Assembly (NCBI RefSeq): GCF_019669965.1
Contig: NZ_AP019781.1
Location: 124,001-188,000, forward strand
Direction of reading: 5' to 3'
Origin: Methanoculleus chikugoensis
Lineage (GTDB): Archaea; Halobacteriota; Methanomicrobia; Methanomicrobiales; Methanoculleaceae
Length of the DNA: 64,000 nt
The translations under genes and the position numbers were made by a program. The notes beneath the pieces were generated by a model, which was given only the letters and a program-made list of their open reading frames with translations, searched no databases and was not told where the DNA came from. Below, piece after piece: positions 1 to 64,000 of the stretch (position 1 is the stretch's first letter; every line of letters begins with the position of its first letter).

Positions 1-80
1 GAGGATCTCTGTAGCAGGATCGGCTCTGTCGTCAGGCATGTATGGAAAAAGGTTGGGGCCCCGGCCACCTGAAGGTTTAC

Positions 81-398
81 TTACGTCACGATGAACGCCC
101 CGTGCATCGAGGGGTGGATGTCGCACCGGAAGAAGTAGTTCCCCGGGGTCTCGGGCGCCGTGAAGGTGTAGGTCGCCCGGCGCGGGCCGGCGATGATATC
201 GCCGACGAAGATCGCCTCGCTTGCCGAACTGTCCGTGTAGACCGCGACGTTGTGCGGGACGCCGTCGTCCCGGTTATCGAACTCGATCGTCACCTCCGCA
301 CCCGCCGGGACCGTGATCGTCTCCGTGCTGAAGGAGAAGCCCTCGGCCATGACCGCCACGGTCACCCTCTCCGCGGCGCGGGCCACCGCCGGGGTCAC
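81..398 (-). CDS. small cupredoxin (blue-copper-like) protein
   Basis: A 105-residue single-domain cupredoxin, presumably a copper-binding electron carrier. Likely copper ligands are His49 (in PHNVAVY), Cys92, His95 and Met98 (in RCDIHPSMHG), the usual late Cys-His-Met arrangement. The start is the GTG at 398, because a near-perfect Shine-Dalgarno (GGAGGTG, 403-409 on the complement) lies 5 nt before it; an upstream ATG would overlap the neighbouring gene and has no such site. No signal peptide or membrane segment is visible, which is unusual for the family. It lies 67 nt downstream of the DUF2298 gene on the same strand and may be cotranscribed with it. The fold assignment is firm; redox partner and location are unknown. 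Confidence 0.82.
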   Translation of the reverse strand: MTPAVARAAERVTVAVMAEGFSFSTETITVPAGAEVTIEFDNRDDGVPHNVAVYTDSSASEAIFVGDIIAGPRRATYTFTAPETPGNYFFRCDIHPSMHGAFIVT

Positions 399-465
399 GC
401 CCGCACCTCCATGACTGTGTCTGCTCGCATCATGGGCCCACCCTGTCGGGCAGGAGGCATAAATG

Positions 466-2526
466 TTACCCGATCCGCTCGTAAACCCGGACCCCACCCT
501 CAGCGTAGATGAGCCGGAGCCCCCGGTCGGGCAGCCGGACGTTGTAGCGCTCGTGTTCGGGCTCGCCGACGTAGAGGAGGGTCGCGTTGTACTTCTCCAT
601 CAACGCAAGAGTCCGTTCGGGATCCTCGTAGATCGCCCGGATATCCGCCGGGCGCCCGGTATACCAGGGGCCGTTCCCCCGCCAGGTCAGTTCGTGGCCG
701 ATCTGCCCGAGGATAGTCGGGATGCCGGTAAAGGACGAGACCCTCGAGTAGTAGCCGTAATCGCCGTTCTCCGCCTCGACGATCAGGTGATCGCCGTCGA
801 GCGTCCGGAGGTAATCGATCGCCGCAGCCTCCCCCGGCCGCGTGGCCTCGAGGTAGGCAAAGCCGTCCAGGGTGTGGTAGCCCGCAGGGGGGTAGTCGAT
901 CCCGAGGAGCCCCCGGCCGATATCGATGTTGAGGGCGACCGGGGCGGCGACGAGAGCGACGGCCGCGGCGACGGCAACGCCCTTCCGTGCCGTTTCCGGG
1001 AGGATCGATCGGCGCCCGGCAAGCCATCCTCCGGCGAGGAGGAGTGTGCCGGTCCCAAGCAGGATCCAGGCGTCGAAGTAGAACTTGAAGACGGTGTTGA
1101 ACCGGCTGTAGTCGCCCCCGAGCATCTCCTCGAAGTAGAAGATCTCGCAGAAGGCGAGGACCGCAAGGCCGGCGATGCAGAGGAGGTCGGCAAACGAGCG
1201 CTCCCGGCGGAGAAGGAGGTAGGCGAGCGGCACCAGGAGGACAGCGAGTACGGTGTAGCCGGCGGCGAGGGGAGGGACGGCTACGGCGAGCGCCACCGGA
1301 ACCCGCCGGATATCGGGGGCGACGGCGACGTAGACGAGCGCGAGGAACCCGCCCCAGACCGCGAGGAAGGCAAGCGGGTCGGTGGGAGGGAGGCCACACC
1401 CGATCCCGCCGATACCCGCGGGCTCGAGGTCGAGGTAGTAGGGGAGGTAGACGGAGAAGGCGACGATGGGGACCGCCACGGCGGCGACAAGCGTGGAGCG
1501 GTCGCGCCTGGAGAGGAAGAGCACGAAGAGGAAGAGCGCGACGGCGGGGGCGTAGACGAGAGCGTCCCAGGAGGAGAGGAGCGGCATCGAGCCGACGGAG
1601 AGGGCAAGGAGGAGGGTGAGGCCGAACCGCCCCTGCGCGTCGAGCCCCCGCCACCGGCACCAGATAAAACCGAGGAGGAAGATGAGGAAGACCTGGTTGA
1701 AGACGGCCATCTCGAAGGCGTGGACGTTCCCGAGGAAGAGGGAGAAGACCGGGAACTCGACCCGGGCCCCGGGGATGATCCAGTTGGTATCCTGGAATGC
1801 CTGATACAGGTCTCCGCCCGTGGCAAGGAACCAGGGGATCGACGGCGGGACGAGGAGGAGGACCGCGAGGGGGAGCCACCGCCACCGTGAGAGAAGAAGA
1901 CGGCCGAGGGCGTAGAGGATGACAAACGCCGTCCCGTAGACCGTGGCCGGGACGAGGTTGAAGGCCACCTCCGACGGTGTGCCGGTGACGATGGCGAGAG
2001 AGCCCATCAGCCAGTGGCCGAGGTAGTAGTAGACGGTGAGGCGGCCGCCCGCAAACCAGGGGTCGAGCGGCGGAACCACGGGCTCCCGGATGATGCTCGC
2101 GATGAAGGCGTGGTTCATGTACTGTTCGCTGAAGTAGCCGATGACCGGATTCGTGAACCTGACGGAAAGCGCGAAGAGGAACCCGACGAGGAAGACCGCG
2201 TCCCAGACCAGAAAAGCCCGGAGTTCTCGGTTCCGGTACTCGCCCCGCCGGACGCTGTAGGCTGCAAGGCCGACAAAGAGGAGGAGGGCGAGGGCGACAG
2301 GGATGCGGAGCAGGCCGCAGTACCAGGTCACGAGAGCAAAGAGGAGGAGGGAAGCCGGGTAGGCCGCCGGGTAGGCGTAATCCCCGAGTGCCGGACGGAG
2401 GCGAGGCCAGAGCGCCAGTTGGAGGCCCTTCAGGAGCCCGGCCCAGAGCAGGACATGCGATGCCTGCAGGAGGCAGTCCACACCCAGTAGTGAAGGAATG
2501 GGTATATGCGGTTTTTGCTCTTCCAC
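466..2526 (-). CDS. DUF2298 / Chlor_Arch_YYY polytopic membrane protein
   Basis: A 686-residue integral membrane protein with roughly a dozen hydrophobic segments. It carries the YYYLGHW signature near residue 165 that names the archaeal/chloroflexal YYY (DUF2298) family. The long C-terminal region after the last helices is more polar and probably extracytoplasmic. Members resemble GT-C-type glycosyltransferases in layout, but no reaction is established and I infer none. The start is GTG at 2526; a TATA-like element lies near 2545-2556 in the 60-nt gap shared with the divergent sulfite-reductase-like gene. The length is normal for the family. Confidence 0.8.
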   Translation of the reverse strand: MEEQKPHIPIPSLLGVDCLLQASHVLLWAGLLKGLQLALWPRLRPALGDYAYPAAYPASLLLFALVTWYCGLLRIPVALALLLFVGLAAYSVRRGEYRNRELRAFLVWDAVFLVGFLFALSVRFTNPVIGYFSEQYMNHAFIASIIREPVVPPLDPWFAGGRLTVYYYLGHWLMGSLAIVTGTPSEVAFNLVPATVYGTAFVILYALGRLLLSRWRWLPLAVLLLVPPSIPWFLATGGDLYQAFQDTNWIIPGARVEFPVFSLFLGNVHAFEMAVFNQVFLIFLLGFIWCRWRGLDAQGRFGLTLLLALSVGSMPLLSSWDALVYAPAVALFLFVLFLSRRDRSTLVAAVAVPIVAFSVYLPYYLDLEPAGIGGIGCGLPPTDPLAFLAVWGGFLALVYVAVAPDIRRVPVALAVAVPPLAAGYTVLAVLLVPLAYLLLRRERSFADLLCIAGLAVLAFCEIFYFEEMLGGDYSRFNTVFKFYFDAWILLGTGTLLLAGGWLAGRRSILPETARKGVAVAAAVALVAAPVALNIDIGRGLLGIDYPPAGYHTLDGFAYLEATRPGEAAAIDYLRTLDGDHLIVEAENGDYGYYSRVSSFTGIPTILGQIGHELTWRGNGPWYTGRPADIRAIYEDPERTLALMEKYNATLLYVGEPEHERYNVRLPDRGLRLIYAEGGVRVYERIG

Positions 2527-2586
2527 CCGTGGCCGGGTGCAGATAGTTTAACACAAACTCCGACCATATCCTAAGGCCAGAACCAC

Positions 2587-3441
2587 ATGACCGATAGGAA
2601 GAAGAGCAGGAGGCAAGGAGTCATTCCCCTCCGGGAGAGGGGGAAAGTCGCCGTGCGGGGGAAGATTCCGGCCGGCGTGATGACCACATCGCAGATGGCG
2701 GCGATTGTCCGGGTTGCAGAGGAGTTCGGGAGAGGAGAGGTCGCCATGACGACCCGGCTCAATGTGGAGATCCCCGGCATCGACCGGCGGGACGCAGGTG
2801 CGGTCGCGGAGAGGCTCCGGGAAGCGGGGATAGAGACCGGCAGCACCGGGGCCACCCTCCGGTCCGTCGTCGCCTGCAAAGGTACGGTCTGCAGGCACGG
2901 GTGCTGCGACACGCAGGGGCTCGCACGGGCGATCGAGGAGCAGTACGGCGGGTGCGAACTGCCGAGGAAACTGAAGATCTCCATTGCGGGGTGCCCGAAC
3001 AACTGCGCAAGGGTCCAGCTCAACGATATCGGGATCATGGGGAGGAGATTCCCCCGGTTTTATGCCGATGAATGCGAAGGCTGCGGGGCGTGCGAGAAGG
3101 TCTGCCGGGAGGGAGCGGTCCGGGTCGTCGACGACGAGGTCCGCTTCTCAGGGGAGGCCTGCATCGGCTGCGGCGACTGTATCGCAATCTGTCCAAAAGA
3201 TGCGGTCGGTGTCGCTTCGGAGGGACTGCGCCTCTACCTCGGCGGGAGATCGGGCCGGGTCATACGGGTCGGCACCGAGGCGGAGGGGCTGGTCGCCGAA
3301 GAAGAGATCCTTGATACCATCACGAAGTTGCTCGATTACTTCCGGGAGAACGCACTGCCGGGCGAGCGGCTCGGCGAGATGATGGAGCGGGTGGGGATAG
3401 AGGAAGTCTTTGCGGCCGCCGGGATGAGGCCGCGAAGTTGA
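2587..3441 (+). CDS. small sulfite/nitrite-reductase-like siroheme [4Fe-4S] protein (Dsr-LP type)
   Basis: A 284-residue protein combining a short nitrite/sulfite reductase domain with an inserted pair of ferredoxin motifs. The siroheme/Fe-S cysteines appear as ACKGTVC near residue 99 and AGCPNNCAR near residue 137. Two CxxCxxC(x)nC ferredoxin clusters follow at about residues 163-200 (CEGCGACEKVC and CIGCGDCIAIC). This matches the small Dsr-like proteins of methanogens rather than full-length Fsr. The first cysteine pair is spaced C-x4-C, one residue shorter than the C-x5-C usual in assimilatory enzymes. The substrate is uncertain (sulfite, or another small oxyanion). It is transcribed divergently from the DUF2298 gene. 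Confidence 0.85.
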   Translation: MTDRKKSRRQGVIPLRERGKVAVRGKIPAGVMTTSQMAAIVRVAEEFGRGEVAMTTRLNVEIPGIDRRDAGAVAERLREAGIETGSTGATLRSVVACKGTVCRHGCCDTQGLARAIEEQYGGCELPRKLKISIAGCPNNCARVQLNDIGIMGRRFPRFYADECEGCGACEKVCREGAVRVVDDEVRFSGEACIGCGDCIAICPKDAVGVASEGLRLYLGGRSGRVIRVGTEAEGLVAEEEILDTITKLLDYFRENALPGERLGEMMERVGIEEVFAAAGMRPRS

Positions 3442-3469
3442 GGCAGTTCGGTATCCGGGTGAATAACCG

Positions 3470-3724
3470 TCATTGCGGTTGTAACTCCACTTTCTTTCTT
3501 TCACGAAGGCCTCGTTCGTAGTCGTCCCAGTCCCCGCACTCGGTGATAACCTCCCACTTTTGATGGATACCTCCCTCCAGCCGCACGATCCGGGCAGTCC
3601 CGCCCAAACTCTCCTCGACCTCGAAGAATTCCCGTGCCTTCTGCTCGTTAAAAGGGCCGTAACGCTCGATGCTGCCGTCGTCGCCGGGGACCTCGACCCG
3701 GTATTTCAGTCTGAGGGTGTCCAT
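3470..3724 (-). CDS. conserved-looking small protein of unknown function
   Basis: An 84-residue soluble acidic protein rich in Glu, Arg and Trp with no recognisable motif. Three ATG codons stand in tandem at 3724-3730. A GGTGA site directly abuts the first, so the third (3724) has normal spacing and is taken as the start. The gene lies between, and points towards the 3' end of, the sulfite-reductase-like gene. Codon usage looks like that of the neighbours, so I treat it as real. I do not recognise it. Confidence 0.6.
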   Translation of the reverse strand: MDTLRLKYRVEVPGDDGSIERYGPFNEQKAREFFEVEESLGGTARIVRLEGGIHQKWEVITECGDWDDYERGLRERKKVELQPQ

Positions 3725-3908
3725 CATCATTCACCATTCCGGAGAATCGCCTGCAGGCCCATAAACCTTGGGGAGTCATTACGATACAGAGCGGCAAGGG
3801 GTGATGGCCCCCTCCGGGGCCGCTTCGATCCCGGCCCCAATATCTCACGTATAGAACCTCAAATCGGAAACAATCTCTGATTCTGGTATTTCCGGCCGAT
3901 CAAAAAGA

Positions 3909-3918
3909 ATATTATATC
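3909..3918 (+). promoter_or_regulatory. TATA box of the P-type ATPase gene
   Basis: An AT-rich element (aatattatat) is centred about 27 nt before the ATG at 3941, placing the expected transcript start at or within a few bases of the initiation codon. No Shine-Dalgarno sequence lies between, so translation is probably leaderless. Confidence 0.65.
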
Positions 3919-3940
3919 AGGAAGTTACCCGCACACTGGA

Positions 3941-6526
3941 ATGCCGTCACCCGCGGAGGCTACGTCGGATGTTGACCCCGGTTCATTGTCAGGCCTCTCG
4001 AACGAACAGGTGGTTTCAAAGCTCAGGGAAGAAGGCTACAATGAGCTCCCTCCCTCAGACAAACGGGGTCTCCCGGAGATACTACTGGGAGTCATACGCG
4101 AACCCATGTTCATCCTCCTCGTCGCGGGCGGCCTGATCTATGTTGCCCTGGGAGATATCCGGGAAGCCCTGATGCTCCTGAGTTTCGTCTTCGTGGTCAT
4201 CGGCATCACCGTGTATCAGGAGCAGAAGACCGAACGGGCGCTCGAGGCACTCAGAGACCTTTCGAGTCCACGTGCCCTCGTCATCAGAGAGGGGGAGCAA
4301 AAACGCATCCCCGGTCGGGAGGTCGTATCACGCGACATACTGGTAGTATCCGAGGGTGACCGTGTCCCGGCAGACGCCGTGCTCATCAGCGCGAACAACC
4401 TCCTGGTCGATGAATCCCTGCTCACCGGCGAATCGGTGCCTGCCCGCAAGGTACCGTGGCACGATGGGGTGACGATAGGGCGGCCCGGCGGCGAAGACCA
4501 GCCGATGGTCTATTCGGGCACGCTCGTGGTGCAGGGCCAGGGGCTGGCCGAGGTCAGGTCGACCGGTCCCAGGACCGAGATGGGGAAGATCGGGACGGTT
4601 TTAACCTCGGTCGAGCGGAGCAAGACGAGACTAAAAGGTGAGATCGACCGCCTTGTTCGGGATATCGCCCTCCTCGGCCTCGGCCTCGTCGCGGTCATCG
4701 TTGTCGTCTACGGACTGACGCGGTTTAACTGGACCGGGGGATTCCTCGCCGGCATCACGCTCGCGATGGCGATCCTTCCCGAGGAACTGCCCGTCGTCCT
4801 GACCATCTTTCTTGCCCTGGGGGCCTGGAGGATCGCGGGCCGCAATGTGCTCACCCGGCAGGCCCCGGCTATTGAGACCCTGGGCTCGGCGACGGTGCTC
4901 TGCGTCGACAAGACCGGGACCCTGACGCAGAACAGGATGACCGTCAGGAGACTCTTCGCCCATGGCCGGGAATGTGAGTATGACCGGGCCGGGAAGTCGG
5001 TCATGCCCGAATTTTGCCACGAATTGGTCGAGTTCGGCATCCTTGCCTGCAAACGGGACCCCTTTGACCCGATGGAAAAAGCGCTCAGGCAGCTCACCGA
5101 AGACCTCGCCCGGACCGAGCACATCCACGAAGACTGGGACCTCCTGCAGGAGTACCCCCTCTCGCAGGAACTGCTGGCGATGTCGAACGTCTGGCGGTCG
5201 CGGGAGGGGGGCGGGTACGTCGTCGCCGCAAAAGGGGCGCCGGAAGCGATCGCCGACCTCTGCCACCTCAATGACCGGGAAAAGGAGGAACTGCAGGAGA
5301 ACGTCAATACGATGGCAGCGGGCGGACTCCGCGTGCTCGGCGTTGCCCGTGCAACGCTGCCCCCGGCCACCCTTCCCGAGATCCAGCATGCGTTTTCCTT
5401 CACATTTCTGGGTCTCGTGGGGTTTGCCGATCCGGTCAGGCAAAAGGTCCCGGAAGCGCTCCGGGAGTGTTACCTGGCCGGGGTCCGCGTGATCATGATC
5501 ACCGGCGACTACCCGCTTACCGCGCAGAAGATTGCCGACCAGATCGGTCTGACCGGGGTGGAGGAGTATATCACCGGCCCCGAACTTGAGGCGATGAGCG
5601 ACGAAGAACTCAGCCGGCGCATTGCCAGCGTCAATATCTTTGCACGCGTTGTGCCGGAACAGAAACTGAGAATCGTCAAGGCCCTCAAAGCCCGCGGCGA
5701 GACCGTCGCGATGACGGGGGACGGTGTGAACGACGCCCCCGCATTGAAGGCAGCAGATATCGGGATTGCGATGGGCGAGCGGGGCACTGATGTGGCGCGA
5801 GAGGCATCATCCCTCGTCCTGCTCGACGACAACTTTACGTCCATTGTTGCGGCAATCCGCATGGGCCGGCGGATCTTCGACAACCTGAAAAAAGCCATTG
5901 CCTACATCTTCTCCATTCACATCCCCATCGCGGGCATGTCGCTTCTCCCGGTGCTCTTCGGATGGCCGCTCGTTCTTCTGCCCGTTCATATCGTGTTTCT
6001 GGAACTTATCATCGACCCCGCATGCTCGGTGGTCTTCGAATCGGAGCCCGAAGAGGCCGACGTCATGAAAAAGGCGCCACGGAACGCGAAAGAAGGACTG
6101 CTCACCCGGAAGATGGTGACGGTGAGCGCTCTCCAGGGGGCCGTGGTGTTGGCCATCGTTGTTCTGGTTTACTTCGGCGCCCTCATGCGAAACATCGGTG
6201 AATCGGGGGCCCGGACTCTGGCGTTCTCCTCTATCGTGATCGCAAACCTCAGCCTGATCCTGACGAACCGTTCCTGGTCCGAAACCTTCCTCACCACAAT
6301 AAGGAGACCAAATCGGGCTTTCTGGCTGGTCCTGGGTGGAGCGCTCCTCTTCTTAACCCTGGTGCTCACCGTACCGGCGCTGTTGGACCTCTTCCACTTC
6401 AGCCCCCTTGATCCTGCCGATATCGGGCTTTCGTTCGGGGCGGGAGTTTTCAGTGTCCTGTGGTTCGAGATATATAAAGCGTGGACGAAACGGGCGCACT
6501 CTGCGGGCCGCCGGACTATCGGATAA
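3941..6526 (+). CDS. cation-translocating P-type ATPase (P2/P3-like)
   Basis: An 861-residue ATP-driven cation pump of the plasma membrane. It has an N-terminal cation-ATPase domain, the actuator motif TGES near residue 160, M4 motif PEELP at about residue 280, phosphorylation motif DKTGTLT with the aspartate near 323, and hinge motif TGDGVNDAP near 593. A C-terminal block of about six helices follows. The length and the single N-terminal domain without metal-binding CxxC repeats argue against a copper or heavy-metal P1B pump. PEELP differs from the PEGLP of typical Ca2+ pumps, so the ion (Ca2+, Mg2+, Na+ or H+) cannot be read with confidence. Start ATG 3941 is supported by the TATA box. The gene appears monocistronic. 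Confidence 0.93.
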   Translation: MPSPAEATSDVDPGSLSGLSNEQVVSKLREEGYNELPPSDKRGLPEILLGVIREPMFILLVAGGLIYVALGDIREALMLLSFVFVVIGITVYQEQKTERALEALRDLSSPRALVIREGEQKRIPGREVVSRDILVVSEGDRVPADAVLISANNLLVDESLLTGESVPARKVPWHDGVTIGRPGGEDQPMVYSGTLVVQGQGLAEVRSTGPRTEMGKIGTVLTSVERSKTRLKGEIDRLVRDIALLGLGLVAVIVVVYGLTRFNWTGGFLAGITLAMAILPEELPVVLTIFLALGAWRIAGRNVLTRQAPAIETLGSATVLCVDKTGTLTQNRMTVRRLFAHGRECEYDRAGKSVMPEFCHELVEFGILACKRDPFDPMEKALRQLTEDLARTEHIHEDWDLLQEYPLSQELLAMSNVWRSREGGGYVVAAKGAPEAIADLCHLNDREKEELQENVNTMAAGGLRVLGVARATLPPATLPEIQHAFSFTFLGLVGFADPVRQKVPEALRECYLAGVRVIMITGDYPLTAQKIADQIGLTGVEEYITGPELEAMSDEELSRRIASVNIFARVVPEQKLRIVKALKARGETVAMTGDGVNDAPALKAADIGIAMGERGTDVAREASSLVLLDDNFTSIVAAIRMGRRIFDNLKKAIAYIFSIHIPIAGMSLLPVLFGWPLVLLPVHIVFLELIIDPACSVVFESEPEEADVMKKAPRNAKEGLLTRKMVTVSALQGAVVLAIVVLVYFGALMRNIGESGARTLAFSSIVIANLSLILTNRSWSETFLTTIRRPNRAFWLVLGGALLFLTLVLTVPALLDLFHFSPLDPADIGLSFGAGVFSVLWFEIYKAWTKRAHSAGRRTIG

Positions 6527-6585
6527 CTACTGTGTTTTATGATTCAGCCCGCGGCACGGGACACCTTCCCGGCGTGTGAATTACC

Positions 6586-6593
6586 TTATATAG
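6586..6593 (+). promoter_or_regulatory. TATA box of the small zinc-ribbon gene
   Basis: The sequence ttatatag, within a longer AT-rich stretch, lies in an otherwise GC-rich gap. A start site about 25 nt downstream would fall near 6615-6620, after the possible GTG at 6613, which favours the ATG codons at 6631 or 6643 as translation start. Confidence 0.6.
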
Positions 6594-6642
6594 TATACAC
6601 CCCTATCTCTACGTGCAGTGTTCTATCTGCATGAGCAATCCA

Positions 6643-6825
6643 ATGGATTATAATAGAGGAAACAGAAATTTTGGCGGTCCCAGAAACTTCGGCGGCCCCC
6701 GTGAAATGACAAAGACCATCTGTTCGGACTGCGGCAAAGAGTGCGAAGTCCCCTTCAAGCCGACCGAAGGCAGACCCGTGTATTGCCAGGACTGCCTCCC
6801 GAAGCACAGAAAACCCCGGTTCTAA
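6643..6825 (+). CDS. small CxxC...CxxC zinc-ribbon protein
   Basis: A 60-residue basic protein. An N-terminal Asn/Arg/Gly-rich stretch repeats RNFGGPR, followed by a zinc ribbon with cysteine pairs CSDC and CQDC separated by a VPF-KPTEGRPVY linker. This ribbon type (CxxC, VPF.P, GRPVYC..C) is widespread in methanogens and often linked to nucleic-acid or ribosome-associated small proteins; the role here is not known. In-frame GTG 6613 and ATG 6631 are alternative starts, but the promoter position favours 6631 or 6643. The Gly/Arg-rich tail is reminiscent of RNA-binding RGG regions. Convergent with the Mrp-type gene, with a T-tract between. Confidence 0.72.
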   Translation: MDYNRGNRNFGGPRNFGGPREMTKTICSDCGKECEVPFKPTEGRPVYCQDCLPKHRKPRF

Positions 6826-6833
6826 ACCAATAA

Positions 6834-6848
6834 ACCCTCTTTTTTTCG
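6834..6848 (+). terminator. T-tract terminator after the zinc-ribbon gene
   Basis: A run of seven T residues (6840-6846) follows 14 nt after the stop codon. This is typical of archaeal intrinsic termination. It sits between convergent genes. Confidence 0.55.
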
Positions 6849-6911
6849 CGCACGTCAGGTGATATCTCACTCATCCAGAGCAGAGCGGTTCATGGGAAAA
6901 AGGCGGCGGGC

Positions 6912-7778
6912 TCAGGAGAGCCCGAGTTCGGCGAAGAGAGTATTTTTGAGTGCCCGGAGTGCATCCCCCGCCGCCGAGTCGCCCTGGGTCACGGGGCGGC
7001 CGTTCCGGACGGCGTCGACCACCGACGTATCGAACGGGATCTTTCCCGCCACCACGATCTCTTCCCTCTCGCAGTAACCCTCGATCCGGGCGCAGATATC
7101 CCCGGCGAGGTCGAACCGGTTGATCGCGGCGAAGATCCGGACGCCGAACCGGCGGCAGACGGTCACGAGCCGTTCGAGGTCGTGGAGCGCCGAGACCCCC
7201 GGCTCCGTGACGATGAGAACCGCGTCCATACCGCTGATCGACGCGATCAGCGGGCAGCCTATCCCCGGCGGGCCGTCGGCGAGCAGCAGGTCGGCGCCGT
7301 CCGCAAGACGCATCGCCCGCTTCTTCACCTCGGTGACGAGCAATCCCGAGTTCCCGGAGCCCGGGAAGAGCCGGGCATGGGCGAGGTTGCCCCGGTCGGT
7401 CGCCGAGGTGTAGATCTCACCGCAGAGGCGGGGTTTCATCGAGACCGCTCCCACGGGGCAGACGTACGTGCAGACGGCGCAGCCTTCGCAGTGCAGCGCG
7501 TCCACCTCCCAGGCGTCGTTGCGCACGATGGCCCCGAACCGGCAGTGGTCGGCGCAGATGCCGCAGTCGCGGCACCGCTCCGGGTCGATCCGGGCCGCCG
7601 CGAGCCCCCGGAACTCCTCCGTCGTAAGCCGCCGGGGATGGAAGAGGAACTCCAGGTTTGCGGCATCCACGTCGCAGTCGGCAAGAACCTGCGGCATTCC
7701 GCTGATATCCGCGAGCGCCGCCGCCACCATCGTCTTCCCGGTGCCGCCCTTGCCGCTCACGACCGCAAGCCGGATCAC
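6912..7778 (-). CDS. MinD/Mrp-family P-loop ATPase with inserted 2[4Fe-4S] ferredoxin domain (copy 1)
   Basis: A 288-residue SIMIBI-class ATPase. The deviant Walker A motif SGKGGTGKT is at residues 8-16. A ferredoxin-like insert at about residues 62-100 carries CRDCGICADHC and CEGCAVCTYVC. The switch region contains DGPPGIGCP. The family is predicted to handle Fe-S or metal-cluster cargo together with NifX/NifB-like proteins, but no member of this exact form has an established reaction that I can name. The GTG start at 7778 overlaps the stop of the upstream copy by 4 nt (GTGA), so the two are translationally coupled. The two copies form the end of a four-gene minus-strand cluster. Confidence 0.88.
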   Translation of the reverse strand: MIRLAVVSGKGGTGKTMVAAALADISGMPQVLADCDVDAANLEFLFHPRRLTTEEFRGLAAARIDPERCRDCGICADHCRFGAIVRNDAWEVDALHCEGCAVCTYVCPVGAVSMKPRLCGEIYTSATDRGNLAHARLFPGSGNSGLLVTEVKKRAMRLADGADLLLADGPPGIGCPLIASISGMDAVLIVTEPGVSALHDLERLVTVCRRFGVRIFAAINRFDLAGDICARIEGYCEREEIVVAGKIPFDTSVVDAVRNGRPVTQGDSAAGDALRALKNTLFAELGLS

Positions 7779-8626
7779 GGGCTCACCCCCGCAATCTTCG
7801 CCATCGCTTCAAAGAGGCCGGCGAACCGCTCCTCCCACCCGGGAAGAAGCGCGGCGATGAGCCCGCCCCGGTTCTGGACGGCGGCGATCTCCCGCGAGAA
7901 CGGGATGGTCATGATGACGGGGAGCCCGCGCTCCCGGCAGAAGTCGAGAGTCTCCTCATCCCGGCCGTCGCTGCGGTTGATCACGACGCCGGCAGGGATG
8001 CCGATCCGGTCCACCACCTCGGCCGCGAGGCGGAGGTCGTGCAGCCCGAACGGGGTCGATTCCGTCACCAGGATGCAGGCATCGCTCCCCTCCAGCGTCT
8101 CGATCACCGGGCAGGCGATCCCCGGAGAGGCGTCGTAGAGGATGAGGAGATGCCCTTGTGCGAGCATCTTTGCCGCCCGGATGACCGCCGGTGCCTGCAC
8201 CTCCCCCTCGTTCAGGATCCCGCTCACCAGGGTGAGACGGGGGACCGGGCAGGAGCACGCGACCCGGCCGATGGTGCGCGAAACCTCACGGACGGCTCCC
8301 TGCGGGCAAACGAGAGAGCAGCCCCCGCACGAGCGGCAGAGGTGCGGGAAGACGAGGACGCGATCTTTTAAGACCGAGAGCGCCCCGAACCGGCAGAACT
8401 TCCCGCACTCCCCGCAGAGGGTGCAGCGGGCCGGGTCGATCTCCGGAACCGGGGTCGTCACCGGCACGTCCACGGCAGAGCCCGGGAAGAAGAGGTGGAG
8501 GTTCGGCTCCTCGACGTCGCAGTCGACGAGCGCCACCTCGCGGGTGCGGGAGAGCATGCAGGCGAGATTCGCCGCCACCGTGCTCTTCCCGGTGCCGCCT
8601 TTCCCGCTTGCAATCGCGATCTTCAT
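7775..8626 (-). CDS. MinD/Mrp-family P-loop ATPase with inserted 2[4Fe-4S] ferredoxin domain (copy 2)
   Basis: A 283-residue paralogue of the preceding gene. Walker A is SGKGGTGKS at residues 7-15; the ferredoxin insert at about 60-100 has CTLCGECGKFC and CRSCGGCSLVC; the switch II equivalent is DASPGIACP. The start is ATG 8626: longer reading frames upstream translate to a low-complexity Ser/Arg sequence that is antisense noise over the NifX-type gene. The pair probably forms a heterodimer that loads or carries Fe-S clusters (inference from family pairing). It ends in a GTGA overlap with copy 1 and begins 13 nt after the NifX-like gene. Confidence 0.88.
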   Translation of the reverse strand: MKIAIASGKGGTGKSTVAANLACMLSRTREVALVDCDVEEPNLHLFFPGSAVDVPVTTPVPEIDPARCTLCGECGKFCRFGALSVLKDRVLVFPHLCRSCGGCSLVCPQGAVREVSRTIGRVACSCPVPRLTLVSGILNEGEVQAPAVIRAAKMLAQGHLLILYDASPGIACPVIETLEGSDACILVTESTPFGLHDLRLAAEVVDRIGIPAGVVINRSDGRDEETLDFCRERGLPVIMTIPFSREIAAVQNRGGLIAALLPGWEERFAGLFEAMAKIAGVSP

Positions 8627-8639
8627 GCCGGATCCCGCT

Positions 8640-8984
8640 TCACGCAAGGGGGAGCGGCTGCAGGTTCCCGGCGGTATACTCCGCGAGGGCATCGGCCACG
8701 CTGCCGCTTCCGCGGTAGGCGTAGGCCTTGATCCCGCCCGCTTCGAGCGCTTTTGCAGCGTTCCCGCCGACCTGGCCGGTGATGATCGCCGTCGCGCCGT
8801 GCTCCGAGAAGATCTGGACCGCCCGGGGGCCGACCCCGCCCGCAGCGTCGACGAGGGGATTTTCAACCGATTCCGCGTTCCCCGTCTCCGTGTCGACGAA
8901 GACGAAGTAAGGTGCCCGGCCGAACCGCTGCTCGACCGGTGCGTCCGTGCCTGCTGCACGTGCCGTGATACCGACTATTATCAT
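8640..8984 (-). CDS. NifX/NifB-C-type (dinitrogenase FeMo-cofactor-related) protein, copy 1
   Basis: A 114-residue single-domain protein of the family that binds Fe-S or Mo-Fe-S precursors in nitrogen-fixing organisms. It shows the family pattern: VEQRFGRAPYFVFVD near residue 18, GGVGPRAVQIF near 49, and a C-terminal Gly-rich turn. In organisms without nitrogenase nearby, as here, such proteins usually accompany Mrp-type ATPases and are thought to be general metallocluster carriers. It stands first or second in the minus-strand cluster and is separated by 55 nt from the second copy. Confidence 0.87.
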   Translation of the reverse strand: MIIVGITARAAGTDAPVEQRFGRAPYFVFVDTETGNAESVENPLVDAAGGVGPRAVQIFSEHGATAIITGQVGGNAAKALEAGGIKAYAYRGSGSVADALAEYTAGNLQPLPLA

Positions 8985-9039
8985 ACACTCCGAGTATTTT
9001 TACTCATATGAGCATAATATTATGGATAGTGCACCCGCC

Positions 9040-9399
9040 TCAGTGGTGTCCGCGGCACTCGTCGCCTTCCTCGTGGTTGCAGGAACTCTTCCCCGGAGAG
9101 AGACGGCCGGCGATATAGTCCTGTGCGACGTAATCGGTGTTCCCGCTGATGCCGAGGAGAACCTGGATGCCGCTCCCGTTAAAGAGTTGAACGGCCCGCG
9201 GCCCCATTCCGCCCGCGATGATCAGGTTGACCCCGTGCCCCGCGAGAAAGACCGGGAGGCGGCCGGGTTCGTGGCCGGGGTTCGGGAGATCGTCTCTCCT
9301 GTAGATGATCGAGTCTTCGACGTCGAATATTGCGTAACCCTCACAGTGCCCGAAGTGTTCGGATACCCTGTTTCCGTCCTGTGCGATTGCTATCCTCAT
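9040..9399 (-). CDS. NifX/NifB-C-type protein with Cys/His-rich tail, copy 2
   Basis: A 119-residue protein of the NifX/NifB C-terminal family. EHFGHCEGYAIFDVED near residue 12 and GGMGPRAVQLFN near 63 are the family motifs. Unlike its neighbour it ends in a metal-ligand-rich tail (CNHEEGDECRGHH). The start ATG 9399 is preceded by GGTGAT with short spacing; a longer upstream frame lacks any similarity. As first gene of the cluster it probably sets the promoter in the 174-nt divergent gap before the Lon gene. The tail suggests metal binding (inference). Confidence 0.87.
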   Translation of the reverse strand: MRIAIAQDGNRVSEHFGHCEGYAIFDVEDSIIYRRDDLPNPGHEPGRLPVFLAGHGVNLIIAGGMGPRAVQLFNGSGIQVLLGISGNTDYVAQDYIAGRLSPGKSSCNHEEGDECRGHH

Positions 9400-9573
9400 G
9401 ATATCACCGAATTTACGCGGCCCCGTAGACGATATCGGCCGCATACAACCGTACTACACATATGCGCGAAAGAAAGTAAAACCACCCATCGTACCATCCG
9501 GTGCCGGCCCGGGGAACCTTTTTTAAGACGAAGGACACCCTGCGGTGTAAGTTGCAGAAACCTGGTGAGACTG

Positions 9574-11973
9574 ATGATTCAGCCCTTGGATATCAAAGAG
9601 TACCGGAACGTCTACGAGGCGGGAAAGGTGGAGTGCGCCAGCACCGAGGAGATGCGGCCGCTCGAGGAGATCATCGGCCAGGAACGGGCGCTCCGGGCGC
9701 TGCGGTTCGGCCTTGAGATCCGGGAGGCCGGGTTCAACGTCTACGCCGCGGGCGCTCAAGGGACCGGGCGGGTGAGAGCCGTCCGGAGTTTCCTCGACGA
9801 ACTCGCGAAGGCCAAGCCCCGGGCGAGCGACTGGGTCTACGTCCACAACTTTGAGAACCAGTACGAGCCCAACGCCGTCGCCCTCCCCGCCGGGAGAGGA
9901 ACAGAGTTTCGGGAGGACGTGAAACGGTTCATCGAGGGGGCGCGGCAGGCGCTTCCCCGGGCGTTCCAGAGCGAAGAGTATGCCAAACGGCGGGACGAGA
10001 CGCTCCAGTCGCTCCAGGGGAACAGGACGGATCTCATCGCCCGGATCAACCAGCGCGCCCAGGAGGCGGGGTTCGTCATCCAGATGAGCCCCATCGGTCT
10101 GTTGACCATCCCGGTCATCAACGGGAGGCCGGTCCCCGAGGAGGAGTTCATCAACCTTCCCGACGAGGTCCGGGCGGAGGTTCAGCGGCGACGCGAGGAA
10201 CTCAACACCGAACTGCGGAGCACGCTCCGGCAGGTGCAGGATATCGAGCGGCAGGGAGCCGAGGCGGTCACGAACTTAAACCGCGAGATCGCCCTCTACG
10301 CGATCGGCAACCTCGTCGCCGAACTCAAGGAGAAGTATGCCGGTGCCCCGGAAGTCCCCGAGTATATCGACGCCGTCCAGAACGACATCCTCGAGAACAT
10401 CCAGGTATTTCTCGGCGTCCCCGAGCAGGAGCAGGGTGTCCCGCCCCAGTTCCAGGCCTTCATGCGCGAGATTCCCTTCCGGAAGTACGAGGTGAACGTC
10501 GTCGTCGACAACGCTACGGTAAAAGGCGCGCCGGTGGTCTTCGAGCAGAACCCCACCTACCAGAACCTTCTCGGCAAGATCGAGAAGGAGGTGCAGTTCG
10601 GCATCTTCACGACCGACTTCACGATGATCCGGCCGGGCTCGCTGCATAAGGCCAACGGCGGCTACCTCGTCCTCGACATCGAAGACATCCTGCGCGCTCC
10701 GCTCTCCTGGGATGGGCTTAAGACGGCATTAAAGACCGGGGAGGCCGTCATCGAGGAACCGGGAGAGCGGATGGGGTTCATCACGGCAAAGACGATCAAG
10801 CCTGAGGCTATCCCTCTCGATATCAAGGTGTCCCTCATCGGGACGCCGATGCTCTACCACCTCCTCTACCAGTATGACCCCGACTTCAAGGAGCTCTTCA
10901 AGGTCAAGGCAGATTTCGACACCGTGATGGAGCGGAACGACGAAAACGCCAACAAATACGCCGACTTCATCTGCAACCTCGTCCGGGAGGAGAACCTCCG
11001 GCACCTCGAGCGGGAGGCGATCGCCCGGGTGATCGAGTACGGGTCGAGACTCGCCGCGGACAAGGAGAAACTCTCGACCCAGTTCTCTGCGGTCGCCGAC
11101 CTCATCCGGGAGGCGAACTTCTACGCCGTGAGCGACGGGTCTGACCGGATCGAGAGAAAACACGTCACGAAGGCGATCGAGGAGAAGATCTACCGCTCGA
11201 ACCTGATCCAGCAGAAGATCGAGGAGTACATCCGGCGGGGGATCTTCCTCATCGATACCGAGGGCGAGAAGGTCGGCCAGGTGAACGGGCTCTCGGTCAT
11301 CGGGCTCGGGGACTTCGCCTTCGGCCGGCCGTCGAAGGTGACCGCGAGCATCGGGGTCGGCCGCGAGGGGATCGTGGACATCGAGCGGGAGGCTGCGCTC
11401 GGCGGGCCGATCCACACGAAAGGCGTCCTGATCATCAGCGGCTACCTCAACAACAACTACGCGCGTGATAAGCCCCTCTCCCTCTCCGCCCGGCTGGTCT
11501 TCGAGCAGAGCTACGAGGGGATCGAGGGCGACTCGGCGTCGAGCACCGAACTCTACGCCCTCCTCTCGGCGCTCTCGGGGCTCCCCCTGAAACAGTACCT
11601 CGCCGTCACGGGTTCGGTGAACCAGAAGGGCGAGGTCCAGGCGATCGGCGGCGTGAACGAAAAACTGGAGGGGTTCTTCGAGGTCTGCAAGGCGAAAAGG
11701 CTCAACGGGAACCAGGGGGCGCTGATCCCGGCAAGCAACGTCCAGAACCTGATGCTGAAAGAGGAGATCGTCGAGGCCGCGAAGGCGGGGAAGTTCCGGA
11801 TCTACCCGGTGCGGACGATCGACGAAGGCATCGAGATCCTCACGGGTGTCCCGGCAGGCGTGCGCCGGGATGACGGCACCTATGAGGAGGGAACCGTGAA
11901 CTACCTGGTGGACCGGCGCCTCCGGGAGATGGCCGAGACGATGCGCGGGTTCCAGCCGACGACGGTGAAGTGA
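9574..11973 (+). CDS. Lon-family ATP-dependent protease (AAA_32/Lon_C type)
   Basis: A 799-residue protein with an N-terminal and central AAA-like region and a C-terminal Lon Ser-Lys protease domain. The catalytic dyad reads as Ser654 in GDSASS and Lys697 in VNEKLEG, 43 residues apart as in bacterial Lon. Walker A (GAQGTGRV, about residues 53-60) has Arg in place of the usual Lys, so nucleotide binding may be altered; relatives of this subfamily also deviate here. No membrane anchor is present, which separates it from archaeal LonB. The start is ATG 9574 with GGTGA at 9564-9568; the frame is open much further upstream but runs antisense through the NifX gene. First gene of an operon with nifS and the mutase. 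Confidence 0.9.
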   Translation: MIQPLDIKEYRNVYEAGKVECASTEEMRPLEEIIGQERALRALRFGLEIREAGFNVYAAGAQGTGRVRAVRSFLDELAKAKPRASDWVYVHNFENQYEPNAVALPAGRGTEFREDVKRFIEGARQALPRAFQSEEYAKRRDETLQSLQGNRTDLIARINQRAQEAGFVIQMSPIGLLTIPVINGRPVPEEEFINLPDEVRAEVQRRREELNTELRSTLRQVQDIERQGAEAVTNLNREIALYAIGNLVAELKEKYAGAPEVPEYIDAVQNDILENIQVFLGVPEQEQGVPPQFQAFMREIPFRKYEVNVVVDNATVKGAPVVFEQNPTYQNLLGKIEKEVQFGIFTTDFTMIRPGSLHKANGGYLVLDIEDILRAPLSWDGLKTALKTGEAVIEEPGERMGFITAKTIKPEAIPLDIKVSLIGTPMLYHLLYQYDPDFKELFKVKADFDTVMERNDENANKYADFICNLVREENLRHLEREAIARVIEYGSRLAADKEKLSTQFSAVADLIREANFYAVSDGSDRIERKHVTKAIEEKIYRSNLIQQKIEEYIRRGIFLIDTEGEKVGQVNGLSVIGLGDFAFGRPSKVTASIGVGREGIVDIEREAALGGPIHTKGVLIISGYLNNNYARDKPLSLSARLVFEQSYEGIEGDSASSTELYALLSALSGLPLKQYLAVTGSVNQKGEVQAIGGVNEKLEGFFEVCKAKRLNGNQGALIPASNVQNLMLKEEIVEAAKAGKFRIYPVRTIDEGIEILTGVPAGVRRDDGTYEEGTVNYLVDRRLREMAETMRGFQPTTVK

Positions 11974-11978
11974 CACCG

Positions 11979-13151
11979 ATGGAGCGGAAACGGTCGGTCT
12001 ACATGGACCATGCGGCGACGACACCGGTGCGGCCGGAGGTCGTCGAGGCGATGCTCCCTTACTTCTCGGAGCGATTCGGGAACCCCTCCTCGCTCTACTC
12101 CCTCGCCCGGGAGGCGAAGGAGGCGGTCGAGGAGGCGCGGGAGCGGGTGGCGGCGGCGATCGGCGCTACACCTGCGGAGATCTACTTCACCTCGGGCGGG
12201 ACGGAGGCCGACAACTGGGCGATCAAGGGAACGGCGGCGGCGAGACGAAAGAAGGGCGACCATATCATCACCTCCGCAATCGAGCACCACGCCGTCCTCC
12301 ATACCTGCCGGAGCCTGGAGAAGCAGGGCTACCGGGTCACCTACCTCCCGGTCGACGAGTTTGGCCGGGTCGACCCGGCGTCGGTCGAGGAGGCGATCAC
12401 GGACGCGACGATCCTCGTCTCGGTGATGGCCGCGAACAACGAGATCGGGACGATCCAGCCGGTCCGGGCGATCGCGGAGGTCGCGCACGACCACACAGTT
12501 CCGTTCCACACCGACGCCGTCCAGGCGATCGGGGCATTCTCGGTGGACGTGGACGAGATGGGGGCCGACCTCCTCGCCCTCTCCGCCCACAAGTTCGGCG
12601 GCCCGAAGGGGACGGGAGCCCTCTACGTCAGGAAAGGAACCCGGATCGGGACGTTCATGGACGGCGGAGCGCAGGAACGGGGCAGGCGGGCCGGAACCGA
12701 GAATGTTCCCGGGATCGTGGGGATCGGGCGGGCGATCGAACTCGCGACCGCCGGTATGCCCCGGAACGCTCCCCGGCTTGCCACGATGCGGGATCGGTTG
12801 ATCCGCGGGATCCTGGATGCGATCCCGGACACCCGCTTAAACGGCCACCCGACCGAACGGCTGGCAAACAACGTCAACGTCGCGTTCCGCTACGTCGAGG
12901 GGGAGTCGATCCTTCTCATGCTCGACGCGCTCGGGATAGCCGCCTCGACGGGGAGCGCCTGCACCTCGGCGTCGCTCGAGCCCTCGCATGTCCTGACCTC
13001 GTGCGGCCTCCCGCCGGAGCACGCCCACGGCTCGCTCCGGCTCACCCTCGGGTACGCGAACACCGGGGAAGACATCGACTACATCCTTGAAGTGCTACCC
13101 GGGATCATCGAGCGGCTGCGGGCGATCTCGCCGCTCCGGGGGGAGGCGTGA
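11979..13151 (+). CDS. nifS: cysteine desulfurase (NifS/IscS family)
   Basis: A 390-residue PLP enzyme that releases sulfur from cysteine for Fe-S cluster and thio-cofactor synthesis. MDHAATTPVRPEV opens the fold, the PLP lysine is Lys205 (SAHKFGGPKG), and the persulfide-forming cysteine is Cys328 in the mobile loop STGSACTS, which is the IscS/NifS group I arrangement. ATG 11979 lies 10 nt after GGTGA; a GTG at 11970 overlapping the Lon stop is an alternative. It is cotranscribed with the Lon-type protease and followed directly by the mutase. The nearby Mrp/NifX cluster on the other strand fits an Fe-S assembly theme. Confidence 0.93.
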   Translation: MERKRSVYMDHAATTPVRPEVVEAMLPYFSERFGNPSSLYSLAREAKEAVEEARERVAAAIGATPAEIYFTSGGTEADNWAIKGTAAARRKKGDHIITSAIEHHAVLHTCRSLEKQGYRVTYLPVDEFGRVDPASVEEAITDATILVSVMAANNEIGTIQPVRAIAEVAHDHTVPFHTDAVQAIGAFSVDVDEMGADLLALSAHKFGGPKGTGALYVRKGTRIGTFMDGGAQERGRRAGTENVPGIVGIGRAIELATAGMPRNAPRLATMRDRLIRGILDAIPDTRLNGHPTERLANNVNVAFRYVEGESILLMLDALGIAASTGSACTSASLEPSHVLTSCGLPPEHAHGSLRLTLGYANTGEDIDYILEVLPGIIERLRAISPLRGEA

Positions 13152-14486
13152 ATGGCCGGGATCTTCCGGGCCTACGATATCCGGGGGCGCTACCCGGACG
13201 AACTCGACGAGGCGACGGCACAGCGGATCGGGAACGCCTTCGTCGCGCTTCTTGCGGCGGAGCGGATCGTCGTCGGGCGGGACATGCGCCTTTCGTCGGC
13301 ATCGCTCTCCCGGGCGTTCACTCGTGGGGCGGTCGCGGCCGGGGCGGAGGTCGCCGATGCCGGCGAGGTGAGCACGCCGCTCCTCAACTACGCCGTTGCA
13401 GCCGGGGGGTTCGACGGCGGGGCGATGGTGACGGCCTCCCATCTCCCCGGGGATATGAACGGGCTCAAACTGGACCGGGAGAACGCCATCCCACTCTCCG
13501 GGGACCGGGACCTCCCTCTCCTGGAGACACGGGTCGGGGAGGAGTCAGTCGCCCGCGCCGGCGGGTCCTGCCGCCGGATCGATATGCTCGGCGACTATAT
13601 CGGGAAGGTGGCCGGGTTCGTCCGGGCGCCGAAACGCCTCACGGTCGTCGTGGATGCAGGCAACGGCATGGTGGGGCCGGAGATTCCCCGGCTCTTTGAG
13701 CGGGTCCCGGCATGGCGGCTTGTCCCGATGTATACCGAGCCCGACGGCCGGTTCCCCCACCACCACGCAAACCCGCTCGATCCGGAGACCACCCGGGAAC
13801 TGCAGGAACGGGTCGTGACCGAGGGCGCGGATATGGGGGTGGCATTCGACGGCGACGGCGACCGGTGCGGGTTCATCGACGAGCGGGGCGAGCGCGTCCG
13901 GGAAGATCTGGTGACCGGGCTTATCGCGGAGTACCTGCTCGAAGAGAACCCGGGGGCGACGATTCTCTACGACCTGCGGTCGAGCCGGGCGGTCCGCGAG
14001 GCGATCGAGCGGGCCGGGGGCCGGGGCGTGCGCTCAAGGGTCGGCCACGCCTTCATCAAGGCCGCGATGCGCGAGGAGGACGCTCTCTTTGCCGGGGAAC
14101 TCTCCGGGCACTACTACTACCGGGATATGGGGTTCACCGACAACGGCCTTCTCACGCTGGTCATGGTTGCAAACATCCTTGCCGCAAGCGGCCGGACGCT
14201 CTCTGAGCTCGTCAAACCCCTTGACCGTTACCCCTCGACGGGGGAGATCAACCTGTCGGTGAGCGATCCCGCGGCGGTGTTCGCGGTGCTTGCGGCACGC
14301 TACCGCGACGCGGAGCTTGACAGGCTCGACGGGCTGACGGCGACCTATCCCGACTGGTGGTTCAACATCCGCCGCTCCCACACCGAGCCGGTGGTGCGGC
14401 TGAACATCGAGGCGGATACGCGGAGCCTCCTTGATGAGAAGGAGCGGGAGGTGCTCGCGGCGATCCGGGAGGCCGAGGGTGCGTAA
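13152..14486 (+). CDS. phosphomannomutase/phosphoglucomutase family protein
   Basis: A 444-residue alpha-D-phosphohexomutase. Substrate entry is FRAYDIRG at residues 5-12, the phosphoserine is Ser96 in TASHLPGDMNG, the metal loop DGDGDR is at 233-238, and the distal substrate-binding loop GELSGHYYY is near residue 315. TASHLPGDMNG is close to the TASHNP form of PMM/PGM enzymes, and the sugar preference (mannose or glucose phosphates, possibly glucosamine phosphate) cannot be decided from sequence. The ATG follows the nifS stop codon with no gap, indicating an operon. A GC hairpin at about 14575-14592 after the gene may act in termination. Confidence 0.92.
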   Translation: MAGIFRAYDIRGRYPDELDEATAQRIGNAFVALLAAERIVVGRDMRLSSASLSRAFTRGAVAAGAEVADAGEVSTPLLNYAVAAGGFDGGAMVTASHLPGDMNGLKLDRENAIPLSGDRDLPLLETRVGEESVARAGGSCRRIDMLGDYIGKVAGFVRAPKRLTVVVDAGNGMVGPEIPRLFERVPAWRLVPMYTEPDGRFPHHHANPLDPETTRELQERVVTEGADMGVAFDGDGDRCGFIDERGERVREDLVTGLIAEYLLEENPGATILYDLRSSRAVREAIERAGGRGVRSRVGHAFIKAAMREEDALFAGELSGHYYYRDMGFTDNGLLTLVMVANILAASGRTLSELVKPLDRYPSTGEINLSVSDPAAVFAVLAARYRDAELDRLDGLTATYPDWWFNIRRSHTEPVVRLNIEADTRSLLDEKEREVLAAIREAEGA

Positions 14487-14935
14487 GGGCCGGATCTGCA
14501 CGGATTCGGGGGGCGGTGCGAACTGCCTACTCACGCGAAGGCGCGAAGGCGCGAAATCTGAATAGGCAGGAAACCCCCCTTCGGGGTGGGGTGGTTCACC
14601 AGCGCTGTCATTCACGGATACCGTGGATCGGGACGTTTGTCCCCGGGTGGCCGCGGATCGGGATCGCGTCGCCCCCGCTGATCCACCTACCCTTCACCGG
14701 ACGTTCTCCCCTCCGCACCGGCGCCGCCCGAGAAGGCGCCGTTAATCCATTGCTTCCGCGGGAAGAAGACGATGGCCGGCAGCCGCAACTTATAAGTATC
14801 AGATACCCCACTGTTGGCCGGCAGGCTGCAGCTTGCAACCGAAGCGGGGCCGGGTTGAGCCCCCGGAAAGAAGCCGGGATGCAACGGGCACCCGGGCCTC
14901 GAGCCGGGAAGAGAGAACCGGTAATTGATGTGGTG
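14487..14935 (+). other. 449-nt intergenic region with hairpins and a probable long leader
   Basis: No gene is supported here. At 14526-14567 a GCGAAGGC-type short repeat is enclosed by an inverted repeat (ctgcct ... aggcag), resembling the hairpin repeats at 18.1 and 26.2 kb. A C-run/TTCG/G-run hairpin follows. A TATA-like element (cttataagt) at about 14789-14797 precedes about 140 nt of very GC-rich, self-complementary sequence leading to the ATP-cone gene, so a structured 5' leader or a small RNA is possible. Confidence 0.5.
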
Positions 14936-14941
14936 ATGAGA

Positions 14942-15229
14942 ATGGCGGCACAGCAGATGGAGTCCCTGTCCTGGCAGGAGACGATGGTCCGGAAGTCGAA
15001 CAACCAGGAGGAGCAGTTCAACCCCGACAAGATCAGGAGGTCGGTGCAGAACGCCGGAGCAAGCCAGCAACTGGCGGACGAGATCACCCGGCAGATCCAG
15101 GGGAGCACGCACAGCGGGATGACGACCTCCGAGATCGACAGCAGCGTCCAGGAGACCCTCAGGCAGAAGGATATGAACGCCTACAACAACTGGATGCAAT
15201 GGAAAGAGCAGCACCAGAGTTCACGGTAA
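14942..15229 (+). CDS. stand-alone ATP-cone domain protein
   Basis: A 95-residue protein that is almost entirely an ATP-cone domain, the nucleotide-sensing module normally found on ribonucleotide reductases and NrdR. It shows MVRKSNNQEEQFNPDKIRRS near the start, a central Ala/Asp helix, GMTTSEIDSSVQETL, and a final Tyr-Asn-Asn-Trp helix in place of the usual Tyr-containing one. There is no zinc ribbon and no catalytic domain. ATG 14942 lies 4 nt after GGTGAT; an ATG at 14936 is the alternative. The upstream open frame is untranslated leader. It could be a regulator acting in trans on a reductase or transcription, but nothing nearby shows the partner. Confidence 0.75.
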   Translation: MAAQQMESLSWQETMVRKSNNQEEQFNPDKIRRSVQNAGASQQLADEITRQIQGSTHSGMTTSEIDSSVQETLRQKDMNAYNNWMQWKEQHQSSR

Positions 15230-15467
15230 GAACGTCTCAAACCTTCCCGCAGGCGGTCTTTCATACCAGGCGCCGGACGTCCGTCGGCAGGTCTGCACGG
15301 CGGACTTCCGGGCGCTGCGCCTGCCGGGATGCGGGTGCCCGCAAGAGCGCGCATAATGTTTTTATGATCAAAGAACAATATTTATATGCAGTGGGATTCC
15401 GGGATCTCCCGGATGTCTGAGATACGTGCATCATCTCCGAATTCAGGCCGGCTGCATAACAATTCTC

Positions 15468-15542
15468 GGGCCCGTAGCTTAGTCCGGTCAGAGCGCCCGG
15501 CTCATAACCGGGCGGTCGTGGGTTCGAATCCCTCCGGGCCCA
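15468..15542 (+). tRNA. tRNA with CAT anticodon (elongator Met or Ile2)
   Basis: A 75-nt cloverleaf with a 7-bp acceptor GGGCCCG/CGGGCCC, discriminator A, T-loop TTCGAAT and anticodon CAT at 15503-15505 in the loop CTCATAA. The anticodon stem is CCCGG/CCGGG and lacks the three consecutive G-C pairs of initiator tRNA, so it is elongator Met or the modified Ile2 isoacceptor; sequence alone does not decide. CCA is not encoded. A TATA-like element (atttatatg) lies at about 15379-15388. Its 3' end is echoed by fragments at 16612 and 19078. Confidence 0.96.
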
Positions 15543-15840
15543 TGTTTTCCAGGATACCATCGCCTGTAGCGTTGCGTTTTGACTGCGTGCCGTCGTTCTC
15601 TCGTATCCTGTCTGCCGCCATGACAGTTACGGATCTGCCCATACACCTGCAGGATACGGGTCCCCGATACCTGCTCCGGCCTTCGAGGGCAGCAAGACTG
15701 AGTGGTCTCGCACCAGACAACGGAGCCTCCAGGAGGTTGTGCACCGCAGGATCGCCGGCAGAAGATATTCGACGATGGAGAAGGACGTAACTATCAAAGA
15801 CACAGGGCGAAAGCAGACTATAGATGAATGAGGTGACACT
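15543..15840. other. 298-nt gap between tRNA and the MNT gene without supported genes
   Basis: Sequence immediately after the tRNA shows no convincing coding bias in any frame; the open frame spanning 15386-15790 reads straight through the tRNA and is rejected. The GAGGTGA site at 15828-15834 belongs to the downstream antitoxin gene. Confidence 0.5.
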
Positions 15841-16161
15841 GTGGCCACCGCACCGAAACCGATGAAGAAGACGCCGTCCGTCGCCAGGCTTGAGGAGATG
15901 CTGCCGGTACTCCGGGAGCGGTTCGGTGTGGTAAAGATCGGGGCCTTCGGGTCTACTGCCCGCGGCGAGGAGCGGCTTGACAGCGATGTGGATATCCTGG
16001 TCGAACTCTCGCCGGACCGCCTCACATTCCGGAACTTCACGGCACTCGCCGACTTCCTGGAGGAGTTGTACGGGCGGAAGGTCGATCTCGTCACCGTCGG
16101 AGGACTGGATCCACTCATCCAGCAGGACGTCGAGAATGAGGTGGTCTGGTGTGAAGCGTGA
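15841..16161 (+). CDS. MNT-domain nucleotidyltransferase antitoxin (MntA-like)
   Basis: A 106-residue minimal nucleotidyltransferase. The signature GSTARGEERLDSDVDILVE near residues 38-56 holds the GS motif and the two metal-binding aspartates (DSDVD). In characterised pairs the MNT protein AMPylates and silences a HEPN ribonuclease encoded just downstream. The GTG start at 15841 is preceded by GAGGTGACACT. It overlaps the start of the HEPN reading frame (16151), the classical gene order, but that HEPN frame is broken while this gene is intact. Confidence 0.88.
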   Translation: MATAPKPMKKTPSVARLEEMLPVLRERFGVVKIGAFGSTARGEERLDSDVDILVELSPDRLTFRNFTALADFLEELYGRKVDLVTVGGLDPLIQQDVENEVVWCEA

Positions 16162-16512
16162 TTCCGTCTATCTCGCCTAAATCCTGCAGGAGATGGAGTT
16201 CATCGAGACCAATTTCTCCAACCGGGCCTTCGAGGAGATCGTTGGGGACGATATGATGCAGCGATCACTTATCCGGAGCCTCGAGGTCATCGGAGAGGCC
16301 TCGAAGAACATCTCATCCGTGTCAGGGAGCGGCATCCCGGCGTTCCCTGGAGTGGCATGGCAAGGATGCGTGACCAATTGATCCACGGGTAGTTCAGCGT
16401 CCGGTGGGAACTTGTCCGGGATATGGTGCAGAACGAGGTTCCTATGGTCAAACCGGAGATACGAGCGATCCATGCAGCAGCGCTGCTCCGTGAAGAGGCA
16501 GGCGCCCGGTGA
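16151..16512 (+). pseudogene. broken HEPN-domain toxin gene (HepT-like)
   Basis: Reading from GTG 16151, the frame opens VKRDSVYLA and hits TAA at 16178-16180. It continues as ILQEMEFIETNFSNRAFEEI and the conserved IRSLEVIGEASKNI helix. A frameshift occurs around 16340-16365, after which the +1/-1 frame encodes MARMRDQLIHG with the HEPN catalytic R-x4-H motif. A TAG then falls exactly where HEPN proteins have the Tyr of HGYF. The remainder (SVRWELVRDMVQNEVP) is also recognisable to the TGA at 16512. Two stops plus a frameshift make it non-functional. Sequencing error could explain one lesion, hardly three. Confidence 0.85.
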
Positions 16513-16611
16513 AGGCGGCCGTCGAACCCGGACTTAAGATCGCAAGGAGCGAGAGCCAAAAAGCCAGCAGGATGTTCTTTCGTCCGTCTTTCGCAGTAAC
16601 TGCTATCCACC

Positions 16612-16636
16612 GGGGATTCGAATCCCTGCGGGCTCA
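16612..16636 (+). repeat. tRNA 3'-end fragment (T-arm plus acceptor strand)
   Basis: The 25 nt here match the last 25 nt of the tRNA at 15518-15542 at 21 positions by eye, including the TTCGAATCCCT T-loop and CGGG acceptor segment. There is no 5' half. This is the kind of duplicate left by integration into a tRNA 3' end (attachment site) or by decay of an old tRNA gene. Confidence 0.6.
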
Positions 16637-16709
16637 TAGATCAGGGAATACAGGATCGAGATCTATCTGATTTATTATCCGGCACGCCAACCGCTCGAAC
16701 GTCATTATC

Positions 16710-17936
16710 ATGTCGGCCATTCGCCAGATCCTCATCCTCGTCGTCGTAACGGCAGGGATCCTCGCCGCCGGATGTACGCAATCCATAACGGAACCGCAAC
16801 CGGCGCCCGCGGCTCCGCCGGTGAATATGACCGTTCCGTTTGCGCCCATCCCGGTCTCCAGCCAGGACGGCGTCAACCTTGCCTACGAACTTGAGCTCTC
16901 CCCGGCGGGAAACGAGACGCCCGTACCGGAAAAGGTCGAAGTCATCGATCCTGCCACAGGAGACGTACTCTGGTCGCTTGATGGGGAGCTGCTGGCCAAA
17001 CTCTATCACCCGGCCGCAAGCCCGCCGCCGACCGCGGCGGAACTCGAGAACGGCACCGGTAAACTGCCTTTCCCGCGAATTTCCCTCTGGTTCAAGGTTG
17101 CTCCGGACGCCGTACCCGACCGGCTCGTCCACCGGCTCACCCTGAACCTGACCGGGAGCGGGCTCGCGCCGGTTACGCTCACCGGCGGCAACGTCACGGT
17201 GGGTAAGGATCTTGCGCCGGTGGTTATCGGTTCGCCGGTGCGCGGCCCGGGCTGGACGGCGATCGAGACCACGGCTCCCGTGACCCATCACTTCCTTACT
17301 CAGATCACGATGAACGGGGTGACCCGCGTTCCCCAGCGCTACGCACAGGACTGGATATACCTGGACCCGGCCACCGGGCAGGCGGCCGCCGGGAACGTGA
17401 CCCTGGCAAAGAACTTCCTCGGATACGGCAGGGAGATCTACTCGGTCGCCAACGGGACGGTGGTGGGCGTCATGGACGGCCTTCCGGACCATGAGAGCAT
17501 CTATTCCGCCCCGCCGGCGACTGTTGCAACCGCAGCCGGCAACTACGTCATCGTCGATATCGGGAACCAAAAATTCGCCTGCTACGCCCACATGGTCCCC
17601 GGCTCGATCCGGGTCGGGATTGGCGACAGCATCACGGAAGGGCAGGTCCTCGGCCTGATGGGCAACAGCGGGAACTCCGATCTCCCGCATCTCCACTTTC
17701 AGGTCGTGACGGGTACCCCCTCCTTCCTCGGGGCCGAGGGCTATCCCCACGTGTACCGGTCGTTCGACGTGATCGGCGGGGTCGACCAGGCCCTTGCAGA
17801 AGAGAGAACATCCGGGCCCGATTACCCGGTAACCCGGTTATGGTCGGAATTCGGGGATTACGTCACGTTCTCCGTGCAGCCGGTGCCCCAGCAGAACAAC
17901 CTCACGGAGAACTGGGCTGTTGTCCGGTTTCCCTGA
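16710..17936 (+). CDS. lipoprotein with M23-like (LytM) peptidase domain
   Basis: A 408-residue exported lipoprotein. Residues 1-22 form a signal peptide with lipobox LAAGC (Cys22), followed by a Pro-rich linker. A beta-rich region lies at about 30-200 and a LytM/M23-type domain at about 215-350. The domain keeps HLHFQV near residue 330 and the YAHM segment, but the first zinc ligand motif HxxxD is represented by QRYAQDW, where the His position holds Arg. Catalysis is therefore doubtful, and a binding or scaffold role is possible. A TATA-like element lies at 16668-16677. Methanogens of this group lack murein, so a peptidoglycan substrate is not expected. Confidence 0.78.
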   Translation: MSAIRQILILVVVTAGILAAGCTQSITEPQPAPAAPPVNMTVPFAPIPVSSQDGVNLAYELELSPAGNETPVPEKVEVIDPATGDVLWSLDGELLAKLYHPAASPPPTAAELENGTGKLPFPRISLWFKVAPDAVPDRLVHRLTLNLTGSGLAPVTLTGGNVTVGKDLAPVVIGSPVRGPGWTAIETTAPVTHHFLTQITMNGVTRVPQRYAQDWIYLDPATGQAAAGNVTLAKNFLGYGREIYSVANGTVVGVMDGLPDHESIYSAPPATVATAAGNYVIVDIGNQKFACYAHMVPGSIRVGIGDSITEGQVLGLMGNSGNSDLPHLHFQVVTGTPSFLGAEGYPHVYRSFDVIGGVDQALAEERTSGPDYPVTRLWSEFGDYVTFSVQPVPQQNNLTENWAVVRFP

Positions 17937-18466
17937 CCGCATTCTTTTTTCTCTGCACCCGGGACGACGACTCCTTGCCGAACGTTTCGAAGAGAACGGT
18001 CGCCCGCACGCCGGTTAAATCCCTCATGCTCCGGTTCTAGCGGACCGTCGCACGTTCCGACAGTCGTTCCCCGCGTGGTGATAGCCGATGCGTGTCCCGA
18101 AGGGTGCGGCCGGAGCATGAGCACCGTTAGGAACGACGTTCCTATGGAACGGAGTTCGAGCACCGCCAGGTGCGACTTGCGACGCTCCGGCAGGAACGGA
18201 GCTGGAACTCCCGGTGGGAAGCCGCGTCAGAAAAATTGCGCAGAATTTCGCTTAATTCTTCTAGAGCGCACGTAAGAACGCTCAAACCATGCGGATCTTC
18301 AACCACGAGTTGTTTTAGGACGACTTCGAGTAATCCGTGAGAAAATGCGGTACGTGAAGGGCCGGCTCCGCAAGGTGGTTCCACAAATGAGCGTCCGTCC
18401 AATACATCGCAGGGAAACCCGTTAGAAAGGCCTATCTGTCGGGACGCGAGATTCTCCTGAGAGACT
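17937..18466. other. 530-nt noncoding region with hairpin repeats
   Basis: No gene is supported. The segment from about 18087 to 18360 contains the hairpin repeat described in the separate entry; the flanks show nothing I can interpret. Confidence 0.5.
18087..18360. repeat. hairpin-array repeat, copy A
   Basis: This noncoding stretch contains the linkers GGAGCATGAG (18112-18121) and GGAGTTCGAG (18151-18160), with small hairpins between them (aggaac/gttcct, gcacc/ggtgc). Further on come an AATTTCGC-TTCTT block and a GTGAGAA block. The same elements recur in the same order at about 26100-26400, so this is a dispersed repeat and not random intergenic sequence. No open frame or transposase is present. 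Confidence 0.6.
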
Positions 18467-19030
18467 ATGATCGAATGGGCCGTCATCCTTTTACTGTTTC
18501 TTGCGCTCTTAGTTCTATTTTATAAGTACTCCAGGATTCAGGGTCAGGTCGAGCGGAAAGCACGGGAGTTATTCGAATCCTGGCGCCGGGGGGAACGGGA
18601 GGATATCGAGACCTGGAAAGAGCAGGAACTCAGGCGGCTCTCGGATGAGAAGGCAAAGATCCTCTTTGAGAAGTGGAGACTTGACGAAGAGGGGAATATC
18701 CGCACCGATGCGGTCAGGCGCAGCCAGTCAGTGACCCGGGGGAAGGTCACGGAGTGCCTCATCCCGTACTTCCCGGACTTCCCCTACAATCCGAAGGATG
18801 CACGGTTCTTAGGAACCCCGGTCGATCTCATCGTCTTCGACGGATTGTCCGACGCCGATGAGGTGGAGAAGGTGGTGTTCGTCGAGATAAAGACGGGTAA
18901 AGCCGCCAACCTGAGTAAACGGGAGCGTGCCGTCAGGGAGTGCATCAAAGCCGGGCGGGTGCAGTATTCCACCATCCACCAGTCGTTTGACGAAGACGCT
19001 AACCGGTTGCGCGATATGGGGATGAACTAG
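18467..19030 (+). CDS. membrane-anchored Holliday-junction-resolvase-related endonuclease
   Basis: A 187-residue protein with one N-terminal transmembrane helix (residues 3-21), an acidic/basic coiled-coil segment (about 25-85), and a C-terminal restriction-endonuclease-like fold related to archaeal Hjc. The catalytic pattern is visible as VDLIVFDG and VVFVEIKTGKAANLSKRE, giving D...ExK (EIK). The family is known as Endonuc_Holl; its substrate is not established, and the membrane anchor is a feature of this subgroup. It lies alone in a gene-poor stretch between noncoding repeats and a tRNA fragment. Confidence 0.82.
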   Translation: MIEWAVILLLFLALLVLFYKYSRIQGQVERKARELFESWRRGEREDIETWKEQELRRLSDEKAKILFEKWRLDEEGNIRTDAVRRSQSVTRGKVTECLIPYFPDFPYNPKDARFLGTPVDLIVFDGLSDADEVEKVVFVEIKTGKAANLSKRERAVRECIKAGRVQYSTIHQSFDEDANRLRDMGMN

Positions 19031-19077
19031 CCGCACACGGCCGTATCGGGTTTGAACCGTCTCCATGATACGGCGGC

Positions 19078-19102
19078 CGCGGGTTCGAACCCCTCCGGGT
19101 CA
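19078..19102 (+). repeat. second tRNA 3'-end fragment
   Basis: The sequence reads as a T-arm with TTCGAAC loop followed by CCTCCGGG-TCA, closely similar to the end of the intact tRNA at 15518-15542 but one base shorter in the acceptor strand. The preceding sequence does not form a D-arm or anticodon arm. It directly follows the endonuclease gene. Confidence 0.55.
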
Positions 19103-19146
19103 ACTCCCATTCTTTGAAAATTGTGTAAAGTGAATGCCCTTACAGA

Positions 19147-19512
19147 TCATCTGGATGAGGGGCCGGCGTGGGCGTCCTCGTCCTCCGGGCACCCCTCCTC
19201 CCGCTCGCGGTCGCACCCGACGATCCGGATCGTCTTCCCGTGCACCAGGGCATCGGCGACCTTCGCCCGCGCCTCGTGGAGGTCGCGCCAGAGGGTCTTT
19301 CGGGAGACGCCGAGAGCGGCGGCGGCCTCTTCCTGCTCAAGCCCCTGGAGGTCGACGAGCCGCAGCGCCTCCACCTCCTCGGGGAGGACGACGACGAACT
19401 CTTCGGGCCCCCCGCAGAGCGGGCCGAAACACCGGAACGCCTCCTGGTTTCCGATCCTCCGGCGGACCCGGGGGCGCCCCCGCCCGCGGCGGCCGGGCTC
19501 TCTCTCGTTCAT
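19147..19512 (-). CDS. UPF0251 (DUF134) HTH DNA-binding protein
   Basis: A 121-residue protein. An Arg-rich start (RGRGRPRVRRRI) precedes a helix-turn-helix region resembling the sigma-70 region 4 fold: LPEEVEALRLVDLQGLEQ, then EEAAAALGVSRKTLWRDL and ARAKVADALVHGK. This is the DUF134 pattern and length. The usual acidic/Cys tail is replaced by a Glu/Asp-rich C-terminus. The ATG at 19512 has a good AGGAGAT site. It is probably a DNA-binding regulator; targets are unknown. Flanked on both sides by tRNA-derived fragments. Confidence 0.88.
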   Translation of the reverse strand: MNEREPGRRGRGRPRVRRRIGNQEAFRCFGPLCGGPEEFVVVLPEEVEALRLVDLQGLEQEEAAAALGVSRKTLWRDLHEARAKVADALVHGKTIRIVGCDREREEGCPEDEDAHAGPSSR

Positions 19513-19638
19513 GCCATCGATCTCCTGGAGTAGAGATCGGTCTCCCGTGCAGATAGTGCCTTCGCTCCGGGCCGGCGGTTATGACCGGCGGTAAAACGGT
19601 GAGGGAATGTCACTCACCTGCCGCGGCCGGATGAAAAG

Positions 19639-19708
19639 GGCTGCCCATGGTCTAGTGGTATAACTCCGCCTTGTTAGGCGACGTCATAACCAACTAGACC
19701 ACTGCGCT
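19639..19708. repeat. inverted pair of tRNA 5'-half-like sequences
   Basis: On the plus strand, TGGTCTAGTGGTATAACTCC plus CGCC-TTGTTAG-GCG looks like the D-arm and anticodon arm of a tRNA (loop anticodon GTT). Read on the minus strand, the same block begins GTGGTCTAGTTGGTTATGAC and is nearly identical to the fragment at 19806-19843. The outer ends (TGGTCTAGT/ACTAGACCA) can pair into a long hairpin. No T-arm or matching acceptor strand is present, so it is not a working tRNA. Confidence 0.5.
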
Positions 19709-19784
19709 CGCACACCAGGATAGCCACGTCCAGGGCCCAATAGCCGTTCCGGGCCGATCTTGCCGGGCTCCTGGTCCAGCAGTC

Positions 19785-19845
19785 CGGCTCGCCTATCCCC
19801 ACCTTACCAAGGCGACGCCATAACCAGCTAGACCACGAGCCCCGG
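19785..19845 (-). repeat. tRNA-like fragment with D-arm and anticodon arm but no T-arm
   Basis: On the minus strand the sequence starts GGGCTCGTGGTCTAGCTGG, continues through a D-arm, and has an anticodon stem-loop TCGCC-TTGGTAA-GGTGG (anticodon GGT, Thr). The stretch CGAGCC at 19785-19790 can pair with the 5' GGCTCG to give a 6-bp acceptor stem, bypassing any T-arm. It may be a decayed tRNA or a tRNA-like transcript. No transcription signal is evident. Confidence 0.5.
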
Positions 19846-19906
19846 GACGTTCACCCGCCCCTCCATCAACTATCCGGATATCCCGGATAGTTGGCCGGCA
19901 GGACAA

Positions 19907-19916
19907 CCTATATCCC
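19907..19916 (+). promoter_or_regulatory. TATA box of the SulP transporter gene
   Basis: CCTATATCCC is centred about 27 nt before ATG 19939. A TTG at 19891 in the same frame lies upstream of this box and so would not be in the transcript, which fixes the start at 19939 and implies a leaderless message. Confidence 0.65.
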
Positions 19917-19938
19917 GCGGTTCGTTCCCTCCTTAAGT

Positions 19939-21588
19939 ATGCCCGCGGGTGAGAAGGACTGGGGGAAGAGCCTCCGCGCCGACATCATCGCCGGGACGAC
20001 CACCGCCCTCGTCGGCATCCCGCAGGCGATGGGGTTCGCCCTCGTCGCCGGGATCAGCCCGATCTACGGCCTCTACACCGCCGCGTTCTCGACGGCGATC
20101 GGGTCGCTCCTCACCGGCTCCACCTACCTCAAGGTGATGCTCTCAAACGTCCTCGCGGTCTCGATCTTCTCGGTCCTCGCCCCGGTCCCCGAGACCGACG
20201 TCCCGGCCACCCTCTTTGTGCTGACCATCCTCGTCGGGGCCTTCCAGCTCGGGTTCGGGCTTCTCCGGGCAGGCAGCCTGACCCGGTTCATCTCCAACGC
20301 CGTTCTCACCGGATTCGTCACGGGAGCGGCGCTCCTTATCGTCCTCGGCCAGCTCGGCAACCTCACCGGCTACGAACTCCCAAGGGACGCAATCCAGATC
20401 CTCGCCATGCTCGACCTCATCCGCCACGCAGGCGATATCCAGCCCGAGGCACTCGCCGTCGGGCTCCTCACCATCGCCCTCGTCCTCGGCTTCCGGCGGG
20501 TACCGCACCTCCGTTCCGTCGCCCTCCTCCTCCCGATCGTCATCGCAACCCTCCTCGTTCCGGCCGTATTCCCGGGCGTCGCGCTCGTCGGCGACATCAG
20601 CACCATCCCTGCCGGGCTCCCGGCCCCGGTCATCCCCGATCTCGCCCTCATTCCCGGCCTCCTCGTCCCGGCGCTCGCCCTCGCCATCATCGGGCTCGTG
20701 ATGGCCGTCGGGGTCACCGAGGCGATCCCCGAGCCCGACGGCACCATCGCCGACGTGAACCGGGACTTCACCGGGCAGGGGGTGACGAACATCCTCGCGA
20801 GCTTCCTCCAGTGCGCACCGGCAAGCGGGTCGCTCTCGGCGACGGCGCTCAACGTCGCCGCAGGGGCAGAGACGCGGGCGGCAAACCTCATCTCGGGCGC
20901 CCTCGTCGGGGTGGTCGTCGTCCTCGCGGGACCGCTTGCCGAACAGATCCCGCTCCCGGCCCTCGCCGGCATCCTGATCCTCATCGGGATAGAGCTCATC
21001 TACCAGCCCCACGAGATCGTCTGCATCTGGAAGTATTCCCGTCCCGGGCGCTGGGCGATGCTCGCCACTTTCATCTCCACCCAGGTTCTCCCGCTCCAGT
21101 ACAGCATCTACGTCGGCGTCCTCCTCTCGCTTGCGATCTACCTCGTCACCTCCACCCGGGAGGCCTCCGTCGTCCGCCTCGTCCCGGTCGGAGGAGGCAT
21201 GTTCCGGGAAGAACCGGCGCCCGGACGGCTTGTGGACGACACCCTCACCGTGCTCTCGATCTCCGGGAGCGTCTACTTCGCAACCCTCAGGGCGATCGAG
21301 CGGTCGCTCCCGTCCCCCGAGGGAGCAGAGGGCGCCGTCGTGATCCTCGCTCTCCGGGGAAGGGTCGAGGCCGGAACCGGGCTTTTCCGGATGCTGGAGC
21401 GCTACGCCCGGCGAGTCACGGCCGGGGGGAACCGGCTCATCCTCGCCGAGGTCGATCCACGGTTCCTTGCAGGGCTTGTAGAGACCGGAGCGGCGGCGGA
21501 GATCGGCCGCGACAATATATTCTTCGCAACACCGGTCGTCTGGGAGTCGCTCATGGAGGCGATCCGGGCGGCGGAGGCCGGAGCGTGA
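19939..21588 (+). CDS. SulP/SLC26-family anion transporter with STAS domain
   Basis: A 549-residue membrane carrier of the SulP family (sulfate, bicarbonate or other anions). It has the SLC26 signature at the start of the transport domain (GLYTAAFSTAIGSLL near residue 37), about 12-14 helices, the conserved TGS segments, and a C-terminal cytoplasmic STAS domain from about residue 415. The substrate cannot be inferred. The start is ATG 19939, based on the TATA position. The stop overlaps the GTG of the next gene (GTGA), giving a two-gene operon with an AI-2E-type transporter. Confidence 0.92.
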   Translation: MPAGEKDWGKSLRADIIAGTTTALVGIPQAMGFALVAGISPIYGLYTAAFSTAIGSLLTGSTYLKVMLSNVLAVSIFSVLAPVPETDVPATLFVLTILVGAFQLGFGLLRAGSLTRFISNAVLTGFVTGAALLIVLGQLGNLTGYELPRDAIQILAMLDLIRHAGDIQPEALAVGLLTIALVLGFRRVPHLRSVALLLPIVIATLLVPAVFPGVALVGDISTIPAGLPAPVIPDLALIPGLLVPALALAIIGLVMAVGVTEAIPEPDGTIADVNRDFTGQGVTNILASFLQCAPASGSLSATALNVAAGAETRAANLISGALVGVVVVLAGPLAEQIPLPALAGILILIGIELIYQPHEIVCIWKYSRPGRWAMLATFISTQVLPLQYSIYVGVLLSLAIYLVTSTREASVVRLVPVGGGMFREEPAPGRLVDDTLTVLSISGSVYFATLRAIERSLPSPEGAEGAVVILALRGRVEAGTGLFRMLERYARRVTAGGNRLILAEVDPRFLAGLVETGAAAEIGRDNIFFATPVVWESLMEAIRAAEAGA

Positions 21589-22661
21589 GAACCCGCCCGG
21601 AAAACTCTTCCCTCTGGAACACCCATACCGTTCCTGTGAACATAGCCGGGAACCTCCCTCCGCCCGCCCGTATCGCGATCGTCGGGGCCGCGGTCGTCAT
21701 CGTGCTCGCGGGGATACGGGAGGCGACCCCCATCCTCGGCCCGCTCCTCGTCGCCGTCTTCTTCGCCATGATCACCGCCCCCGCCATGGTGTGGCTGACC
21801 CGGCGGGGAGTGCCCCCGCTCCTCGCCGCCGCAACGGTGGTCGTGGGGCTCATCGGGATCTTCGCCGGAATGATCGCCTTCCTCGGTGCGGCCTTTACCG
21901 GGTTCATCCGAACCCTTCCGCAGTACCAGGCGAGTCTGGAGGCCCGGGCAGCCGTCCTCGCCGACTATGGCATCGATATCGGCAGGTTCACGATATGGGA
22001 CTACATCGACCAGGGGTTCGTCCTCCAGCAGGCGACCGGGATTGCCCGCGAGATCGGGAGCATCGCCGTCGACGCCTTCCTCGTCTTCGTCGGGATCGGA
22101 TTCCTTCTCCTGGAAGGGCCCCGCCTTGCGGCCGTTCTCGCGCGCTACCTGGGAGCGGAGAGCGCCCCCTACCGGCACCTGTCGCAGTCGGGTAAGATCC
22201 TCATCGACTACGTGGTGGTCAGGACAAAGGTGAACCTGATCACCGGCGCCGGAACCGGGCTCTTCCTCGCCGTCCTCGGGGTCGACTTCGCGGTGCTCTG
22301 GGGGTTCATCGCCTTCGTCCTGAGTTACGTCCCCTACATCGGCCTCGTCGTGGCCGCGATCCCGCCCACCCTCCTCGCGCTCATCGAGTTCGGGCCGGCG
22401 GGTGCCGTTGCCGTCATCGCCGCCGTCGCCCTCATCGACGCCGCCGCAGAGAACCTCTTCCTCCCCCGGATGGCCGGGCGGGATCTCAACCTCTCGCCGT
22501 TCGTCGTCCTCTTCTCCGTCGTCTTCTGGGGATTCATCCTCGGTGCGGTCGGGATATTCCTCGCCATACCGCTGACGATCGCGGTGAAACTCTTCCTCGA
22601 GAGCTGGAAAGAGACCCGGTGGATCGGGGAGATGATGGGCAGCGGAGAGCGGCAGGAGTAG
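21585..22661 (+). CDS. AI-2E/PerM-family transporter
   Basis: A 358-residue membrane protein of the AI-2E exporter (PerM/TqsA) family. It has about eight helices with the typical layout: two N-terminal pairs, an extended soluble loop (TLPQYQASLEARAAVL region), then the C-terminal helical block with the family motif PYIGLVVAAIPP near residue 257. Members include autoinducer exporters and Na+/H+ antiporters, so the substrate is open. The GTG at 21585 overlaps the SulP stop; an internal GTG at 21636 is an alternative. Confidence 0.87.
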   Translation: MRTRPENSSLWNTHTVPVNIAGNLPPPARIAIVGAAVVIVLAGIREATPILGPLLVAVFFAMITAPAMVWLTRRGVPPLLAAATVVVGLIGIFAGMIAFLGAAFTGFIRTLPQYQASLEARAAVLADYGIDIGRFTIWDYIDQGFVLQQATGIAREIGSIAVDAFLVFVGIGFLLLEGPRLAAVLARYLGAESAPYRHLSQSGKILIDYVVVRTKVNLITGAGTGLFLAVLGVDFAVLWGFIAFVLSYVPYIGLVVAAIPPTLLALIEFGPAGAVAVIAAVALIDAAAENLFLPRMAGRDLNLSPFVVLFSVVFWGFILGAVGIFLAIPLTIAVKLFLESWKETRWIGEMMGSGERQE

Positions 22662-22731
22662 GGGCCGGGTACCGCAGGCCTTATATACATTCCACCATAT
22701 TCCGGCTGTACCTCATGCAGGGGAGGATGGT

Positions 22732-23253
22732 ATGAGTGACCTGATAGCCATCGCCTACGACGGCGAGGAAACCGCGTTCCGTGTCAGAGACCGGCTTGTC
22801 AACCTGACAAAGGAGCACATCATCGAACTGGAGGACCTGGTGGTTGTCGTCCACCACCAGGACGGCAAGACCGAGATCAAGCAGGCTACGAACCTTGCCG
22901 GTATGGGAGCACTCTCGGGGGCTTTCTGGGGGCTGCTCATCGGTCTGATCTTCTTCGCCCCGATCTTCGGGCTTGCCATAGGCGCGATCGCCGGCGCACT
23001 CGCCGGACGCTTCTCCGACTACGGCATCGACGACAGGTTCATCAAAGAGGTCGCCGAGAGCGTCGGGCCGGGCAACTCCGCGGTCTTCGTGCTCGTCAAG
23101 AAGATGACGCCGGACAAGGTGGTCGACGCCATCAAGGAGTATGGCGGACGCGTCATCCGGACGTCGCTCTCGGAGAAGGAGGAGGCAAACCTCCGCGACG
23201 CCTTCGGCACCGGCATGCCGGCAAGGGCGGAAGTCCCGCCGCCCTCCCCATAA
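22732..23253 (+). CDS. DUF1269 family membrane-associated protein
   Basis: A 173-residue protein. An N-terminal ferredoxin-like half (about residues 1-55) contains LEDLVVVVHHQDGK, followed by a Gly/Ala-rich helical hairpin (about 62-105, LIGLIFFAPIFGLAIGAI) and a second alpha/beta half. This matches DUF1269, widespread in archaea and often stress-linked, of unknown function. A TATA box (ttatatac, 22681-22688) and a GGAGGATGGT site just before ATG 22732 give it a conventional promoter and leader of its own. Confidence 0.85.
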   Translation: MSDLIAIAYDGEETAFRVRDRLVNLTKEHIIELEDLVVVVHHQDGKTEIKQATNLAGMGALSGAFWGLLIGLIFFAPIFGLAIGAIAGALAGRFSDYGIDDRFIKEVAESVGPGNSAVFVLVKKMTPDKVVDAIKEYGGRVIRTSLSEKEEANLRDAFGTGMPARAEVPPPSP

Positions 23254-23433
23254 GCGGGAAGGCGGCAACGCCTCACTTTTTGGACGTTTGCGGCCCGGTC
23301 ATCGTTGGAGTGCACCTCGGTTCGGAACGATAACCGCCACAATTCCCAGGATATCCGGAGTGCAGGCCTGATCCACTTGAGGTCAGGGGCCAGGCGGATG
23401 CAGAGGGGGTAATCGTGGTACTCGGGGTGGAAG

Positions 23434-23991
23434 ATGCGGGAAGTCAGGGTTACCAGAACCGAGCGGGACGGAGCGGTAGAGATTGAGTTCCGGTTCAAAT
23501 CGGCGGATCAACTCCTTAACCCGAACGACCCGTCCCCCCTCCCCGCCCGGGAGCTCACGGAGTTTGGTGAGGAGTACATCGCCGGTTATCTCGACGGGTG
23601 CAACCTCAAGAAGGTCGCCGCCATCACCGTCGGCCTTCCGCGGGCGTCGCTCTCCCCGGGGGAGGCCGCGCTCCTTCCGGAGACGATACGGCGGCACTTC
23701 TCGTTCCGCATAGCCGACCTCGACGACGACAGAAGGGTCTCCCGGCGGGAAGGGAAGATCAGCGTCATCCTCGCCGGCATCAACGCTTGCATCGCGATCC
23801 TGTTCCTCCTGGTCTTCGTCGGGCGTCTCGACGACCCCGCCGTGGTTCTGCTCACCGGCCTCGTCACCATCTTAAACTGGGTGACGATCTGGGATACCTA
23901 CGAATACTTCGTCTACGACTACCGGCGCGAGGTGCGGAAGCGCCGGATCTACGAAAAACTCGCGGGCATCGATATCCGGGTCGAAACGTGA
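23434..23991 (+). CDS. uncharacterised protein with C-terminal membrane hairpin
   Basis: A 185-residue protein. The N-terminal 110 residues are soluble and Arg/Asp-rich, then two transmembrane helices (about 112-130 and 135-153) are joined by a short loop, and a basic tail (RREVRKRRIYEKLAG) follows. No family was recognised. Codon bias is like that of neighbouring genes, and a G-rich ribosome site (CGGGGTGG) precedes the ATG. It lies between the DUF1269 and YjdF-like membrane protein genes, a run of small envelope proteins. Confidence 0.65.
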   Translation: MREVRVTRTERDGAVEIEFRFKSADQLLNPNDPSPLPARELTEFGEEYIAGYLDGCNLKKVAAITVGLPRASLSPGEAALLPETIRRHFSFRIADLDDDRRVSRREGKISVILAGINACIAILFLLVFVGRLDDPAVVLLTGLVTILNWVTIWDTYEYFVYDYRREVRKRRIYEKLAGIDIRVET

Positions 23992-24036
23992 TGATGCGGC
24001 AGAAGATGTATACGAATCGCCGTCCTATACAATTCC

Positions 24037-24651
24037 ATGAAGAGACCAGCCGGCCTCTACCTCGCCTACCTCTTCCAGTTCCTCATCGCCGCAAACATCC
24101 TCATCGCGCTCTCGCTCGGCGAATACTCGCAGGTCTTCACCGGCGTCATCGGGCTTTTCCTGACTCTGGTTCCCGCCATCGCCACCCGCAGGTGGAGCAT
24201 CACGCTCCCCTGGCAGGTCAATCTTCTCATCGCCTTCTTGCTCTACCTCCATGTCGCCGGCGAGATCCAGGGATACTACCTGCTCTACTACCCCTACTAC
24301 GACAAGATCGCCCACCTCATCGCCGGGATAACCGTCTCGGTGCTCGCCTTCGCCATCGTCCTGCTGCTCGACCGGTTCAGCAGGCTCAACCTCACCCGGT
24401 GGATGATCGTCGGGTTCATCATCATCACAGCGATGGCGATGGAGGGGTTCTGGGAGATCTACGAGTGGACCTTCGACACCTTCCTCGGAACAAACCTCCA
24501 GCACGGGCTCGACGACACCATGCTCGATATGATCTTCGTCCTCATCGGGTCGGTCATCGTCGCGCTTGCCGGGAACCGTTACCTCTCCCGGTTCTCAAAA
24601 GAGGAGATCGCCGAAAGGCTCGTGATCCCGAAAGAGCCCCCGGCCGAATGA
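24037..24651 (+). CDS. DUF2238/YjdF-like integral membrane protein
   Basis: A 204-residue protein with about six transmembrane helices. Conserved polar signatures of the YjdF/DUF2238 family are visible: YYDKIAHLIAG near residue 87, EGFWEIYEW near 137 and DDTMLDMIFVLIGS near 161. These Asp, His and Glu residues within membrane segments suggest a catalytic or metal-binding site, but the function is not known. The start is ATG 24037. A T-run (24661-24669) after the stop probably terminates it. Confidence 0.75.
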   Translation: MKRPAGLYLAYLFQFLIAANILIALSLGEYSQVFTGVIGLFLTLVPAIATRRWSITLPWQVNLLIAFLLYLHVAGEIQGYYLLYYPYYDKIAHLIAGITVSVLAFAIVLLLDRFSRLNLTRWMIVGFIIITAMAMEGFWEIYEWTFDTFLGTNLQHGLDDTMLDMIFVLIGSVIVALAGNRYLSRFSKEEIAERLVIPKEPPAE

Positions 24652-24693
24652 CGGCCGGAACCTTTTTTTAATCCGCCCCGGAGAGGGGGCGCC

Positions 24694-25086
24694 ATGCTCG
24701 AGGGGATGGCAACCGGTGCGGGAAACGTCGTCGGATTCCGGTTCGACGGCGAGATGGCGGCAAACGATTACACCGGGACGCTGATCCCGGCGCTTGAGGC
24801 GGCGGAGAGGAGCCACCCGGTTCTCCGGATACTCTTTCATATCGTGAACTTCCACGGCTGGAAACCGCACGGCTACTGGGAGAGGCTCAAGGACCGGCCG
24901 GGGATGGAGAAGGTCGACCGGATCGCGATCGTCGGCGGGGAAAAGTGGGAAGAGTGGATGAACTACCTGCCGGGTCTCTTCACGGGCTTTACGGGTATCG
25001 ACGTGCGTTATTTCACCGAAGGCCACCTGGACACCGCTATCGGCTGGCTGCGGGAGCCGATACCGGTTGTTCCGGAGAGGATATAG
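24694..25086 (+). CDS. SpoIIAA-like (STAS-fold) protein, paralogue 1
   Basis: A 130-residue protein of the SpoIIAA-like family (single STAS-like domain). Hallmarks are VVGFRFDGEM at the first strand, VDRIAIVGGEKWEEWMN in the middle and VRYFTEGHLDTAIGWL at the end. It lacks the phosphorylatable Ser motif of true anti-sigma antagonists, so a lipid- or ligand-binding role is more likely. It is about half identical to the protein at 27983-28378, implying duplication. A G-rich sequence (GAGAGGGGGC) lies before the ATG. Confidence 0.85.
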   Translation: MLEGMATGAGNVVGFRFDGEMAANDYTGTLIPALEAAERSHPVLRILFHIVNFHGWKPHGYWERLKDRPGMEKVDRIAIVGGEKWEEWMNYLPGLFTGFTGIDVRYFTEGHLDTAIGWLREPIPVVPERI

Positions 25087-25166
25087 GTGCCGATCACGCC
25101 TGTTTCCGGAGAACGGGCAACCCTTTTTCATCCCGGGCGACCTACCGGTGATCAGACAGACATCCC

Positions 25167-26033
25167 ATGCTGTACTATAAAGACATCGTTTTCCTGAAAC
25201 CCCTGCCTGAAGAGATCCGGCGTCTCGGGCTGCTCCCGGCGGACCTTCACTTCCATACCCGGCACTCCGACTCCCCCACCCGCGTGCGCGATGCATTGAA
25301 ACTCGCGGCACGGCGGGGGATCGGGCTTGCGATCACCGACCACAACCAGGTCAGCGGCGTGGCCGAGGCGGAGCGGCAGGGGATCCGGGTCCCCCTCATC
25401 CCCGGAATCGAGGTCAGCGCCAACGACGGCCCGCACATCCTGCTCTACTTCTACTCGGTATCCGACCTCCTGGACTTCTACCGGTGCCACGTTGAGAAGA
25501 ACCGGAGAAACGGCCCGTACACCGCGATACATCTCGATACCTCCGAGATCCTCGACCGCCGGGAAGGCTACGCCTGCATCGCCGCCGAGGCGCATCCCTG
25601 CGGCTACGCCTTCCTGAACCGGGGCGTCCAGCGCTGCGTCGCCAGCAGGTGCATCGGCGAAGAGATCTTCTCCCGCCTGGACGGGCTCGAAGTGATCTGC
25701 GGCGGGATGGCCCGGAGCCATAACCTGAAGGCGGCCGGGCTCGCCGTCGCCCACGGTCTCGGGCGGACCGGCGGAACCGACGGCCACCTCCTCTACGAGC
25801 TCGGGGGGGTCGTCACCTGCGCCGAGGCCGATACCGTCGAAGAGTTCCTGGACGCCATCCGGGCGAAAAAGACCGCCGTCATCGGGCGCGAGCGGCCGCT
25901 CTTCGAGAAGGCGGTGATGGGGACCGCGGTCCTCCCGCACCACCTCCCCTACACCGTCCCCATCCTCCAGGCCCGCTGGGAGCAGGACCTCCCCCGGATC
26001 AGGAAGTTTGTTGCGGGCCGGCTGAACCGGTGA
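25167..26033 (+). CDS. PHP-domain metal-dependent phosphoesterase
   Basis: A 288-residue protein with the PHP fold. The first metal motif is DLHFHTRHSDSPT near residue 27 (HxH), followed by ITDHNQVSG near 54, GIEVSANDGPH near 78, the EAHPCGYAF motif near 145, and GGTDGHLLYELG near 202. The substrate is unknown; relatives hydrolyse nucleoside or sugar phosphates. It lies between the two SpoIIAA-like genes and seems to have its own leader (GGTGATC at 25147). The last 35 residues are basic and may be a partner surface. Confidence 0.88.
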   Translation: MLYYKDIVFLKPLPEEIRRLGLLPADLHFHTRHSDSPTRVRDALKLAARRGIGLAITDHNQVSGVAEAERQGIRVPLIPGIEVSANDGPHILLYFYSVSDLLDFYRCHVEKNRRNGPYTAIHLDTSEILDRREGYACIAAEAHPCGYAFLNRGVQRCVASRCIGEEIFSRLDGLEVICGGMARSHNLKAAGLAVAHGLGRTGGTDGHLLYELGGVVTCAEADTVEEFLDAIRAKKTAVIGRERPLFEKAVMGTAVLPHHLPYTVPILQARWEQDLPRIRKFVAGRLNR

Positions 26034-26422
26034 GAAGGCCGGTACTTCGCGGAGGTTTTTTGAGGGCGCCGGAGCGCGAGAGGCTTCAGGCTTCGTGTGA
26101 GTTACCGGGGTACGGTGGAGAATGCCTCACGCGAAGTGCGACTGCCAAAATGGCAGGAGCATGAGAAGACCGAAAGTCTTCGAAGTGCGACGGATGGGGC
26201 ATCCGGAGCATGAGCACTGCAGGTGCGAGAGCGCGAAGGCGCGAAAGACGACGGCCCTTTGGGTCGGAGTTCGAGCACCGTCAAGGTGCGCAGGAGACTG
26301 GCATCAATAATCGACCGAATTTCGCGTTCTTCGCGGCTCGAAGTCTACGGCTTCTCAAACTCCTTCCCCAGGGGGAAGTCGTTCTTCGCGTGAGAATATC
26401 ATGAAGTGATAGTGATATGGCC
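26034..26422. repeat. 389-nt noncoding region with hairpin-array repeat, copy B
   Basis: At least five small stems with different sequences (26142-26156, 26166-26180, 26192-26204, 26214-26226, 26275-26289) are joined alternately by GAAGTGCGAC (26133, 26182) and GGAGCATGAG (26156, 26205), then GGAGTTCGAG (26266). Stem sequences vary but remain self-complementary. GCGCGAAGGCGCGAA at about 26230 also occurs at 14531. The distal part (AATTTCGC, TTCTTCG, GTGAGAA) matches copy A at 18.2 kb. No coding sequence is supported. Confidence 0.62.
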
Positions 26423-27856
26423 TCACCCGAGCGGCGAGAAGAGGCGGGAGATCGACTCCTTCACCCGGATCCCCCGAGACCGTGTTCGGTAATCCTCCGG
26501 CGTGATCTCGGTCGAGACCGCGAGATCCTCCTCAAACGCCCGCACGAGTTCGGCACCGACGGCCGCGTCGTAGAAGAACGCGTTCGCCTCGAAGTTCAGC
26601 CGGAAACTCCGGACGTCCCAGTTCGCGCTCCCGACCGAACCCGCCTTACCGTCGACGACGATCGTCTTTGCGTGGAGGAACCCGTCGTCGTAAGTGTAGG
26701 CCCGCACCCCCGCATCCAGCAGGTCGCCGATGAACGAGAGCGTCGCCCAGTAGACGAACGGGTGGTCGGGCTTGCAGGGGATCATGATCCGGACGTCGAC
26801 CCCGGAGAGCACCGCGAGCCGCAGGGCGTCGGTGACGCTCTCATCCGGTATGAAGTAGGGCGTCTGGATGGAGATCGACTCCCGGGCGGAGTTGATCAGT
26901 TTGAGGTACCCCTCCTTTATCGGGCTCCACCGGGTATCCGGGCCGCCGGAGACGATCTGGATGGGGGTTGTGCCGGGAGCGTCCTCCTCGGTGAAGGAGC
27001 AGGTCTCAAGGCCCGGGTACTCGCCGGTCACGTAGTGCCAGTCGAGGAAGAACCGGAGCTGGAGCATCCGGACGGCTTCTCCCGTGATCCGAACGGTGGT
27101 ATCGCGCCAGCGGCCGAGCGGTCCCTTCCCGAGATACTCGTTTCCGATGTTGTACCCGCCGATGAACCCGACCTCCCCGTCGATGACGGCGATTTTGCGG
27201 TGGTTGCGGTAGTTTATCCGGTAGACCGAGGGGAAGAAGACAGCGATCTGCCCGCCCGCATCCTCCAGTTCGGAGAACGCCTTCCGCGATCCGCCCCCGG
27301 CCCGGGAGCCCATCGCATCGAAGAGGAGCCGGACCTCGACGCCCTCCCGGGCCTTCTCGGTAAGGGCGCGGACGACCGCCCGCCCGAGTTCATCGTTATT
27401 GATGACGAAGTACTCCAGGTGGATGTTATGGCGTGCCATGCGGATCGCAGCAAAGAGCGCGTCGAAGATATCCTCGCCCCGGGTGTAGACGTCGACCCGG
27501 TTCCCCTCGGTCAGGTAGGCCCGGTTGTTCCGGAGGAGGAGGAAGATTGCGTCGCGGAACTCTTCCGCCGCCGGGGTGGCGAACCGGTGATGGTTGCCGG
27601 CGAGCGCCCGATGCTGCTCCTCGAAAGTCTCCTGGAGAAAACAGCGGTCTTCGTGCTCCTTGACGACGAACATCCTCTGCCGGGTATAGTTCTGCCCGAA
27701 GAACAGGTAGAGGGCGAACCCGACAGGAGGGAGCAGGAAGAGAACGACCAGCCAGGCCGTCGTCGCCGTCGGGTTTCTCCGCTCGAAGAAGACGATCGTG
27801 ACGGCAAACACGACGTTGAGCGCCAGGACGACCCCTATCAAGAGCAGCAGTTCCAC
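26423..27856 (-). CDS. cls: cardiolipin synthase (phospholipase D superfamily)
   Basis: A 477-residue membrane phospholipid synthase joining two phospholipid headgroups. Two N-terminal helices (residues 3-22 and 35-53) are followed by a PLD nuclease-like core with two HKD motifs: NHRKIAVIDG near residue 228 and HAKTIVVDGKAG near 400, each with following G/S-S/N. In archaea the product would be an archaeal (ether-lipid) cardiolipin. I place the start at GTG 27856, since a TATA element (gtatata at 27907-27914, minus strand) lies 50 nt upstream and GGGGGT precedes it; the longer frame to 27937 starts before that box. Confidence 0.9.
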   Translation of the reverse strand: MELLLLIGVVLALNVVFAVTIVFFERRNPTATTAWLVVLFLLPPVGFALYLFFGQNYTRQRMFVVKEHEDRCFLQETFEEQHRALAGNHHRFATPAAEEFRDAIFLLLRNNRAYLTEGNRVDVYTRGEDIFDALFAAIRMARHNIHLEYFVINNDELGRAVVRALTEKAREGVEVRLLFDAMGSRAGGGSRKAFSELEDAGGQIAVFFPSVYRINYRNHRKIAVIDGEVGFIGGYNIGNEYLGKGPLGRWRDTTVRITGEAVRMLQLRFFLDWHYVTGEYPGLETCSFTEEDAPGTTPIQIVSGGPDTRWSPIKEGYLKLINSARESISIQTPYFIPDESVTDALRLAVLSGVDVRIMIPCKPDHPFVYWATLSFIGDLLDAGVRAYTYDDGFLHAKTIVVDGKAGSVGSANWDVRSFRLNFEANAFFYDAAVGAELVRAFEEDLAVSTEITPEDYRTRSRGIRVKESISRLFSPLG

Positions 27857-27982
27857 TCGAGAGACCCCCAGCCGGAGCAGGGCGTTCCCGTCTATCTCCC
27901 CGCAGGGGTATATACGTGCCTGCCGGACGATCACCACCGGTCAGCCATACCTTTTTTTCTTCAGAGGGTTATAGGGGCACCC

Positions 27983-28378
27983 ATGCTTGACCGGATGAAG
28001 GAAAGTTCAGGAAGTGTTCTCGGGTTCAGGTTCGACGGAAAGCTGAGCGAGAGCGATTACGCCACCATCCTGATCCCTGAGCTCGAACGAGCAATGGAGG
28101 AAAACCGGAACGTCAGGCTTCTTTTGAAGATCGAGGGGTTCCGCAGCTGGAGACCGGGGGAGGGCTGGGAAGCCTTCAAGCAGTGGCCCGGGTTGAAGGA
28201 GGTCGACCGGATCGCCGTCGTCGGCGGAGAGCGGTGGCGGGAATGGATGAACCGCCTGCCGGGGCTCTTTGTCGGATTTAACGGGGTCGACGTGCGTTAC
28301 TTCCCGGAGAGCCGTCTCCGGGACGCATGGGGCTGGCTCCGCGAAGGGCTCGTGGTCGCGACGCCGCGGGCGGCGTGA
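27983..28378 (+). CDS. SpoIIAA-like (STAS-fold) protein, paralogue 2
   Basis: A 131-residue homologue of the protein at 24694-25086. The shared blocks are VLGFRFDGKLSESDY, VDRIAVVGGERWREWMN and VDVRYFPESRLRDAWGWL. The largest differences are in the middle helix and the tail. The start is ATG 27983. A T-tract followed by TTCAGAGGGTTATAGG in the promoter region separates it from the divergent cardiolipin synthase. The function is unknown. Confidence 0.85.
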   Translation: MLDRMKESSGSVLGFRFDGKLSESDYATILIPELERAMEENRNVRLLLKIEGFRSWRPGEGWEAFKQWPGLKEVDRIAVVGGERWREWMNRLPGLFVGFNGVDVRYFPESRLRDAWGWLREGLVVATPRAA

Positions 28379-28383
28379 AACGC

Positions 28384-28390
28384 CTATATA
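28384..28390 (+). promoter_or_regulatory. TATA box of the zinc-ribbon methyltransferase gene
   Basis: CTATATA lies 23 nt before ATG 28413 with no ribosome-binding site between, predicting a leaderless transcript. Confidence 0.6.
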
Positions 28391-28412
28391 CCGCGGGCTC
28401 CAACGCATCGAT

Positions 28413-29438
28413 ATGCATTGTCCGGTCTGCGGGCACGACTGCGTCACGGACGCCCGATCGATCTTCGCGGAACTTCCCGGGCGGTTCGCCCCGTGCCCCG
28501 ACTGCATGGGGCTCGTCTACGACAAGAGGAGCCCCCCGCCCGATATCGATACGGCCGAGCCCTGCCCCTCCTGCGGGAAGCGGTTCATCGACGAGGTCTT
28601 CGCCCACATCTACCGGGTGATGGCCGCCGAAGGGGATCTCACCGGGACCGAACCCCTCGCCGCGGCCGGAACGCCGCTCGTCCATCCCGGGTTTGCCATG
28701 CGCTCGGCTCCTTACCTCCCGCCCGGATCCCTCGTCCTCCTCTCGCGGTCGGCCGGGAAGCGTGCCGCCGCCCGCCTGGTTGCCGAGGTTCCCGAGGTCC
28801 GGGGGGTCGTCAGGACGGGTGCCGGAACACCGGGGATCAGCGATACCGATGCCGAGCCCGCCGGGCATACCCTCCTTGCCGGATGCGACGTCCGTGCCGA
28901 CATCTTCCCAACCCGTGCGGGGCCGATCGCCATTTACAAACAGCAGTCAGCCCTGCACGTCGAGTTCCCGCGTGAGCGCGACGAGAAGATCCTCTCGCTC
29001 GAACGCGAGATCGACCGGCACCGCCCCCGGACGTTCGTCGACGCCTGCTCGGGCGCCGGAACCCTCGGCATCGCCGCCGCCCGGGCGGGAGTTCCCCGCG
29101 TGATCGCAAACGACGCCTGGTTTGCCGCGGCCTTCTGGACCGCCTGCAACATCGCGGTGAACCGGGAGTTCCTCGGTCTCGGGGAGGTGGCGATGCACCG
29201 GTCCTACGACGACCTCCGCCGCCGGCCGGTCGCGCGGGATCCCGTCAGGGTCGCCAGCGCCGCCGGGGCGCAGGAGATCGAGGTCTACCAGGGCGACCTG
29301 CGGCTGCTTTCGGCCGTCCTCCCAGCCGGGATCGATCTTGCCGCCCTCGACCTCTTCGAGAAGAACGACGGGCGCAAGGTCGAGGAGATCACCCGAGCCT
29401 GGCATGCCCGGGTGGGCGGAGCTATTTTTATCCCATAG
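28413..29438 (+). CDS. zinc-ribbon plus class I methyltransferase-like protein
   Basis: A 341-residue protein. Two N-terminal zinc-ribbon pairs occur at residues 3-6/30-33 (CPVC, CPDC) and another CPSC near 54. A central alpha/beta region follows. The C-terminal part carries an SAM-binding-like motif, VDACSGAGTLGIAAARAG at about residues 210-227, with VIANDAW as the expected acidic end of strand 2. The canonical NPPY-type amino-methyltransferase motif is absent, so the substrate (RNA, protein or small molecule) is unknown and activity is unproven. ATG 28413 is fixed by the TATA box. The SRP RNA gene follows. Confidence 0.7.
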   Translation: MHCPVCGHDCVTDARSIFAELPGRFAPCPDCMGLVYDKRSPPPDIDTAEPCPSCGKRFIDEVFAHIYRVMAAEGDLTGTEPLAAAGTPLVHPGFAMRSAPYLPPGSLVLLSRSAGKRAAARLVAEVPEVRGVVRTGAGTPGISDTDAEPAGHTLLAGCDVRADIFPTRAGPIAIYKQQSALHVEFPRERDEKILSLEREIDRHRPRTFVDACSGAGTLGIAAARAGVPRVIANDAWFAAAFWTACNIAVNREFLGLGEVAMHRSYDDLRRRPVARDPVRVASAAGAQEIEVYQGDLRLLSAVLPAGIDLAALDLFEKNDGRKVEEITRAWHARVGGAIFIP

Positions 29439-29452
29439 ATTCCAGTATATAC

Positions 29453-29715
29453 GGGGACTAGCCCGGGTGGCTCGGCGTCACTTGTTACCCGAAACCGCCG
29501 TCAGCGGGGGGCGAAGTCTGAGGAAGGCCGCAGCGGCCTGCAGGAACCTCTGCGTCCCGACGGAGAAGCCTCGTCCCATGAGGTCGGCGGAAAGGGATCA
29601 AAGTCCCGGAGGGGGCGGCGACCTTTTGCCGCGGGTACCGGTTCAGGCCCGGAAGGGAGCAGACTTACCGTGGACGTTCGGCGCCCATGGGGTTGCGGGG
29701 TGGAGGAGGGATGCT
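29453..29715 (+). ncRNA. 7S RNA of the signal recognition particle (SRP RNA)
   Basis: The 5' domain shows the archaeal SRP pattern (GGGTGGCTCGGCGTCACTTG, then ACCCGAAACCGCC). The universally conserved helix 8 lies at about 29639-29675, with GGTTCAGGCCCGGAAGGGAG including the GGAA tetraloop and the AGCAGAC internal loop that binds SRP54. Helix 6 precedes it (GGCGGCGACCTTTTGCCGC, SRP19 site). The element tattttta at 29423-29430 is well placed as a promoter. Exact ends are estimated; the 3' end lies between about 29700 and 29740. It acts in co-translational targeting to the membrane. Confidence 0.9.
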
Positions 29716-29771
29716 GCGGTGAATGCTTGCGCGCACGGTCGACCGAAGACGTGTCCCCAACGGCGATCTTC

Positions 29772-30725
29772 ATGGCAAAAGTAACGATTCTTGGAGCTAC
29801 AGGGAACGTCGGCGTATTTGCGGCCCACACCGTATCCGAGATCCCCTACGTCAGCGACATGCTGCTCGTCGGGAGGCCCGGGCGCGAAGATTTCCTCGCG
29901 GGCTGCTGCCGTGACCTATCCGACTCGTTTGCCGCACGCGGCACCGACGTCCGCCTCTCCTACAGCACCAGTCTTCTTGATGCGAAAGACTCGGACATCA
30001 TCATCTGCACCGCAGGGGTGCCCCGCCGGCCGGGACAGGACAGGAACGACCTCGCCTTCGAGAACGCAAAGATCGTTGCCGGAACTGCCGAGACGATCGG
30101 CCGGATATCGCCCGACGCCATCCTCTTTCTCGTCACAAATCCCGTCGACGTCATGACCGCCGTCGCCCTGAAATACTCGGGGCTCCAGCCGAGACAGATC
30201 TTCGGCCTCGGAACGCATCTCGACTCGATGCGCCTGAAGTCCCTGATTGCGCGATACTTCCGCGTCCACGTCAGCGAGGTGCATACCCGTATCATCGGCG
30301 AGCACGGCGACAGCATGGTTCCGCTCTGGTCGGCGACGACGATCGGCGGCATCCGGATACGTAACCTGCCCACCTTCTCGGGACTGCCCGCGCAGGAGAT
30401 GATCGAGACCGTCAGAACGAGCGGCGAGGCGATCATCAGGGACAAGGGAGCCACCGTCTACGGACCGGGAGAAGCGATTGCGACGCTTGTAAGGACGATC
30501 CTCAGGGACGAGAACCGTATTCTCACCGTCTCGAGTTACATCAAGAGCGAGATCCACGGGATCGGCGATGTCTGCATCGGGGTACCCGCCCGCATCAATC
30601 GCGACGGCGTCTTTCCGGTTCCGCTCAGCCTCGAAGAGGACGAAGTCGTCGGATTCCGCGAGTCGGTCAAGAAGATCCGCACGGTCACTGCCGACGTGAT
30701 GGAACGGCTCGAAGAGGCCCGTTAA
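29772..30725 (+). CDS. mdh: malate dehydrogenase (LDH/MDH family)
   Basis: A 317-residue NAD(P)-dependent dehydrogenase. The Rossmann motif is GATGNVG at residues 8-14, the substrate loop GVPRRPGQDR is near 81, the catalytic Asp/Arg pair lies in THLDSMRLKS near 150, and the catalytic His is H178 in IIGEHGDSMVP. An Arg in the substrate loop in place of Gln argues for malate/oxaloacetate. In methanogens it feeds the reductive branch towards 2-oxoglutarate or connects C4 acids. It follows the SRP RNA gene and is convergent with the aEF1B operon. Confidence 0.92.
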   Translation: MAKVTILGATGNVGVFAAHTVSEIPYVSDMLLVGRPGREDFLAGCCRDLSDSFAARGTDVRLSYSTSLLDAKDSDIIICTAGVPRRPGQDRNDLAFENAKIVAGTAETIGRISPDAILFLVTNPVDVMTAVALKYSGLQPRQIFGLGTHLDSMRLKSLIARYFRVHVSEVHTRIIGEHGDSMVPLWSATTIGGIRIRNLPTFSGLPAQEMIETVRTSGEAIIRDKGATVYGPGEAIATLVRTILRDENRILTVSSYIKSEIHGIGDVCIGVPARINRDGVFPVPLSLEEDEVVGFRESVKKIRTVTADVMERLEEAR

Positions 30726-30749
30726 CAAAAGTGGATATCGAAGTCCCAC

Positions 30750-31004
30750 TCATACAAGAGTGGATTCGACGATCTCGGCGCTTGCGACGCCTTCTATCTT
30801 CTGGAGCGCTGCTTCGACCTTATCGGGAGCCCCGGCACTGTCGGGGACGACGACGGCGGCTTTCAACGCCACAAGGCCGAAGCCGATCGGCTCTTCCCGA
30901 ATATCGTCGACCGGGACGGCCGCCCTGATCGCCGCTTTGAGCGCTTCACGGTCGACATCCGGCGACTCGGGCATGATCTTCACGATTATGGCTACGTTTC
31001 CCAT
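30750..31004 (-). CDS. ef1B: archaeal translation elongation factor 1-beta (aEF1B)
   Basis: An 84-residue guanine-nucleotide exchange factor for aEF1A. It is the typical ferredoxin-like domain: VAIIVKIMPESPDVD at the start, IREEPIGFGLVALKAAVVVPD in the centre and VASAEIVESTLV at the end. The ATG at 31004 is the right start; the longer frame to 31154 is the shadow of the zinc-ribbon gene. It lies 2 nt after that gene's stop and is clearly cotranscribed, an arrangement conserved in many archaea. Confidence 0.95.
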   Translation of the reverse strand: MGNVAIIVKIMPESPDVDREALKAAIRAAVPVDDIREEPIGFGLVALKAAVVVPDSAGAPDKVEAALQKIEGVASAEIVESTLV

Positions 31005-31006
31005 GG

Positions 31007-31171
31007 TTATGGCCCCTGGAACCCGCACTTCGGGCACGTATACCCTATACTCTGCTCCCTGCACCGGTAGCACCGGTTGATCTCGTGCGCGCACACCGGG
31101 CATGGGAACCAGGTGGAGCCTTCTTCGGCCAGTGTGGCGTTGCAGGAGGTACATCGGTCTCTCGCTGTCAT
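31007..31171 (-). CDS. small zinc-finger protein upstream of aEF1B (HVO_2753-like)
   Basis: A 54-residue protein with four cysteine pairs: CTSC, CPVC, CYRC and CPKC. This is a double zinc-ribbon, with CAHEINRC between the second and third pairs. This small protein is typical of archaea and is usually encoded directly before the aEF1B gene, as here (2-nt gap). Relatives are called Zn-ribbon RNA-binding proteins; the exact role is not established. The start is ATG 31171; CGAGGAAGT before it serves as ribosome site. Confidence 0.88.
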   Translation of the reverse strand: MTARDRCTSCNATLAEEGSTWFPCPVCAHEINRCYRCREQSIGYTCPKCGFQGP

Positions 31172-31216
31172 CGTTACTTCCTCGAATGTTAACCTATCAT
31201 ATCGCTGCCGCAGCAG

Positions 31217-31819
31217 TTAAAATCTCGGATCGACGAGAGTCCCGACAACCGGCTCGCCACGGAGGGCACTGCGGACACGCTCGTCGTGCCTGCCGTTGAC
31301 CACCCGGGCCCGGAGATCGTGATCGAAGACGAACCGGATGAACGCGGGATCGACCTCGTCGGAGACGAGATCGGGATCCCCGACGCGGGCGATGAGCTTG
31401 CGGTGGTGATGGATGCCGTCGACCGATTTCAGGAGGAGGAGGTCGGCCGAGAGTTCGCGAGCGACCCAGGCGGCGATGGTGTCGGAGGTGACGTCCCAGG
31501 AGTGGGAGAGGGGATCGGCTTCACGGAGAGCGCAGTAGGGGAGGAGAACCGTCGCCTCCGCGGGAAGCGCGAGGGCGGAGGTTGCCGGGATGCCGTGCGA
31601 GGCGATGTACCATGCAAACTGCTCCATGCCGGCGATCGCCATCCAGTGGGCGGCGTCCTCGGAGACGTCGAGCCGCCGGACGAGGTCGGCGAACTTCCCG
31701 CCCCCGGGCACGATCAGCACCGGGCGGCCGGCCTCCCTGAAGAGGTCGAGCAGCGGGACGACCCGGTCGAAGAGGCTCCCTCCGACCTTGACGACCAGCG
31801 GGGATGCGGGCGAATTCAT
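31217..31819 (-). CDS. mfnE: amino-acid-kinase-fold protein, probable MfnE (methanofuran biosynthesis)
   Basis: A 200-residue single-domain amino acid kinase (AAK) family protein. It has VVKVGGSLFDRV at the N-terminus, PGGGKFADLVR near residue 38, DVTSDTIAAWVA near 107 and LLLKSVDGI near 125. In methanogens the small AAK of this type is MfnE, which phosphorylates the phosphomethyl-aminomethylfuran to its diphosphate in methanofuran synthesis; older annotations call it a P5C-synthetase-like kinase. Identity rests on family and context, not on a diagnostic residue. The start ATG 31819 is 40 nt from the divergent PLD gene. Confidence 0.75.
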   Translation of the reverse strand: MNSPASPLVVKVGGSLFDRVVPLLDLFREAGRPVLIVPGGGKFADLVRRLDVSEDAAHWMAIAGMEQFAWYIASHGIPATSALALPAEATVLLPYCALREADPLSHSWDVTSDTIAAWVARELSADLLLLKSVDGIHHHRKLIARVGDPDLVSDEVDPAFIRFVFDHDLRARVVNGRHDERVRSALRGEPVVGTLVDPRF

Positions 31820-31859
31820 ATCGTTTCGCTATTAAACCGGAGATGACATAATCTTACGT

Positions 31860-33536
31860 ATGCGCCGGATCGCCGCCGCCGTCCTGCTCCTCTGCCTCCT
31901 TGCCGGCACGGCCGGCGGTATTCAGATCGTCGAGTTCTGCCCGGACCCCTACCAGCCCGGCGACCCCGACGAGTACCTGGTGCTCGAGGGGACGGGGATC
32001 CTTGACGGCTACGTCCTCTCGGACGGCGAGGGCGGCTACCGGTTCCCGCCCGGAACGCGGATCGACGGGCGACTGGTGGTCGCGAGGAGCGGGCCCGCGT
32101 TCGAGCAGTCGCACGGTTACCTCCCCGACTTTGAGATCGAGGAACGGACGCCGGCCGTGCCGGACGTGATCCCGAACGGAAACCTCCTGATGGCGAACCG
32201 GGCGGACGAACTCCTCTTCTACCACAAAACAACCCTCGTCCAGCAGATTGCCTGGCCCGGCGACGTCTGCGCCCGGGAAGGCCAGGTCCACTACCTCGAT
32301 GACGGCGTCTGGGACCCGCGCCCGCTCTTTATCGGCCAGTCCCGCCTTAAGCCCCAATCGTTCGAGGGCGTTACGGTGACCGCGTTTGCCGCCCCGGACT
32401 GCTCGTACGAGGTCTTCTCGGCGGCCGTCGCGGCGGCGGAGCGCGAGATCCTCGTAAACGTCTACGAGTTCACCGACGAGAAGATGACAGAAGACCTCAT
32501 CTCTGCCCGCAAACGGGGGGCTGCCGTGACCATCCTCCTCGAGGGCGGGCCGGTGGGCGGGGTCTCGCCGGAGGGGCGCGCGGTCGCCGGCGCCCTCAAC
32601 CGGAGCGGCATCCCGGTTCTCTCGATGGCGACGACCGATGCCGCCCACGCGAAGTACCGCTACGACCACGCCAAGTATCTCGTCATCGACGGAAGCACCG
32701 TTCTCCTCGGGAGCGAGAACTTCAAGCCCGGCGGCTACCCGTCGGCGGGGCTGCAGGGCAACCGCGGGTGGGGCATCCTCCTCGAGGATCCGGCACTCGC
32801 AGCCTACTTCCGGGAGGTCTTCTTATTCGACTCGGCAGGCGGCGACATCGTCCCGCTTGAGGGCACGGCAGCCGAACTCTACACGCCCTGGGCGCCCGAC
32901 TACACGGTCGAGTTCGCCCCCTGCCGCGCGGAAGGGGCGCGGGTGACCCCGGTCCTCTCCCCGGACACCAGCGTCCTCATCCTCGACCTGATCGAGGGCG
33001 CAGAGGAGAGCATCGCGATCGAGCAGGCCTACATCACGAACGAGACGGCCTGCGAGTTCAACCCCTACCTCGCGGCCGCTATCGACGCCTCCCGGCGGGG
33101 CGTCGCGGTGCGGGTGCTCCTCGATTCCGCCTGGTTCAACACCGAGGGCGACGCGGACAACGACGAGATGGTCGGGATCATCAACCGGATCGCCGCGGCC
33201 GAGGGGCTGCCGCTCGAGGCCCGGATCGCCGACCTCGAAGCGAACAATCTCGACAAGATCCACAACAAGGGCGTCATCGTCGACGACCGGGCGGTGCTCG
33301 TCAGCAGCATCAACTGGAACGCCAACTCACCGGCGTTCAACCGGGAAGCAGGCGTGATCGTCGAGCACCCCGATGTCGCCGCGTACTACGCCGCCGTCTT
33401 TGAAGACGACTGGGACGCTTCGGACGGGAGCGGAGCGAACGGCGCTCGGGAGCCGGATCGGATCAAAATAGCGGCGGCGGCATGCATCCTCATCGCGCTG
33501 ACGGGACTCTACCTCTACCGGCGGAGGCGCGCCTGA
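31860..33536 (+). CDS. secreted PLD-superfamily protein with C-terminal anchor
   Basis: A 558-residue exported protein. A signal peptide (residues 1-20, ending TAGG) precedes a lamin-tail-like beta domain (about 22-120), then two phospholipase-D-fold lobes with HKD motifs YDHAKYLVIDG (about 272) and IHNKGVIVDD (about 467). A C-terminal transmembrane helix (about 537-553) ends in a basic tail (YRRRRA). Substrates could be lipid headgroups or nucleic acid outside the cell. The HKD catalytic residues look complete. ATG 31860 follows an AT-rich stretch, probably its promoter. Next gene is convergent. Confidence 0.85.
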   Translation: MRRIAAAVLLLCLLAGTAGGIQIVEFCPDPYQPGDPDEYLVLEGTGILDGYVLSDGEGGYRFPPGTRIDGRLVVARSGPAFEQSHGYLPDFEIEERTPAVPDVIPNGNLLMANRADELLFYHKTTLVQQIAWPGDVCAREGQVHYLDDGVWDPRPLFIGQSRLKPQSFEGVTVTAFAAPDCSYEVFSAAVAAAEREILVNVYEFTDEKMTEDLISARKRGAAVTILLEGGPVGGVSPEGRAVAGALNRSGIPVLSMATTDAAHAKYRYDHAKYLVIDGSTVLLGSENFKPGGYPSAGLQGNRGWGILLEDPALAAYFREVFLFDSAGGDIVPLEGTAAELYTPWAPDYTVEFAPCRAEGARVTPVLSPDTSVLILDLIEGAEESIAIEQAYITNETACEFNPYLAAAIDASRRGVAVRVLLDSAWFNTEGDADNDEMVGIINRIAAAEGLPLEARIADLEANNLDKIHNKGVIVDDRAVLVSSINWNANSPAFNREAGVIVEHPDVAAYYAAVFEDDWDASDGSGANGAREPDRIKIAAAACILIALTGLYLYRRRRA

Positions 33537-33540
33537 TACG

Positions 33541-33858
33541 TCACCGGTTGCCGGAAAACTCGGCGGAGCGGCAGACGTCGCAGATGGTAATCGTCCCCTC
33601 GCCCGAGGCGACGGCGGAGACCCACCGCTCGATGACCGATTCAAGGTTGTCGGGGAGAACTTCCCGGTTGAATCCGCGTTTCCGGCTCATGTACTGGGAT
33701 ATCGCGGCCCTGCTGATCCCGAGGCGCTTCGAGGCCTCGCTCTGGCTGATCCCCCGCTCGTTCACCAGGCGATAGACCATCTCGGCACGCATCTGCGGAA
33801 GCAGTCTCCGGACGAGGGTGTCGCACCGCATGATGTCGCAGGGGGAAGGCTCGGTCAT
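33541..33858 (-). CDS. HTH transcriptional regulator with C-terminal CxxC (COG2522-like)
   Basis: A 105-residue protein. A helix-turn-helix of the XRE/lambda-repressor kind (about residues 24-60) reads SQSEASKRLGISRAAISQYM, then RKRG, with a final CDVCRSAEF cysteine pair that could bind metal or Fe-S. Proteins of this family are common in methanogens. It overlaps the upstream winged-helix gene by 4 nt (ATGA), so both are one operon of two DNA-binding proteins. Confidence 0.82.
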   Translation of the reverse strand: MTEPSPCDIMRCDTLVRRLLPQMRAEMVYRLVNERGISQSEASKRLGISRAAISQYMSRKRGFNREVLPDNLESVIERWVSAVASGEGTITICDVCRSAEFSGNR

Positions 33859-34088
33859 TGCGCAGACACCATCTGGGAATCCTTGTACTCGTAGAGGATC
33901 TGCCGTGCATCTCTGAAGTTGAACTTCTCCACGATCATATCGTTGTCTTTGAGTCGTTTTAAAGCATACCGGACGGTGCGGGGAGCAAGGCTGCTGAGGC
34001 GGACGAGCTCCTTGTGGGTCAGGGCACCCCCGTCCTCGAGCAGGAGGAGGATCTTCCTGGAGGAAGGGGGGAGGTTCACATCATCCAT
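33855..34088 (-). CDS. small winged-helix DNA-binding protein
   Basis: A 77-residue winged-helix (MarR/ArsR-like) domain: ILLLLEDGGALTHKELVRLS, then RTVRYALKRLKDNDMIVEKF as the recognition helix and wing. No ligand domain is attached. It lies upstream of the HTH regulator and overlaps it by 4 nt. A TATA-like AT-rich tract (34096-34110) near a TTAACGCTGTTAA palindrome directly upstream of the start could be an autoregulatory operator (inference). Confidence 0.8.
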   Translation of the reverse strand: MDDVNLPPSSRKILLLLEDGGALTHKELVRLSSLAPRTVRYALKRLKDNDMIVEKFNFRDARQILYEYKDSQMVSAQ

Positions 34089-34095
34089 AGAGGAT

Positions 34096-34110
34096 AGTTA
34101 ACGCTGTTAA
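34096..34110. promoter_or_regulatory. palindromic operator-like site upstream of the winged-helix gene
   Basis: TTAACGCTGTTAA (34098-34110) is a 5-bp inverted repeat (TTAAC/GTTAA) in a divergent promoter region between the winged-helix gene and the OB-fold gene. Either regulator in the adjacent operon might bind it. This rests on sequence symmetry alone. Confidence 0.4.
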
Positions 34111-34159
34111 CATATCAAACTGACGGAAGTTATTAGCCCGGGAGTCGATAGGGATTACT

Positions 34160-34525
34160 ATGCTGGAACGGCAGGAGAAAGCAGCACTCATCACCCTCGT
34201 ATGCGTCGTCGGGATCGTGCTCGCGGCGCACCTTCTCTTCGACGCCGTCGGCCGGCCGCTGGTGGCGGAGCCGTACTCGCCGGAGGTTCCGGACGGGGCG
34301 CTGGTTCTCCTCGAGGGAAGCATCGAAGGGATCGCGAAGACTTCGACCGGCGGACACCTGATCCTCACCGTCAACGGCACCGCGGTCTTCCTGCCGGAGA
34401 ACGTGGCCGCCGGGCTCGAACTGCACGAAAACGAGAACATAACGTTGTACGGGGTCGTTCAGACCTATCGCGGAAAACGGGAGGTGGTGGTGTCCTCATC
34501 CGGGGACATCCGGGTTCTGAGATGA
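34160..34525 (+). CDS. membrane-anchored OB-fold protein
   Basis: A 121-residue protein. One N-terminal transmembrane helix (residues 9-27) is followed by a small beta-barrel (about 45-120) resembling a nucleic-acid-binding OB-fold: VLLEGSIEGIAKTSTGGHLIL, then FLPENVA and ITLYGVVQTYRGKREVVVSS. Proteins with this layout occur in many archaea with unknown function; similarity to the anticodon-binding OB group is a fold-level remark only. It is divergent from the regulator operon. Confidence 0.7.
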   Translation: MLERQEKAALITLVCVVGIVLAAHLLFDAVGRPLVAEPYSPEVPDGALVLLEGSIEGIAKTSTGGHLILTVNGTAVFLPENVAAGLELHENENITLYGVVQTYRGKREVVVSSSGDIRVLR

Positions 34526-34526
34526 A

Positions 34527-34742
34527 CTACTTCTTCTTCGTGTAGAAGATATCGGCGTCGTCGGCGTCCCCGAAGAGGGGCTCTCCCCGCCGGGACTTCC
34601 CGCGGCTCTCCTCCTTCTTCGCAGTCTCCCGTTCGGGCTCCCGGCGGTCGGGGGCCGGGGCCTCGTCGGGCTTCTTCTTCCGTCCTCCCTCCACGCCGGT
34701 TCCGGTGGGGAGGTCTCCGTCGTTGATCCGCACCCTCGGCAT
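34527..34742 (-). CDS. short highly charged protein of unknown function
   Basis: A 71-residue protein dominated by Lys, Arg, Glu and Pro (KKKPDEAPAPDRREPERETAKKEES region) with a C-terminal DDADIFYTKKK. It is probably disordered. It has a credible promoter (catatatc near 34766-34759, minus strand), a GGTGAT site and an ATG at 34742, so I accept it as a gene. I do not recognise it. It converges with the OB-fold gene, one base apart. Confidence 0.55.
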   Translation of the reverse strand: MPRVRINDGDLPTGTGVEGGRKKKPDEAPAPDRREPERETAKKEESRGKSRRGEPLFGDADDADIFYTKKK

Positions 34743-35097
34743 ACAGGATAATCACCCTGTCCGATATATGACTCCTCTGGATCGGCCGGCGGCTATGTGT
34801 GGTTTTTTCGGTATAACGCGCCTCATCTCCGCCTCCGGCCGGGTGAGGATACCGGGAGGGAGAGGGAAGATTGCATAAGATCGGTTTTCATCGCATGGCG
34901 CGCCGCCGCGCGGAGATTGAACGGCAAACACATCCGGAAAGAATTTTCCCTGCCGGGAGAGATACTCAACCATCGCGAGAACAGCAGTAACCGGGGGATA
35001 TCGAGACGGCGAGACGCCGGATCGCAGTGAAACGGAGGACTACCCGCTCTCCGCCGTCCCGGGCAGCGTCCGACAGGGGTTCTGGCCGATCAGCCTG
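34743..35097. other. gap upstream of the permease containing in-frame, start-less N-terminal codons
   Basis: From 34921 to 35097 the permease frame stays open and encodes permease-like N-terminal residues near its end, but has no ordinary start codon. A TATA-like sequence (tataacg) is near 34813. No riboswitch hallmark was found. Confidence 0.5.
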
Positions 35098-36333
35098 GTG
35101 CTGCTCGGATTCACCTTCTTCTCCGCCACGATGTGGGGCGGCGCGGAGATCGGGGTTGCGTTCCGGTTCTGGCCGGACCTTGCCCTGATCATACTCTGCG
35201 GGAGTACTATCCTCGCGGCCTACGTCACCGGTCTCGGCTACGTCGGATACAGGAGCGGCCTCTCCACCGCCCTCTCTGCCCGGTTTGCGTTCGGCGATGC
35301 GGGCAGCCGATGGTCCGACGCCCTCCTCGGGCTCACCCAGATCGGGTGGTACGCCTGGGGGACCGCGACGATCGCGATCATCCTTGTCCGCCTCCTGAAC
35401 CTCGGTGCGGGGTGGGAGATACCCCTGATCTTCGTCTTCGGCCTTGGGTTCTGCCTGACGGCGTACATCGGCTGCCGGGGGCTTGCAGCGCTCTCGAAGG
35501 TCGCGGTCCCGGCGATGCTCCTCCTCATCGCGATAAGCGGTGCGGTTGCCCTCAGGAGCGCCGACGGCATCGACGGCCTCCTCATGACAGGGTCGGCGGG
35601 CACGCTCACGGTCGCCGAAGCCCTCACCATCGTCGTCGGCACCTTTGTCGCCGGCGGGACCCAGGTCGCCAACTGGACGCGGTTTGCCGGATCGGCCCGG
35701 ACCGCCGTCGGCTCTACGCTCCTCGCCTTCTTCTTCGGGAACGGGCTGATGGTCGCCGCAGGGGCCGTCGGTGCCGCCGTCTACGGCCTCTCCGACATCG
35801 TCGAGGTGCTGGCGGTTCAGGGCCTTCTCTCCGCCGGCGTCCTGATGCTCTTCTTAAACATCTGGACGACCCAGGACAATACCATCTACAACTTCTCGGT
35901 CGCCGGGTGCCACTTCTTCAGGACGGAACGCCGAAGGCTGGTCACCTTCGCCGGCGCCGCTGCAGGGACGGGCCTCGCCCTGCTCGGGATGTACGACTGG
36001 CTGATCCCCTACATGGTCATGATGGGGGTCTTCATCCCCCCGCTCGGCGGGGTGATCATGGCCGACTTCTTCGTCCGCTACCGGGGACGCTACCCCGCGC
36101 TCGAGGAGGCAGCCCTCCCCCGGTTCAACCTGCCGGGGCTCGCGGCCTACGCCGCAGGCTCCCTCGCTGCGCTCGCCGTCCCCGGCATCCCCCCGGTGAA
36201 CGGGATCGTCGCCGCGTTCCTCGCCTACGCCTGCCTCGCCCGGCTTCCGGCTCACATAAACCGCTCGAACCGGTCGCGGGAGACCCGGCAGATGGGGCAG
36301 GTCTCGGGCGGCTCGTTCCGGGCGCAGAGGTAG
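35098..36333 (+). CDS. codB: cytosine/purine permease (CodB/NCS1 family) with unclear 5' end
   Basis: A 411-residue membrane carrier of the NCS1 family (about 12 helices). From 35098 it begins [18 protein letters not shown] and continues with [19 protein letters not shown] and IYGLSD-type segments typical of CodB. In-frame homology clearly extends upstream: DYPLSAVPGSVRQGFWPISL at about 35038-35097 matches the E. coli CodB N-terminus. Yet between the in-frame stop at 34918 and the GTG at 35098 no ATG, GTG or TTG exists. The gene may start at an unusual codon, at the internal GTG (losing part of helix 1), or carry a mutation. It overlaps the 3' end of the FTR gene by 82 bp. Confidence 0.75.
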
Positions 36334-36764
36334 CCGCAGACCCGGCATCGCCAGACCGGGTAGTTCAGGGTTCCCGGTGCGCGGCCTGCCGCGGCGCGCT
36401 CCTCCTTCTGCCGGTTGCGCTCCGCCGGGGGCGGCCGCCGTTCCGGGACGGGGGCGGCGGCACGCTTCCCGGTCTCCACGTCGGCGGTGACGTAGAGCGC
36501 GCAGTAGCAGGCCCCGTAATCGGCGAGATCAGGGTCCCGATAGTCGCAGGGGCAGATGATGTCGAGGTCGTCCTCCCGGTCTCCCGAGGCAAGCCTGCAG
36601 GGGCAGGAGATGTAGCCGTACCGCTCCCGGTTGGCAAGCAGGCCCCTGACGAGATCACAGGTGAACTCCCGGTCGGGATTCAGGTGGTATCCGCCGCCCT
36701 CCGCCTCGGCTTCGAGATCGCGCATGAGCCGATCCACCTCCCCGTCGTTCACCGCATCAGGCAC
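36252..36764 (-). CDS. ferredoxin:thioredoxin reductase catalytic domain fused to rubredoxin-like domain
   Basis: A 170-residue protein. The FTR beta-type domain has Cys36, CPC at 54-56, CPC at 71-73 and CYC at 86-88; plant enzymes have CHC at the last position, so His is replaced by Tyr here. A Pro/Arg-rich linker (about 100-128) leads to a rubredoxin-like zinc or iron site (CRVC and CPIC, about 139-160). It would pass electrons from ferredoxin to disulfide partners. The rubredoxin domain suggests an extra one-electron relay. It starts 8 nt inside the preceding glutaredoxin gene. Confidence 0.88.
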
Positions 36765-37032
36765 CGACCGCCTCCCGGATCTCTTCCTCCCGGAACCCCA
36801 CGATCACTGTTGCGTCATCGATGACGACCGTCGGAAACGAGAGCCGTGGGTTCCAGCGTTCGACCTCCCGGACCACGCGGTCGCGCTCCTCCCCTGCGAG
36901 CAGATCCACGTAGACATACGAGAACCCGACGCCGAGGTCGGTGAGAAGTTCCTTCGTCCGGGCACACCAGCCGCAGGTGCTCAGGGCGTAGAGCATCACC
37001 CTGCCGCGGTTCTCGCCGGGGACGTGCTGCAT
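36757..37032 (-). CDS. glutaredoxin-like protein
   Basis: A 91-residue thioredoxin-fold protein with active-site CGWC (Cys20 and Cys23), followed by [17 protein letters not shown] and the cis-Pro segment SFPTVVIDD. This is the glutaredoxin/NrdH-like length. ATG 37032 opens [19 protein letters not shown]; the longer frame is not supported. Its 3' end overlaps the FTR gene by 8 nt, so the FTR is very likely its reductase in a coupled operon. Confidence 0.9.
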
Positions 37033-37108
37033 CTCTACCAGAAAACTCCCTCCATCTCTCCCTGCTACGGGGGTCGAAGGTAAGTATCTTGCCCCGGGAG
37101 CGGGAAGG

Positions 37109-38749
37109 TCAGGAGGAGGGGGCGAGGATGAGGAAGAGGCCGGCACCGTCCCCGGATATCGCAAGCGATGCTCCCGAGAGCCCGAACTTCCGCCGGTAGA
37201 ACCGGATTCTCCGGGGGGAGAGGGGGCTGGAGCCCCGGATCAGGAGACCGACCGCATTCCTCTCCCGCCGGAGGGCGAGCCGGATCTCCCGGGCACCGGC
37301 GGCCGCCATATCCTCGAGGACGCCGGCAACCTCGTCACAGAACCGTTCCCGGTCGACCAGTACCGGCGGGAAAGAGCCTTCAGCATCGAGAACGAGATCG
37401 ATGTCCTCCAGGAGCGGGAGATAGGCAAGACGGGAGGCGAGTTCCGCCCGGTATGCCACCGGGTTGTCCGCCGCTTCGACGAACGCCTCGTCCGAGAACG
37501 GGGGTGTCGAGACCGCGGCGACGAACTCGCGGAGCACCACTGAGAGGTCGGCGGGGGAGAGGAAGCCGGTCTCCCGGTAGCCGAAGACCGTGTTCATAAA
37601 ATCGGTGAGGAGACGGTCGGCGCGGCGAAGGAGCGAGGCGTCGACGATGTGGTTGAGCCGGTCGCCCGCGAAATGCGCCTCGATCCGCTGGATAACCTGG
37701 ACGGCCTTGAGGACGAACTGGACCTCGAGTTTCTCCCCGGCATGAAAATCGTCGGCAAACTGCGAGAAATCGGCCAGGAACCCGTCGATCCGGTCGGTCT
37801 CCAGGAGATCCAGGTAGCGCCGGGCCTCCTCGGCTTCGCCGAGATCGTCGAGGCGGTAGGCGAGGGCGTAGAGCCGTCCCGCGATCGCCGAAAAGATCCG
37901 GTTGGCCTCCTGGAGCAGGTCGGCGGCGTGCTCCAGGGAGTCGGCAAGCCGTGCGCGATCGAATGCGCCGACGGCCGAGAGTCTCGCGGCATCGGTCTCG
38001 AGCCGGTCGAGGAGCCCCGGCATCGCCTCAACCGGGATACTCCTGCCGTGGCCCGGACAGCAGAGGGTCACGGGTTCGTGGGCGAGGATCCACCGGGCCC
38101 GTCCTACGGTCTCGAGCAGCGCCGGCTGGTCCCAGCCGGCAATCCCGGCGATCCCGGGGCTCGCGGAGAAGAGGAGGTCGCCGATGAAGAGGCAGCCGCC
38201 GAGCCGGATGCAGATGCTGTCGGGCGTGTGCCCGGGAGTGTGGTAGACCGTAAGGGTATCTCCGGAGCGGAGCAGGATCTGCTGGCGGTGAAGAATGATG
38301 CCGCCGTCCGTCTCCAGGGTCTCGCAGTCGCGGGCGGCAAGAAGCGAGAGGGCGACCGGGAGCGGCTCGATCTCCCTCCCCATCAGTTCCGCAACCGTCC
38401 GGACGGCGTCGCCGGCCTCGAGCGCCCGGGCGCCCGTCTCCTCTGCGGCGACAGAGAGATCCGGGAGAGACCGGAATCGCCGGTTCCGGACGGCCTGGAA
38501 GCAGTGGTCGATGTGGCAGTGGGTGAGGAAGAGGAGGACCGGACGCGGCGCCTCCCGGAGGAGGTCGTCCACCAGTTCGAGGATTCGCTCCATCTGGGCA
38601 GGATCCGCACCCGTATCGACGAGCAGGATCTCGCCGGGCGTCCGGATGAGGTAAGCGTTCGAGCAGGTGACATCCGGTTTCCGGAGGAAGGGGTAGATCC
38701 CGGCACCGGCGGTCCCCGGCACCGGTTGCCATTGCTGGTCTTCGAGCAT
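37109..38749 (-). CDS. metallo-beta-lactamase-fold protein with long kinase-like C-terminal region
   Basis: A 546-residue protein. An MBL domain (about 1-250) carries HCHIDH at 77-82, the GHTP motif and GDLLF, and a later H in PGHGRSIP. A helical region (about 260-400) resembles a dimerisation helix bundle. A C-terminal part (about 440-546) looks like a decayed histidine-kinase ATPase domain: LVDRERFCDEVAGVLEDMAA, RGSSPLSPRRIRF and ISGDGAGLFLILAP, without the N-box Asn or intact G-boxes. The start is ATG 38749. The metal site seems complete. The kinase-like part is a tentative reading; this could be a redox- or ligand-responsive hydrolase. Confidence 0.72.
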   Translation of the reverse strand: MLEDQQWQPVPGTAGAGIYPFLRKPDVTCSNAYLIRTPGEILLVDTGADPAQMERILELVDDLLREAPRPVLLFLTHCHIDHCFQAVRNRRFRSLPDLSVAAEETGARALEAGDAVRTVAELMGREIEPLPVALSLLAARDCETLETDGGIILHRQQILLRSGDTLTVYHTPGHTPDSICIRLGGCLFIGDLLFSASPGIAGIAGWDQPALLETVGRARWILAHEPVTLCCPGHGRSIPVEAMPGLLDRLETDAARLSAVGAFDRARLADSLEHAADLLQEANRIFSAIAGRLYALAYRLDDLGEAEEARRYLDLLETDRIDGFLADFSQFADDFHAGEKLEVQFVLKAVQVIQRIEAHFAGDRLNHIVDASLLRRADRLLTDFMNTVFGYRETGFLSPADLSVVLREFVAAVSTPPFSDEAFVEAADNPVAYRAELASRLAYLPLLEDIDLVLDAEGSFPPVLVDRERFCDEVAGVLEDMAAAGAREIRLALRRERNAVGLLIRGSSPLSPRRIRFYRRKFGLSGASLAISGDGAGLFLILAPSS

Positions 38750-38873
38750 ATCCGTACCTGCAAGGATAACAGAGGAGTGTTGCACTGCAGGAGAGAAAAA
38801 CAGGCTGGTTTCTCCGCGCCCGGATAACTTCTTATCCTGCCGTGCAGGAAGGAGAGATGAGGTGAGAAAAGGC

Positions 38874-39416
38874 ATGAATATCAGGAGATTTGCCGGAATC
38901 GCGGCCGCGCTCGTGATTGCGGCATGGGTCTGCGGCACTGCCGCCGCACAGCAGACGGGCATCGACGAGATCGGGACGGTCACCGCCGGAGAGACGGTCA
39001 CCATCGGCGGGACGACGAACCTCGCCCCCGGCAACCGCCTGCTCATCACGGTGACGCCGGTCGGCTTTGCGCCGACGAACAAGTCCGCGCCTTCCGGGGC
39101 GGGAGGGACGTCGGGAACGGCCGTCGTAAAGGAGGGGAACGATACCGCGAACACATGGTCGTTCGACGTGGACACGACCGGGTTCGAGCCCGGGGAGTAC
39201 AGCGTGACCGTGGAGTGGGTCGAGGGCGACGCCACCGCAAGCACCACCTTCACCGTCGTCGAGGCGGCGCCGGTGACCCCGACTCCGACGGCAACCCCGG
39301 CCGCCACCACGCCGCCGACGACGACGGCGACCCCCACGCCGACCGCGGCAGGACCCGTTCTCCCGGCGGCGGCCCTTGCGGCAGGGCTGGTCGGCTACCT
39401 GGTGCGGCGGCGGTAG
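38874..39416 (+). CDS. secreted protein with Thr/Pro stalk and C-terminal anchor
   Basis: A 180-residue exported protein. A signal peptide (residues 1-25, AAAQQ cleavage region) precedes a beta-sandwich-like core (about 30-130), then a TPTPTATPAATTPPTTTATP stalk, a hydrophobic helix (about 160-175) and the basic end RRR. This tripartite C-terminus resembles archaeosortase-type anchors. ATG 38874 follows GAGGTGA; a GTG at 38862 is less likely. It is probably an S-layer-associated surface protein. Confidence 0.8.
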   Translation: MNIRRFAGIAAALVIAAWVCGTAAAQQTGIDEIGTVTAGETVTIGGTTNLAPGNRLLITVTPVGFAPTNKSAPSGAGGTSGTAVVKEGNDTANTWSFDVDTTGFEPGEYSVTVEWVEGDATASTTFTVVEAAPVTPTPTATPAATTPPTTTATPTPTAAGPVLPAAALAAGLVGYLVRRR

Positions 39417-39439
39417 TGGGCTGCCCCCACCTTCGCACC

Positions 39440-40795
39440 CTACCGCCGGTCGACGATCCGCTTCGGCCGGCCGGGCGCCCGGTGGAGTTCGAGCCCGCCC
39501 GGTGGCGCGACGCTGCAGAGAATCTGGAGCGACCCGTCCTCGTATGCCCCCGAAAGAGCCGGAACCGAGCGTAAAAGGGCGGCGAGGAACGTCTCTTTGA
39601 TCTCGTCCGCATCGACGCGGGCGGGATCGAAGCACTCCATGCTCACCCGGAGTATGGTCTCCCCCGCCTCGTCGCCGCCGTAGATGAACGCCTCGTACTC
39701 CCCGTTCAGGTGGGCCATGTTCTCTGGCGCAAAGACCGCCGCCTCCACGTCCACCCGGTTGAGCGCGATATCCCCGATCCGGATCGTCTCCGCCTCCCGC
39801 CGGGGGGAGGCGATCCGCATATGCGTCCGCCCGCAGTCGCACCGCTCCCGGGAGACGACCGAGCAGGTATCCTCGGTATCGTAGTTGATGAGAAGCGTCC
39901 CCGCCCTCTTGCCCGGCGCAAGGAGCGTCGTATAGACCAGCCTCCCCGTCTCGCCGTCATGGACGAACCGGTTCATCCCGGGATCGTAGAGGTCGAAGTG
40001 AACCAGATCCTCGGGGACATGGAGCCCCGCCTGGCGGGTGCACTCGCCGCACATCGTCCCCTCGGTGCTCCCGTAGGAGTTGTAGACCGGGCATCCCCAG
40101 ACCTCCTCCAGGTAACGCCTCGATTCCGGGGCGAAACTCTCGCCCCCGACGACGAGGCGCTTCACGCCCGAGTCCTCGGGCGGGTGCCCTTCCGCCTCCA
40201 TCCTGCGGGCGAGCCGCAGGAGCTTGAAGATGCTCCCGATCAACGCCGTCGGGCGGTACTGTTCCATCACCCTGACCGGGAAGGTGCACTTCCCCTCCGG
40301 GACGATCGCCATCCCGATATCCCGGGCGGCGAGGGTCATGGTGTTCGCACCGACGTTCATCCCGTAGGAAGCGCAGACCACCACCCGGTCGCCGGCCTCG
40401 AACCCCTGCGAGACAAAAAGCCGGGCGTACTTCTCCGCATACCGCTCCCAGTCCTCCCAGGTGAGGAAGAAACTCTTCGGGATACCGCTCGTCCCGGAGG
40501 TCTCGTTGACCGTGAAGACCGCCTCCCAGGGGACGCTCTTGAAACAGAACTCCTGCTCGTGCGGGGGCTGGTACCGCCGGATCGTCGCCCCGGAGATGAT
40601 AGGGAGGTCCCGGAGGTCTTCATGATCCCGGATAGCCTCCGGGCGGATGTTATGCCGCTCGAACCACCGGCGGTAGAAAGGCGAATGCTCCTTCGCGTAC
40701 CTGACGGTCAGGCGGATCCGCTCGTCGATCAGCGTATCGAGATCCGATCGCGCAAGCGTCTCCACCACCGGGTCGTGATACCGGTTGCCTGTCAT
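39440..40795 (-). CDS. coenzyme F390 synthetase-type adenylate-forming enzyme
   Basis: A 451-residue ANL-superfamily ligase resembling phenylacetate-CoA ligases and methanogen F390 synthetases (FtsA), which adenylate F420 to F390. Core motifs are ETSGTSGIPKS near residue 97, YGSTEGTMCGEC near 239 (with a Cys-rich insert) and RIGDIALNRVDVE near 340. F390 forms on oxygen exposure and may act as a redox signal. Paralogues with other acyl substrates exist in these genomes, so the specific acceptor is inferred. It is convergent with the surface protein gene. Confidence 0.75.
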   Translation of the reverse strand: MTGNRYHDPVVETLARSDLDTLIDERIRLTVRYAKEHSPFYRRWFERHNIRPEAIRDHEDLRDLPIISGATIRRYQPPHEQEFCFKSVPWEAVFTVNETSGTSGIPKSFFLTWEDWERYAEKYARLFVSQGFEAGDRVVVCASYGMNVGANTMTLAARDIGMAIVPEGKCTFPVRVMEQYRPTALIGSIFKLLRLARRMEAEGHPPEDSGVKRLVVGGESFAPESRRYLEEVWGCPVYNSYGSTEGTMCGECTRQAGLHVPEDLVHFDLYDPGMNRFVHDGETGRLVYTTLLAPGKRAGTLLINYDTEDTCSVVSRERCDCGRTHMRIASPRREAETIRIGDIALNRVDVEAAVFAPENMAHLNGEYEAFIYGGDEAGETILRVSMECFDPARVDADEIKETFLAALLRSVPALSGAYEDGSLQILCSVAPPGGLELHRAPGRPKRIVDRR

Positions 40796-40837
40796 CCGGC
40801 CGGGATAGACGCACGAGGTAAAATAGGTGCCGGGGGA

Positions 40838-42346
40838 TCAGAGCGCCCAGGCCGGGAGATCCAGGGGGATCCCGATCGCCCAGAGGACAACGGTGAAGAG
40901 GAAGAACGTCCAGAGCACGACCCCGATGAAAGTAAGCCCCCAGCCGGACCGGAGGAGGTCTTTTGCAGTGATGTAACCGCTCCCGTAGGCGACGGCGTTC
41001 GGCGGCGTGGCGACCGGGAACATGAACGCCATCGATGCACAGACCGCCGCGGTCAGCATCAGGATGATCGGGCTGATCCCCACGCTGACGGCCGTAACCG
41101 CCATGATCGGCATCATGACGGCGGCAATGGCGGTGTTCGAGGAGACTTCCGTCGCAAGCGAGACACCCAGAGCCACCACAAAGACCAGGAGAACGATCGG
41201 GAGCCCGTGGATGAGGGTGAGGCCGTTGACGATCGCCGCGGCAAGCCCGCTCTGAATGAACCCGTTCGAGAGGGCGATGCCGCCGCCGAAGAGGAGCAGG
41301 ATGCCCCAGGGGATCTTCACCGCCCACTCCCAGTCCATCGTGAAGATACCCTTCTTCATGTCGACCGGGAGGACGAAGAGGAGAAGCGCCCCGAAGATCG
41401 CGATGGTCGAGTCTTTGATCCCGGGAACGAGCATATCGAGACCCGGGACGATGAACCCGCCGATCTCTTTTGTCTGAGCAAATATCCAGGCAAGAGCAGT
41501 CAGGGTGAAGACGATGAGCGTCCACCGCTCCCCGATCGAGATCGAACCGAGTTTCGCAAGTTCTTCCCGGATGATCCCCTTCGCGCTCGGGAGGGTCGTC
41601 ACCATCCGGCGGTAGGGGACCTGTGTGAGCCATATCCAGGCAATGAGGAGGAATACAGCGGCGAACGGAACACCGAACTTCATCCAGGTGAAGAAGTCGA
41701 TGGTGGGTGCGTCAGGAAAGATCGTTGCGAGCTGGGAGATGAAGATCCCGTTCGGGGGCGTACCGATGATCGTGGCGATTCCCCCGATGCTCGCGGCATA
41801 GGGGATGGAGATGATCAGGCATCCGGCAAGTGCCCGCTGTTCTTCATCGAGGCCCTGAAGCGTCCGGTCGGTCCCCGGAAGGATCGTCAGGATGATCGCG
41901 ACCGCGATCGGGATCATCATCATCGCCGTGGCGGTGTTTGAGATCCACATCGAGAGAAACGCGGTGGCGACCATGAACCCGAGCACCAGGCGTCTCGGGC
42001 TCGTACCGACGAACCGGATGATATGCAGGGCGATACGCCGGTGCAGGCCCCATCGCTGCATCGACATCGCGATGATGAACCCCCCGAGGAAGAGAAAGAT
42101 CACCTCGTTGCCGTACGATTCCGCCACCTTCACCGGCGAGAGAACCCCGAGCGCAGGGAAGAGAACCAGCGGAAGCAGGGCGGTCGCTTCGAGGGGGATG
42201 ACGCCCGTGACCCAGAAGAGGATCATAAGGACGGTGACTGCCGCAACGGACCTGGCCTCGGGCGCAAGGACGGTGGGATCGATAGGGATCGCCAGGATCG
42301 CAAAGAAAACAAGTAACGATGCAACGATTACGGCGACCTTACTCAT
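40838..42346 (-). CDS. DASS-family sodium/anion symporter
   Basis: A 502-residue transporter of the divalent anion:Na+ symporter (SLC13) family with about 11-12 helices. Two family hairpin motifs are visible: SNTATAMMMIPIA near residue 125 and SSNTAIAAVMMPI near 403, the two halves of the Na+/substrate site (SNT). A long cytosolic loop (GTDRTLQGLDEEQRALA) lies between. Candidate substrates are dicarboxylates, sulfate or phosphate. The start ATG 42346 is fixed by a TATA box (42366-42376, minus strand) about 25 nt away. Other reading-frame starts further upstream are not supported. Confidence 0.9.
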   Translation of the reverse strand: MSKVAVIVASLLVFFAILAIPIDPTVLAPEARSVAAVTVLMILFWVTGVIPLEATALLPLVLFPALGVLSPVKVAESYGNEVIFLFLGGFIIAMSMQRWGLHRRIALHIIRFVGTSPRRLVLGFMVATAFLSMWISNTATAMMMIPIAVAIILTILPGTDRTLQGLDEEQRALAGCLIISIPYAASIGGIATIIGTPPNGIFISQLATIFPDAPTIDFFTWMKFGVPFAAVFLLIAWIWLTQVPYRRMVTTLPSAKGIIREELAKLGSISIGERWTLIVFTLTALAWIFAQTKEIGGFIVPGLDMLVPGIKDSTIAIFGALLLFVLPVDMKKGIFTMDWEWAVKIPWGILLLFGGGIALSNGFIQSGLAAAIVNGLTLIHGLPIVLLVFVVALGVSLATEVSSNTAIAAVMMPIMAVTAVSVGISPIILMLTAAVCASMAFMFPVATPPNAVAYGSGYITAKDLLRSGWGLTFIGVVLWTFFLFTVVLWAIGIPLDLPAWAL

Positions 42347-42365
42347 CGTCAGAAATTGGTGAAGA

Positions 42366-42376
42366 GAATATTTAAG
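42366..42376 (-). promoter_or_regulatory. TATA box of the DASS transporter gene
   Basis: TTAAATATTC on the minus strand is centred 25 nt before ATG 42346 and predicts a leaderless transcript. No Shine-Dalgarno site is present. Confidence 0.6.
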
Positions 42377-42516
42377 GGTAAGGAATCTGATTGCGCGCGA
42401 TTCTGGCGGTTTACGGCCAACTCCGACCCCCCTGTCGGCTTCACGCCTACGATCGGGAGAACGCACTGCGGCCTGAACGGGGCCGGATGCAGGGGGATCG
42501 CCGCGCCGTCACACCA

Positions 42517-42525
42517 ACCTATATC
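42517..42525 (+). promoter_or_regulatory. TATA box of the DUF3821 surface protein gene
   Basis: CCTATATC lies about 29 nt before the ATG at 42550. Confidence 0.55.
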
Positions 42526-42549
42526 AGTAAAATCAGCACAGGGAATCTC

Positions 42550-43551
42550 ATGGGACCAGAGTGGATCCGCAGGCGAGGCCCCGTCATCCTCCTCGCCGTC
42601 TGTCTCCTTGCCCTCTCTGCAGGGCAGGCCGGAGCCCGCGGCCCGGCGATCAACGATATCCAGCCCTACGACACCATCTTCGTCTACGAAGAGGGGCTCG
42701 ACCTCTCCCAGCTCCGCGACCCGGCCACGAACAACAGCGTCACGGAACTGCGGAAGTACCAGAACGACGACCCCAACCGGGGGGCCGAAAGAAGCATCCC
42801 GGTCACTGACGACACGAACTTCGACGTGCAGGACATCTACCTGGATGAGGACTACGGGACATACTACGCCTTCAACCCCACGGACGGGGCGACGGCGCAG
42901 GTCATGATCCGCGAACCGAGGCTCTTCCTCGATGTGGTGCTCGCGAACCCCTACCACAACGAGCCCCTGGAAGGGCTGACCGTCTCCCCGAACACCCGGA
43001 TAGCCTTCAGGGTATCCGCCCCCGACGTCGGGGCGTTCTACGAGGCGGGCGGCGTCTACCCGGCGACGATCGATATCGTGCTCACCACACCGGGCGGTGC
43101 GGAGACGACGAGGATCGGGGGGGTCAACCTGGCCGGGCTGAACGTCAGTTCGACCCGGTTCTACACCGACGACCCCGCGAGACCGGGCGCAGTCCGGCTC
43201 GGCGACATCGGTAGGCCGGGAACCTACTCCGTCCGGGCCGTATGGAGGACGCCTTCGGGGTTCGACGCCTACGCTCCCGACTCCAAGCCGGTGACGTTCA
43301 CGGTAGCAAACCGTGTCGGAGTGGATACGACCGCAACGCCGATACCCACCGCGACCGTGACGGCCACGCCGACGGCAACTCCGACGACCGCACCCCCGAC
43401 GACGGTTCCCACGACCGCACCGACAGAGGCCCCAACACCCACCGCGACGACGGAACCGGCAACCCCGACACCGACCGCAGCGCCGCTCCCGGCCGCCCTG
43501 GCCGTAGCAGCGGTCGGATTCGCCCTGGCGCTCGCCGGCAGGCGGCGGTAA
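42550..43551 (+). CDS. DUF3821 surface protein with Thr/Pro stalk and C-terminal anchor
   Basis: A 333-residue exported protein. A signal peptide (residues 1-30) is followed by a DUF3821 domain (about 33-250) containing INDIQPYDTIFVYEEGLDL and several DP-rich loops. A long stalk built of PTATPTTAPPT-type repeats (about 255-310) precedes a hydrophobic helix and a final GRRR. DUF3821 is restricted to methanogen relatives and is a probable S-layer or surface component. The C-terminal design is shared with the protein at 38874-39416. ATG 42550 fits the TATA box. Confidence 0.87.
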   Translation: MGPEWIRRRGPVILLAVCLLALSAGQAGARGPAINDIQPYDTIFVYEEGLDLSQLRDPATNNSVTELRKYQNDDPNRGAERSIPVTDDTNFDVQDIYLDEDYGTYYAFNPTDGATAQVMIREPRLFLDVVLANPYHNEPLEGLTVSPNTRIAFRVSAPDVGAFYEAGGVYPATIDIVLTTPGGAETTRIGGVNLAGLNVSSTRFYTDDPARPGAVRLGDIGRPGTYSVRAVWRTPSGFDAYAPDSKPVTFTVANRVGVDTTATPIPTATVTATPTATPTTAPPTTVPTTAPTEAPTPTATTEPATPTPTAAPLPAALAVAAVGFALALAGRRR

Positions 43552-43556
43552 AAAAT

Positions 43557-43874
43557 TCAGCAGAACCGGCAGCCGCAACCGCCGGCCGCGTCCCGGATCC
43601 GGCGGAGGGCGGCTGCCGCCCATTTTGCGACGGCGGGATCGGCGTCCTCGAGCGCCTCCATCAACGCCGGAACCGCTCCGGTATCCCCGATCATCCCGAG
43701 GGTGTAGGCCGCCCACATCCGGAGGCGGGGATCGGGATCGTCGAGCGCAGAAAGAAGCGGCGGAAGGGCAGCCGGGCCGAGTGCGGCGAGCTCCGCCGCA
43801 GCCGTCATCCGGTCGGCACTGCTGCCGGCGCGGAGGATACCGATCAGCGCAGTCGTTCTGTCCATCACGTCCAT
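43557..43874 (-). CDS. short HEAT-repeat protein with Cys-rich end
   Basis: A 105-residue protein with two or three HEAT-like helical repeats: ADRMTAAAELAALGPAALPP, DPRLRMWAAYTLGMIGDTGA and DPAVAKWAAAALRRIRD. It ends in AGGCGCRFC, an unusual CGCxxC metal- or cluster-binding candidate. It lies 5 nt from the convergent DUF3821 stop. A second HEAT protein occurs at 62423. ATG 43874 is used; an in-frame ATG at 43865 is an alternative. Confidence 0.78.
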   Translation of the reverse strand: MDVMDRTTALIGILRAGSSADRMTAAAELAALGPAALPPLLSALDDPDPRLRMWAAYTLGMIGDTGAVPALMEALEDADPAVAKWAAAALRRIRDAAGGCGCRFC

Positions 43875-43929
43875 GGTTGTTCTTCGATGCGGAAGGGGAA
43901 AAAGGTACACGCGACGCTTGCGCTCTGCC

Positions 43930-43937
43930 AAAAAAAA
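43930..43937 (-). terminator. T-tract after the repeat lipoprotein gene
   Basis: Eight T residues on the minus strand lie a few bases after the stop codon at 43941. Confidence 0.5.
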
Positions 43938-43940
43938 GGG

Positions 43941-45116
43941 TCAGTGGGTCTGTCGGTAGTAGTCCCACTCATCGACTACGGTCCCGTTTGCAAAGATGCA
44001 GACGCCATACTCGCTGCCGTCGGGATTCTTCCGGATCTCGTAGGCGTGGCCCTGCTCGATGCACCAGACCGCGGCCGGGTTCGCGATCCCGGCAGTTTCG
44101 CCGCATGCAGAGCAGGCCCAGGGGACGGCGAGGATCTCGACCGGGGTGCCCCACTGCTGGATGGTCATGGCGTCGCGGGAGACTTCACCGGCAAAGGTGA
44201 GCCGCATACCGTCGACCCGGTAGCGCTCGTCGAGGTCGAGCGGGAGGTAGCGCTCCCCGTCGTCGGCGACGATCCCGTAGAACCCGCCCTCGAGATCGAT
44301 GTAAGTGACCGTCCCGGTCGTTGCGACGTAGGTCGCGTTCCCTGCCGTATCGATGGCGATGATCTCGACGGGGGTTCCCCACTGCTGGACGGTCATGGTG
44401 TTCTCCAGCACCCGGGCAACGAACGTCACGTTCGTGCCGTCGACCTGCCAGGACTCGTTCAGGTTGAGCGGGAGGTAGTTGCCGTCGTCGGCGACGAGGC
44501 CGTAAAACCCGCCTTCAAGATCGATGTAAGTGACCGTGGCGTTCCCCGAAACGAGCAGGACGCCTTCAATCACCTCGATCGACCGGATCTCCACAGGGGT
44601 TCCCCACATCTGGATTCCCGCTGCATCGTCCTGCACGTCGGCGCTGAACTGCACCGAAAGACCGTCCTGCCGGTACTCCGCCGGGAGGTTTCCGGGCAGG
44701 TAGTTCCTGCCGTCATCGGTGACGAGGCCGTAGAACCCGCCTTCGAGATCGATGTAGGTGACCGTGGCGTTCGCTAGGACCGTCCGCCGGGTGTCGCCCG
44801 CCGCGATCTCGACAACCTCGACCGGCGTCCCCCACTGCTGGATGGTTGCCGTCTCGTTCATGATATCAACGACGAACACGACGCGAAGACCGTCCTGCCG
44901 GTACTCCGCCGGGAGGTCGGTGGGGAGGTAGTGCTCGCCGTCATCGGCGACGATACCGTAGAAACCGCCTTCAAGATCGATGTAGGTGACCGTTCCGTTC
45001 CCGGAGACGCGGTCGGTCGCCGTCTCATCTCCCCCGGCGGCGATGCAGCCGCAGGCGACGATGGCCCCGAAGAGAACGAGGACGATGACCATATAGTTCG
45101 GATTGGATCCCGTCAT
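43941..45116 (-). CDS. lipoprotein with four tandem beta-repeats and a DUF333 domain
   Basis: A 391-residue exported lipoprotein (lipobox around Cys22/Cys24 after a hydrophobic VIVLVLFGAIVA). Four repeats of about 75 residues follow, each with TVTYIDLEGGFYG(I/L)V, DDG-x-YLP and ending QWGTPVEI or similar. After the fourth repeat comes a CSAC pair, then a C-terminal DUF333 domain: NPAAVWCIEQGHAYEIRK and YGVCIFANGTVVDEWDYY. The repeats look like small OB-type barrels. The function is unknown. Start codons at 45122 and 45116 are both possible; 45116 has better spacing to GGTG. Confidence 0.8.
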   Translation of the reverse strand: MTGSNPNYMVIVLVLFGAIVACGCIAAGGDETATDRVSGNGTVTYIDLEGGFYGIVADDGEHYLPTDLPAEYRQDGLRVVFVVDIMNETATIQQWGTPVEVVEIAAGDTRRTVLANATVTYIDLEGGFYGLVTDDGRNYLPGNLPAEYRQDGLSVQFSADVQDDAAGIQMWGTPVEIRSIEVIEGVLLVSGNATVTYIDLEGGFYGLVADDGNYLPLNLNESWQVDGTNVTFVARVLENTMTVQQWGTPVEIIAIDTAGNATYVATTGTVTYIDLEGGFYGIVADDGERYLPLDLDERYRVDGMRLTFAGEVSRDAMTIQQWGTPVEILAVPWACSACGETAGIANPAAVWCIEQGHAYEIRKNPDGSEYGVCIFANGTVVDEWDYYRQTH

Positions 45117-45191
45117 AAGCATCAACACCGATACATTGCGCCGTCCGGGGTAAGTAAATTGCCTTAACTACGAAGGGATTCGGAGTTATCC

Positions 45192-45210
45192 GCCCGAAGA
45201 GACTTCGGGC
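45192..45210. other. strong hairpin near the repeat lipoprotein promoter
   Basis: GCCCGAAG-AGA-CTTCGGGC is a perfect 8-bp stem, located between the DUF2207 stop (45244) and the lipoprotein start. On the minus strand it follows a run of six T (45221-45226), so terminator or attenuator roles are both possible. Confidence 0.45.
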
Positions 45211-45243
45211 ACCAGCCGGGAAAAAAGTTATCGAAAGGAGCAG

Positions 45244-47070
45244 TCAGCGTCCCCCGACGCCGCCGCCCCCAAAGCCGCCGCCACCGCCGAACGACCCGCC
45301 GCCACCGAACCCGCCGCTGCCGCCGCCGCTCGACGGCGGGGAGTAGAGGACGATCGGGGCAAATATCACCGGCATGTTCGAGTAGAGCGGCACCCCGACG
45401 TCCGGGAGGTCGATATGCAGGTTCTTCATCGCCTGCTCCACCTTATCGCCGAGGCCGAGCGCCGTCCCGTAGACCAGCCACTCTCCCCACATCGAGAGGT
45501 CGGCGGGAGAATATTGCCGGATCAGCGCGAGATCCGAGAGGAAGTAGGAGAACGCGTCCCACTCGAGTTTCTCCTTGTAGTGGTCGCCCTTCCAGAACCC
45601 AAACAGCGTCGAGGGGAAGAGAGCTGCGATCCCGACCTGGACCGCGGCGATGAAGGAGAGGACGCTTGCCGGAATCAGGAGATAGGCCGCTCCCGGCGCG
45701 AGGATGAACGCGAGGATGGATAGCCCGCACGGGATGGCGCCGAGGAAGACGAGCGGGAGGATCATCGTCCGGCCGTCCTTGATATACCGGTGGGCGAGCG
45801 AGGTGTCCACATCCCGGGTCAGGCCGGCAAGCGACTGCTGGTACTGCTCGATCCGGTGCTGGTAGCCGGGGCTCCGCCGGGCGGTCCGGGCAAACTCCTC
45901 GAGATCGGCGGTGTCCACAACGTGATCGTCGGCGATGTTGCCGAGGAAGTTGAGCACCCGCTGCTCGTAAGGATCGGTCGACTCCCCCGAGACGATCCGG
46001 ACCGTGACGCCTTTGCCGTCCGGTTTCTCGGTCACCACGATCTTCTTCTGCCGGTGGAGGTCGAGGATCGTCGCGTAGAACCCGTTCTCGTCGAACTCAA
46101 GTGCGTCGCCCTTGAAGAGGAGGTTCACCTGCCAGGGCTTGAGCGCGGTGTTCGGCGTGAAACTCAGGTACTCCGGCACGGTAAACTGCTTCTCCCTGCC
46201 GTAGCGGAGGTAGACGCCAAGAAGAATGAACGGCATCGCGAGGACGAGGACGGTCGCAAGGGTGTAGAGGACGTTCGCCGCCGCATAGAGGAACGAGGGC
46301 CAGCGGTGGGCGTCGGCCGTCTGCTGCCGCACGTCCGGGACGTACTCGGGGAATCCGTCGATCTCTTCCATGAACGCGGGGTCGAGGATCATCTCGATGT
46401 TCAGCGCGTCGTCCTGCGGGGCGGCCCCCGTGATGATGACGGACTCCGCCGTCCGCTCGACCTCAAGGGTCGGAGGATGCGTGTAGACCTCCTCGATCTG
46501 CCCGGCGAACGGCAGCGTGACCCGGAGGCTGCGGTAGGGGACGTGCTCGTCCACGAGTTTCAGGTTCAGGTGCGCCCATTCCTCGTCGTACTCGATCGGC
46601 GGCCGGACCTGGTAGCGGTACTCCACCGTATAGGTGCCCGGGGCGAAGTAGCCGGGGTTGTAGAGGCCAACCTCATTATCGAATGCAAGACCCCGGATCG
46701 TCGAGATGTCCGAGGAGGTCGAGATTCCGGCGGCAATCCGCACCTCGCCCCGGTCATCTTTCACGTAGCCGATGGTTCCGGGCGGGGCAATCATCCCGAC
46801 GAACTCGATATGCGGCCGGTCGATTGCGGAGAAGACGAGCGGCGCGTCCCAGTAGCGGAAGAGCATCCGGTACTCGCCTGCGGCGCGGACGTCGTAGGTG
46901 TAGCGTTCGACCAGGGTTCCGTTCTCGTAAAAGACCGCGTCGTAGTGCCCAACCTCCAGGTCTCCCCGGAAGAGGGCGGGGAGCGCGTTCGCTCCGACGG
47001 CCGCCAGCACCCCGATGACCAGGGTGACGGCGAGAAGGGTGAGTATCTGCTGCCGCTCAGTTATCCGCAT
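45244..47070 (-). CDS. DUF2207 membrane protein
   Basis: A 608-residue DUF2207 protein. It has one N-terminal helix (about 10-30), a large extracytoplasmic beta domain (about 35-260), a membrane helix (about 270-295), a cytosolic winged-helix-like region (about 305-450), two further helices (about 455-500), and a terminal Gly/Ser-rich tail (SSGGGSGGFGGGGSFGGGGG). This is the usual layout of DUF2207, which typically pairs with LemA, as here. The function is unknown. The gene begins 6 nt after the LemA stop (ATG 47070). Confidence 0.9.
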   Translation of the reverse strand: MRITERQQILTLLAVTLVIGVLAAVGANALPALFRGDLEVGHYDAVFYENGTLVERYTYDVRAAGEYRMLFRYWDAPLVFSAIDRPHIEFVGMIAPPGTIGYVKDDRGEVRIAAGISTSSDISTIRGLAFDNEVGLYNPGYFAPGTYTVEYRYQVRPPIEYDEEWAHLNLKLVDEHVPYRSLRVTLPFAGQIEEVYTHPPTLEVERTAESVIITGAAPQDDALNIEMILDPAFMEEIDGFPEYVPDVRQQTADAHRWPSFLYAAANVLYTLATVLVLAMPFILLGVYLRYGREKQFTVPEYLSFTPNTALKPWQVNLLFKGDALEFDENGFYATILDLHRQKKIVVTEKPDGKGVTVRIVSGESTDPYEQRVLNFLGNIADDHVVDTADLEEFARTARRSPGYQHRIEQYQQSLAGLTRDVDTSLAHRYIKDGRTMILPLVFLGAIPCGLSILAFILAPGAAYLLIPASVLSFIAAVQVGIAALFPSTLFGFWKGDHYKEKLEWDAFSYFLSDLALIRQYSPADLSMWGEWLVYGTALGLGDKVEQAMKNLHIDLPDVGVPLYSNMPVIFAPIVLYSPPSSGGGSGGFGGGGSFGGGGGFGGGGVGGR

Positions 47071-47076
47071 GGTTCA

Positions 47077-47649
47077 TCAGAACGCTATCGTCGGGACCCG
47101 CTCGATCTCCTCGCCGAACTCCAGGTACTCGAGCTTCTTAAAACCCATGACGCCGGCGATCAGGTTCGAGGGGATCGTGTCGGTCATGGTATTGTACTGC
47201 TGGGCGATGTTGTTGTAGGTGTAGCGGTGCCGGGCGATCTCGTCCTCGACACCCTGGATCGCGCCCATCAGGTTCTGCACCGTCTGGGAGGTCTTGAGAT
47301 CGGGGTAGTTCTCCGCGACCGCGAGCAGCCGCCCGAGAACCGACCGGGACTCGCGCTCGAGGTCGTTCAGGTCGCCCGGGCCGGCGCTACCGATGCGCGC
47401 CCGCATCTCGGTCACCCCGGTCAGGGTCTCCTTCTCGAAGGTCGCGTAACTCTTCACCGCGCCGAGGAGCTGCTCGATCATGTCCAGCCGCTTCTTCATC
47501 GCGACCTTCACCTGCCCGACCGTCGCTTCGGCGGAGTTTTTGAGGGAGAAGAACCGGTTGTAGATACCGATTGCTGCCGCCGCGACGCCGATGACGACCA
47601 GCACCACGACGACGATAAGGACAATGGAGATTATGTCCAACGTTGTCAC
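47077..47649 (-). CDS. LemA family protein
   Basis: A 190-residue LemA protein. An N-terminal transmembrane helix (about 5-28) precedes a long helical bundle with YNRFFSLKNSAEATVGQVKV, MKKRLDMIEQLLGAVKSYAT and YNNIAQQYNTMTDTIPSNLI, the diagnostic LemA segments, ending in KLEYLEF. The GTG at 47649 sits about 27 nt from a TATA box (47673-47681, minus strand) and is probably leaderless. Cotranscribed with DUF2207; the pair is common in bacteria and archaea with unknown role. Confidence 0.93.
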   Translation of the reverse strand: MTTLDIISIVLIVVVVLVVIGVAAAAIGIYNRFFSLKNSAEATVGQVKVAMKKRLDMIEQLLGAVKSYATFEKETLTGVTEMRARIGSAGPGDLNDLERESRSVLGRLLAVAENYPDLKTSQTVQNLMGAIQGVEDEIARHRYTYNNIAQQYNTMTDTIPSNLIAGVMGFKKLEYLEFGEEIERVPTIAF

Positions 47650-47672
47650 CAGTACTCTATGTGCTCCGCGGC

Positions 47673-47681
47673 ATATTTAAG
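47673..47681 (-). promoter_or_regulatory. TATA box of the lemA-DUF2207 operon
   Basis: TTAAATATG on the minus strand lies about 27 nt from the GTG start at 47649. Confidence 0.6.
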
Positions 47682-47777
47682 AGATGACTCTTAATCCGCG
47701 CGGGGGAGCGGGAAAAACACCGGTACGGAAGAGATTGGTGGTCCCGCGCTTTGACCGTGTTTTCACGGGAAAACCGG

Positions 47778-49454
47778 CTACTCCGCGATCTCCTCGCCGG
47801 AGCTCACCATCGCCACGACGTTGCCGTCTGCGTCCCGCAGAAGGGCGTTGTGCCAGAGGATCGGCCGCTCCCGCCCGTCCCGCGTGACGACCGGACTCTC
47901 CTCGAACGGCGGAGGCTCGGCACCGCCGGCCACGAGACGGCTGAAGTTCTGCGCGAGCCGCTTCCGCAGCCGTTCGGGGACGACCGTTGCAAACCAGTTC
48001 TTTCCTGCGAGATCTCCCTCGGAGTATCCCAGGACCTCGCTCGCCTTCCGGTTGACGAGATCGATGGTGCCGTCGGCCCGGATCACCGCGATCACCACGC
48101 CCGCCGCCTCCAGGTATCCCTGCGCACGGTCGCGCTCGGCGATCAGGTGAATCTCCGCGGCGGCGCGATCGGTGACGTCCTCGGCGATCCCGAGCATGTA
48201 CTTCAGCATGCCCTTTGAACTGAAGATCGGGATCTTCTTCGCGGAGAGCATCCGGCCGCCCGGGATCCGGATCTCCTTCTCCAGGGCGGCCGCCCGTTCC
48301 ACGAGCTCCCGGTCGCCGTCGGCGAAGAAGGCCGCCATCTCCGGCGGGAAGATCTCCGCGGCCCGTTTTCCCACCATCTCCTCCTGCGTCATCCCGAGGA
48401 ACGTCTCGGCGGCCTTGTTCGAGAAGACGAACGTGTTCCCCTCCACTTCCCGGACAAAGACCATGCTCGGGATGTTGTTGACCACCGAGTAGAGGAACGA
48501 CTTCCACTGGGCCACCCGTTTTGCGGCACGCGCCCGTTCGGTGACGTCGCGGCAGACCATCCGGTAGCCGGTGAAGTCGCCGATAACGTCGTAGACCGGT
48601 GTTGCGCTCACCTCGAGGACGACGGGGCTCCCGTCCCGGTGGAGCATCGTCCATTCAAAGAGGACTCGCGGTCTCGGATCGTCGAGGAGCGCGGCAAACT
48701 GCTCCCTGACCGGCTCCGCCTTCTCCGGGGGCATGAAGTCGCACGGGGTTTTTCGGAGCATCTCTTCGGGTGCGTAGCCGAGGAACTCCCGGCTTTTCGG
48801 GCTGACGTAGGTGAACGTGCAGGCTTCGTCGACGTTCAGGATCAGGTCGCTGATGTTCTCGACGAGGCTTCTGAAAAGGAGCTCGCTCTCGCGCAGGGCC
48901 TCTTCGGCCCGGCGCCCCTCGGTGATGTCCTCGAGGATGATGGTGACGCCCGGCGCTCCGTCATTGAAGACGGTGGGGAGGAACTTGATCCGGAAGAAGA
49001 GTTCCTGGTCGTGCCGCAGGAACCGGAGTTCCTCGGTGACCTCGCGGCCGCCCAGGGCGTCGGTGATCCGGCTCCGTATCAGCGGGTGGTCGAACGCGGC
49101 GAGCGGCGAAGTCTCGATGGAGTTCCCGATGATAGCGTCCCGCTCCCTCCCTGCAAACGAACAGACGGCGTCGTTTGCCTGGACGATCCGGCGGTCCCGG
49201 TCGAGTACCAGCACGAGATCCGACGAGAAGTTGAGCATGGCGGCAATGGGAACCCTCTGCGAGAGGTAGAAGACCTTGGCCTTCCCGTAGGTCTCCATCT
49301 CCGCCTGGCCCGATACCAGGAGGACATCGAGGTACCGGGAGACGGTGTTCCGGTTGATCCCGACGGCAGCGGCAAGATCGGAGACCGACATGCCACGCGG
49401 ATGCTCTTTCAGGGCTCGGAGCAGGAGAGAGAGTGCGTCGGTAGTGGGATCCAT
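47778..49454 (-). CDS. HTH-PAS multi-sensor protein (PAS repeats, no kinase)
   Basis: A 558-residue soluble protein. An N-terminal winged-helix (about 5-60, GMSVSDLAAAVGINRNTVSRYL) is followed by a linker KAKVFYLSQRVPI, then four PAS domains (about 75-190, 195-310, 320-430, 435-550), each with a GRE/GYxxEEM-type motif and PAC-like ends (ITEGRRAEEAL, VTERARAAKRV). No histidine-kinase, cyclase or GGDEF domain follows, so it should act as a DNA-binding sensor on its own. Start ATG 49454 follows a TATA box at 49480-49486. It resembles the protein at 60393, a family expanded in these methanogens. Confidence 0.88.
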   Translation of the reverse strand: MDPTTDALSLLLRALKEHPRGMSVSDLAAAVGINRNTVSRYLDVLLVSGQAEMETYGKAKVFYLSQRVPIAAMLNFSSDLVLVLDRDRRIVQANDAVCSFAGRERDAIIGNSIETSPLAAFDHPLIRSRITDALGGREVTEELRFLRHDQELFFRIKFLPTVFNDGAPGVTIILEDITEGRRAEEALRESELLFRSLVENISDLILNVDEACTFTYVSPKSREFLGYAPEEMLRKTPCDFMPPEKAEPVREQFAALLDDPRPRVLFEWTMLHRDGSPVVLEVSATPVYDVIGDFTGYRMVCRDVTERARAAKRVAQWKSFLYSVVNNIPSMVFVREVEGNTFVFSNKAAETFLGMTQEEMVGKRAAEIFPPEMAAFFADGDRELVERAAALEKEIRIPGGRMLSAKKIPIFSSKGMLKYMLGIAEDVTDRAAAEIHLIAERDRAQGYLEAAGVVIAVIRADGTIDLVNRKASEVLGYSEGDLAGKNWFATVVPERLRKRLAQNFSRLVAGGAEPPPFEESPVVTRDGRERPILWHNALLRDADGNVVAMVSSGEEIAE

Positions 49455-49479
49455 GTGCAAATAGTGTTTCGCGCCGGGA

Positions 49480-49486
49480 GATATAG
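49480..49486 (-). promoter_or_regulatory. TATA box of the HTH-PAS gene at 49454
   Basis: The CTATAT-type element on the minus strand lies about 27 nt before ATG 49454 and predicts a leaderless message. Confidence 0.55.
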
Positions 49487-49939
49487 GGTTTTGCAGTGCT
49501 GCATGCTATGTCGCTACACACAACGCCACACCTCAATGCAAGGCAATAACAGAAAACCATAAATAATCGGATGGTCAACATATGATCCCCAGAGTCGAGA
49601 GACGGGGAATCTCTCCGACAACCCGGACCGCACAGGCACGGCGGACCCGGGCCGGCACAAGAACGGCTGGGATCGGTGAACGGAACATTCACCACGCTGA
49701 CTGCATCAACGTCACGATGCACCGGAAGAGACCCGGTGCAGACAGGCACACCTCTCTAAACACTCATACCGGCACGGTGGCATGCGGCACCGGGGCGGGT
49801 GGCACAACCGCCCCGGGACTCCCCGCAGGCACCGCATGGTTATCACACACCATAAAATACCTCTTTTTGCGCTCTCCCTCCAGGACGCCCGAAACCGGAG
49901 AGCAATGTCTATCTTCCATCAGAACAAAAAACTCATTAA
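49487..49939. other. intergenic region between divergent HTH-PAS and Rsb-module genes
   Basis: Nothing coding is supported; the frame 49582-49956 is compositionally anomalous and overlaps the STAS start. A TATA-like ATAAAATACC (about 49854-49863) suggests the Rsb-module promoter with a leader of about 60 nt. AT-rich patches at 49557-49572 may hold further signals. Confidence 0.5.
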
Positions 49940-50296
49940 ATGAGCGGGCACGTTGAGATCACCGAGAAGAGAAACGGTAACATCGATATCGTCACGGTGA
50001 AAGGGCGGCTGGATGCAGGCTCTTCGGAGACGGCACAGGAGCGGATCAACGGGGTGCTCGACGCCGGAGGGAGAAACCTCCTCGTCAACCTCTGCGAACT
50101 TGACTACATCAGCAGTTCCGGGCTCCGGGTGCTGCTTGCCACGCTGAAGCGGCTGAAGGCCGACGGCGGGGCGCTCCGGATCGCCTGCGCACAGCCGCAG
50201 ATTCTCGAGGTCTTCACCATGGCGGGGTTCCACCGGATCTTCTTGCTCTCTCCCGACGAGGCAACCGCGCTTGCCGGATTTCCAGCGGGGCCCTGA
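49940..50296 (+). CDS. STAS-domain anti-sigma-factor-antagonist-like protein
   Basis: A 118-residue single STAS domain of the SpoIIAA/RsbV type. Motifs are VTVKGRLDAGSSE, LVNLCELDYISSSGLRVLLA (with the phosphorylatable serine in the SSSG loop) and RLKADGGALRIACA. In bacteria such proteins sequester anti-sigma kinases when dephosphorylated. The next two genes supply the phosphatase and kinase. Archaea have no sigma factors, so the final target must be something else. Confidence 0.9.
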   Translation: MSGHVEITEKRNGNIDIVTVKGRLDAGSSETAQERINGVLDAGGRNLLVNLCELDYISSSGLRVLLATLKRLKADGGALRIACAQPQILEVFTMAGFHRIFLLSPDEATALAGFPAGP

Positions 50297-50321
50297 GCGG
50301 CACCACGGGCGGTAGACCGGT

Positions 50322-51689
50322 ATGGCGTCCTTCGTCTTCGGCGATATGTTCTTCGTGCTCCTGCAGATGATCTGCGTCATCGTCGTGGTCGCCTACCTGA
50401 TCACGCGGACGAAGTCGTTTACGCAGGTGCTCGACGGGATCTTCACCTGGAAGGGCCAGGCGACCCTCATCCTCCTCTTTGGAGCGCTCTCAATCTACGG
50501 CACCGAAAGCGGCCTCACCATCCTCGGCGCCACGGCAAACGTCCGCGACCTCGGCCCCATGGTCGGCGGGCTCGCCTGCGGCCCGGTGGTGGGGCTCGGC
50601 GCCGGGCTGATCGGCGCGGCGTACCGCTTCTCCATCGGGGGGTTCACCGCCGTCCCGTGTGCGACCGCGACCATCCTCGCGGGGCTCTTCGGAGGGCTGA
50701 TCTTCCTCCTTGCCGGGCGCAAATTCATCGGAATGCACGGCGCAGTCCTCTTCGCCGTCGGTATGGAGGCGTTCCACATGGGGATCACCCTCCTCCTCTG
50801 CCGGCCGTTCGACCAGGCGCTCGGGGTCGTCGAGGGGGTGGCCGTTCCGATGATCGTCGCCAACGCCACCGGGGTCTTTATCTTCGCGTTCATCATCGGG
50901 AACCTGATCGCCGAGCGGCAGACGAAGGAGGAGCGGGATACCTTCCTCTCGGAACTCGAACGCAAGAAGGCCGAACTGAAGATCGCACACGACATCCAGA
51001 TGAGTTTCCTCCCCGAACGGCTGCCGGAAGTTCCGGGCTTCGAGCTCGCCGCCCTCTCGCTTCCGGCAAAGGAGGTCGGCGGGGACTTCTACGACGCCAT
51101 CCCCCTTCCCGGCGGCCGGACGGCCCTCGTCATAGCCGACGTCTCGGGAAAAGGCGTCCCGGCGGCGCTTTTTATGGCGCTCTCCCGAACAGTGCTGCGG
51201 GCGAACTCGCTGGTCCCCCGGAGCGCCCGCGAGGCCGTCAGCGAGGCCAACATCCTGATCGCCGAGGACGCAAAGTCCGGGATGTTCGTCACCCTCTTCT
51301 ACGCGGTCGCCGACCCGGGCAAAAAGACGCTCACCTACGTCAACGCGGGGCACAACCCTCCGCTCCTCTTCCGGGCGGGCGGCGGCCGGCCCACGGGGCT
51401 GAAAGGAACCGGGATCATCCTCGGGGTCATGCCGGAGGCGGATTACGGCGAGGAGACGCTCCACCTCGAGAGCGGAGACCTCGTCCTCTTCTACACCGAC
51501 GGCGTCACCGAGGCGATCAACCCCGGCGAGGAGCAGTTCGGGGAGACGCGGCTGATCGAGACCGTCACCGGCTGCCTTGACCGGCCGGCGGCCGAGATCG
51601 TCGAGAGAATCCGGGACGCGGTCGTGGCGTTCTCGGGCGACGAGCCGCAGTTCGACGACCTGACCCTCATGGTTCTCCGGGTGGTCTGA
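50322..51689 (+). CDS. membrane PP2C phosphatase (5TM sensor plus SpoIIE domain)
   Basis: A 455-residue protein. The first part (residues 1-195) has five or six helices of the LytS-type 5TM sensor, with GPMVGGLACGPVVGLGAGLI. A coiled linker (RDTFLSELERKKAELK) leads to a SpoIIE/PP2C-type phosphatase (about 235-455) with VGGDFYD, VIADVSGKGVPAALFM, YVNAGHNPPLL and DDLTLMVLR, so the metal-binding aspartates look intact. It would dephosphorylate the STAS protein in response to a membrane or extracellular signal. The stop overlaps the start of the kinase gene by one base. Confidence 0.93.
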   Translation: MASFVFGDMFFVLLQMICVIVVVAYLITRTKSFTQVLDGIFTWKGQATLILLFGALSIYGTESGLTILGATANVRDLGPMVGGLACGPVVGLGAGLIGAAYRFSIGGFTAVPCATATILAGLFGGLIFLLAGRKFIGMHGAVLFAVGMEAFHMGITLLLCRPFDQALGVVEGVAVPMIVANATGVFIFAFIIGNLIAERQTKEERDTFLSELERKKAELKIAHDIQMSFLPERLPEVPGFELAALSLPAKEVGGDFYDAIPLPGGRTALVIADVSGKGVPAALFMALSRTVLRANSLVPRSAREAVSEANILIAEDAKSGMFVTLFYAVADPGKKTLTYVNAGHNPPLLFRAGGGRPTGLKGTGIILGVMPEADYGEETLHLESGDLVLFYTDGVTEAINPGEEQFGETRLIETVTGCLDRPAAEIVERIRDAVVAFSGDEPQFDDLTLMVLRVV

Positions 51690-52099
51690 TGGCGGAACTC
51701 ACCGTGCGGGCGAATCTCGGCGCGCTTCCGGCGATCGCCGAATTCCTCGCGGAGACCCTCGCCGGGTGCGGCGGCGAACTCGTCTTTGCAATCCAGCTCG
51801 CCGTCGACGAAGCCTGCAGCAACATCGTCCTCTATGGGTATCCCGGCGGGGAGCCGGGATCGATCTCGATCGCCTGCACCGCGGACGACGAAACCGTCCG
51901 CGTGACGATCACCGACGACGGCGTTCCCTTCGATCCGCTCACCGCCCCGCCTCCTCCTCTCGACGTTCCCGTGGAAGAGCGGCCGATCGGGGGGCTCGGT
52001 ATCCACTTCATCCGGACGGTGACGGACAGCGTGACCTACGCCCGCAAGGACGGAAAGAACGTCCTCTCGATGGAGAAGAAGCGGCCGGCGTCACCCTGA
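51689..52099 (+). CDS. RsbW/SpoIIAB-like serine kinase (HATPase)
   Basis: A 136-residue GHKL ATPase. The N-box is AVDEACSNIVLYGY, the G1 box ITDDGVPFDP, and the GLGIHFIRT segment is the G2 box; it ends in basic residues. It is the size of anti-sigma kinases RsbW/SpoIIAB. With the STAS and phosphatase genes it forms a complete partner-switching triad. Its stop is convergent with, and overlaps by 9 bp, the next gene. Confidence 0.9.
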   Translation: MAELTVRANLGALPAIAEFLAETLAGCGGELVFAIQLAVDEACSNIVLYGYPGGEPGSISIACTADDETVRVTITDDGVPFDPLTAPPPPLDVPVEERPIGGLGIHFIRTVTDSVTYARKDGKNVLSMEKKRPASP

Positions 52100-52930
52100 G
52101 GCCGGAAGCGGCGACCCGAGCGCCCGGGGGAGATCCTCTTTTCTCGTGACCACCCCGGCGGACTCTTCGAGCATCAGGTTGACCCGCTCGTGATGCCCGG
52201 CGATCCGGAAGTCGGTGCGGAGCGCGACGACCTTCTTTTTGAGGGCATACGCATACCCCATCTCCCACGAGGTTCCGGAATCGGCGTCCGCGCCGTCGAT
52301 GACGGCGACGACGGTATCGACGTCGCGGAGCGCCGCGGTGTGCTGCGAAAAGATGGCCCGGTGCTCCTCCCGGCCCCGGGTGTGGCTCGTGTCCCCCACC
52401 TCCTGGGGGAGGTAGACGTCGAAGAGATGCGCTTCGAGGAGGTCACGGAGCGCGAGGTTGTAGGTCCTCTCAGCCTCCGAGAAGAGCGGGGCCGCGAGGT
52501 AGATACGGTAGCGGGCGAACTCCTTCACGTCGATCGCCGGGATATCCGGGAACCGGGCGAGAAACGCCCCGCGCCCGGGCTGTTTCTCCGACGAGTAGTA
52601 GGTGGCGTTCACCCCGCAGGTCGGGGAGGAGTCCACCCCGACAATCGCGAGCGGCGGCTCTCCGCGCTCCCGTATCGCGGCACGGACCTCCGCCTCAAGT
52701 TGATCGAGGAGGGCTGCAAACTCATCGGTTGCGAGGTTATCGAGGAACGAGCCCGGCGAACGGCCTGCGCCGAGGTAGATCGTCTCCGGGCAGGGGAGCG
52801 GAACCATCTCGACCGAGAAGCGCCGGCACCGCCTGGCAGCCCGGCTAAAAGAACGGATGTCCTCATCGGTCGTTATTCCACGGGCGCGGTACGCGGGATT
52901 CTGTATGCAGGGAGCGATGAGCACGTACAT
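52091..52930 (-). CDS. two-domain protein with C-terminal nucleoside 2-deoxyribosyltransferase-like domain
   Basis: A 279-residue protein. The N-terminal half (about 1-140) is an uncharacterised domain with several conserved Cys/Asp motifs (MYVLIAPCIQNPAY, VGVDSSPTCGVNATYY). The C-terminal half (about 145-265) is a nucleoside 2-deoxyribosyltransferase-type fold: YRIYLAAPLFSEAERTYN, VVAVIDGADADSGTSWEMGY and KKKVVALRTDF. The NDT Glu and Asp positions appear in EMGY and the DADSGTS segment. The enzymatic role is probably nucleotide- or nucleoside-directed. Start ATG 52930. Confidence 0.75.
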   Translation of the reverse strand: MYVLIAPCIQNPAYRARGITTDEDIRSFSRAARRCRRFSVEMVPLPCPETIYLGAGRSPGSFLDNLATDEFAALLDQLEAEVRAAIRERGEPPLAIVGVDSSPTCGVNATYYSSEKQPGRGAFLARFPDIPAIDVKEFARYRIYLAAPLFSEAERTYNLALRDLLEAHLFDVYLPQEVGDTSHTRGREEHRAIFSQHTAALRDVDTVVAVIDGADADSGTSWEMGYAYALKKKVVALRTDFRIAGHHERVNLMLEESAGVVTRKEDLPRALGSPLPASG

Positions 52931-52965
52931 TGATAGTATCTCGATGGCGTACCATAACAAGACAG

Positions 52966-53457
52966 ATGATACCGCTCTACGCCTACCGGGACGACACCTG
53001 CGACCCCCGGAAATGCACGGTGAAGAAACTCGCCCGGCGCGGGCTTGTCCGGATCGTCACGAGCATCGCAAAGATCCCCCGCTCGACCCTTCTCCTCGAC
53101 CCGACGGCGGAGCAAGCGGTCTCCCCCGCCGACCGGAACCTCCCCTCGATAACGGCGCTCGACTGCTCCTGGGAGGTGCTCGATACCGGCACCGTCGCCT
53201 CCTGGCGCAACCGCCGGGCCCTTCCTTTCCTTGTCGCCGCAAACCCGGTGAACTTCGGCCGCCCGTTCCGGCTCACCTCCGTGGAGGCGATGGCCGCAAC
53301 CCTCTACATCCTCGGTGAGAAGGAACAGGCGCACGACGTTCTCGCCCCGTTCGGGTGGGGACTCCGGTTCCTCGAGGTCAACGCCGACCCCCTCGATGAC
53401 TACGCGCAGGCAAAGGACAGCGCCGAGGTCGTTGCTCTCCAGGCGCTGTACATGTAG
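52966..53457 (+). CDS. tsr3: Tsr3-type 16S rRNA aminocarboxypropyltransferase (DUF367)
   Basis: A 163-residue protein of the archaeal/eukaryal Tsr3 family that transfers the 3-amino-3-carboxypropyl group to small-subunit rRNA. Typical blocks are MIPLYAYRDDTCDPRKCT, LDPTAEQAVSPADRN, ITALDCSWEVL and LPFLVAANPVNFGRP, followed by VEAMAATLYILG. ATG 52966 fits the family N-terminus. It is divergent from the deoxyribosyltransferase gene, with a 35-nt gap containing both promoters. Confidence 0.93.
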   Translation: MIPLYAYRDDTCDPRKCTVKKLARRGLVRIVTSIAKIPRSTLLLDPTAEQAVSPADRNLPSITALDCSWEVLDTGTVASWRNRRALPFLVAANPVNFGRPFRLTSVEAMAATLYILGEKEQAHDVLAPFGWGLRFLEVNADPLDDYAQAKDSAEVVALQALYM

Positions 53458-53541
53458 CCGGAACCCCGGCCCCTCCCCGGGCGGCACGTTTTTATGCCTG
53501 GAGTCTTCTGTTGACGTTCAGGAACAGGAGGTTACCGGATC

Positions 53542-55386
53542 ATGGATACCGAACGAGAGAGGGTGCTCCTTGCGGCGGCCCATGCCGTGACGTTCAAGCC
53601 CGACTACATGACCGTCGACAAACTGGAGGCGGCGACCCGAGGACACGGGGCGCTCGTCATCCCCGCGTTTGCCGCGGCGAACTCGCTCTCGGAAGACATC
53701 TTCTGCAACATCGGCGCACCCGAGATGCAACTCATGAACATGACAGTGGTCGACGCCTCGGCCCCCCGGCTGCCGCTTGACTCGGTCATCGGGAGAGCGG
53801 TGGATGAAGCGAAGCGCGGCGGGGCGGAACCGGCGAACGCGGCCCTGATCGTCGCGACGCTCGCCTACTTCTCCGGGAGCTGCGCCCGTGCCGGGGTCCC
53901 GCTCGGGAACCGGAAACTCGGCGCCATCGCCCGGATGCACGCCGGCGGCGACCGGACGAGCGCCATCGCCCTGACGACCAACAAGTTCACCCACCGCGTC
54001 CCGGCGTTCCCCGCCTATCTCGCGATCTACGAGGCCCTGATGGAGAAGAAACTGACCCGGCTCGACGGCGCGGTCCTGCCGCCGTTCATCGCCGGCGGGG
54101 GCGTCATGGGCCACGCCGCGCTCGGCGAGGACTACAACATCCCAGAACTCGCGAGAAACGCCGCGAAAGTCGGAACCGAGGCGATGATGCGGAGCATGGA
54201 GGGTGCCGGGACGACCCCCTACCCCCTCTGGCCGGCCCTGATTGCTGCGGCGGTGACGATGGAACTCGTTCACCCGGACGCCCTCCTCGGGGAGGAGTTC
54301 GGGAAGTTCGGGGAGGTCGACTCCGCCTACCTCGCCGGGAAAGGGGCCGTCGAGGCGGCGAAACTCCCCGAGAAGCTCCACATGCGGGGGACCGGAGAGG
54401 AGTACGACACCGCCCGGCTTGTCGGCGACTTCGGGCTGATCTTGAAGGATGTCGGCGGGCCGTCGGTGATCGGGTCGATGGTGACGAACGAACTCTTTGC
54501 CGGGTTCCAGGAGTCCGCCATCATCGGGGCCGGGTTCTCCGGCGGGCCGGTGAACGTCCCGCTCGGCCACCTCGCCGGCGACATCCTGCCGGCGCTCCGG
54601 CTGCTGCTTGCAAACAGCGGCGACGTTGAGGCGACCGCCGAGACGATCCGTGACTACAAGATGCAGTCCTTCATCGACCCCGAACTCGCCCTCTGCGGCC
54701 TGAACACCATCGTCCGGAAGGCGGAGGTCGTGAACCGGGGTTCGGTGACGGAAGCCTGCATCCGGGCGAGCGAGCCGGTGCGGGACCGGGCGATCTACCG
54801 ACGTGCGGCGAAGGTCTACGAGATGCTCAAGGCAGGGAAGCCGCTTGAGGAGGCGGCCGGGGCCCTCGACGACGAGCGGAGAGCCCTCGTCGAGCGCCGC
54901 GGCTCCGCGGCCCTCTCGGGGTTCACGGGGAAAGAGATCAGGTTCCGCTTTACGGAGATCGGCCCTCACGCACGGAGGACGGACGGGTTCACTGCGAAGT
55001 TCTGGGGGTTCGACCCGAAGGTCTCGTATGACGTCGCCATCGACGGGAAGGAGTACCATATCGAGAACCTCACCGCCCGGGTGATCCCGGAGTACGCACT
55101 CGAAGGCAAGGGGCGGGACGACCCCGACATGGGCACCGCCATCTTCGTCGGGGCCATCCTGACCCAGGAGATGCAGTACATCGGCCAGACCATCATCAAC
55201 ATGGTCGTGCCGGCCGCGGTCGCGGCCGCCCTCGGGACCGAGCCTGCGGAAGCGGCGAAGAAGGCCGCAAAGGGCGCACACCTGACGAACGCCATAGCCG
55301 GCGGCCGGGAGGCGGCGGAGAAGGTCGCGGAACTTGCGCAGACGGTATACGCAAGTCTCGGCAAACCACTCGAAGGAGTGGAGTGA
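53542..55386 (+). CDS. large conserved-looking protein of unknown function beside larC
   Basis: A 614-residue soluble protein with balanced composition and strong codon bias. Noticeable segments are GNRKLGAIARMHAGGDRTSA, TTNKFTHRVPAFPAYLAIYE, FIAGGGVMGHAALGEDYNIP, MEGAGTTPYPLWPA and GAGFSGGPVNVPLGHLAGD, with scattered His and Gly-rich turns. I do not recognise a catalytic family. It ends 18 nt before larC in the same direction, so the two are probably cotranscribed and may be linked to a nickel-pincer cofactor enzyme (inference only). The ATG has a strong AGGAGGT site. Confidence 0.75.
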   Translation: MDTERERVLLAAAHAVTFKPDYMTVDKLEAATRGHGALVIPAFAAANSLSEDIFCNIGAPEMQLMNMTVVDASAPRLPLDSVIGRAVDEAKRGGAEPANAALIVATLAYFSGSCARAGVPLGNRKLGAIARMHAGGDRTSAIALTTNKFTHRVPAFPAYLAIYEALMEKKLTRLDGAVLPPFIAGGGVMGHAALGEDYNIPELARNAAKVGTEAMMRSMEGAGTTPYPLWPALIAAAVTMELVHPDALLGEEFGKFGEVDSAYLAGKGAVEAAKLPEKLHMRGTGEEYDTARLVGDFGLILKDVGGPSVIGSMVTNELFAGFQESAIIGAGFSGGPVNVPLGHLAGDILPALRLLLANSGDVEATAETIRDYKMQSFIDPELALCGLNTIVRKAEVVNRGSVTEACIRASEPVRDRAIYRRAAKVYEMLKAGKPLEEAAGALDDERRALVERRGSAALSGFTGKEIRFRFTEIGPHARRTDGFTAKFWGFDPKVSYDVAIDGKEYHIENLTARVIPEYALEGKGRDDPDMGTAIFVGAILTQEMQYIGQTIINMVVPAAVAAALGTEPAEAAKKAAKGAHLTNAIAGGREAAEKVAELAQTVYASLGKPLEGVE

Positions 55387-55404
55387 GGGGACCGGCGGGA
55401 GAGT

Positions 55405-56697
55405 ATGAGGGTCCTCGTCATCGACCCGGCATGCGCGGGGATAGCGGGGGATATGCTCCCGGCGTCCCTCATCGATCTCATCGATGAGCCCCGCGCACTC
55501 GATCCGCTTGCTGACGCGATCCTGGCCCTCGATCTCTGTCGGGAGTTCAGTTACGAGGCAAAGACCGTGGATGCGGGCGGGATCACGGCGACCCGCCTCG
55601 CGATCGAGATCGAGGAGCGAGGCGCGACGGACGTGAACGGCCTCCTTCAAGCGGCCGGGGCAGCCGCGGACGCGGCCGGGCTCTCTTTAGCCGCACGCTC
55701 CCGGGCACTTTCGACGATCGGCGACCTCACCGCCGCCGAGGCGCATCTCCACCGGTCGGGGTTTTCGCGACATGCGATCGCCTCGGTGAAGACGATCTTC
55801 GACGTCGTCGGGACGATGCTGCTCCTCGACCGGGCGGGGTTCTTCGAGGGGACGATCGTCGCGACACCCCCGGTGCTCGGCAGCGGAACCATTCCAACAG
55901 AGTACGGCGAGATCCCGGGACCCGCGCCCGCAACGCTCGAGATTCTCGCCAGGCACCGGTTCCCGTTCTTCTCCGCGCCCGTCGACGTCGAGCTGACCAC
56001 GCCGACGGGGGCAGCCCTGCTCGCCAACCTTGCGGAACGTGCGGTAACCCCCTACCCGGCCATGGTTCCCGTCCGGGTCGGCTACGGTACCGGCACCCGG
56101 GAGGTTCCGGGACGGCCCGACCTGCTCCGGGTGGTGGAGGGGGAACGCCTCTCCCCTGGAGAGAACCGTTTCGTCATCCTCGAGACGAATCTCGACGACA
56201 TCCCCGGCGAGGTGATCGGCTACGCGGTCGAGCGCCTCTTTGCCGAGGGAGCGGTGGACGTCTTCGTCACCCCGGCGCTCGGGAAGAAGAACCGGCCGGT
56301 CAACGTCGTATCGGTGATGGCCGCGGCAGGAGAGGAAGATCGCCTGATCCGGGTTCTCATGGAAGAGACCGGGACGCTCGGGGTGCGGGTGCACGCGTTT
56401 CGGAAAGTGGTGGCCGTCCGGGAGAAGGAGACGGTGCCGGTCAGTCTCGGTGGCAGGGTGTACCCCGTCCGGGTGAAGACCTCGACCGTGAACGGCCGCC
56501 TTATCGCAGAAAAACCCGAATACGACGACCTCTCCGCGATAGCGCGGGAAGAGGGCATTCCCCTCAGGTTCGTGGACGAGGAGGTCAGGCTACGCATATC
56601 GGAATGGAAAAGAGAACGCGCCACCGTTAGAGGGGGTGCAGGGGGTGGATGCCCACCCGACCGCCCAAACGCAGCAAACGCCGCACGCGACGAGTGA
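55405..56697 (+). CDS. larC: LarC nickel-insertion protein (DUF111)
   Basis: A 430-residue LarC, which inserts nickel into the pyridinium-3,5-bisthiocarboxylic acid mononucleotide to make the nickel-pincer cofactor of lactate racemase and relatives. The N-terminal DUF111 hallmark PACAGIAGDMLPASL is clear, then TPTGAALLA, YGTGTREVPGRPD and ETNLDDIPGEVIGYAVERLF (metal-binding region). The protein is one continuous frame, unlike the frameshifted larC1/larC2 of some bacteria. LarB and LarE are not in this window. It follows the unknown 614-residue protein. Confidence 0.92.
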   Translation: MRVLVIDPACAGIAGDMLPASLIDLIDEPRALDPLADAILALDLCREFSYEAKTVDAGGITATRLAIEIEERGATDVNGLLQAAGAAADAAGLSLAARSRALSTIGDLTAAEAHLHRSGFSRHAIASVKTIFDVVGTMLLLDRAGFFEGTIVATPPVLGSGTIPTEYGEIPGPAPATLEILARHRFPFFSAPVDVELTTPTGAALLANLAERAVTPYPAMVPVRVGYGTGTREVPGRPDLLRVVEGERLSPGENRFVILETNLDDIPGEVIGYAVERLFAEGAVDVFVTPALGKKNRPVNVVSVMAAAGEEDRLIRVLMEETGTLGVRVHAFRKVVAVREKETVPVSLGGRVYPVRVKTSTVNGRLIAEKPEYDDLSAIAREEGIPLRFVDEEVRLRISEWKRERATVRGGAGGGCPPDRPNAANAARDE

Positions 56698-56965
56698 GTG
56701 CGAGCACTTCCCACCGGGACGTGCCCCGCTCGCGTCTACAGTTCTCTCATGTCACCGGGGTAATAGTTCCCCAAGATATTAGATGATGCATGCGATATTT
56801 ATACAATTCTATTTCGTATCGTCAATTGACCCCTGTTTCCACCCCATTTCGCCGAAAACCTTTTGAACCGTCCGACATTCCGGAAAAAGTCTCCGCATCG
56901 GGGCCCGGGATGATGAAAAAGGTGAAATACTGACATTATTCGAGGAAGAGAGGCATTTTCTGTCG
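56698..56965. other. 268-nt AT-enriched gap with a TATA-like element
   Basis: Between convergent larC and the DUF72 gene. GATATTTATACAATTC (56793-56808) is a convincing TATA-like site without a gene behind it; the following 130 nt are lower in GC than the surroundings. A tiny frame (MMKKVKY, near 56911) is not convincing. A small RNA is possible. Confidence 0.4.
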
Positions 56966-57658
56966 TCAACCGGAAGGCAGCCGGTCGAAGAGGCGCACCA
57001 TTACTCTCGCATCCTCGAGCATCGCATGATCGTTGTTGAAGAAGACGTACGCTCGCCCAGGACCGGCGGCGACAATCCGAGCCCGGATAGCAGCGAGTTC
57101 GTCCTCCGTGTAGTCGTGCCGGTACCAGCCATCCCGGCCGTGCATCCGGAGGTAGACGACATCGCCGGGAAATACCCGCTCCAAGAAATCGGGAGAGTCG
57201 ACCGAGACCAGGACGGCCGATTCCTGCAGCCTCCGGCACGCCTCGTCGTCGCCGAGCACCACAGGATTCCTGACCTCCACGGCACACCGCGCCCCGAGAT
57301 CGATCGCCTCAACAAACGCAACGAGGCGATCGACGTCCGCGAACGCCGGCGGAGCCTGGAAGAGGTAGAAGTCGACGAGATCGTCGAGCGCAAGGAACCT
57401 CTCGTAAAACCGTTCCCAGACAGGGACGGCCTTCTCGTTGAACCGGTGCCGGTGGGTGATCGACCGGTTCACCTTGACGCTCCACCGTAGCATCGACCCT
57501 GCAGCGGCCCACGAGCGGACAGACTTCTCCGACGGGAACCCATAAAAACTCGCGTTCAGCTCGACGGCATCGAGACCCGAGTGCTCCGAGAACCACGCAA
57601 GGCTCCTCCCCTGGTTCCACGCATACGCCCATCCGCTTGTCCCGACATGAACCTCCAT
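56966..57658 (-). CDS. DUF72 family protein
   Basis: A 230-residue TIM-barrel-like DUF72 protein. Family signatures are VHVGTSGWAYAWNQGR at the start, VELNASFYGFPSEKSVRSWA, VKVNRSITHRHRFN, FLFQAPPAF, CAVEVRNPVVL and YLRMHGRDGWYRHDYTEDEL. The function is unknown; the family is widespread in archaea and bacteria. Start ATG 57658. It is divergent from the Cache-domain lipoprotein. Confidence 0.92.
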   Translation of the reverse strand: MEVHVGTSGWAYAWNQGRSLAWFSEHSGLDAVELNASFYGFPSEKSVRSWAAAGSMLRWSVKVNRSITHRHRFNEKAVPVWERFYERFLALDDLVDFYLFQAPPAFADVDRLVAFVEAIDLGARCAVEVRNPVVLGDDEACRRLQESAVLVSVDSPDFLERVFPGDVVYLRMHGRDGWYRHDYTEDELAAIRARIVAAGPGRAYVFFNNDHAMLEDARVMVRLFDRLPSG

Positions 57659-57775
57659 GCCGGGGGACTTCGGCGGCCGGACATTACAATCTTTCCGGCC
57701 GCAGCCGAAGACGCTCTGGAGATCGACAGGGGCGCCGTTGAATCCCCTTTCACAAACAGTCCCACGAAAACTCAA

Positions 57776-57790
57776 CATATTTAATAATAT
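57776..57790 (+). promoter_or_regulatory. TATA box of the Cache lipoprotein gene
   Basis: CATATTTAATAATAT lies 20-30 nt before ATG 57809, typical of a leaderless archaeal promoter. Confidence 0.65.
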
Positions 57791-57808
57791 TCCAGCATAT
57801 CTTCGATT

Positions 57809-59455
57809 ATGCGCATAACTGCATGCATTGCCGCCCTTCTCATCGCCGTCGCGGTGCTCGGGGCAGGCTGCACGGAAGAGAGCCGGCCGCCTCCGGGGGA
57901 GGCGGTTCTCCAGGAGGCCGTCGCCGGGATAAACGGCGAACTCGCGTCGGTAAGAGCCTCGGCAGGCGAGAGCGCCCGGGTGCTCGGCGAGGCCGGGCTC
58001 ACGAGCGCCGCAGGGAAGGAGGCGGTGCGACAGGCGATGCTGAACCACCCCTATACGGAGTCGACCCTGGTGGTGACGAAAGACGGCATCGTGGCCATGG
58101 CCGTGCCCGACAGCTACGCCGGCACGGTGGGGAGCGACATCTCGTCCCACCCGGAGACCGGGCGGGCGGTTCGGGAGCGGGTGCCGCTCGTAAGCGAGGT
58201 CTTCCCTCTTGCAGAGGGATTCGCCGGGGTTGCGCAGAGTTATCCGGTCTTCGGAAAGGACGGGGAATACCTCGGGTTCGTGAGCATCGCCTACCGTCCC
58301 GACGCCCTCATCGGCCGGGCGGTCGCGCCCCTGACGAACGGCTCCCCCTATGATATCTGGGTGACACAGACCGACGGAGACGTGATCTACGACACGACGC
58401 CCGAAGAGATCGGGAAGAACCTCTTCTCGGACCCCGCATACCAGTCCCCGGCACTCCAGGACGCGTTCTCCCGTATCGCCGCCGAGCCTTCCGGGTCGCT
58501 CGTGTACTCGTTCTGGGACCGGAACTGGGCGCGGAACGTGACGAAAGAGGCAGTATGGGGGACCGCCGGCATCGACGGAACCGAATGGCGCGTCGTCGTC
58601 ACGCAAAACACGGACGCGGAAGAGGCGCCTGCCGCAACCGGCGAAAGGCCGCCTGTGGCGGATGCCGACGACGATATGAAGGGCTTTGTCGCCGAGGCGG
58701 CCCTCTATGCACGTGAGCACGGACGCACCGAAGCACTTGCCGCGTTCAACGACCCGGACGGCGAGTTCGTCAGGAGCGAGCTCTACATCTTCGCCTACGA
58801 TATGAACGGCACCGTCCTCGCCCTTCCCTTCCAGCAGCAGTTCATCGGCACCAACCGCAGCGAGGTGCACGACTCGAGCGGCGTTGCCTACATCGCCGGC
58901 ATGACCAGGCTTGCAGCGGAAGGCGGCGGCAGCATCTACTACGTCTACCCGAACCCTGCGCGGGAGTATGCCGAAGAGCTCAAACTCGGCTACGTCCTCC
59001 CCGTGGACGGAACCTGGTTCGTCGGCTCGGGGATCTACATCCCGGAGGTCGGGACCGAATTCGACGCAGAGGTCAGGGATGCGCTCATGAAGCGGGTGAA
59101 GGCTGCACGGGACTACGCGCAGGAGCACGGAAAAGAGACGGCGTGCGCCGCGTTCAACGATCTCGCCGGTGACTTCGCCGACGGCGGAGCGTATATCTTC
59201 GCCTACGCAACGAACGGAACGACACTCGCCCTCCCTTACCAGCCGGAATACATCGGTGAAAACCGCTTCGACCTCGAAGACCGGTACGGTGTCAGGGTGA
59301 TCCTGCTCGAGATCGCCGCCGCAGAGAACGGGGGCGGGTTCGTCTACATCACCTATTACAACCCCGACACCGGGCTTGACGGGCTGAAACTCTGCTACGT
59401 GGCCCCGGTGGATGAGGAGTGGTTCGTCGGCTCCGGCGTATACGCCGATGCGTAA
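57809..59455 (+). CDS. lipoprotein with three Cache sensor domains
   Basis: A 548-residue extracytoplasmic lipoprotein. The signal peptide ends at a lipobox (LGAGC, Cys21). A dCache-like domain (about 30-265) contains VTKDGIVAMAVPDSYAGTVG and YDIWVTQTDGDVIYDTTPEE. Two sCache_2 domains (about 290-415 and 425-545) follow, each with FxxRRALYIFAYD-type strands and WFVGSG(I/V)Y ends (GTWFVGSGIYIP, EEWFVGSGVY). There is no transmembrane or kinase domain, so any signal must pass to a membrane partner or it acts as a solute-binding protein. Its promoter predicts a leaderless mRNA. Confidence 0.88.
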   Translation: MRITACIAALLIAVAVLGAGCTEESRPPPGEAVLQEAVAGINGELASVRASAGESARVLGEAGLTSAAGKEAVRQAMLNHPYTESTLVVTKDGIVAMAVPDSYAGTVGSDISSHPETGRAVRERVPLVSEVFPLAEGFAGVAQSYPVFGKDGEYLGFVSIAYRPDALIGRAVAPLTNGSPYDIWVTQTDGDVIYDTTPEEIGKNLFSDPAYQSPALQDAFSRIAAEPSGSLVYSFWDRNWARNVTKEAVWGTAGIDGTEWRVVVTQNTDAEEAPAATGERPPVADADDDMKGFVAEAALYAREHGRTEALAAFNDPDGEFVRSELYIFAYDMNGTVLALPFQQQFIGTNRSEVHDSSGVAYIAGMTRLAAEGGGSIYYVYPNPAREYAEELKLGYVLPVDGTWFVGSGIYIPEVGTEFDAEVRDALMKRVKAARDYAQEHGKETACAAFNDLAGDFADGGAYIFAYATNGTTLALPYQPEYIGENRFDLEDRYGVRVILLEIAAAENGGGFVYITYYNPDTGLDGLKLCYVAPVDEEWFVGSGVYADA

Positions 59456-59463
59456 CCGGGGGC

Positions 59464-59477
59464 TTCCTTTTTTTTCA
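59464..59477 (+). terminator. T-tract between convergent genes
   Basis: Eight T residues (59468-59475) follow the Cache gene stop by about a dozen bases. Downstream gene is convergent. Confidence 0.5.
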
Positions 59478-59483
59478 AACCGC

Positions 59484-60221
59484 TCAATAAAAACCGGGCA
59501 CCAGAACGTAGAGCGCCCAGCCCATGTGTTCGCGGCCGTAGCCGAAGTACTCGTCCTGGATGCGGTGGAGATAATCGATCATGAAGTCGCGGTCGGGGTG
59601 ATCGGGGTGCCCGCCGAGCCAGGAGAGGATCGACTGCCAGATCCCCGACTCGTAGCGGTCCCAGTCGTCTGCGCCCGACCGGACGACGGCGGCGACGTCG
59701 AGCCCGGCATCCCGCACGGTGCCGAGGATCTCGTACTCGGTCGGGATATCGGGCCATTCCCGGGCGAACTCCGGCGGGACACGATCGGATCGCCAGTAAC
59801 GGTCGCCGACGACGATGGTCCCCTCGTCGCGGACGAGGTCGAGAAGCGCGTCGAGCGTCGCCGAAAAGCCGCCCCGGATGTGGGACGCCCCGATCGAGGC
59901 GGCGCAGTCGAACGGACCGTCGGGGACGTACTCCCGGGCATCCATGCACCGGACGGCGATACGGTCGCCGAGCCCCGCCATCCGGAGCGTCTCCTCCGCC
60001 CGCCGGCAGGCATCCTCCCGGGCCTCGATGCCGAGGCCGGATATCCCGTATTCGCGCCCCCAGAGGGCGAGGATCGTGCCGTTCCCGCACCCGACCTCCA
60101 CGACGCGGGAGCCTTCCCTGAGCCCCGCCGCCCGCCCGGCGGCGAGCACCTTCTCGGGCGTCGTGGGGTTCATGATCGCGAGCGTTCCCTGGGTTATGCT
60201 GACGAGTTCGTTCTGCTCCAT
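59484..60221 (-). CDS. SAM-dependent methyltransferase (class I)
   Basis: A 245-residue methyltransferase. The SAM motif I is VVEVGCGNGTILAL at about residues 40-53, motif II GIEAREDACRRAEET, motif III near DCAASIGASHIRGG, then GTIVVGDRYW. The remainder (about 160-245) is an Arg/Asp/Trp-rich substrate domain. The substrate is unknown. ATG 60221 is chosen; the upstream open sequence MQGFIRGGRN is not homologous to anything I recognise. GGAGGA lies 12 nt upstream. Confidence 0.82.
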   Translation of the reverse strand: MEQNELVSITQGTLAIMNPTTPEKVLAAGRAAGLREGSRVVEVGCGNGTILALWGREYGISGLGIEAREDACRRAEETLRMAGLGDRIAVRCMDAREYVPDGPFDCAASIGASHIRGGFSATLDALLDLVRDEGTIVVGDRYWRSDRVPPEFAREWPDIPTEYEILGTVRDAGLDVAAVVRSGADDWDRYESGIWQSILSWLGGHPDHPDRDFMIDYLHRIQDEYFGYGREHMGWALYVLVPGFY

Positions 60222-60351
60222 GATCGGCGGTCCTCCGGGCCTGTCATACAGATTACGCCCTCCCCGGATAAATCCCTGCACATAACCGGCCCTCTCGCGG
60301 TCTGCACGCCCACCGACGACCGTCCGTGTTCAGGTCCATCACAAGGAAAAA

Positions 60352-60359
60352 CATATATA
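60352..60359 (+). promoter_or_regulatory. TATA box of the HTH-GAF-PAS gene
   Basis: CATATATA lies about 37 nt before ATG 60393, giving a short leader of about 10 nt. Confidence 0.55.
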
Positions 60360-60392
60360 GCATGCCGGGAGGTAAAGCACCGAGGATACGGC

Positions 60393-62276
60393 ATGCAGCC
60401 GGAACGGGATATCCCCGGAAGGGTCCTCAGGACCCTCAAGTTCCGGCCGAAGGGCATGACGATCACCGAGATCGCGAAGGCCCTCAGGGCAAACCGGAAC
60501 TCAGTCTCAAAGCACCTCGAGGTGATGCAGGCGGCGGGCCAGGTCGAGGCACGGCTCGTCGGCAACGCCAAGGTCTATTCCGTCGCACAACGCATACCCC
60601 TCTCGGCGTTCCTCTGTTTCACGAAAAACCTGATCCTGGTCCTCGACGCCGACCTCACGATCGTCCAGGCAAACGACCAGTGCCTCAGACGGTTTGGGCG
60701 TGCAAAAGAGGAATTCGTGGGCCAGAACCTCCGGGAAGCGGCCCTTCCGGTTGTCTCCTCGCCGGAAGCGCTCACCGTCATCGAAGGACTCGAGCGGGAG
60801 CAGGTGATCACCGACATCTGCCACCGGCATGACGGCGGCAGAGAGTCCTTCTATCATATGCAGGCGATCCCGACGACGTTCGAGGGCGGGGAGAAAGGGT
60901 GCACGCTCGTCCTGGAGGATATCACCGAGAGGAAACAGTACACCCGGAACACGGCGTTCCTCGCCCGGACCGCGATCGACCTTGTCGATCTCCAGCCGGT
61001 GGAGGATATCTACGGCTACATCCTCGACCGGCTGCGGGAACTCGTGCCGGGTGGATACGGCTATATCCTCTCCTACAGCGAGGCCGACCACCAGTTCGCC
61101 ATCCGGGCGGTCGCGGATGAGGGATTCCGGGAGGGGCTCACGGAACTCCTGGGAAGGGACCCCGTCAACCTGGCCTTCCCGGCCACCCGCGCCTTCGACG
61201 CCCCCTATCACCAGACTCCCCTCTCGCTGCGCGGCCTGGAGGAGTTCGTCCTCCGTCCCGAACCATCCTCATGGTCGCTCTACGACATCTGTTTTCGGGC
61301 GATCCCGGAGGAGGTCTGCGAGGCGATCCTGGAACGGTTCGATATCGTGAAGTTCTGCTTCATGGGACTGGTCTGGCGGGATCACCTCTTCGGCACGACA
61401 GGCATCTTCCTTCCTCCGGGAAGAGAGGTTGAGAGCCGGGAGACCGTGGAGTCGTTCGTCCGGCAGGCATCCATCGCGCTTGCCCGGCGCGAGACCGCCG
61501 AGCAACTCCGGCTGAGCGAGGCCCGGTTCCGGGGCATGCTCGATTCGTCCCCCTTCGGTGTCGCGCTCATCGACGATGAGAGACGGTTCGCCTACGTCAA
61601 CCGTCGGTTCGTCGAGATCTTCGGCTACGAACCGGACAAGGCGACCACATCCCCCGAATGGGTCCTGCAGATCTTTCCCGACGATGGTTACCGGCAGGAA
61701 GCCATCGACGCCTGGCATGCGGATCTCGAGCGGTCGGTCCCGGGCCAGATCCGGCCCCGGACGTTCACCATCCGGGACCGGGACGGGGCGAAGAAGACGA
61801 TCCTCTCCCGCGCCGTCACCCTCTGCGACGGGACACAGTATGTCACCTGTGAGGATATCACCGAGGAGGCGCGGGCTTACCGCCTCCTCGTCGCGGACAT
61901 CGCCGACCTACGGCAGCGTGAGCAGGAACTCCTTATCAAGGACCGGGCGATAGCCTCCACGCGGCAGGCGGTCGCCCTCCTCGGCCCGGACGGGGTGGTG
62001 AACTACGCGAACGCCGCGTATCTCGCCCTCTGGGGCTACCCGGCCCCAGAAGATGTGCAGGGGTCGGATTTCTCCCGGTTCTGGGAACGCCCCGACGAGA
62101 TCGGGGAGATCGTCCGGACGGTCCTCGACGGCGGATCCTGGCACGGCGAACAGACCGGCCTCCTGAACGGCGGCGAGAAGTTCCAGGCGGATCTCCTCGG
62201 GACGCCGATCGTGGCCGAAGGCGGCAGGGTGATCGGGATGATGGCGGCAGTTATCGGCCGAAAGGCAGTAACTTGA
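60393..62276 (+). CDS. HTH-PAS multi-sensor protein with GAF-like domain, no kinase
   Basis: A 627-residue protein. An N-terminal winged helix (about 8-60, TITEIAKALRANRNSVSKHL) is followed by AKVYSVAQRIPLSAFLC and a first PAS domain (about 75-180, DADLTIVQANDQC). A GAF-like domain covers about 190-365 (PGGYGYILSYSEADHQFAIR). A second PAS (about 380-490, SSPFGVALIDDERRFAYVN) and a third (about 505-620, DGVVNYANAAYLALWGYPA) complete it. No transmitter domain is seen. It is a paralogue of 47778-49454 with the same HTH and linker. It is presumably a cytosolic regulator of transcription. Confidence 0.87.
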   Translation: MQPERDIPGRVLRTLKFRPKGMTITEIAKALRANRNSVSKHLEVMQAAGQVEARLVGNAKVYSVAQRIPLSAFLCFTKNLILVLDADLTIVQANDQCLRRFGRAKEEFVGQNLREAALPVVSSPEALTVIEGLEREQVITDICHRHDGGRESFYHMQAIPTTFEGGEKGCTLVLEDITERKQYTRNTAFLARTAIDLVDLQPVEDIYGYILDRLRELVPGGYGYILSYSEADHQFAIRAVADEGFREGLTELLGRDPVNLAFPATRAFDAPYHQTPLSLRGLEEFVLRPEPSSWSLYDICFRAIPEEVCEAILERFDIVKFCFMGLVWRDHLFGTTGIFLPPGREVESRETVESFVRQASIALARRETAEQLRLSEARFRGMLDSSPFGVALIDDERRFAYVNRRFVEIFGYEPDKATTSPEWVLQIFPDDGYRQEAIDAWHADLERSVPGQIRPRTFTIRDRDGAKKTILSRAVTLCDGTQYVTCEDITEEARAYRLLVADIADLRQREQELLIKDRAIASTRQAVALLGPDGVVNYANAAYLALWGYPAPEDVQGSDFSRFWERPDEIGEIVRTVLDGGSWHGEQTGLLNGGEKFQADLLGTPIVAEGGRVIGMMAAVIGRKAVT

Positions 62277-62422
62277 GCGCCACAGGGTGACCCCCGCCAA
62301 CCCCAAAGGATATAAAATCCTATGCCCGGCAGTACCGATCTGCAGTACCGCCCGGCAATTCCGGTTCGTAAAGGCTTATTGTTCCCCGGAGACACCCCGC
62401 ATCTACCCAAGGGGGTGAAGAG

Positions 62423-62923
62423 ATGCAGAAGACTATCGAGAGGAGAGAGGCACAGGAGGAGGGCAACGCGGAGACCCGGGAGCTGATGTACGCCATGCTC
62501 AACGGCGATACCTACACCAGCTTGCAGGCCATCGGTGCCCTCGGGGCCATGGGGGCTCCGGCGGTCGGGCCGCTGGTGCGGGCGCTGCTTGCCGTCGACA
62601 GCGATGCACGCTGGGTCGTGGCGATGGCGCTCGCCCGTGCCGGAACAGAAGCCGTGGAACCGCTCATCGGGGTTGTGCTCGTCGCGGACGACGGGATCAA
62701 GAACCCGGCGATCTGGGCGCTTGCCGAGATCGGCGACCAGAGAGCGGTCGACCCACTGGTCGGCGCCCTCCGGACCAGCCGGTCCGAGTGCTGCCGCGCC
62801 CTGACCGCCGCGGCCCTGCTGAAACTCGGCGACCCCGCGGGGATCGCCGAGGTGGAGAAGGAGTTCGAGCGGTCGGGCGCGGGGTTCCGGGGCCTTGCCA
62901 TGGAGGCCTTCGAGGGGACGTGA
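62423..62923 (+). CDS. HEAT-repeat (PBS lyase-like) protein
   Basis: A 166-residue alpha-solenoid of about four HEAT-like repeats: LQAIGALGAMGAPAVGPLVRAL, WVVAMALARAGTEAVEPL, IWALAEIGDQRAVDPLV and TAAALLKLGDPAGIAEVE. No catalytic motif. Related to the shorter protein at 43557. A protein-protein interaction role is likely. The start ATG 62423 has GGGGTGAAGAG directly before it. The T-run at 62940-62947 terminates the transcript. Confidence 0.85.
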   Translation: MQKTIERREAQEEGNAETRELMYAMLNGDTYTSLQAIGALGAMGAPAVGPLVRALLAVDSDARWVVAMALARAGTEAVEPLIGVVLVADDGIKNPAIWALAEIGDQRAVDPLVGALRTSRSECCRALTAAALLKLGDPAGIAEVEKEFERSGAGFRGLAMEAFEGT

Positions 62924-62927
62924 GGCT

Positions 62928-62949
62928 CACCTCGGGGTATTTTTTTTGC
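62928..62949 (+). terminator. intrinsic terminator after the HEAT-repeat gene
   Basis: CTCACCTCGGGGTA followed by eight T residues (62940-62947) just after the stop codon. Confidence 0.55.
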
Positions 62950-63009
62950 CGTCTTTCGGAGCGGCATTGATGGGTAACTTCTAATAGAGCCCGCAAACAA
63001 GAGATCAGT

Positions 63010-63648
63010 ATGCAGGGGCGCCAAATCCTCGTCCTGATCCTCCTTGCAGCAGCCGTCATAGCCGGGGGCTGCACGGCCGAAGAGGATACCGCAGATGCGC
63101 AACCGGTCTCCCGGACACCCGCGCCGACGGAGGTGCAGGCGGTGGGAGCGAGCCAGCCGGCCCCAACGCCGCACGTGCCGCCCCGCGGGAAGGATCAGCC
63201 GCAGAGCGTGGGGTTCGTCGACCCCGCGACCTACCACATCCCGACCCCGACGCCCACGACGACGATGATGAAACCGCCACAAGATGTTCGGATCTCCGGG
63301 AAGCTGGTAGACTACGCAGAGGTGACCTGCGAGTACCCTCCCCGCGTTCTCGCCACCGAGGTCTACCACATCCCCTTCCCCTACTGGGCCGTCAACGTGA
63401 GCGCAACGCCGATGAACGAATACCCGTGGCTCGCGGTGGAGATCCGCGATCCCGACGACCCGAACCGGATCGTCGAGGAAATCAGGTACTCCCGGAACGA
63501 TATCCTTGTTCCTGGAAAGGATTCGGACGGAAAAGAAGAGCAATTTATCATCCAGGAGGGGTACGACGACTACTACTTCTCGATCCGCTCGGAGTCGTTG
63601 AAGTCGCTCACCATCACCATCAGGGTTCCGGAGAAGTACCTCGTCTAG
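63010..63648 (+). CDS. exported lipoprotein of unknown function
   Basis: A 212-residue lipoprotein. Signal peptide with lipobox IAGGC (Cys21), then a disordered Pro/Thr-rich stretch (about 25-90, including PTPTPTTTMM) and a beta-rich domain (about 95-210) with VRISGKLVDYAEVTCEYPP, PYWAVNVSATPMNEYPWLAV and YDDYYFSIRSESLKSLTITI. No family recognised. Its stop codon overlaps that of the convergent partial gene by 3 bp. Confidence 0.75.
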   Translation: MQGRQILVLILLAAAVIAGGCTAEEDTADAQPVSRTPAPTEVQAVGASQPAPTPHVPPRGKDQPQSVGFVDPATYHIPTPTPTTTMMKPPQDVRISGKLVDYAEVTCEYPPRVLATEVYHIPFPYWAVNVSATPMNEYPWLAVEIRDPDDPNRIVEEIRYSRNDILVPGKDSDGKEEQFIIQEGYDDYYFSIRSESLKSLTITIRVPEKYLV

Positions 63649-64000
63649 GCGGGAGGAACTTCCGCCCCCTCTTCTGCAGCACGGAGTTCGCGGCCGTAAT
63701 CGGCGATCGCGGCAGCGTACTCCCGCCACGCACTATCTGCCTCGGCGATGTTGCGGTCTGCCGCGTTGTAATCCCGCACCTCATAGGCACCCGCGGCCGA
63801 CGACCAGAGCGTGAACGCACGGTTCAGGTTGTCGAGCGCCCGGACGTATGCCGACTGCGCTCCGGCGTAGGCTTCCGGGACGGCGTCGGCCGCGACGATC
63901 TGGCGGTGGTAGGCCGTAACATCTCTGCCGTACCTCGCGATTGCCGCAAGTTCCCGGGCATGGGCGTCGCATTCGGCAACCGAGAGGTCGTTTGTGGGGG
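63645..64000 (-). CDS. partial gene running off the window end (alanine-rich helical protein)
   Basis: An open frame of about 118 codons with no start codon inside the window; it ends at TAG (63645-63647) and its 5' part lies beyond 64000. Residues include DLSVAECDAHARELAAIARY, ALDNLNRAFTLWSSAAGAYE and AWREYAAAIADYGRELRAAE, a long amphipathic, Ala/Arg/Glu-rich helix pattern. Codon bias supports it. No family is assigned; it could be an exported coiled-coil or lipoprotein tail. Confidence 0.6.
   Translation of the reverse strand, partial: PTNDLSVAECDAHARELAAIARYGRDVTAYHRQIVAADAVPEAYAGAQSAYVRALDNLNRAFTLWSSAAGAYEVRDYNAADRNIAEADSAWREYAAAIADYGRELRAAEEGAEVPPA

Follow-up and report, generated by a model that had tools for sequence, protein, structure and literature searches.

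Arrays of paired hairpins in the genome of Methanoculleus chikugoensis probably represent a non-autonomous mobile DNA unit in tandem and nested copies

The window analysed here is a 64,000-nt stretch of the genome of Methanoculleus chikugoensis (G000; 2.62 Mb, single contig), and in it a composite element occupies the gap between a PHP-domain gene and a phospholipase-D-family (PLD) gene. The parts of the element are listed below, where R1 is a 33-position covariance model of the stem-1 hairpin; other genomes and loci are identified by handles beginning with G and L.

25167-26033, + strand: PHP-domain gene (Pfam), left neighbour of the array
26034-26421, no strand: composite element between the PHP gene and the phospholipase-D-family gene (Pfam names), ends approximate
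26091-26101, no strand: CTTCGTGTGAG, imperfect inverted-repeat partner of CTCACGCGAAG
26102-26125, no strand: spacer X, near-constant in length and variable in sequence
26126-26136, + strand: CTCACGCGAAG, start of the left arm (units are most often preceded by GAAG)
26137-26181, + strand: unit 1 core, two hairpins (R1 match 26133-26165), missing from the simple G016 and G028 alleles
26186-26226, + strand: unit 2 core, two hairpins (R1 match 26182-26214)
26227-26245, + strand: arm repeats GAGAGCGCGAAGGCGCGAA
26247-26289, + strand: unit 3 core, GACGAC..GGTGC (R1 match 26243-26275)
26290-26316, no strand: spacer Y, separating the two arms, with a similar stretch in the G016, G028 and G120 alleles
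26340-26383, - strand: unit 4 core in the right arm (R1 match 26354-26387), a 47-bp insertion relative to G016 and G028
26384-26394, no strand: CTTCGCGTGAG, end of the right arm and end sequence of the host element
26395-26421, no strand: second X-type spacer, reaching CTCACCCGAG at the end of the neighbouring gene
26423-27937, - strand: PLD gene (Pfam), right neighbour of the array

An earlier note on this DNA had described, at 26100-26400, hairpins with differing but still complementary stems that alternate with linkers. The array has exactly this organization, with the linkers GAAGTGCGAC (26133, 26182) and GGAGCATGAG (26156, 26205), and perfect stems of differing sequence between them. The 381 nt from 26040 to 26420 fold more stably than all of 100 dinucleotide shuffles (z -5.6). 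Taken singly and with up to one mismatch, the linkers are at most marginally more frequent in the window than expected by chance (10 against 4.3 expected for one, 6 against 5.9 for the other). The array is not a CRISPR array, as identical repeats with unique spacers of constant length were not found and the stems between linkers vary with their complementarity kept. Elsewhere in the window, Rfam identifies an archaeal SRP RNA (29451-29760) and a tRNA (15468-15542), the only two features in the window that reach the gathering score.

The note had also pointed to a second locus, at 18087-18360, and to a related piece at 14531. The features found there are as follows.

14530-14555, + strand: arm fragment CTCACGCGAAGGCGCGAAGGCGCGAA, free of units, resembling the arm of the larger element
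18023-18056, - strand: R1 hairpin (R1 model)
18112-18121, + strand: GGAGCATGAG linker (linker search)
18128-18160, + strand: R1 hairpin GGAACGAC..GGAGTTCGAG (R1 model and match to the first array)
18164-18376, no strand: 213 nt present in G000 and missing from the orthologous G063 region

The second locus had been said to repeat the linkers, a hairpin and, in unchanged order, the trailing blocks of the first. The linker GGAGCATGAG is indeed present at 18112, but GAAGTGCGAC is absent even when one mismatch is allowed. The common hairpin is borne out by a 43-column match with GGAGTTCGAGCACCG, which scores 49 against a maximum of 28 in 300 block shuffles. The trailing blocks amount to one 9-nt match, a chance-level similarity equalled by 43 of 300 shuffles, and their homology was rejected. 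The two regions, 26100-26400 and 18087-18360, share a single GGAGCATGAG linker and a single GGAGTTCGAG hairpin. The 14531 piece is also real, and consists of arm sequence. Folding of 17940-18470 as a whole is not unusual (z -1.25; 13 of 100 shuffles). The second locus was compared with G063 only; its gene was matched in five of the 35 genomes and the motif search succeeded at one of these five loci. Overall, the earlier observation is partly confirmed, and its interpretation as a dispersed, perhaps mobile, repeat is supported by the further copies, the covariation, the empty and filled alleles and the nested insertions.

The repeat is dispersed through the genome and non-coding, as had been proposed. 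A search of G000 with the linker pair GAAGTGCGAC-N5..30-GGAGCATGAG retrieves 14 occurrences, and the reversed control pattern none. The R1 model finds 143 matches at E 0.01 among the 150 first-look candidates listed per genome (counts near 150 may be floors), and at this threshold 32 of 35 Methanoculleus genomes are positive. Twenty roughly evenly spaced 20-kb stretches contain 19 R1 matches at E<0.01, which corresponds pro rata to about 125 per genome. Across the order, the exact linker pair occurs in 19 of 199 genomes and two of 38 genera. With stricter filters and E 1e-4, R1 matches were found in 39 of the 199 genomes and seven of the 38 genera, among 35 candidates listed per genome. Within the same 35 listed candidates, a single genome outside Methanoculleus, from a sister genus, has more than two matches (28). 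The exact pattern with a 13-nt gap was found in 43 stretches, assigned to Methanoculleus, a Methanomicrobiaceae MAG, a Methanomicrobiales MAG and MAGs titled Euryarchaeota; viral contigs gave no match to this exact 33-nt pattern. Head-to-tail runs of nine R1 matches at 45-46-nt steps in G052 (L288 13511-13910) and of four at 45-nt steps in G028 (L281 10-177) indicate that units are capable of satellite-like expansion.

The unit is a double hairpin with the core TGCGAC-stem1-GGAGCATGAG-stem2, or (GAAG)-TGCGAC-stem1-GGAGCATGAG-stem2-(GAAG) when its flanks are included. The first hairpin has a 4-bp outer helix (GTGC/GCAT, GAAC/GTTC or GAGC/GCTT), and GA/GA steps lie between this helix and the variable stem. 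We collected 155 two-hairpin units from all examined loci using a scan that requires the stems, taking units as distinct with 12-nt flanks and counting orthologues separately. Their cores measure 41-49 nt, and exact ends cannot be set for units lying in repetitive arms. GAAG precedes 78 of the 155, follows 53 and is present on both sides of 43. The trinucleotide before the core is AAG in 80 units, GGG in 18, AGG in 15 and GAG in 12. Four example units were folded as DNA (z -5.8, -3.0, -2.1 and -1.7). The two from the window fold as drawn (z -5.8 and -3.0), and the best fold of a unit in a YetF/DUF421-like gene, described below, is without hairpin 1 (z -1.7).

A covariance model with a search for compensatory changes had been suggested as a check, and both further copies and covariation were found. 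For covariation we used 42 distinct 33-mers picked by their flanks and length, with no stem requirement; this selection fixes the GA steps, pair 7-27 and part of pair 10-24, which are conserved by construction. In this set 90.7% of cells pair, against 71.9% after shuffling, and 81 cells are changed on both sides, against 29.3, none of 500 shuffles reaching either value; related paralogues count as independent in the shuffle tests, so that significance is inflated. Sliding the partners by 1-3 columns reduces pairing to 29-43%. Two weak measures show little, with seven pairs changing on both sides against 6.6 (315 of 500 shuffles) and 22 further pair types against 19.2 (25 of 500). The outer linkers covary as well: in 74 hairpins picked by the inner stem, 165 pairs form against 136 ± 5.3, with a maximum of 156 in 2000 shuffles. 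Outer pairing has exceptions: GTGC/GCTT and similar combinations contain one mismatched position. In the outer helix 42 cells are G.T and one is A.C, one pair supplying 33 of the 42 G.T, and the inner stem has 12 G.T and 10 A.C, without excess. A fold belonging to one strand is thus only suggested, since the G.T excess comes mostly from one pair and the inner stem has none.

Units are often found within an arm of a larger host palindrome, CTCACGCGAAG(NNCGCGAAG)n - spacer Y - (CTTCGCG..)n CTTCGCGTGAG, whose ends are CTCACGCGAAG and CTTCGCGTGAG. Adjacent host palindromes are joined by spacer X, of 25-28 nt, and the junction TTCGCGTGAG-N(25-28)-CTCACGCGAA occurs at 25 places in G000. By eye, the spacers at these 25 places have a conserved end of about RYYGTATYRTT, a variable middle and a near-constant length. 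A 105-bp copy of the host palindrome lies within 10-nt direct repeats in G063 and G016 and is missing from G000 (L225/L241/L260-269). A third, GC-rich palindromic family, GGCGGGG / GGTGGGGAC...AGGGG, also carries hairpin units by eye; it was seen at L085, L227 (around 6809-7295), L042, L074 and L249.

Comparison of orthologous loci shows that units have been inserted repeatedly, as expected for the non-autonomous mobile element that had been put forward as a possibility. The PHP/PLD gap is recognizable at 29 loci in the genus, of which 24 lack the element (e.g. G063), four of them judged by eye where the end marker was not found. G016 and G028 have a simple palindrome without units, G120 has units in the right arm, one nested inside a hairpin, G000 has four units, three of them in the left arm and the fourth in the right, and G108 has a partial element. 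In another gap (L230), a single hairpin module of G000 holds both a 46-bp unit within the hairpin loop and a 47-bp tandem unit, each absent from G063. Coding sequence is also affected. In the YetF/DUF421-like gene, 46 bp present in G000 and absent from G063 consist of a 43-nt unit and a second CTC, that is, a direct repeat. In G052, a nucleotidyltransferase-like gene (L284 15488) is broken by a 46-bp unit that has no exact direct repeat; the unit is absent in G016 and G034, and the frame of the gene is open in G016. A called gene of G034 ends inside a unit that has a 6-nt repeat, GATGGC, at its ends (L278 3145-5025). A stricter indel scan retrieved 14 events of 38-60 nt, five of which are units, the L230 insertions not being among them. 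Some empty alleles could be precise losses, given that the YetF gene is empty in the G000-like G063 while five other species have the insertion.

Flanking duplications, another suggested check, are in excess. Among the 77 units without a preceding GAAG, 26 have direct repeats that are 3 nt or longer (offset 0 or 1), against 12.9 ± 2.7 after shuffling (0 of 5000), some of the 26 lying in tandem contexts. The lengths of the repeats are not uniform and range from 0 to 7.

In our view the arrays probably consist of copies, in tandem and nested, of a mobile DNA unit that is non-autonomous and made of two linker-joined hairpins with a core of 41-49 nt. Such a unit would insert after a purine-rich trinucleotide whose last base is G, most commonly the AAG of GAAG in the larger palindromic host element, and otherwise a GGG or AGG in the hairpin of another unit. 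Insertion would often leave a direct repeat of about 3 nt. The inserted unit would often end in GAAG again, and for this reason copies would pile up as arrays and nests. We infer that the unit moves as DNA, by way of a folded single strand that could form, for instance, when the lagging strand is replicated or DNA is repaired. The mover could be an enzyme of the host or of another mobile element acting in trans, not recognizable as a Y1 transposase or reverse transcriptase, or the process could be template switching between RRG microhomologies.

The last option can be extended to a reading in which there is no transposase at all, RRG-flanked hairpins being copied by template switching or microhomology and arrays growing by slippage. 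We regard this as a possibility to be taken seriously, though not the likeliest. It fits the resemblance of the flanking trinucleotides to donor flanks (AAG/GGG/GAG) and the variation of array length between relatives, as between G034 and G016, which differ by a 47-bp step with a 27-nt repeat. The runs of nine units in G052 and four in G028 are of the same kind, and no mobilizing enzyme was found among the two families searched, Y1_Tnp and RVT_1. However, insertions in ordinary genes have a flanking repeat of just 0-3 nt, and the unit in the YetF gene has no second genomic copy at up to three mismatches, though that insertion may be old.

Movement of REP/REPIN-like elements by a RAYT, a Y1 HUH tyrosine transposase recognizing a hairpin in single-stranded DNA, would also account for short extragenic palindromes in high copy number with their hairpin structure kept, for their intergenic placement and for a fixed tetranucleotide 5' of the unit, here GAAG in 78 of 155. 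The distribution of the enzyme makes this unlikely. Y1_Tnp has no match in G000, which rejects a Y1/RAYT driver there, and was found in seven of the 35 genus genomes (six above the cut-off); five of the seven have 0-6 R1 matches, and the other two are G096, with 91, and G120, with 143 and a Y1 match below the cut-off. A reverse-transcriptase driver was rejected likewise, RVT_1 having no match in G000 and being found in three of the 35 genomes. Among the 16 genomes with at least 100 R1 matches, Y1_Tnp occurs in one (G120, below the cut-off) and RVT_1 in two (G058 and G108). Simple motif counts at 12 Y1 loci gave GAGCACCG at none, CACGCGAAG at one (L137) and GTGCGAC once in seven. Some units also have short direct repeats, which Y1 transposases are not expected to leave. 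The flanks of the unit read GAAG/TGCGAC and GGAG; the tag described for REP families in the available text of PMC3733652 is GTAG or CGTC.

The position of units relative to genes bears on a further reading, that they are functional structured RNAs or mRNA 3'-end elements selected for pairing. Genes were called with our own codon-usage gene caller. By a 10-nt overlap criterion, 93 of the 94 R1 matches from G000 stretches lie clear of called genes, as do 122 of the 123 from other stretches and loci; 69 of the 94 come from ten stretches picked for elements, many of the other loci had been retrieved through a unit, and genes already broken by a unit (e.g. in G052) count as gaps. The 32 occupied gaps comprise 19 convergent, 11 tandem and two divergent (one match at a stretch end was left out), against 45, 145 and 78 among 268 background gaps of at least 100 bp, occupied ones included. 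The convergent excess is significant (Fisher, p = 6e-7). For divergent gaps p = 0.019 was computed with 3 of 32 where the listed count is 2 of 32, and the value is thus on the safe side. Stretches not picked for elements, together with the window, give eight convergent, four tandem and one divergent (n = 13). The bias looks like selection against promoter disruption; the majority of copies are probably neutral or selfish and are tolerated where genes converge.

A role as RNA would agree with the convergent enrichment and with the compensatory changes, the G.U pairs of the outer helix and the GA/GA steps. Nevertheless, both unit orientations occur within one gap, and in tandem gaps 24 R1 matches are oriented with the genes and 15 against them. 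Units are present or absent from species to species and are nested in one another, and no Rfam family reaches the gathering score at the element loci. We therefore consider this reading improbable. Chance similarity of two GC-rich loci, with which the near-chance frequency of single one-mismatch linkers in the window and the chance-level trailing blocks would agree, and which the earlier note had left as the outcome should further copies and covariation be lacking, is refuted by the genome-wide copies, the orthologues and the covariation.

The mobile unit in the YetF gene merits separate consideration. The 43-nt unit (G000:C1:1233636-1233678; L302; L237 9650-9682; counterparts L303-L307) lies at the same site in six species, G000, G052, G028, G128, G016 and G120, with one copy per genome within three mismatches. 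It has no match in 29 of the 35 genus genomes, and among these the gene without the unit was established for G063. Divergence of the unit among the five frameshifted alleles is 0.9%. Codons after the unit, read in the original frame, have pS 0.32 and pN 0.079 in these alleles, a ratio of 0.24 (bootstrap 0.10-0.48), and upstream codons have a ratio of 0.35 (0.23-0.50). The downstream frame contains indels of 3 and 9 nt only and is open to a stop at a similar place. An in-frame CTC precedes the unit in all six species and a CTC, or CTT in G028, follows it. The GA steps and the 4-bp helix of the unit had also prompted kink-turn, box C/D and archaeal bulge-helix-bulge intron readings; by eye, one fold of the YetF junction has no bulge-helix-bulge.

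In T4 gene 60 and the yeast mitochondrial byps, ribosomes bypass a short hairpin gap in a gene that has matching in-frame flanking codons and a length not a multiple of three. The YetF gap is similar in being short, a hairpin unit, flanked by matching codons and not a multiple of three. Bypass-type flanks were found in the five frameshifted alleles, CTC before and, across a 46-nt step, CTC after in four and CTT in G028. The pattern fits ribosome bypassing and does not prove it. Under bypassing, the codon pair would be the element's own 3-nt target repeat. It seems to us rather doubtful that this gene of an archaeal chromosome tolerates a mobile double hairpin of some 43 nt because ribosomes bypass it, from the in-frame CTC to CTC or CTT. 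G052 has a frame-changing deletion further upstream, and just 10 of its upstream codons entered pN/pS; G120 is back in frame through the unit; and the G063 allele is empty. Repeated horizontal gain of the unit is also conceivable. Bypassing of all units is unsupported, since only two of 217 R1 matches (94 + 123) overlap called genes by at least 10 nt. Unlike the case of T4 gene 60 and byps, there is only one candidate gene here. If true, bypassing in YetF would tie the mobility of hairpin elements to programmed translational hopping in a cellular genome.

We found no published title describing the unit for Methanoculleus, Methanomicrobiales or nested palindromic repeats, within a partial coverage of the literature, and the available text of the Methanoculleus marisnigri genome paper does not mention it (PMC3035220). 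Satellite families of 45 and 51 nt are listed for M. marisnigri in the accessible part of PMC6749651. Their length fits the tandem period of about 45-50 nt found here, and they may be the same sequences; they are listed there as tandem repeats, without a mobile unit, hairpin or insertion.

Among known hairpin elements, REP/BIME/REPIN sequences are palindromes of 20-40 bp with an unpaired tag; the GTAG families go with RAYT, and in the text available the CGTC families have no associated transposase and some families are inserted in other palindromes (PMC3733652). Like the present unit they are short extragenic palindromes in many copies, whereas the unit here has two hairpins and G000 has no Y1 match. 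The Allomyces double hairpin elements and the hairpin-forming repeats of sponge mtDNA are organellar. They resemble the Methanoculleus elements in that single and double hairpins lie between, and sometimes within, genes and that tandem insertion yields multi-hairpin stretches, while flanking duplications are reported as lacking in Allomyces, as far as the available text goes (PMC2800124).

The closest working analogue is the GC42 cluster of yeast mitochondria, a 42-nt palindromic unit with AG or ACT repeats and constrained stems (PMC4478555); the two would work alike, and kinship is not claimed. According to the parts of that paper available, GC42 is sporadically present or absent and mostly intergenic, its units merge and shuffle, and its mechanism is left open, with cut-and-paste and RNA-mediated movement both discussed (PMC4478555). 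The features typical of GC clusters that were found here are a hairpin unit of about 40 nt, a structure that is kept, short direct repeats and presence/absence polymorphism; the likeness thus covers a palindromic unit of about 40 nt, short flanking repeats, presence/absence, mostly intergenic placement and mergers. The systems differ in that GC42 belongs to organellar DNA, which is part of what defines its class, and the present unit to an archaeal chromosome. The GAAG/RRG target, the GA/GA steps and the nesting in a larger palindromic host element set the unit apart from GC42, as does the lack of a reverse transcriptase family match in G000. How mobile hairpins of about 40 nt with short flanking repeats move in yeast mitochondria is an unsolved question, to judge from the same available text (PMC4478555). 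A nested family in a free-living archaeal genus, in 32 of 35 searched genomes, provides another setting for testing target choice, nesting and the mobilizing process.
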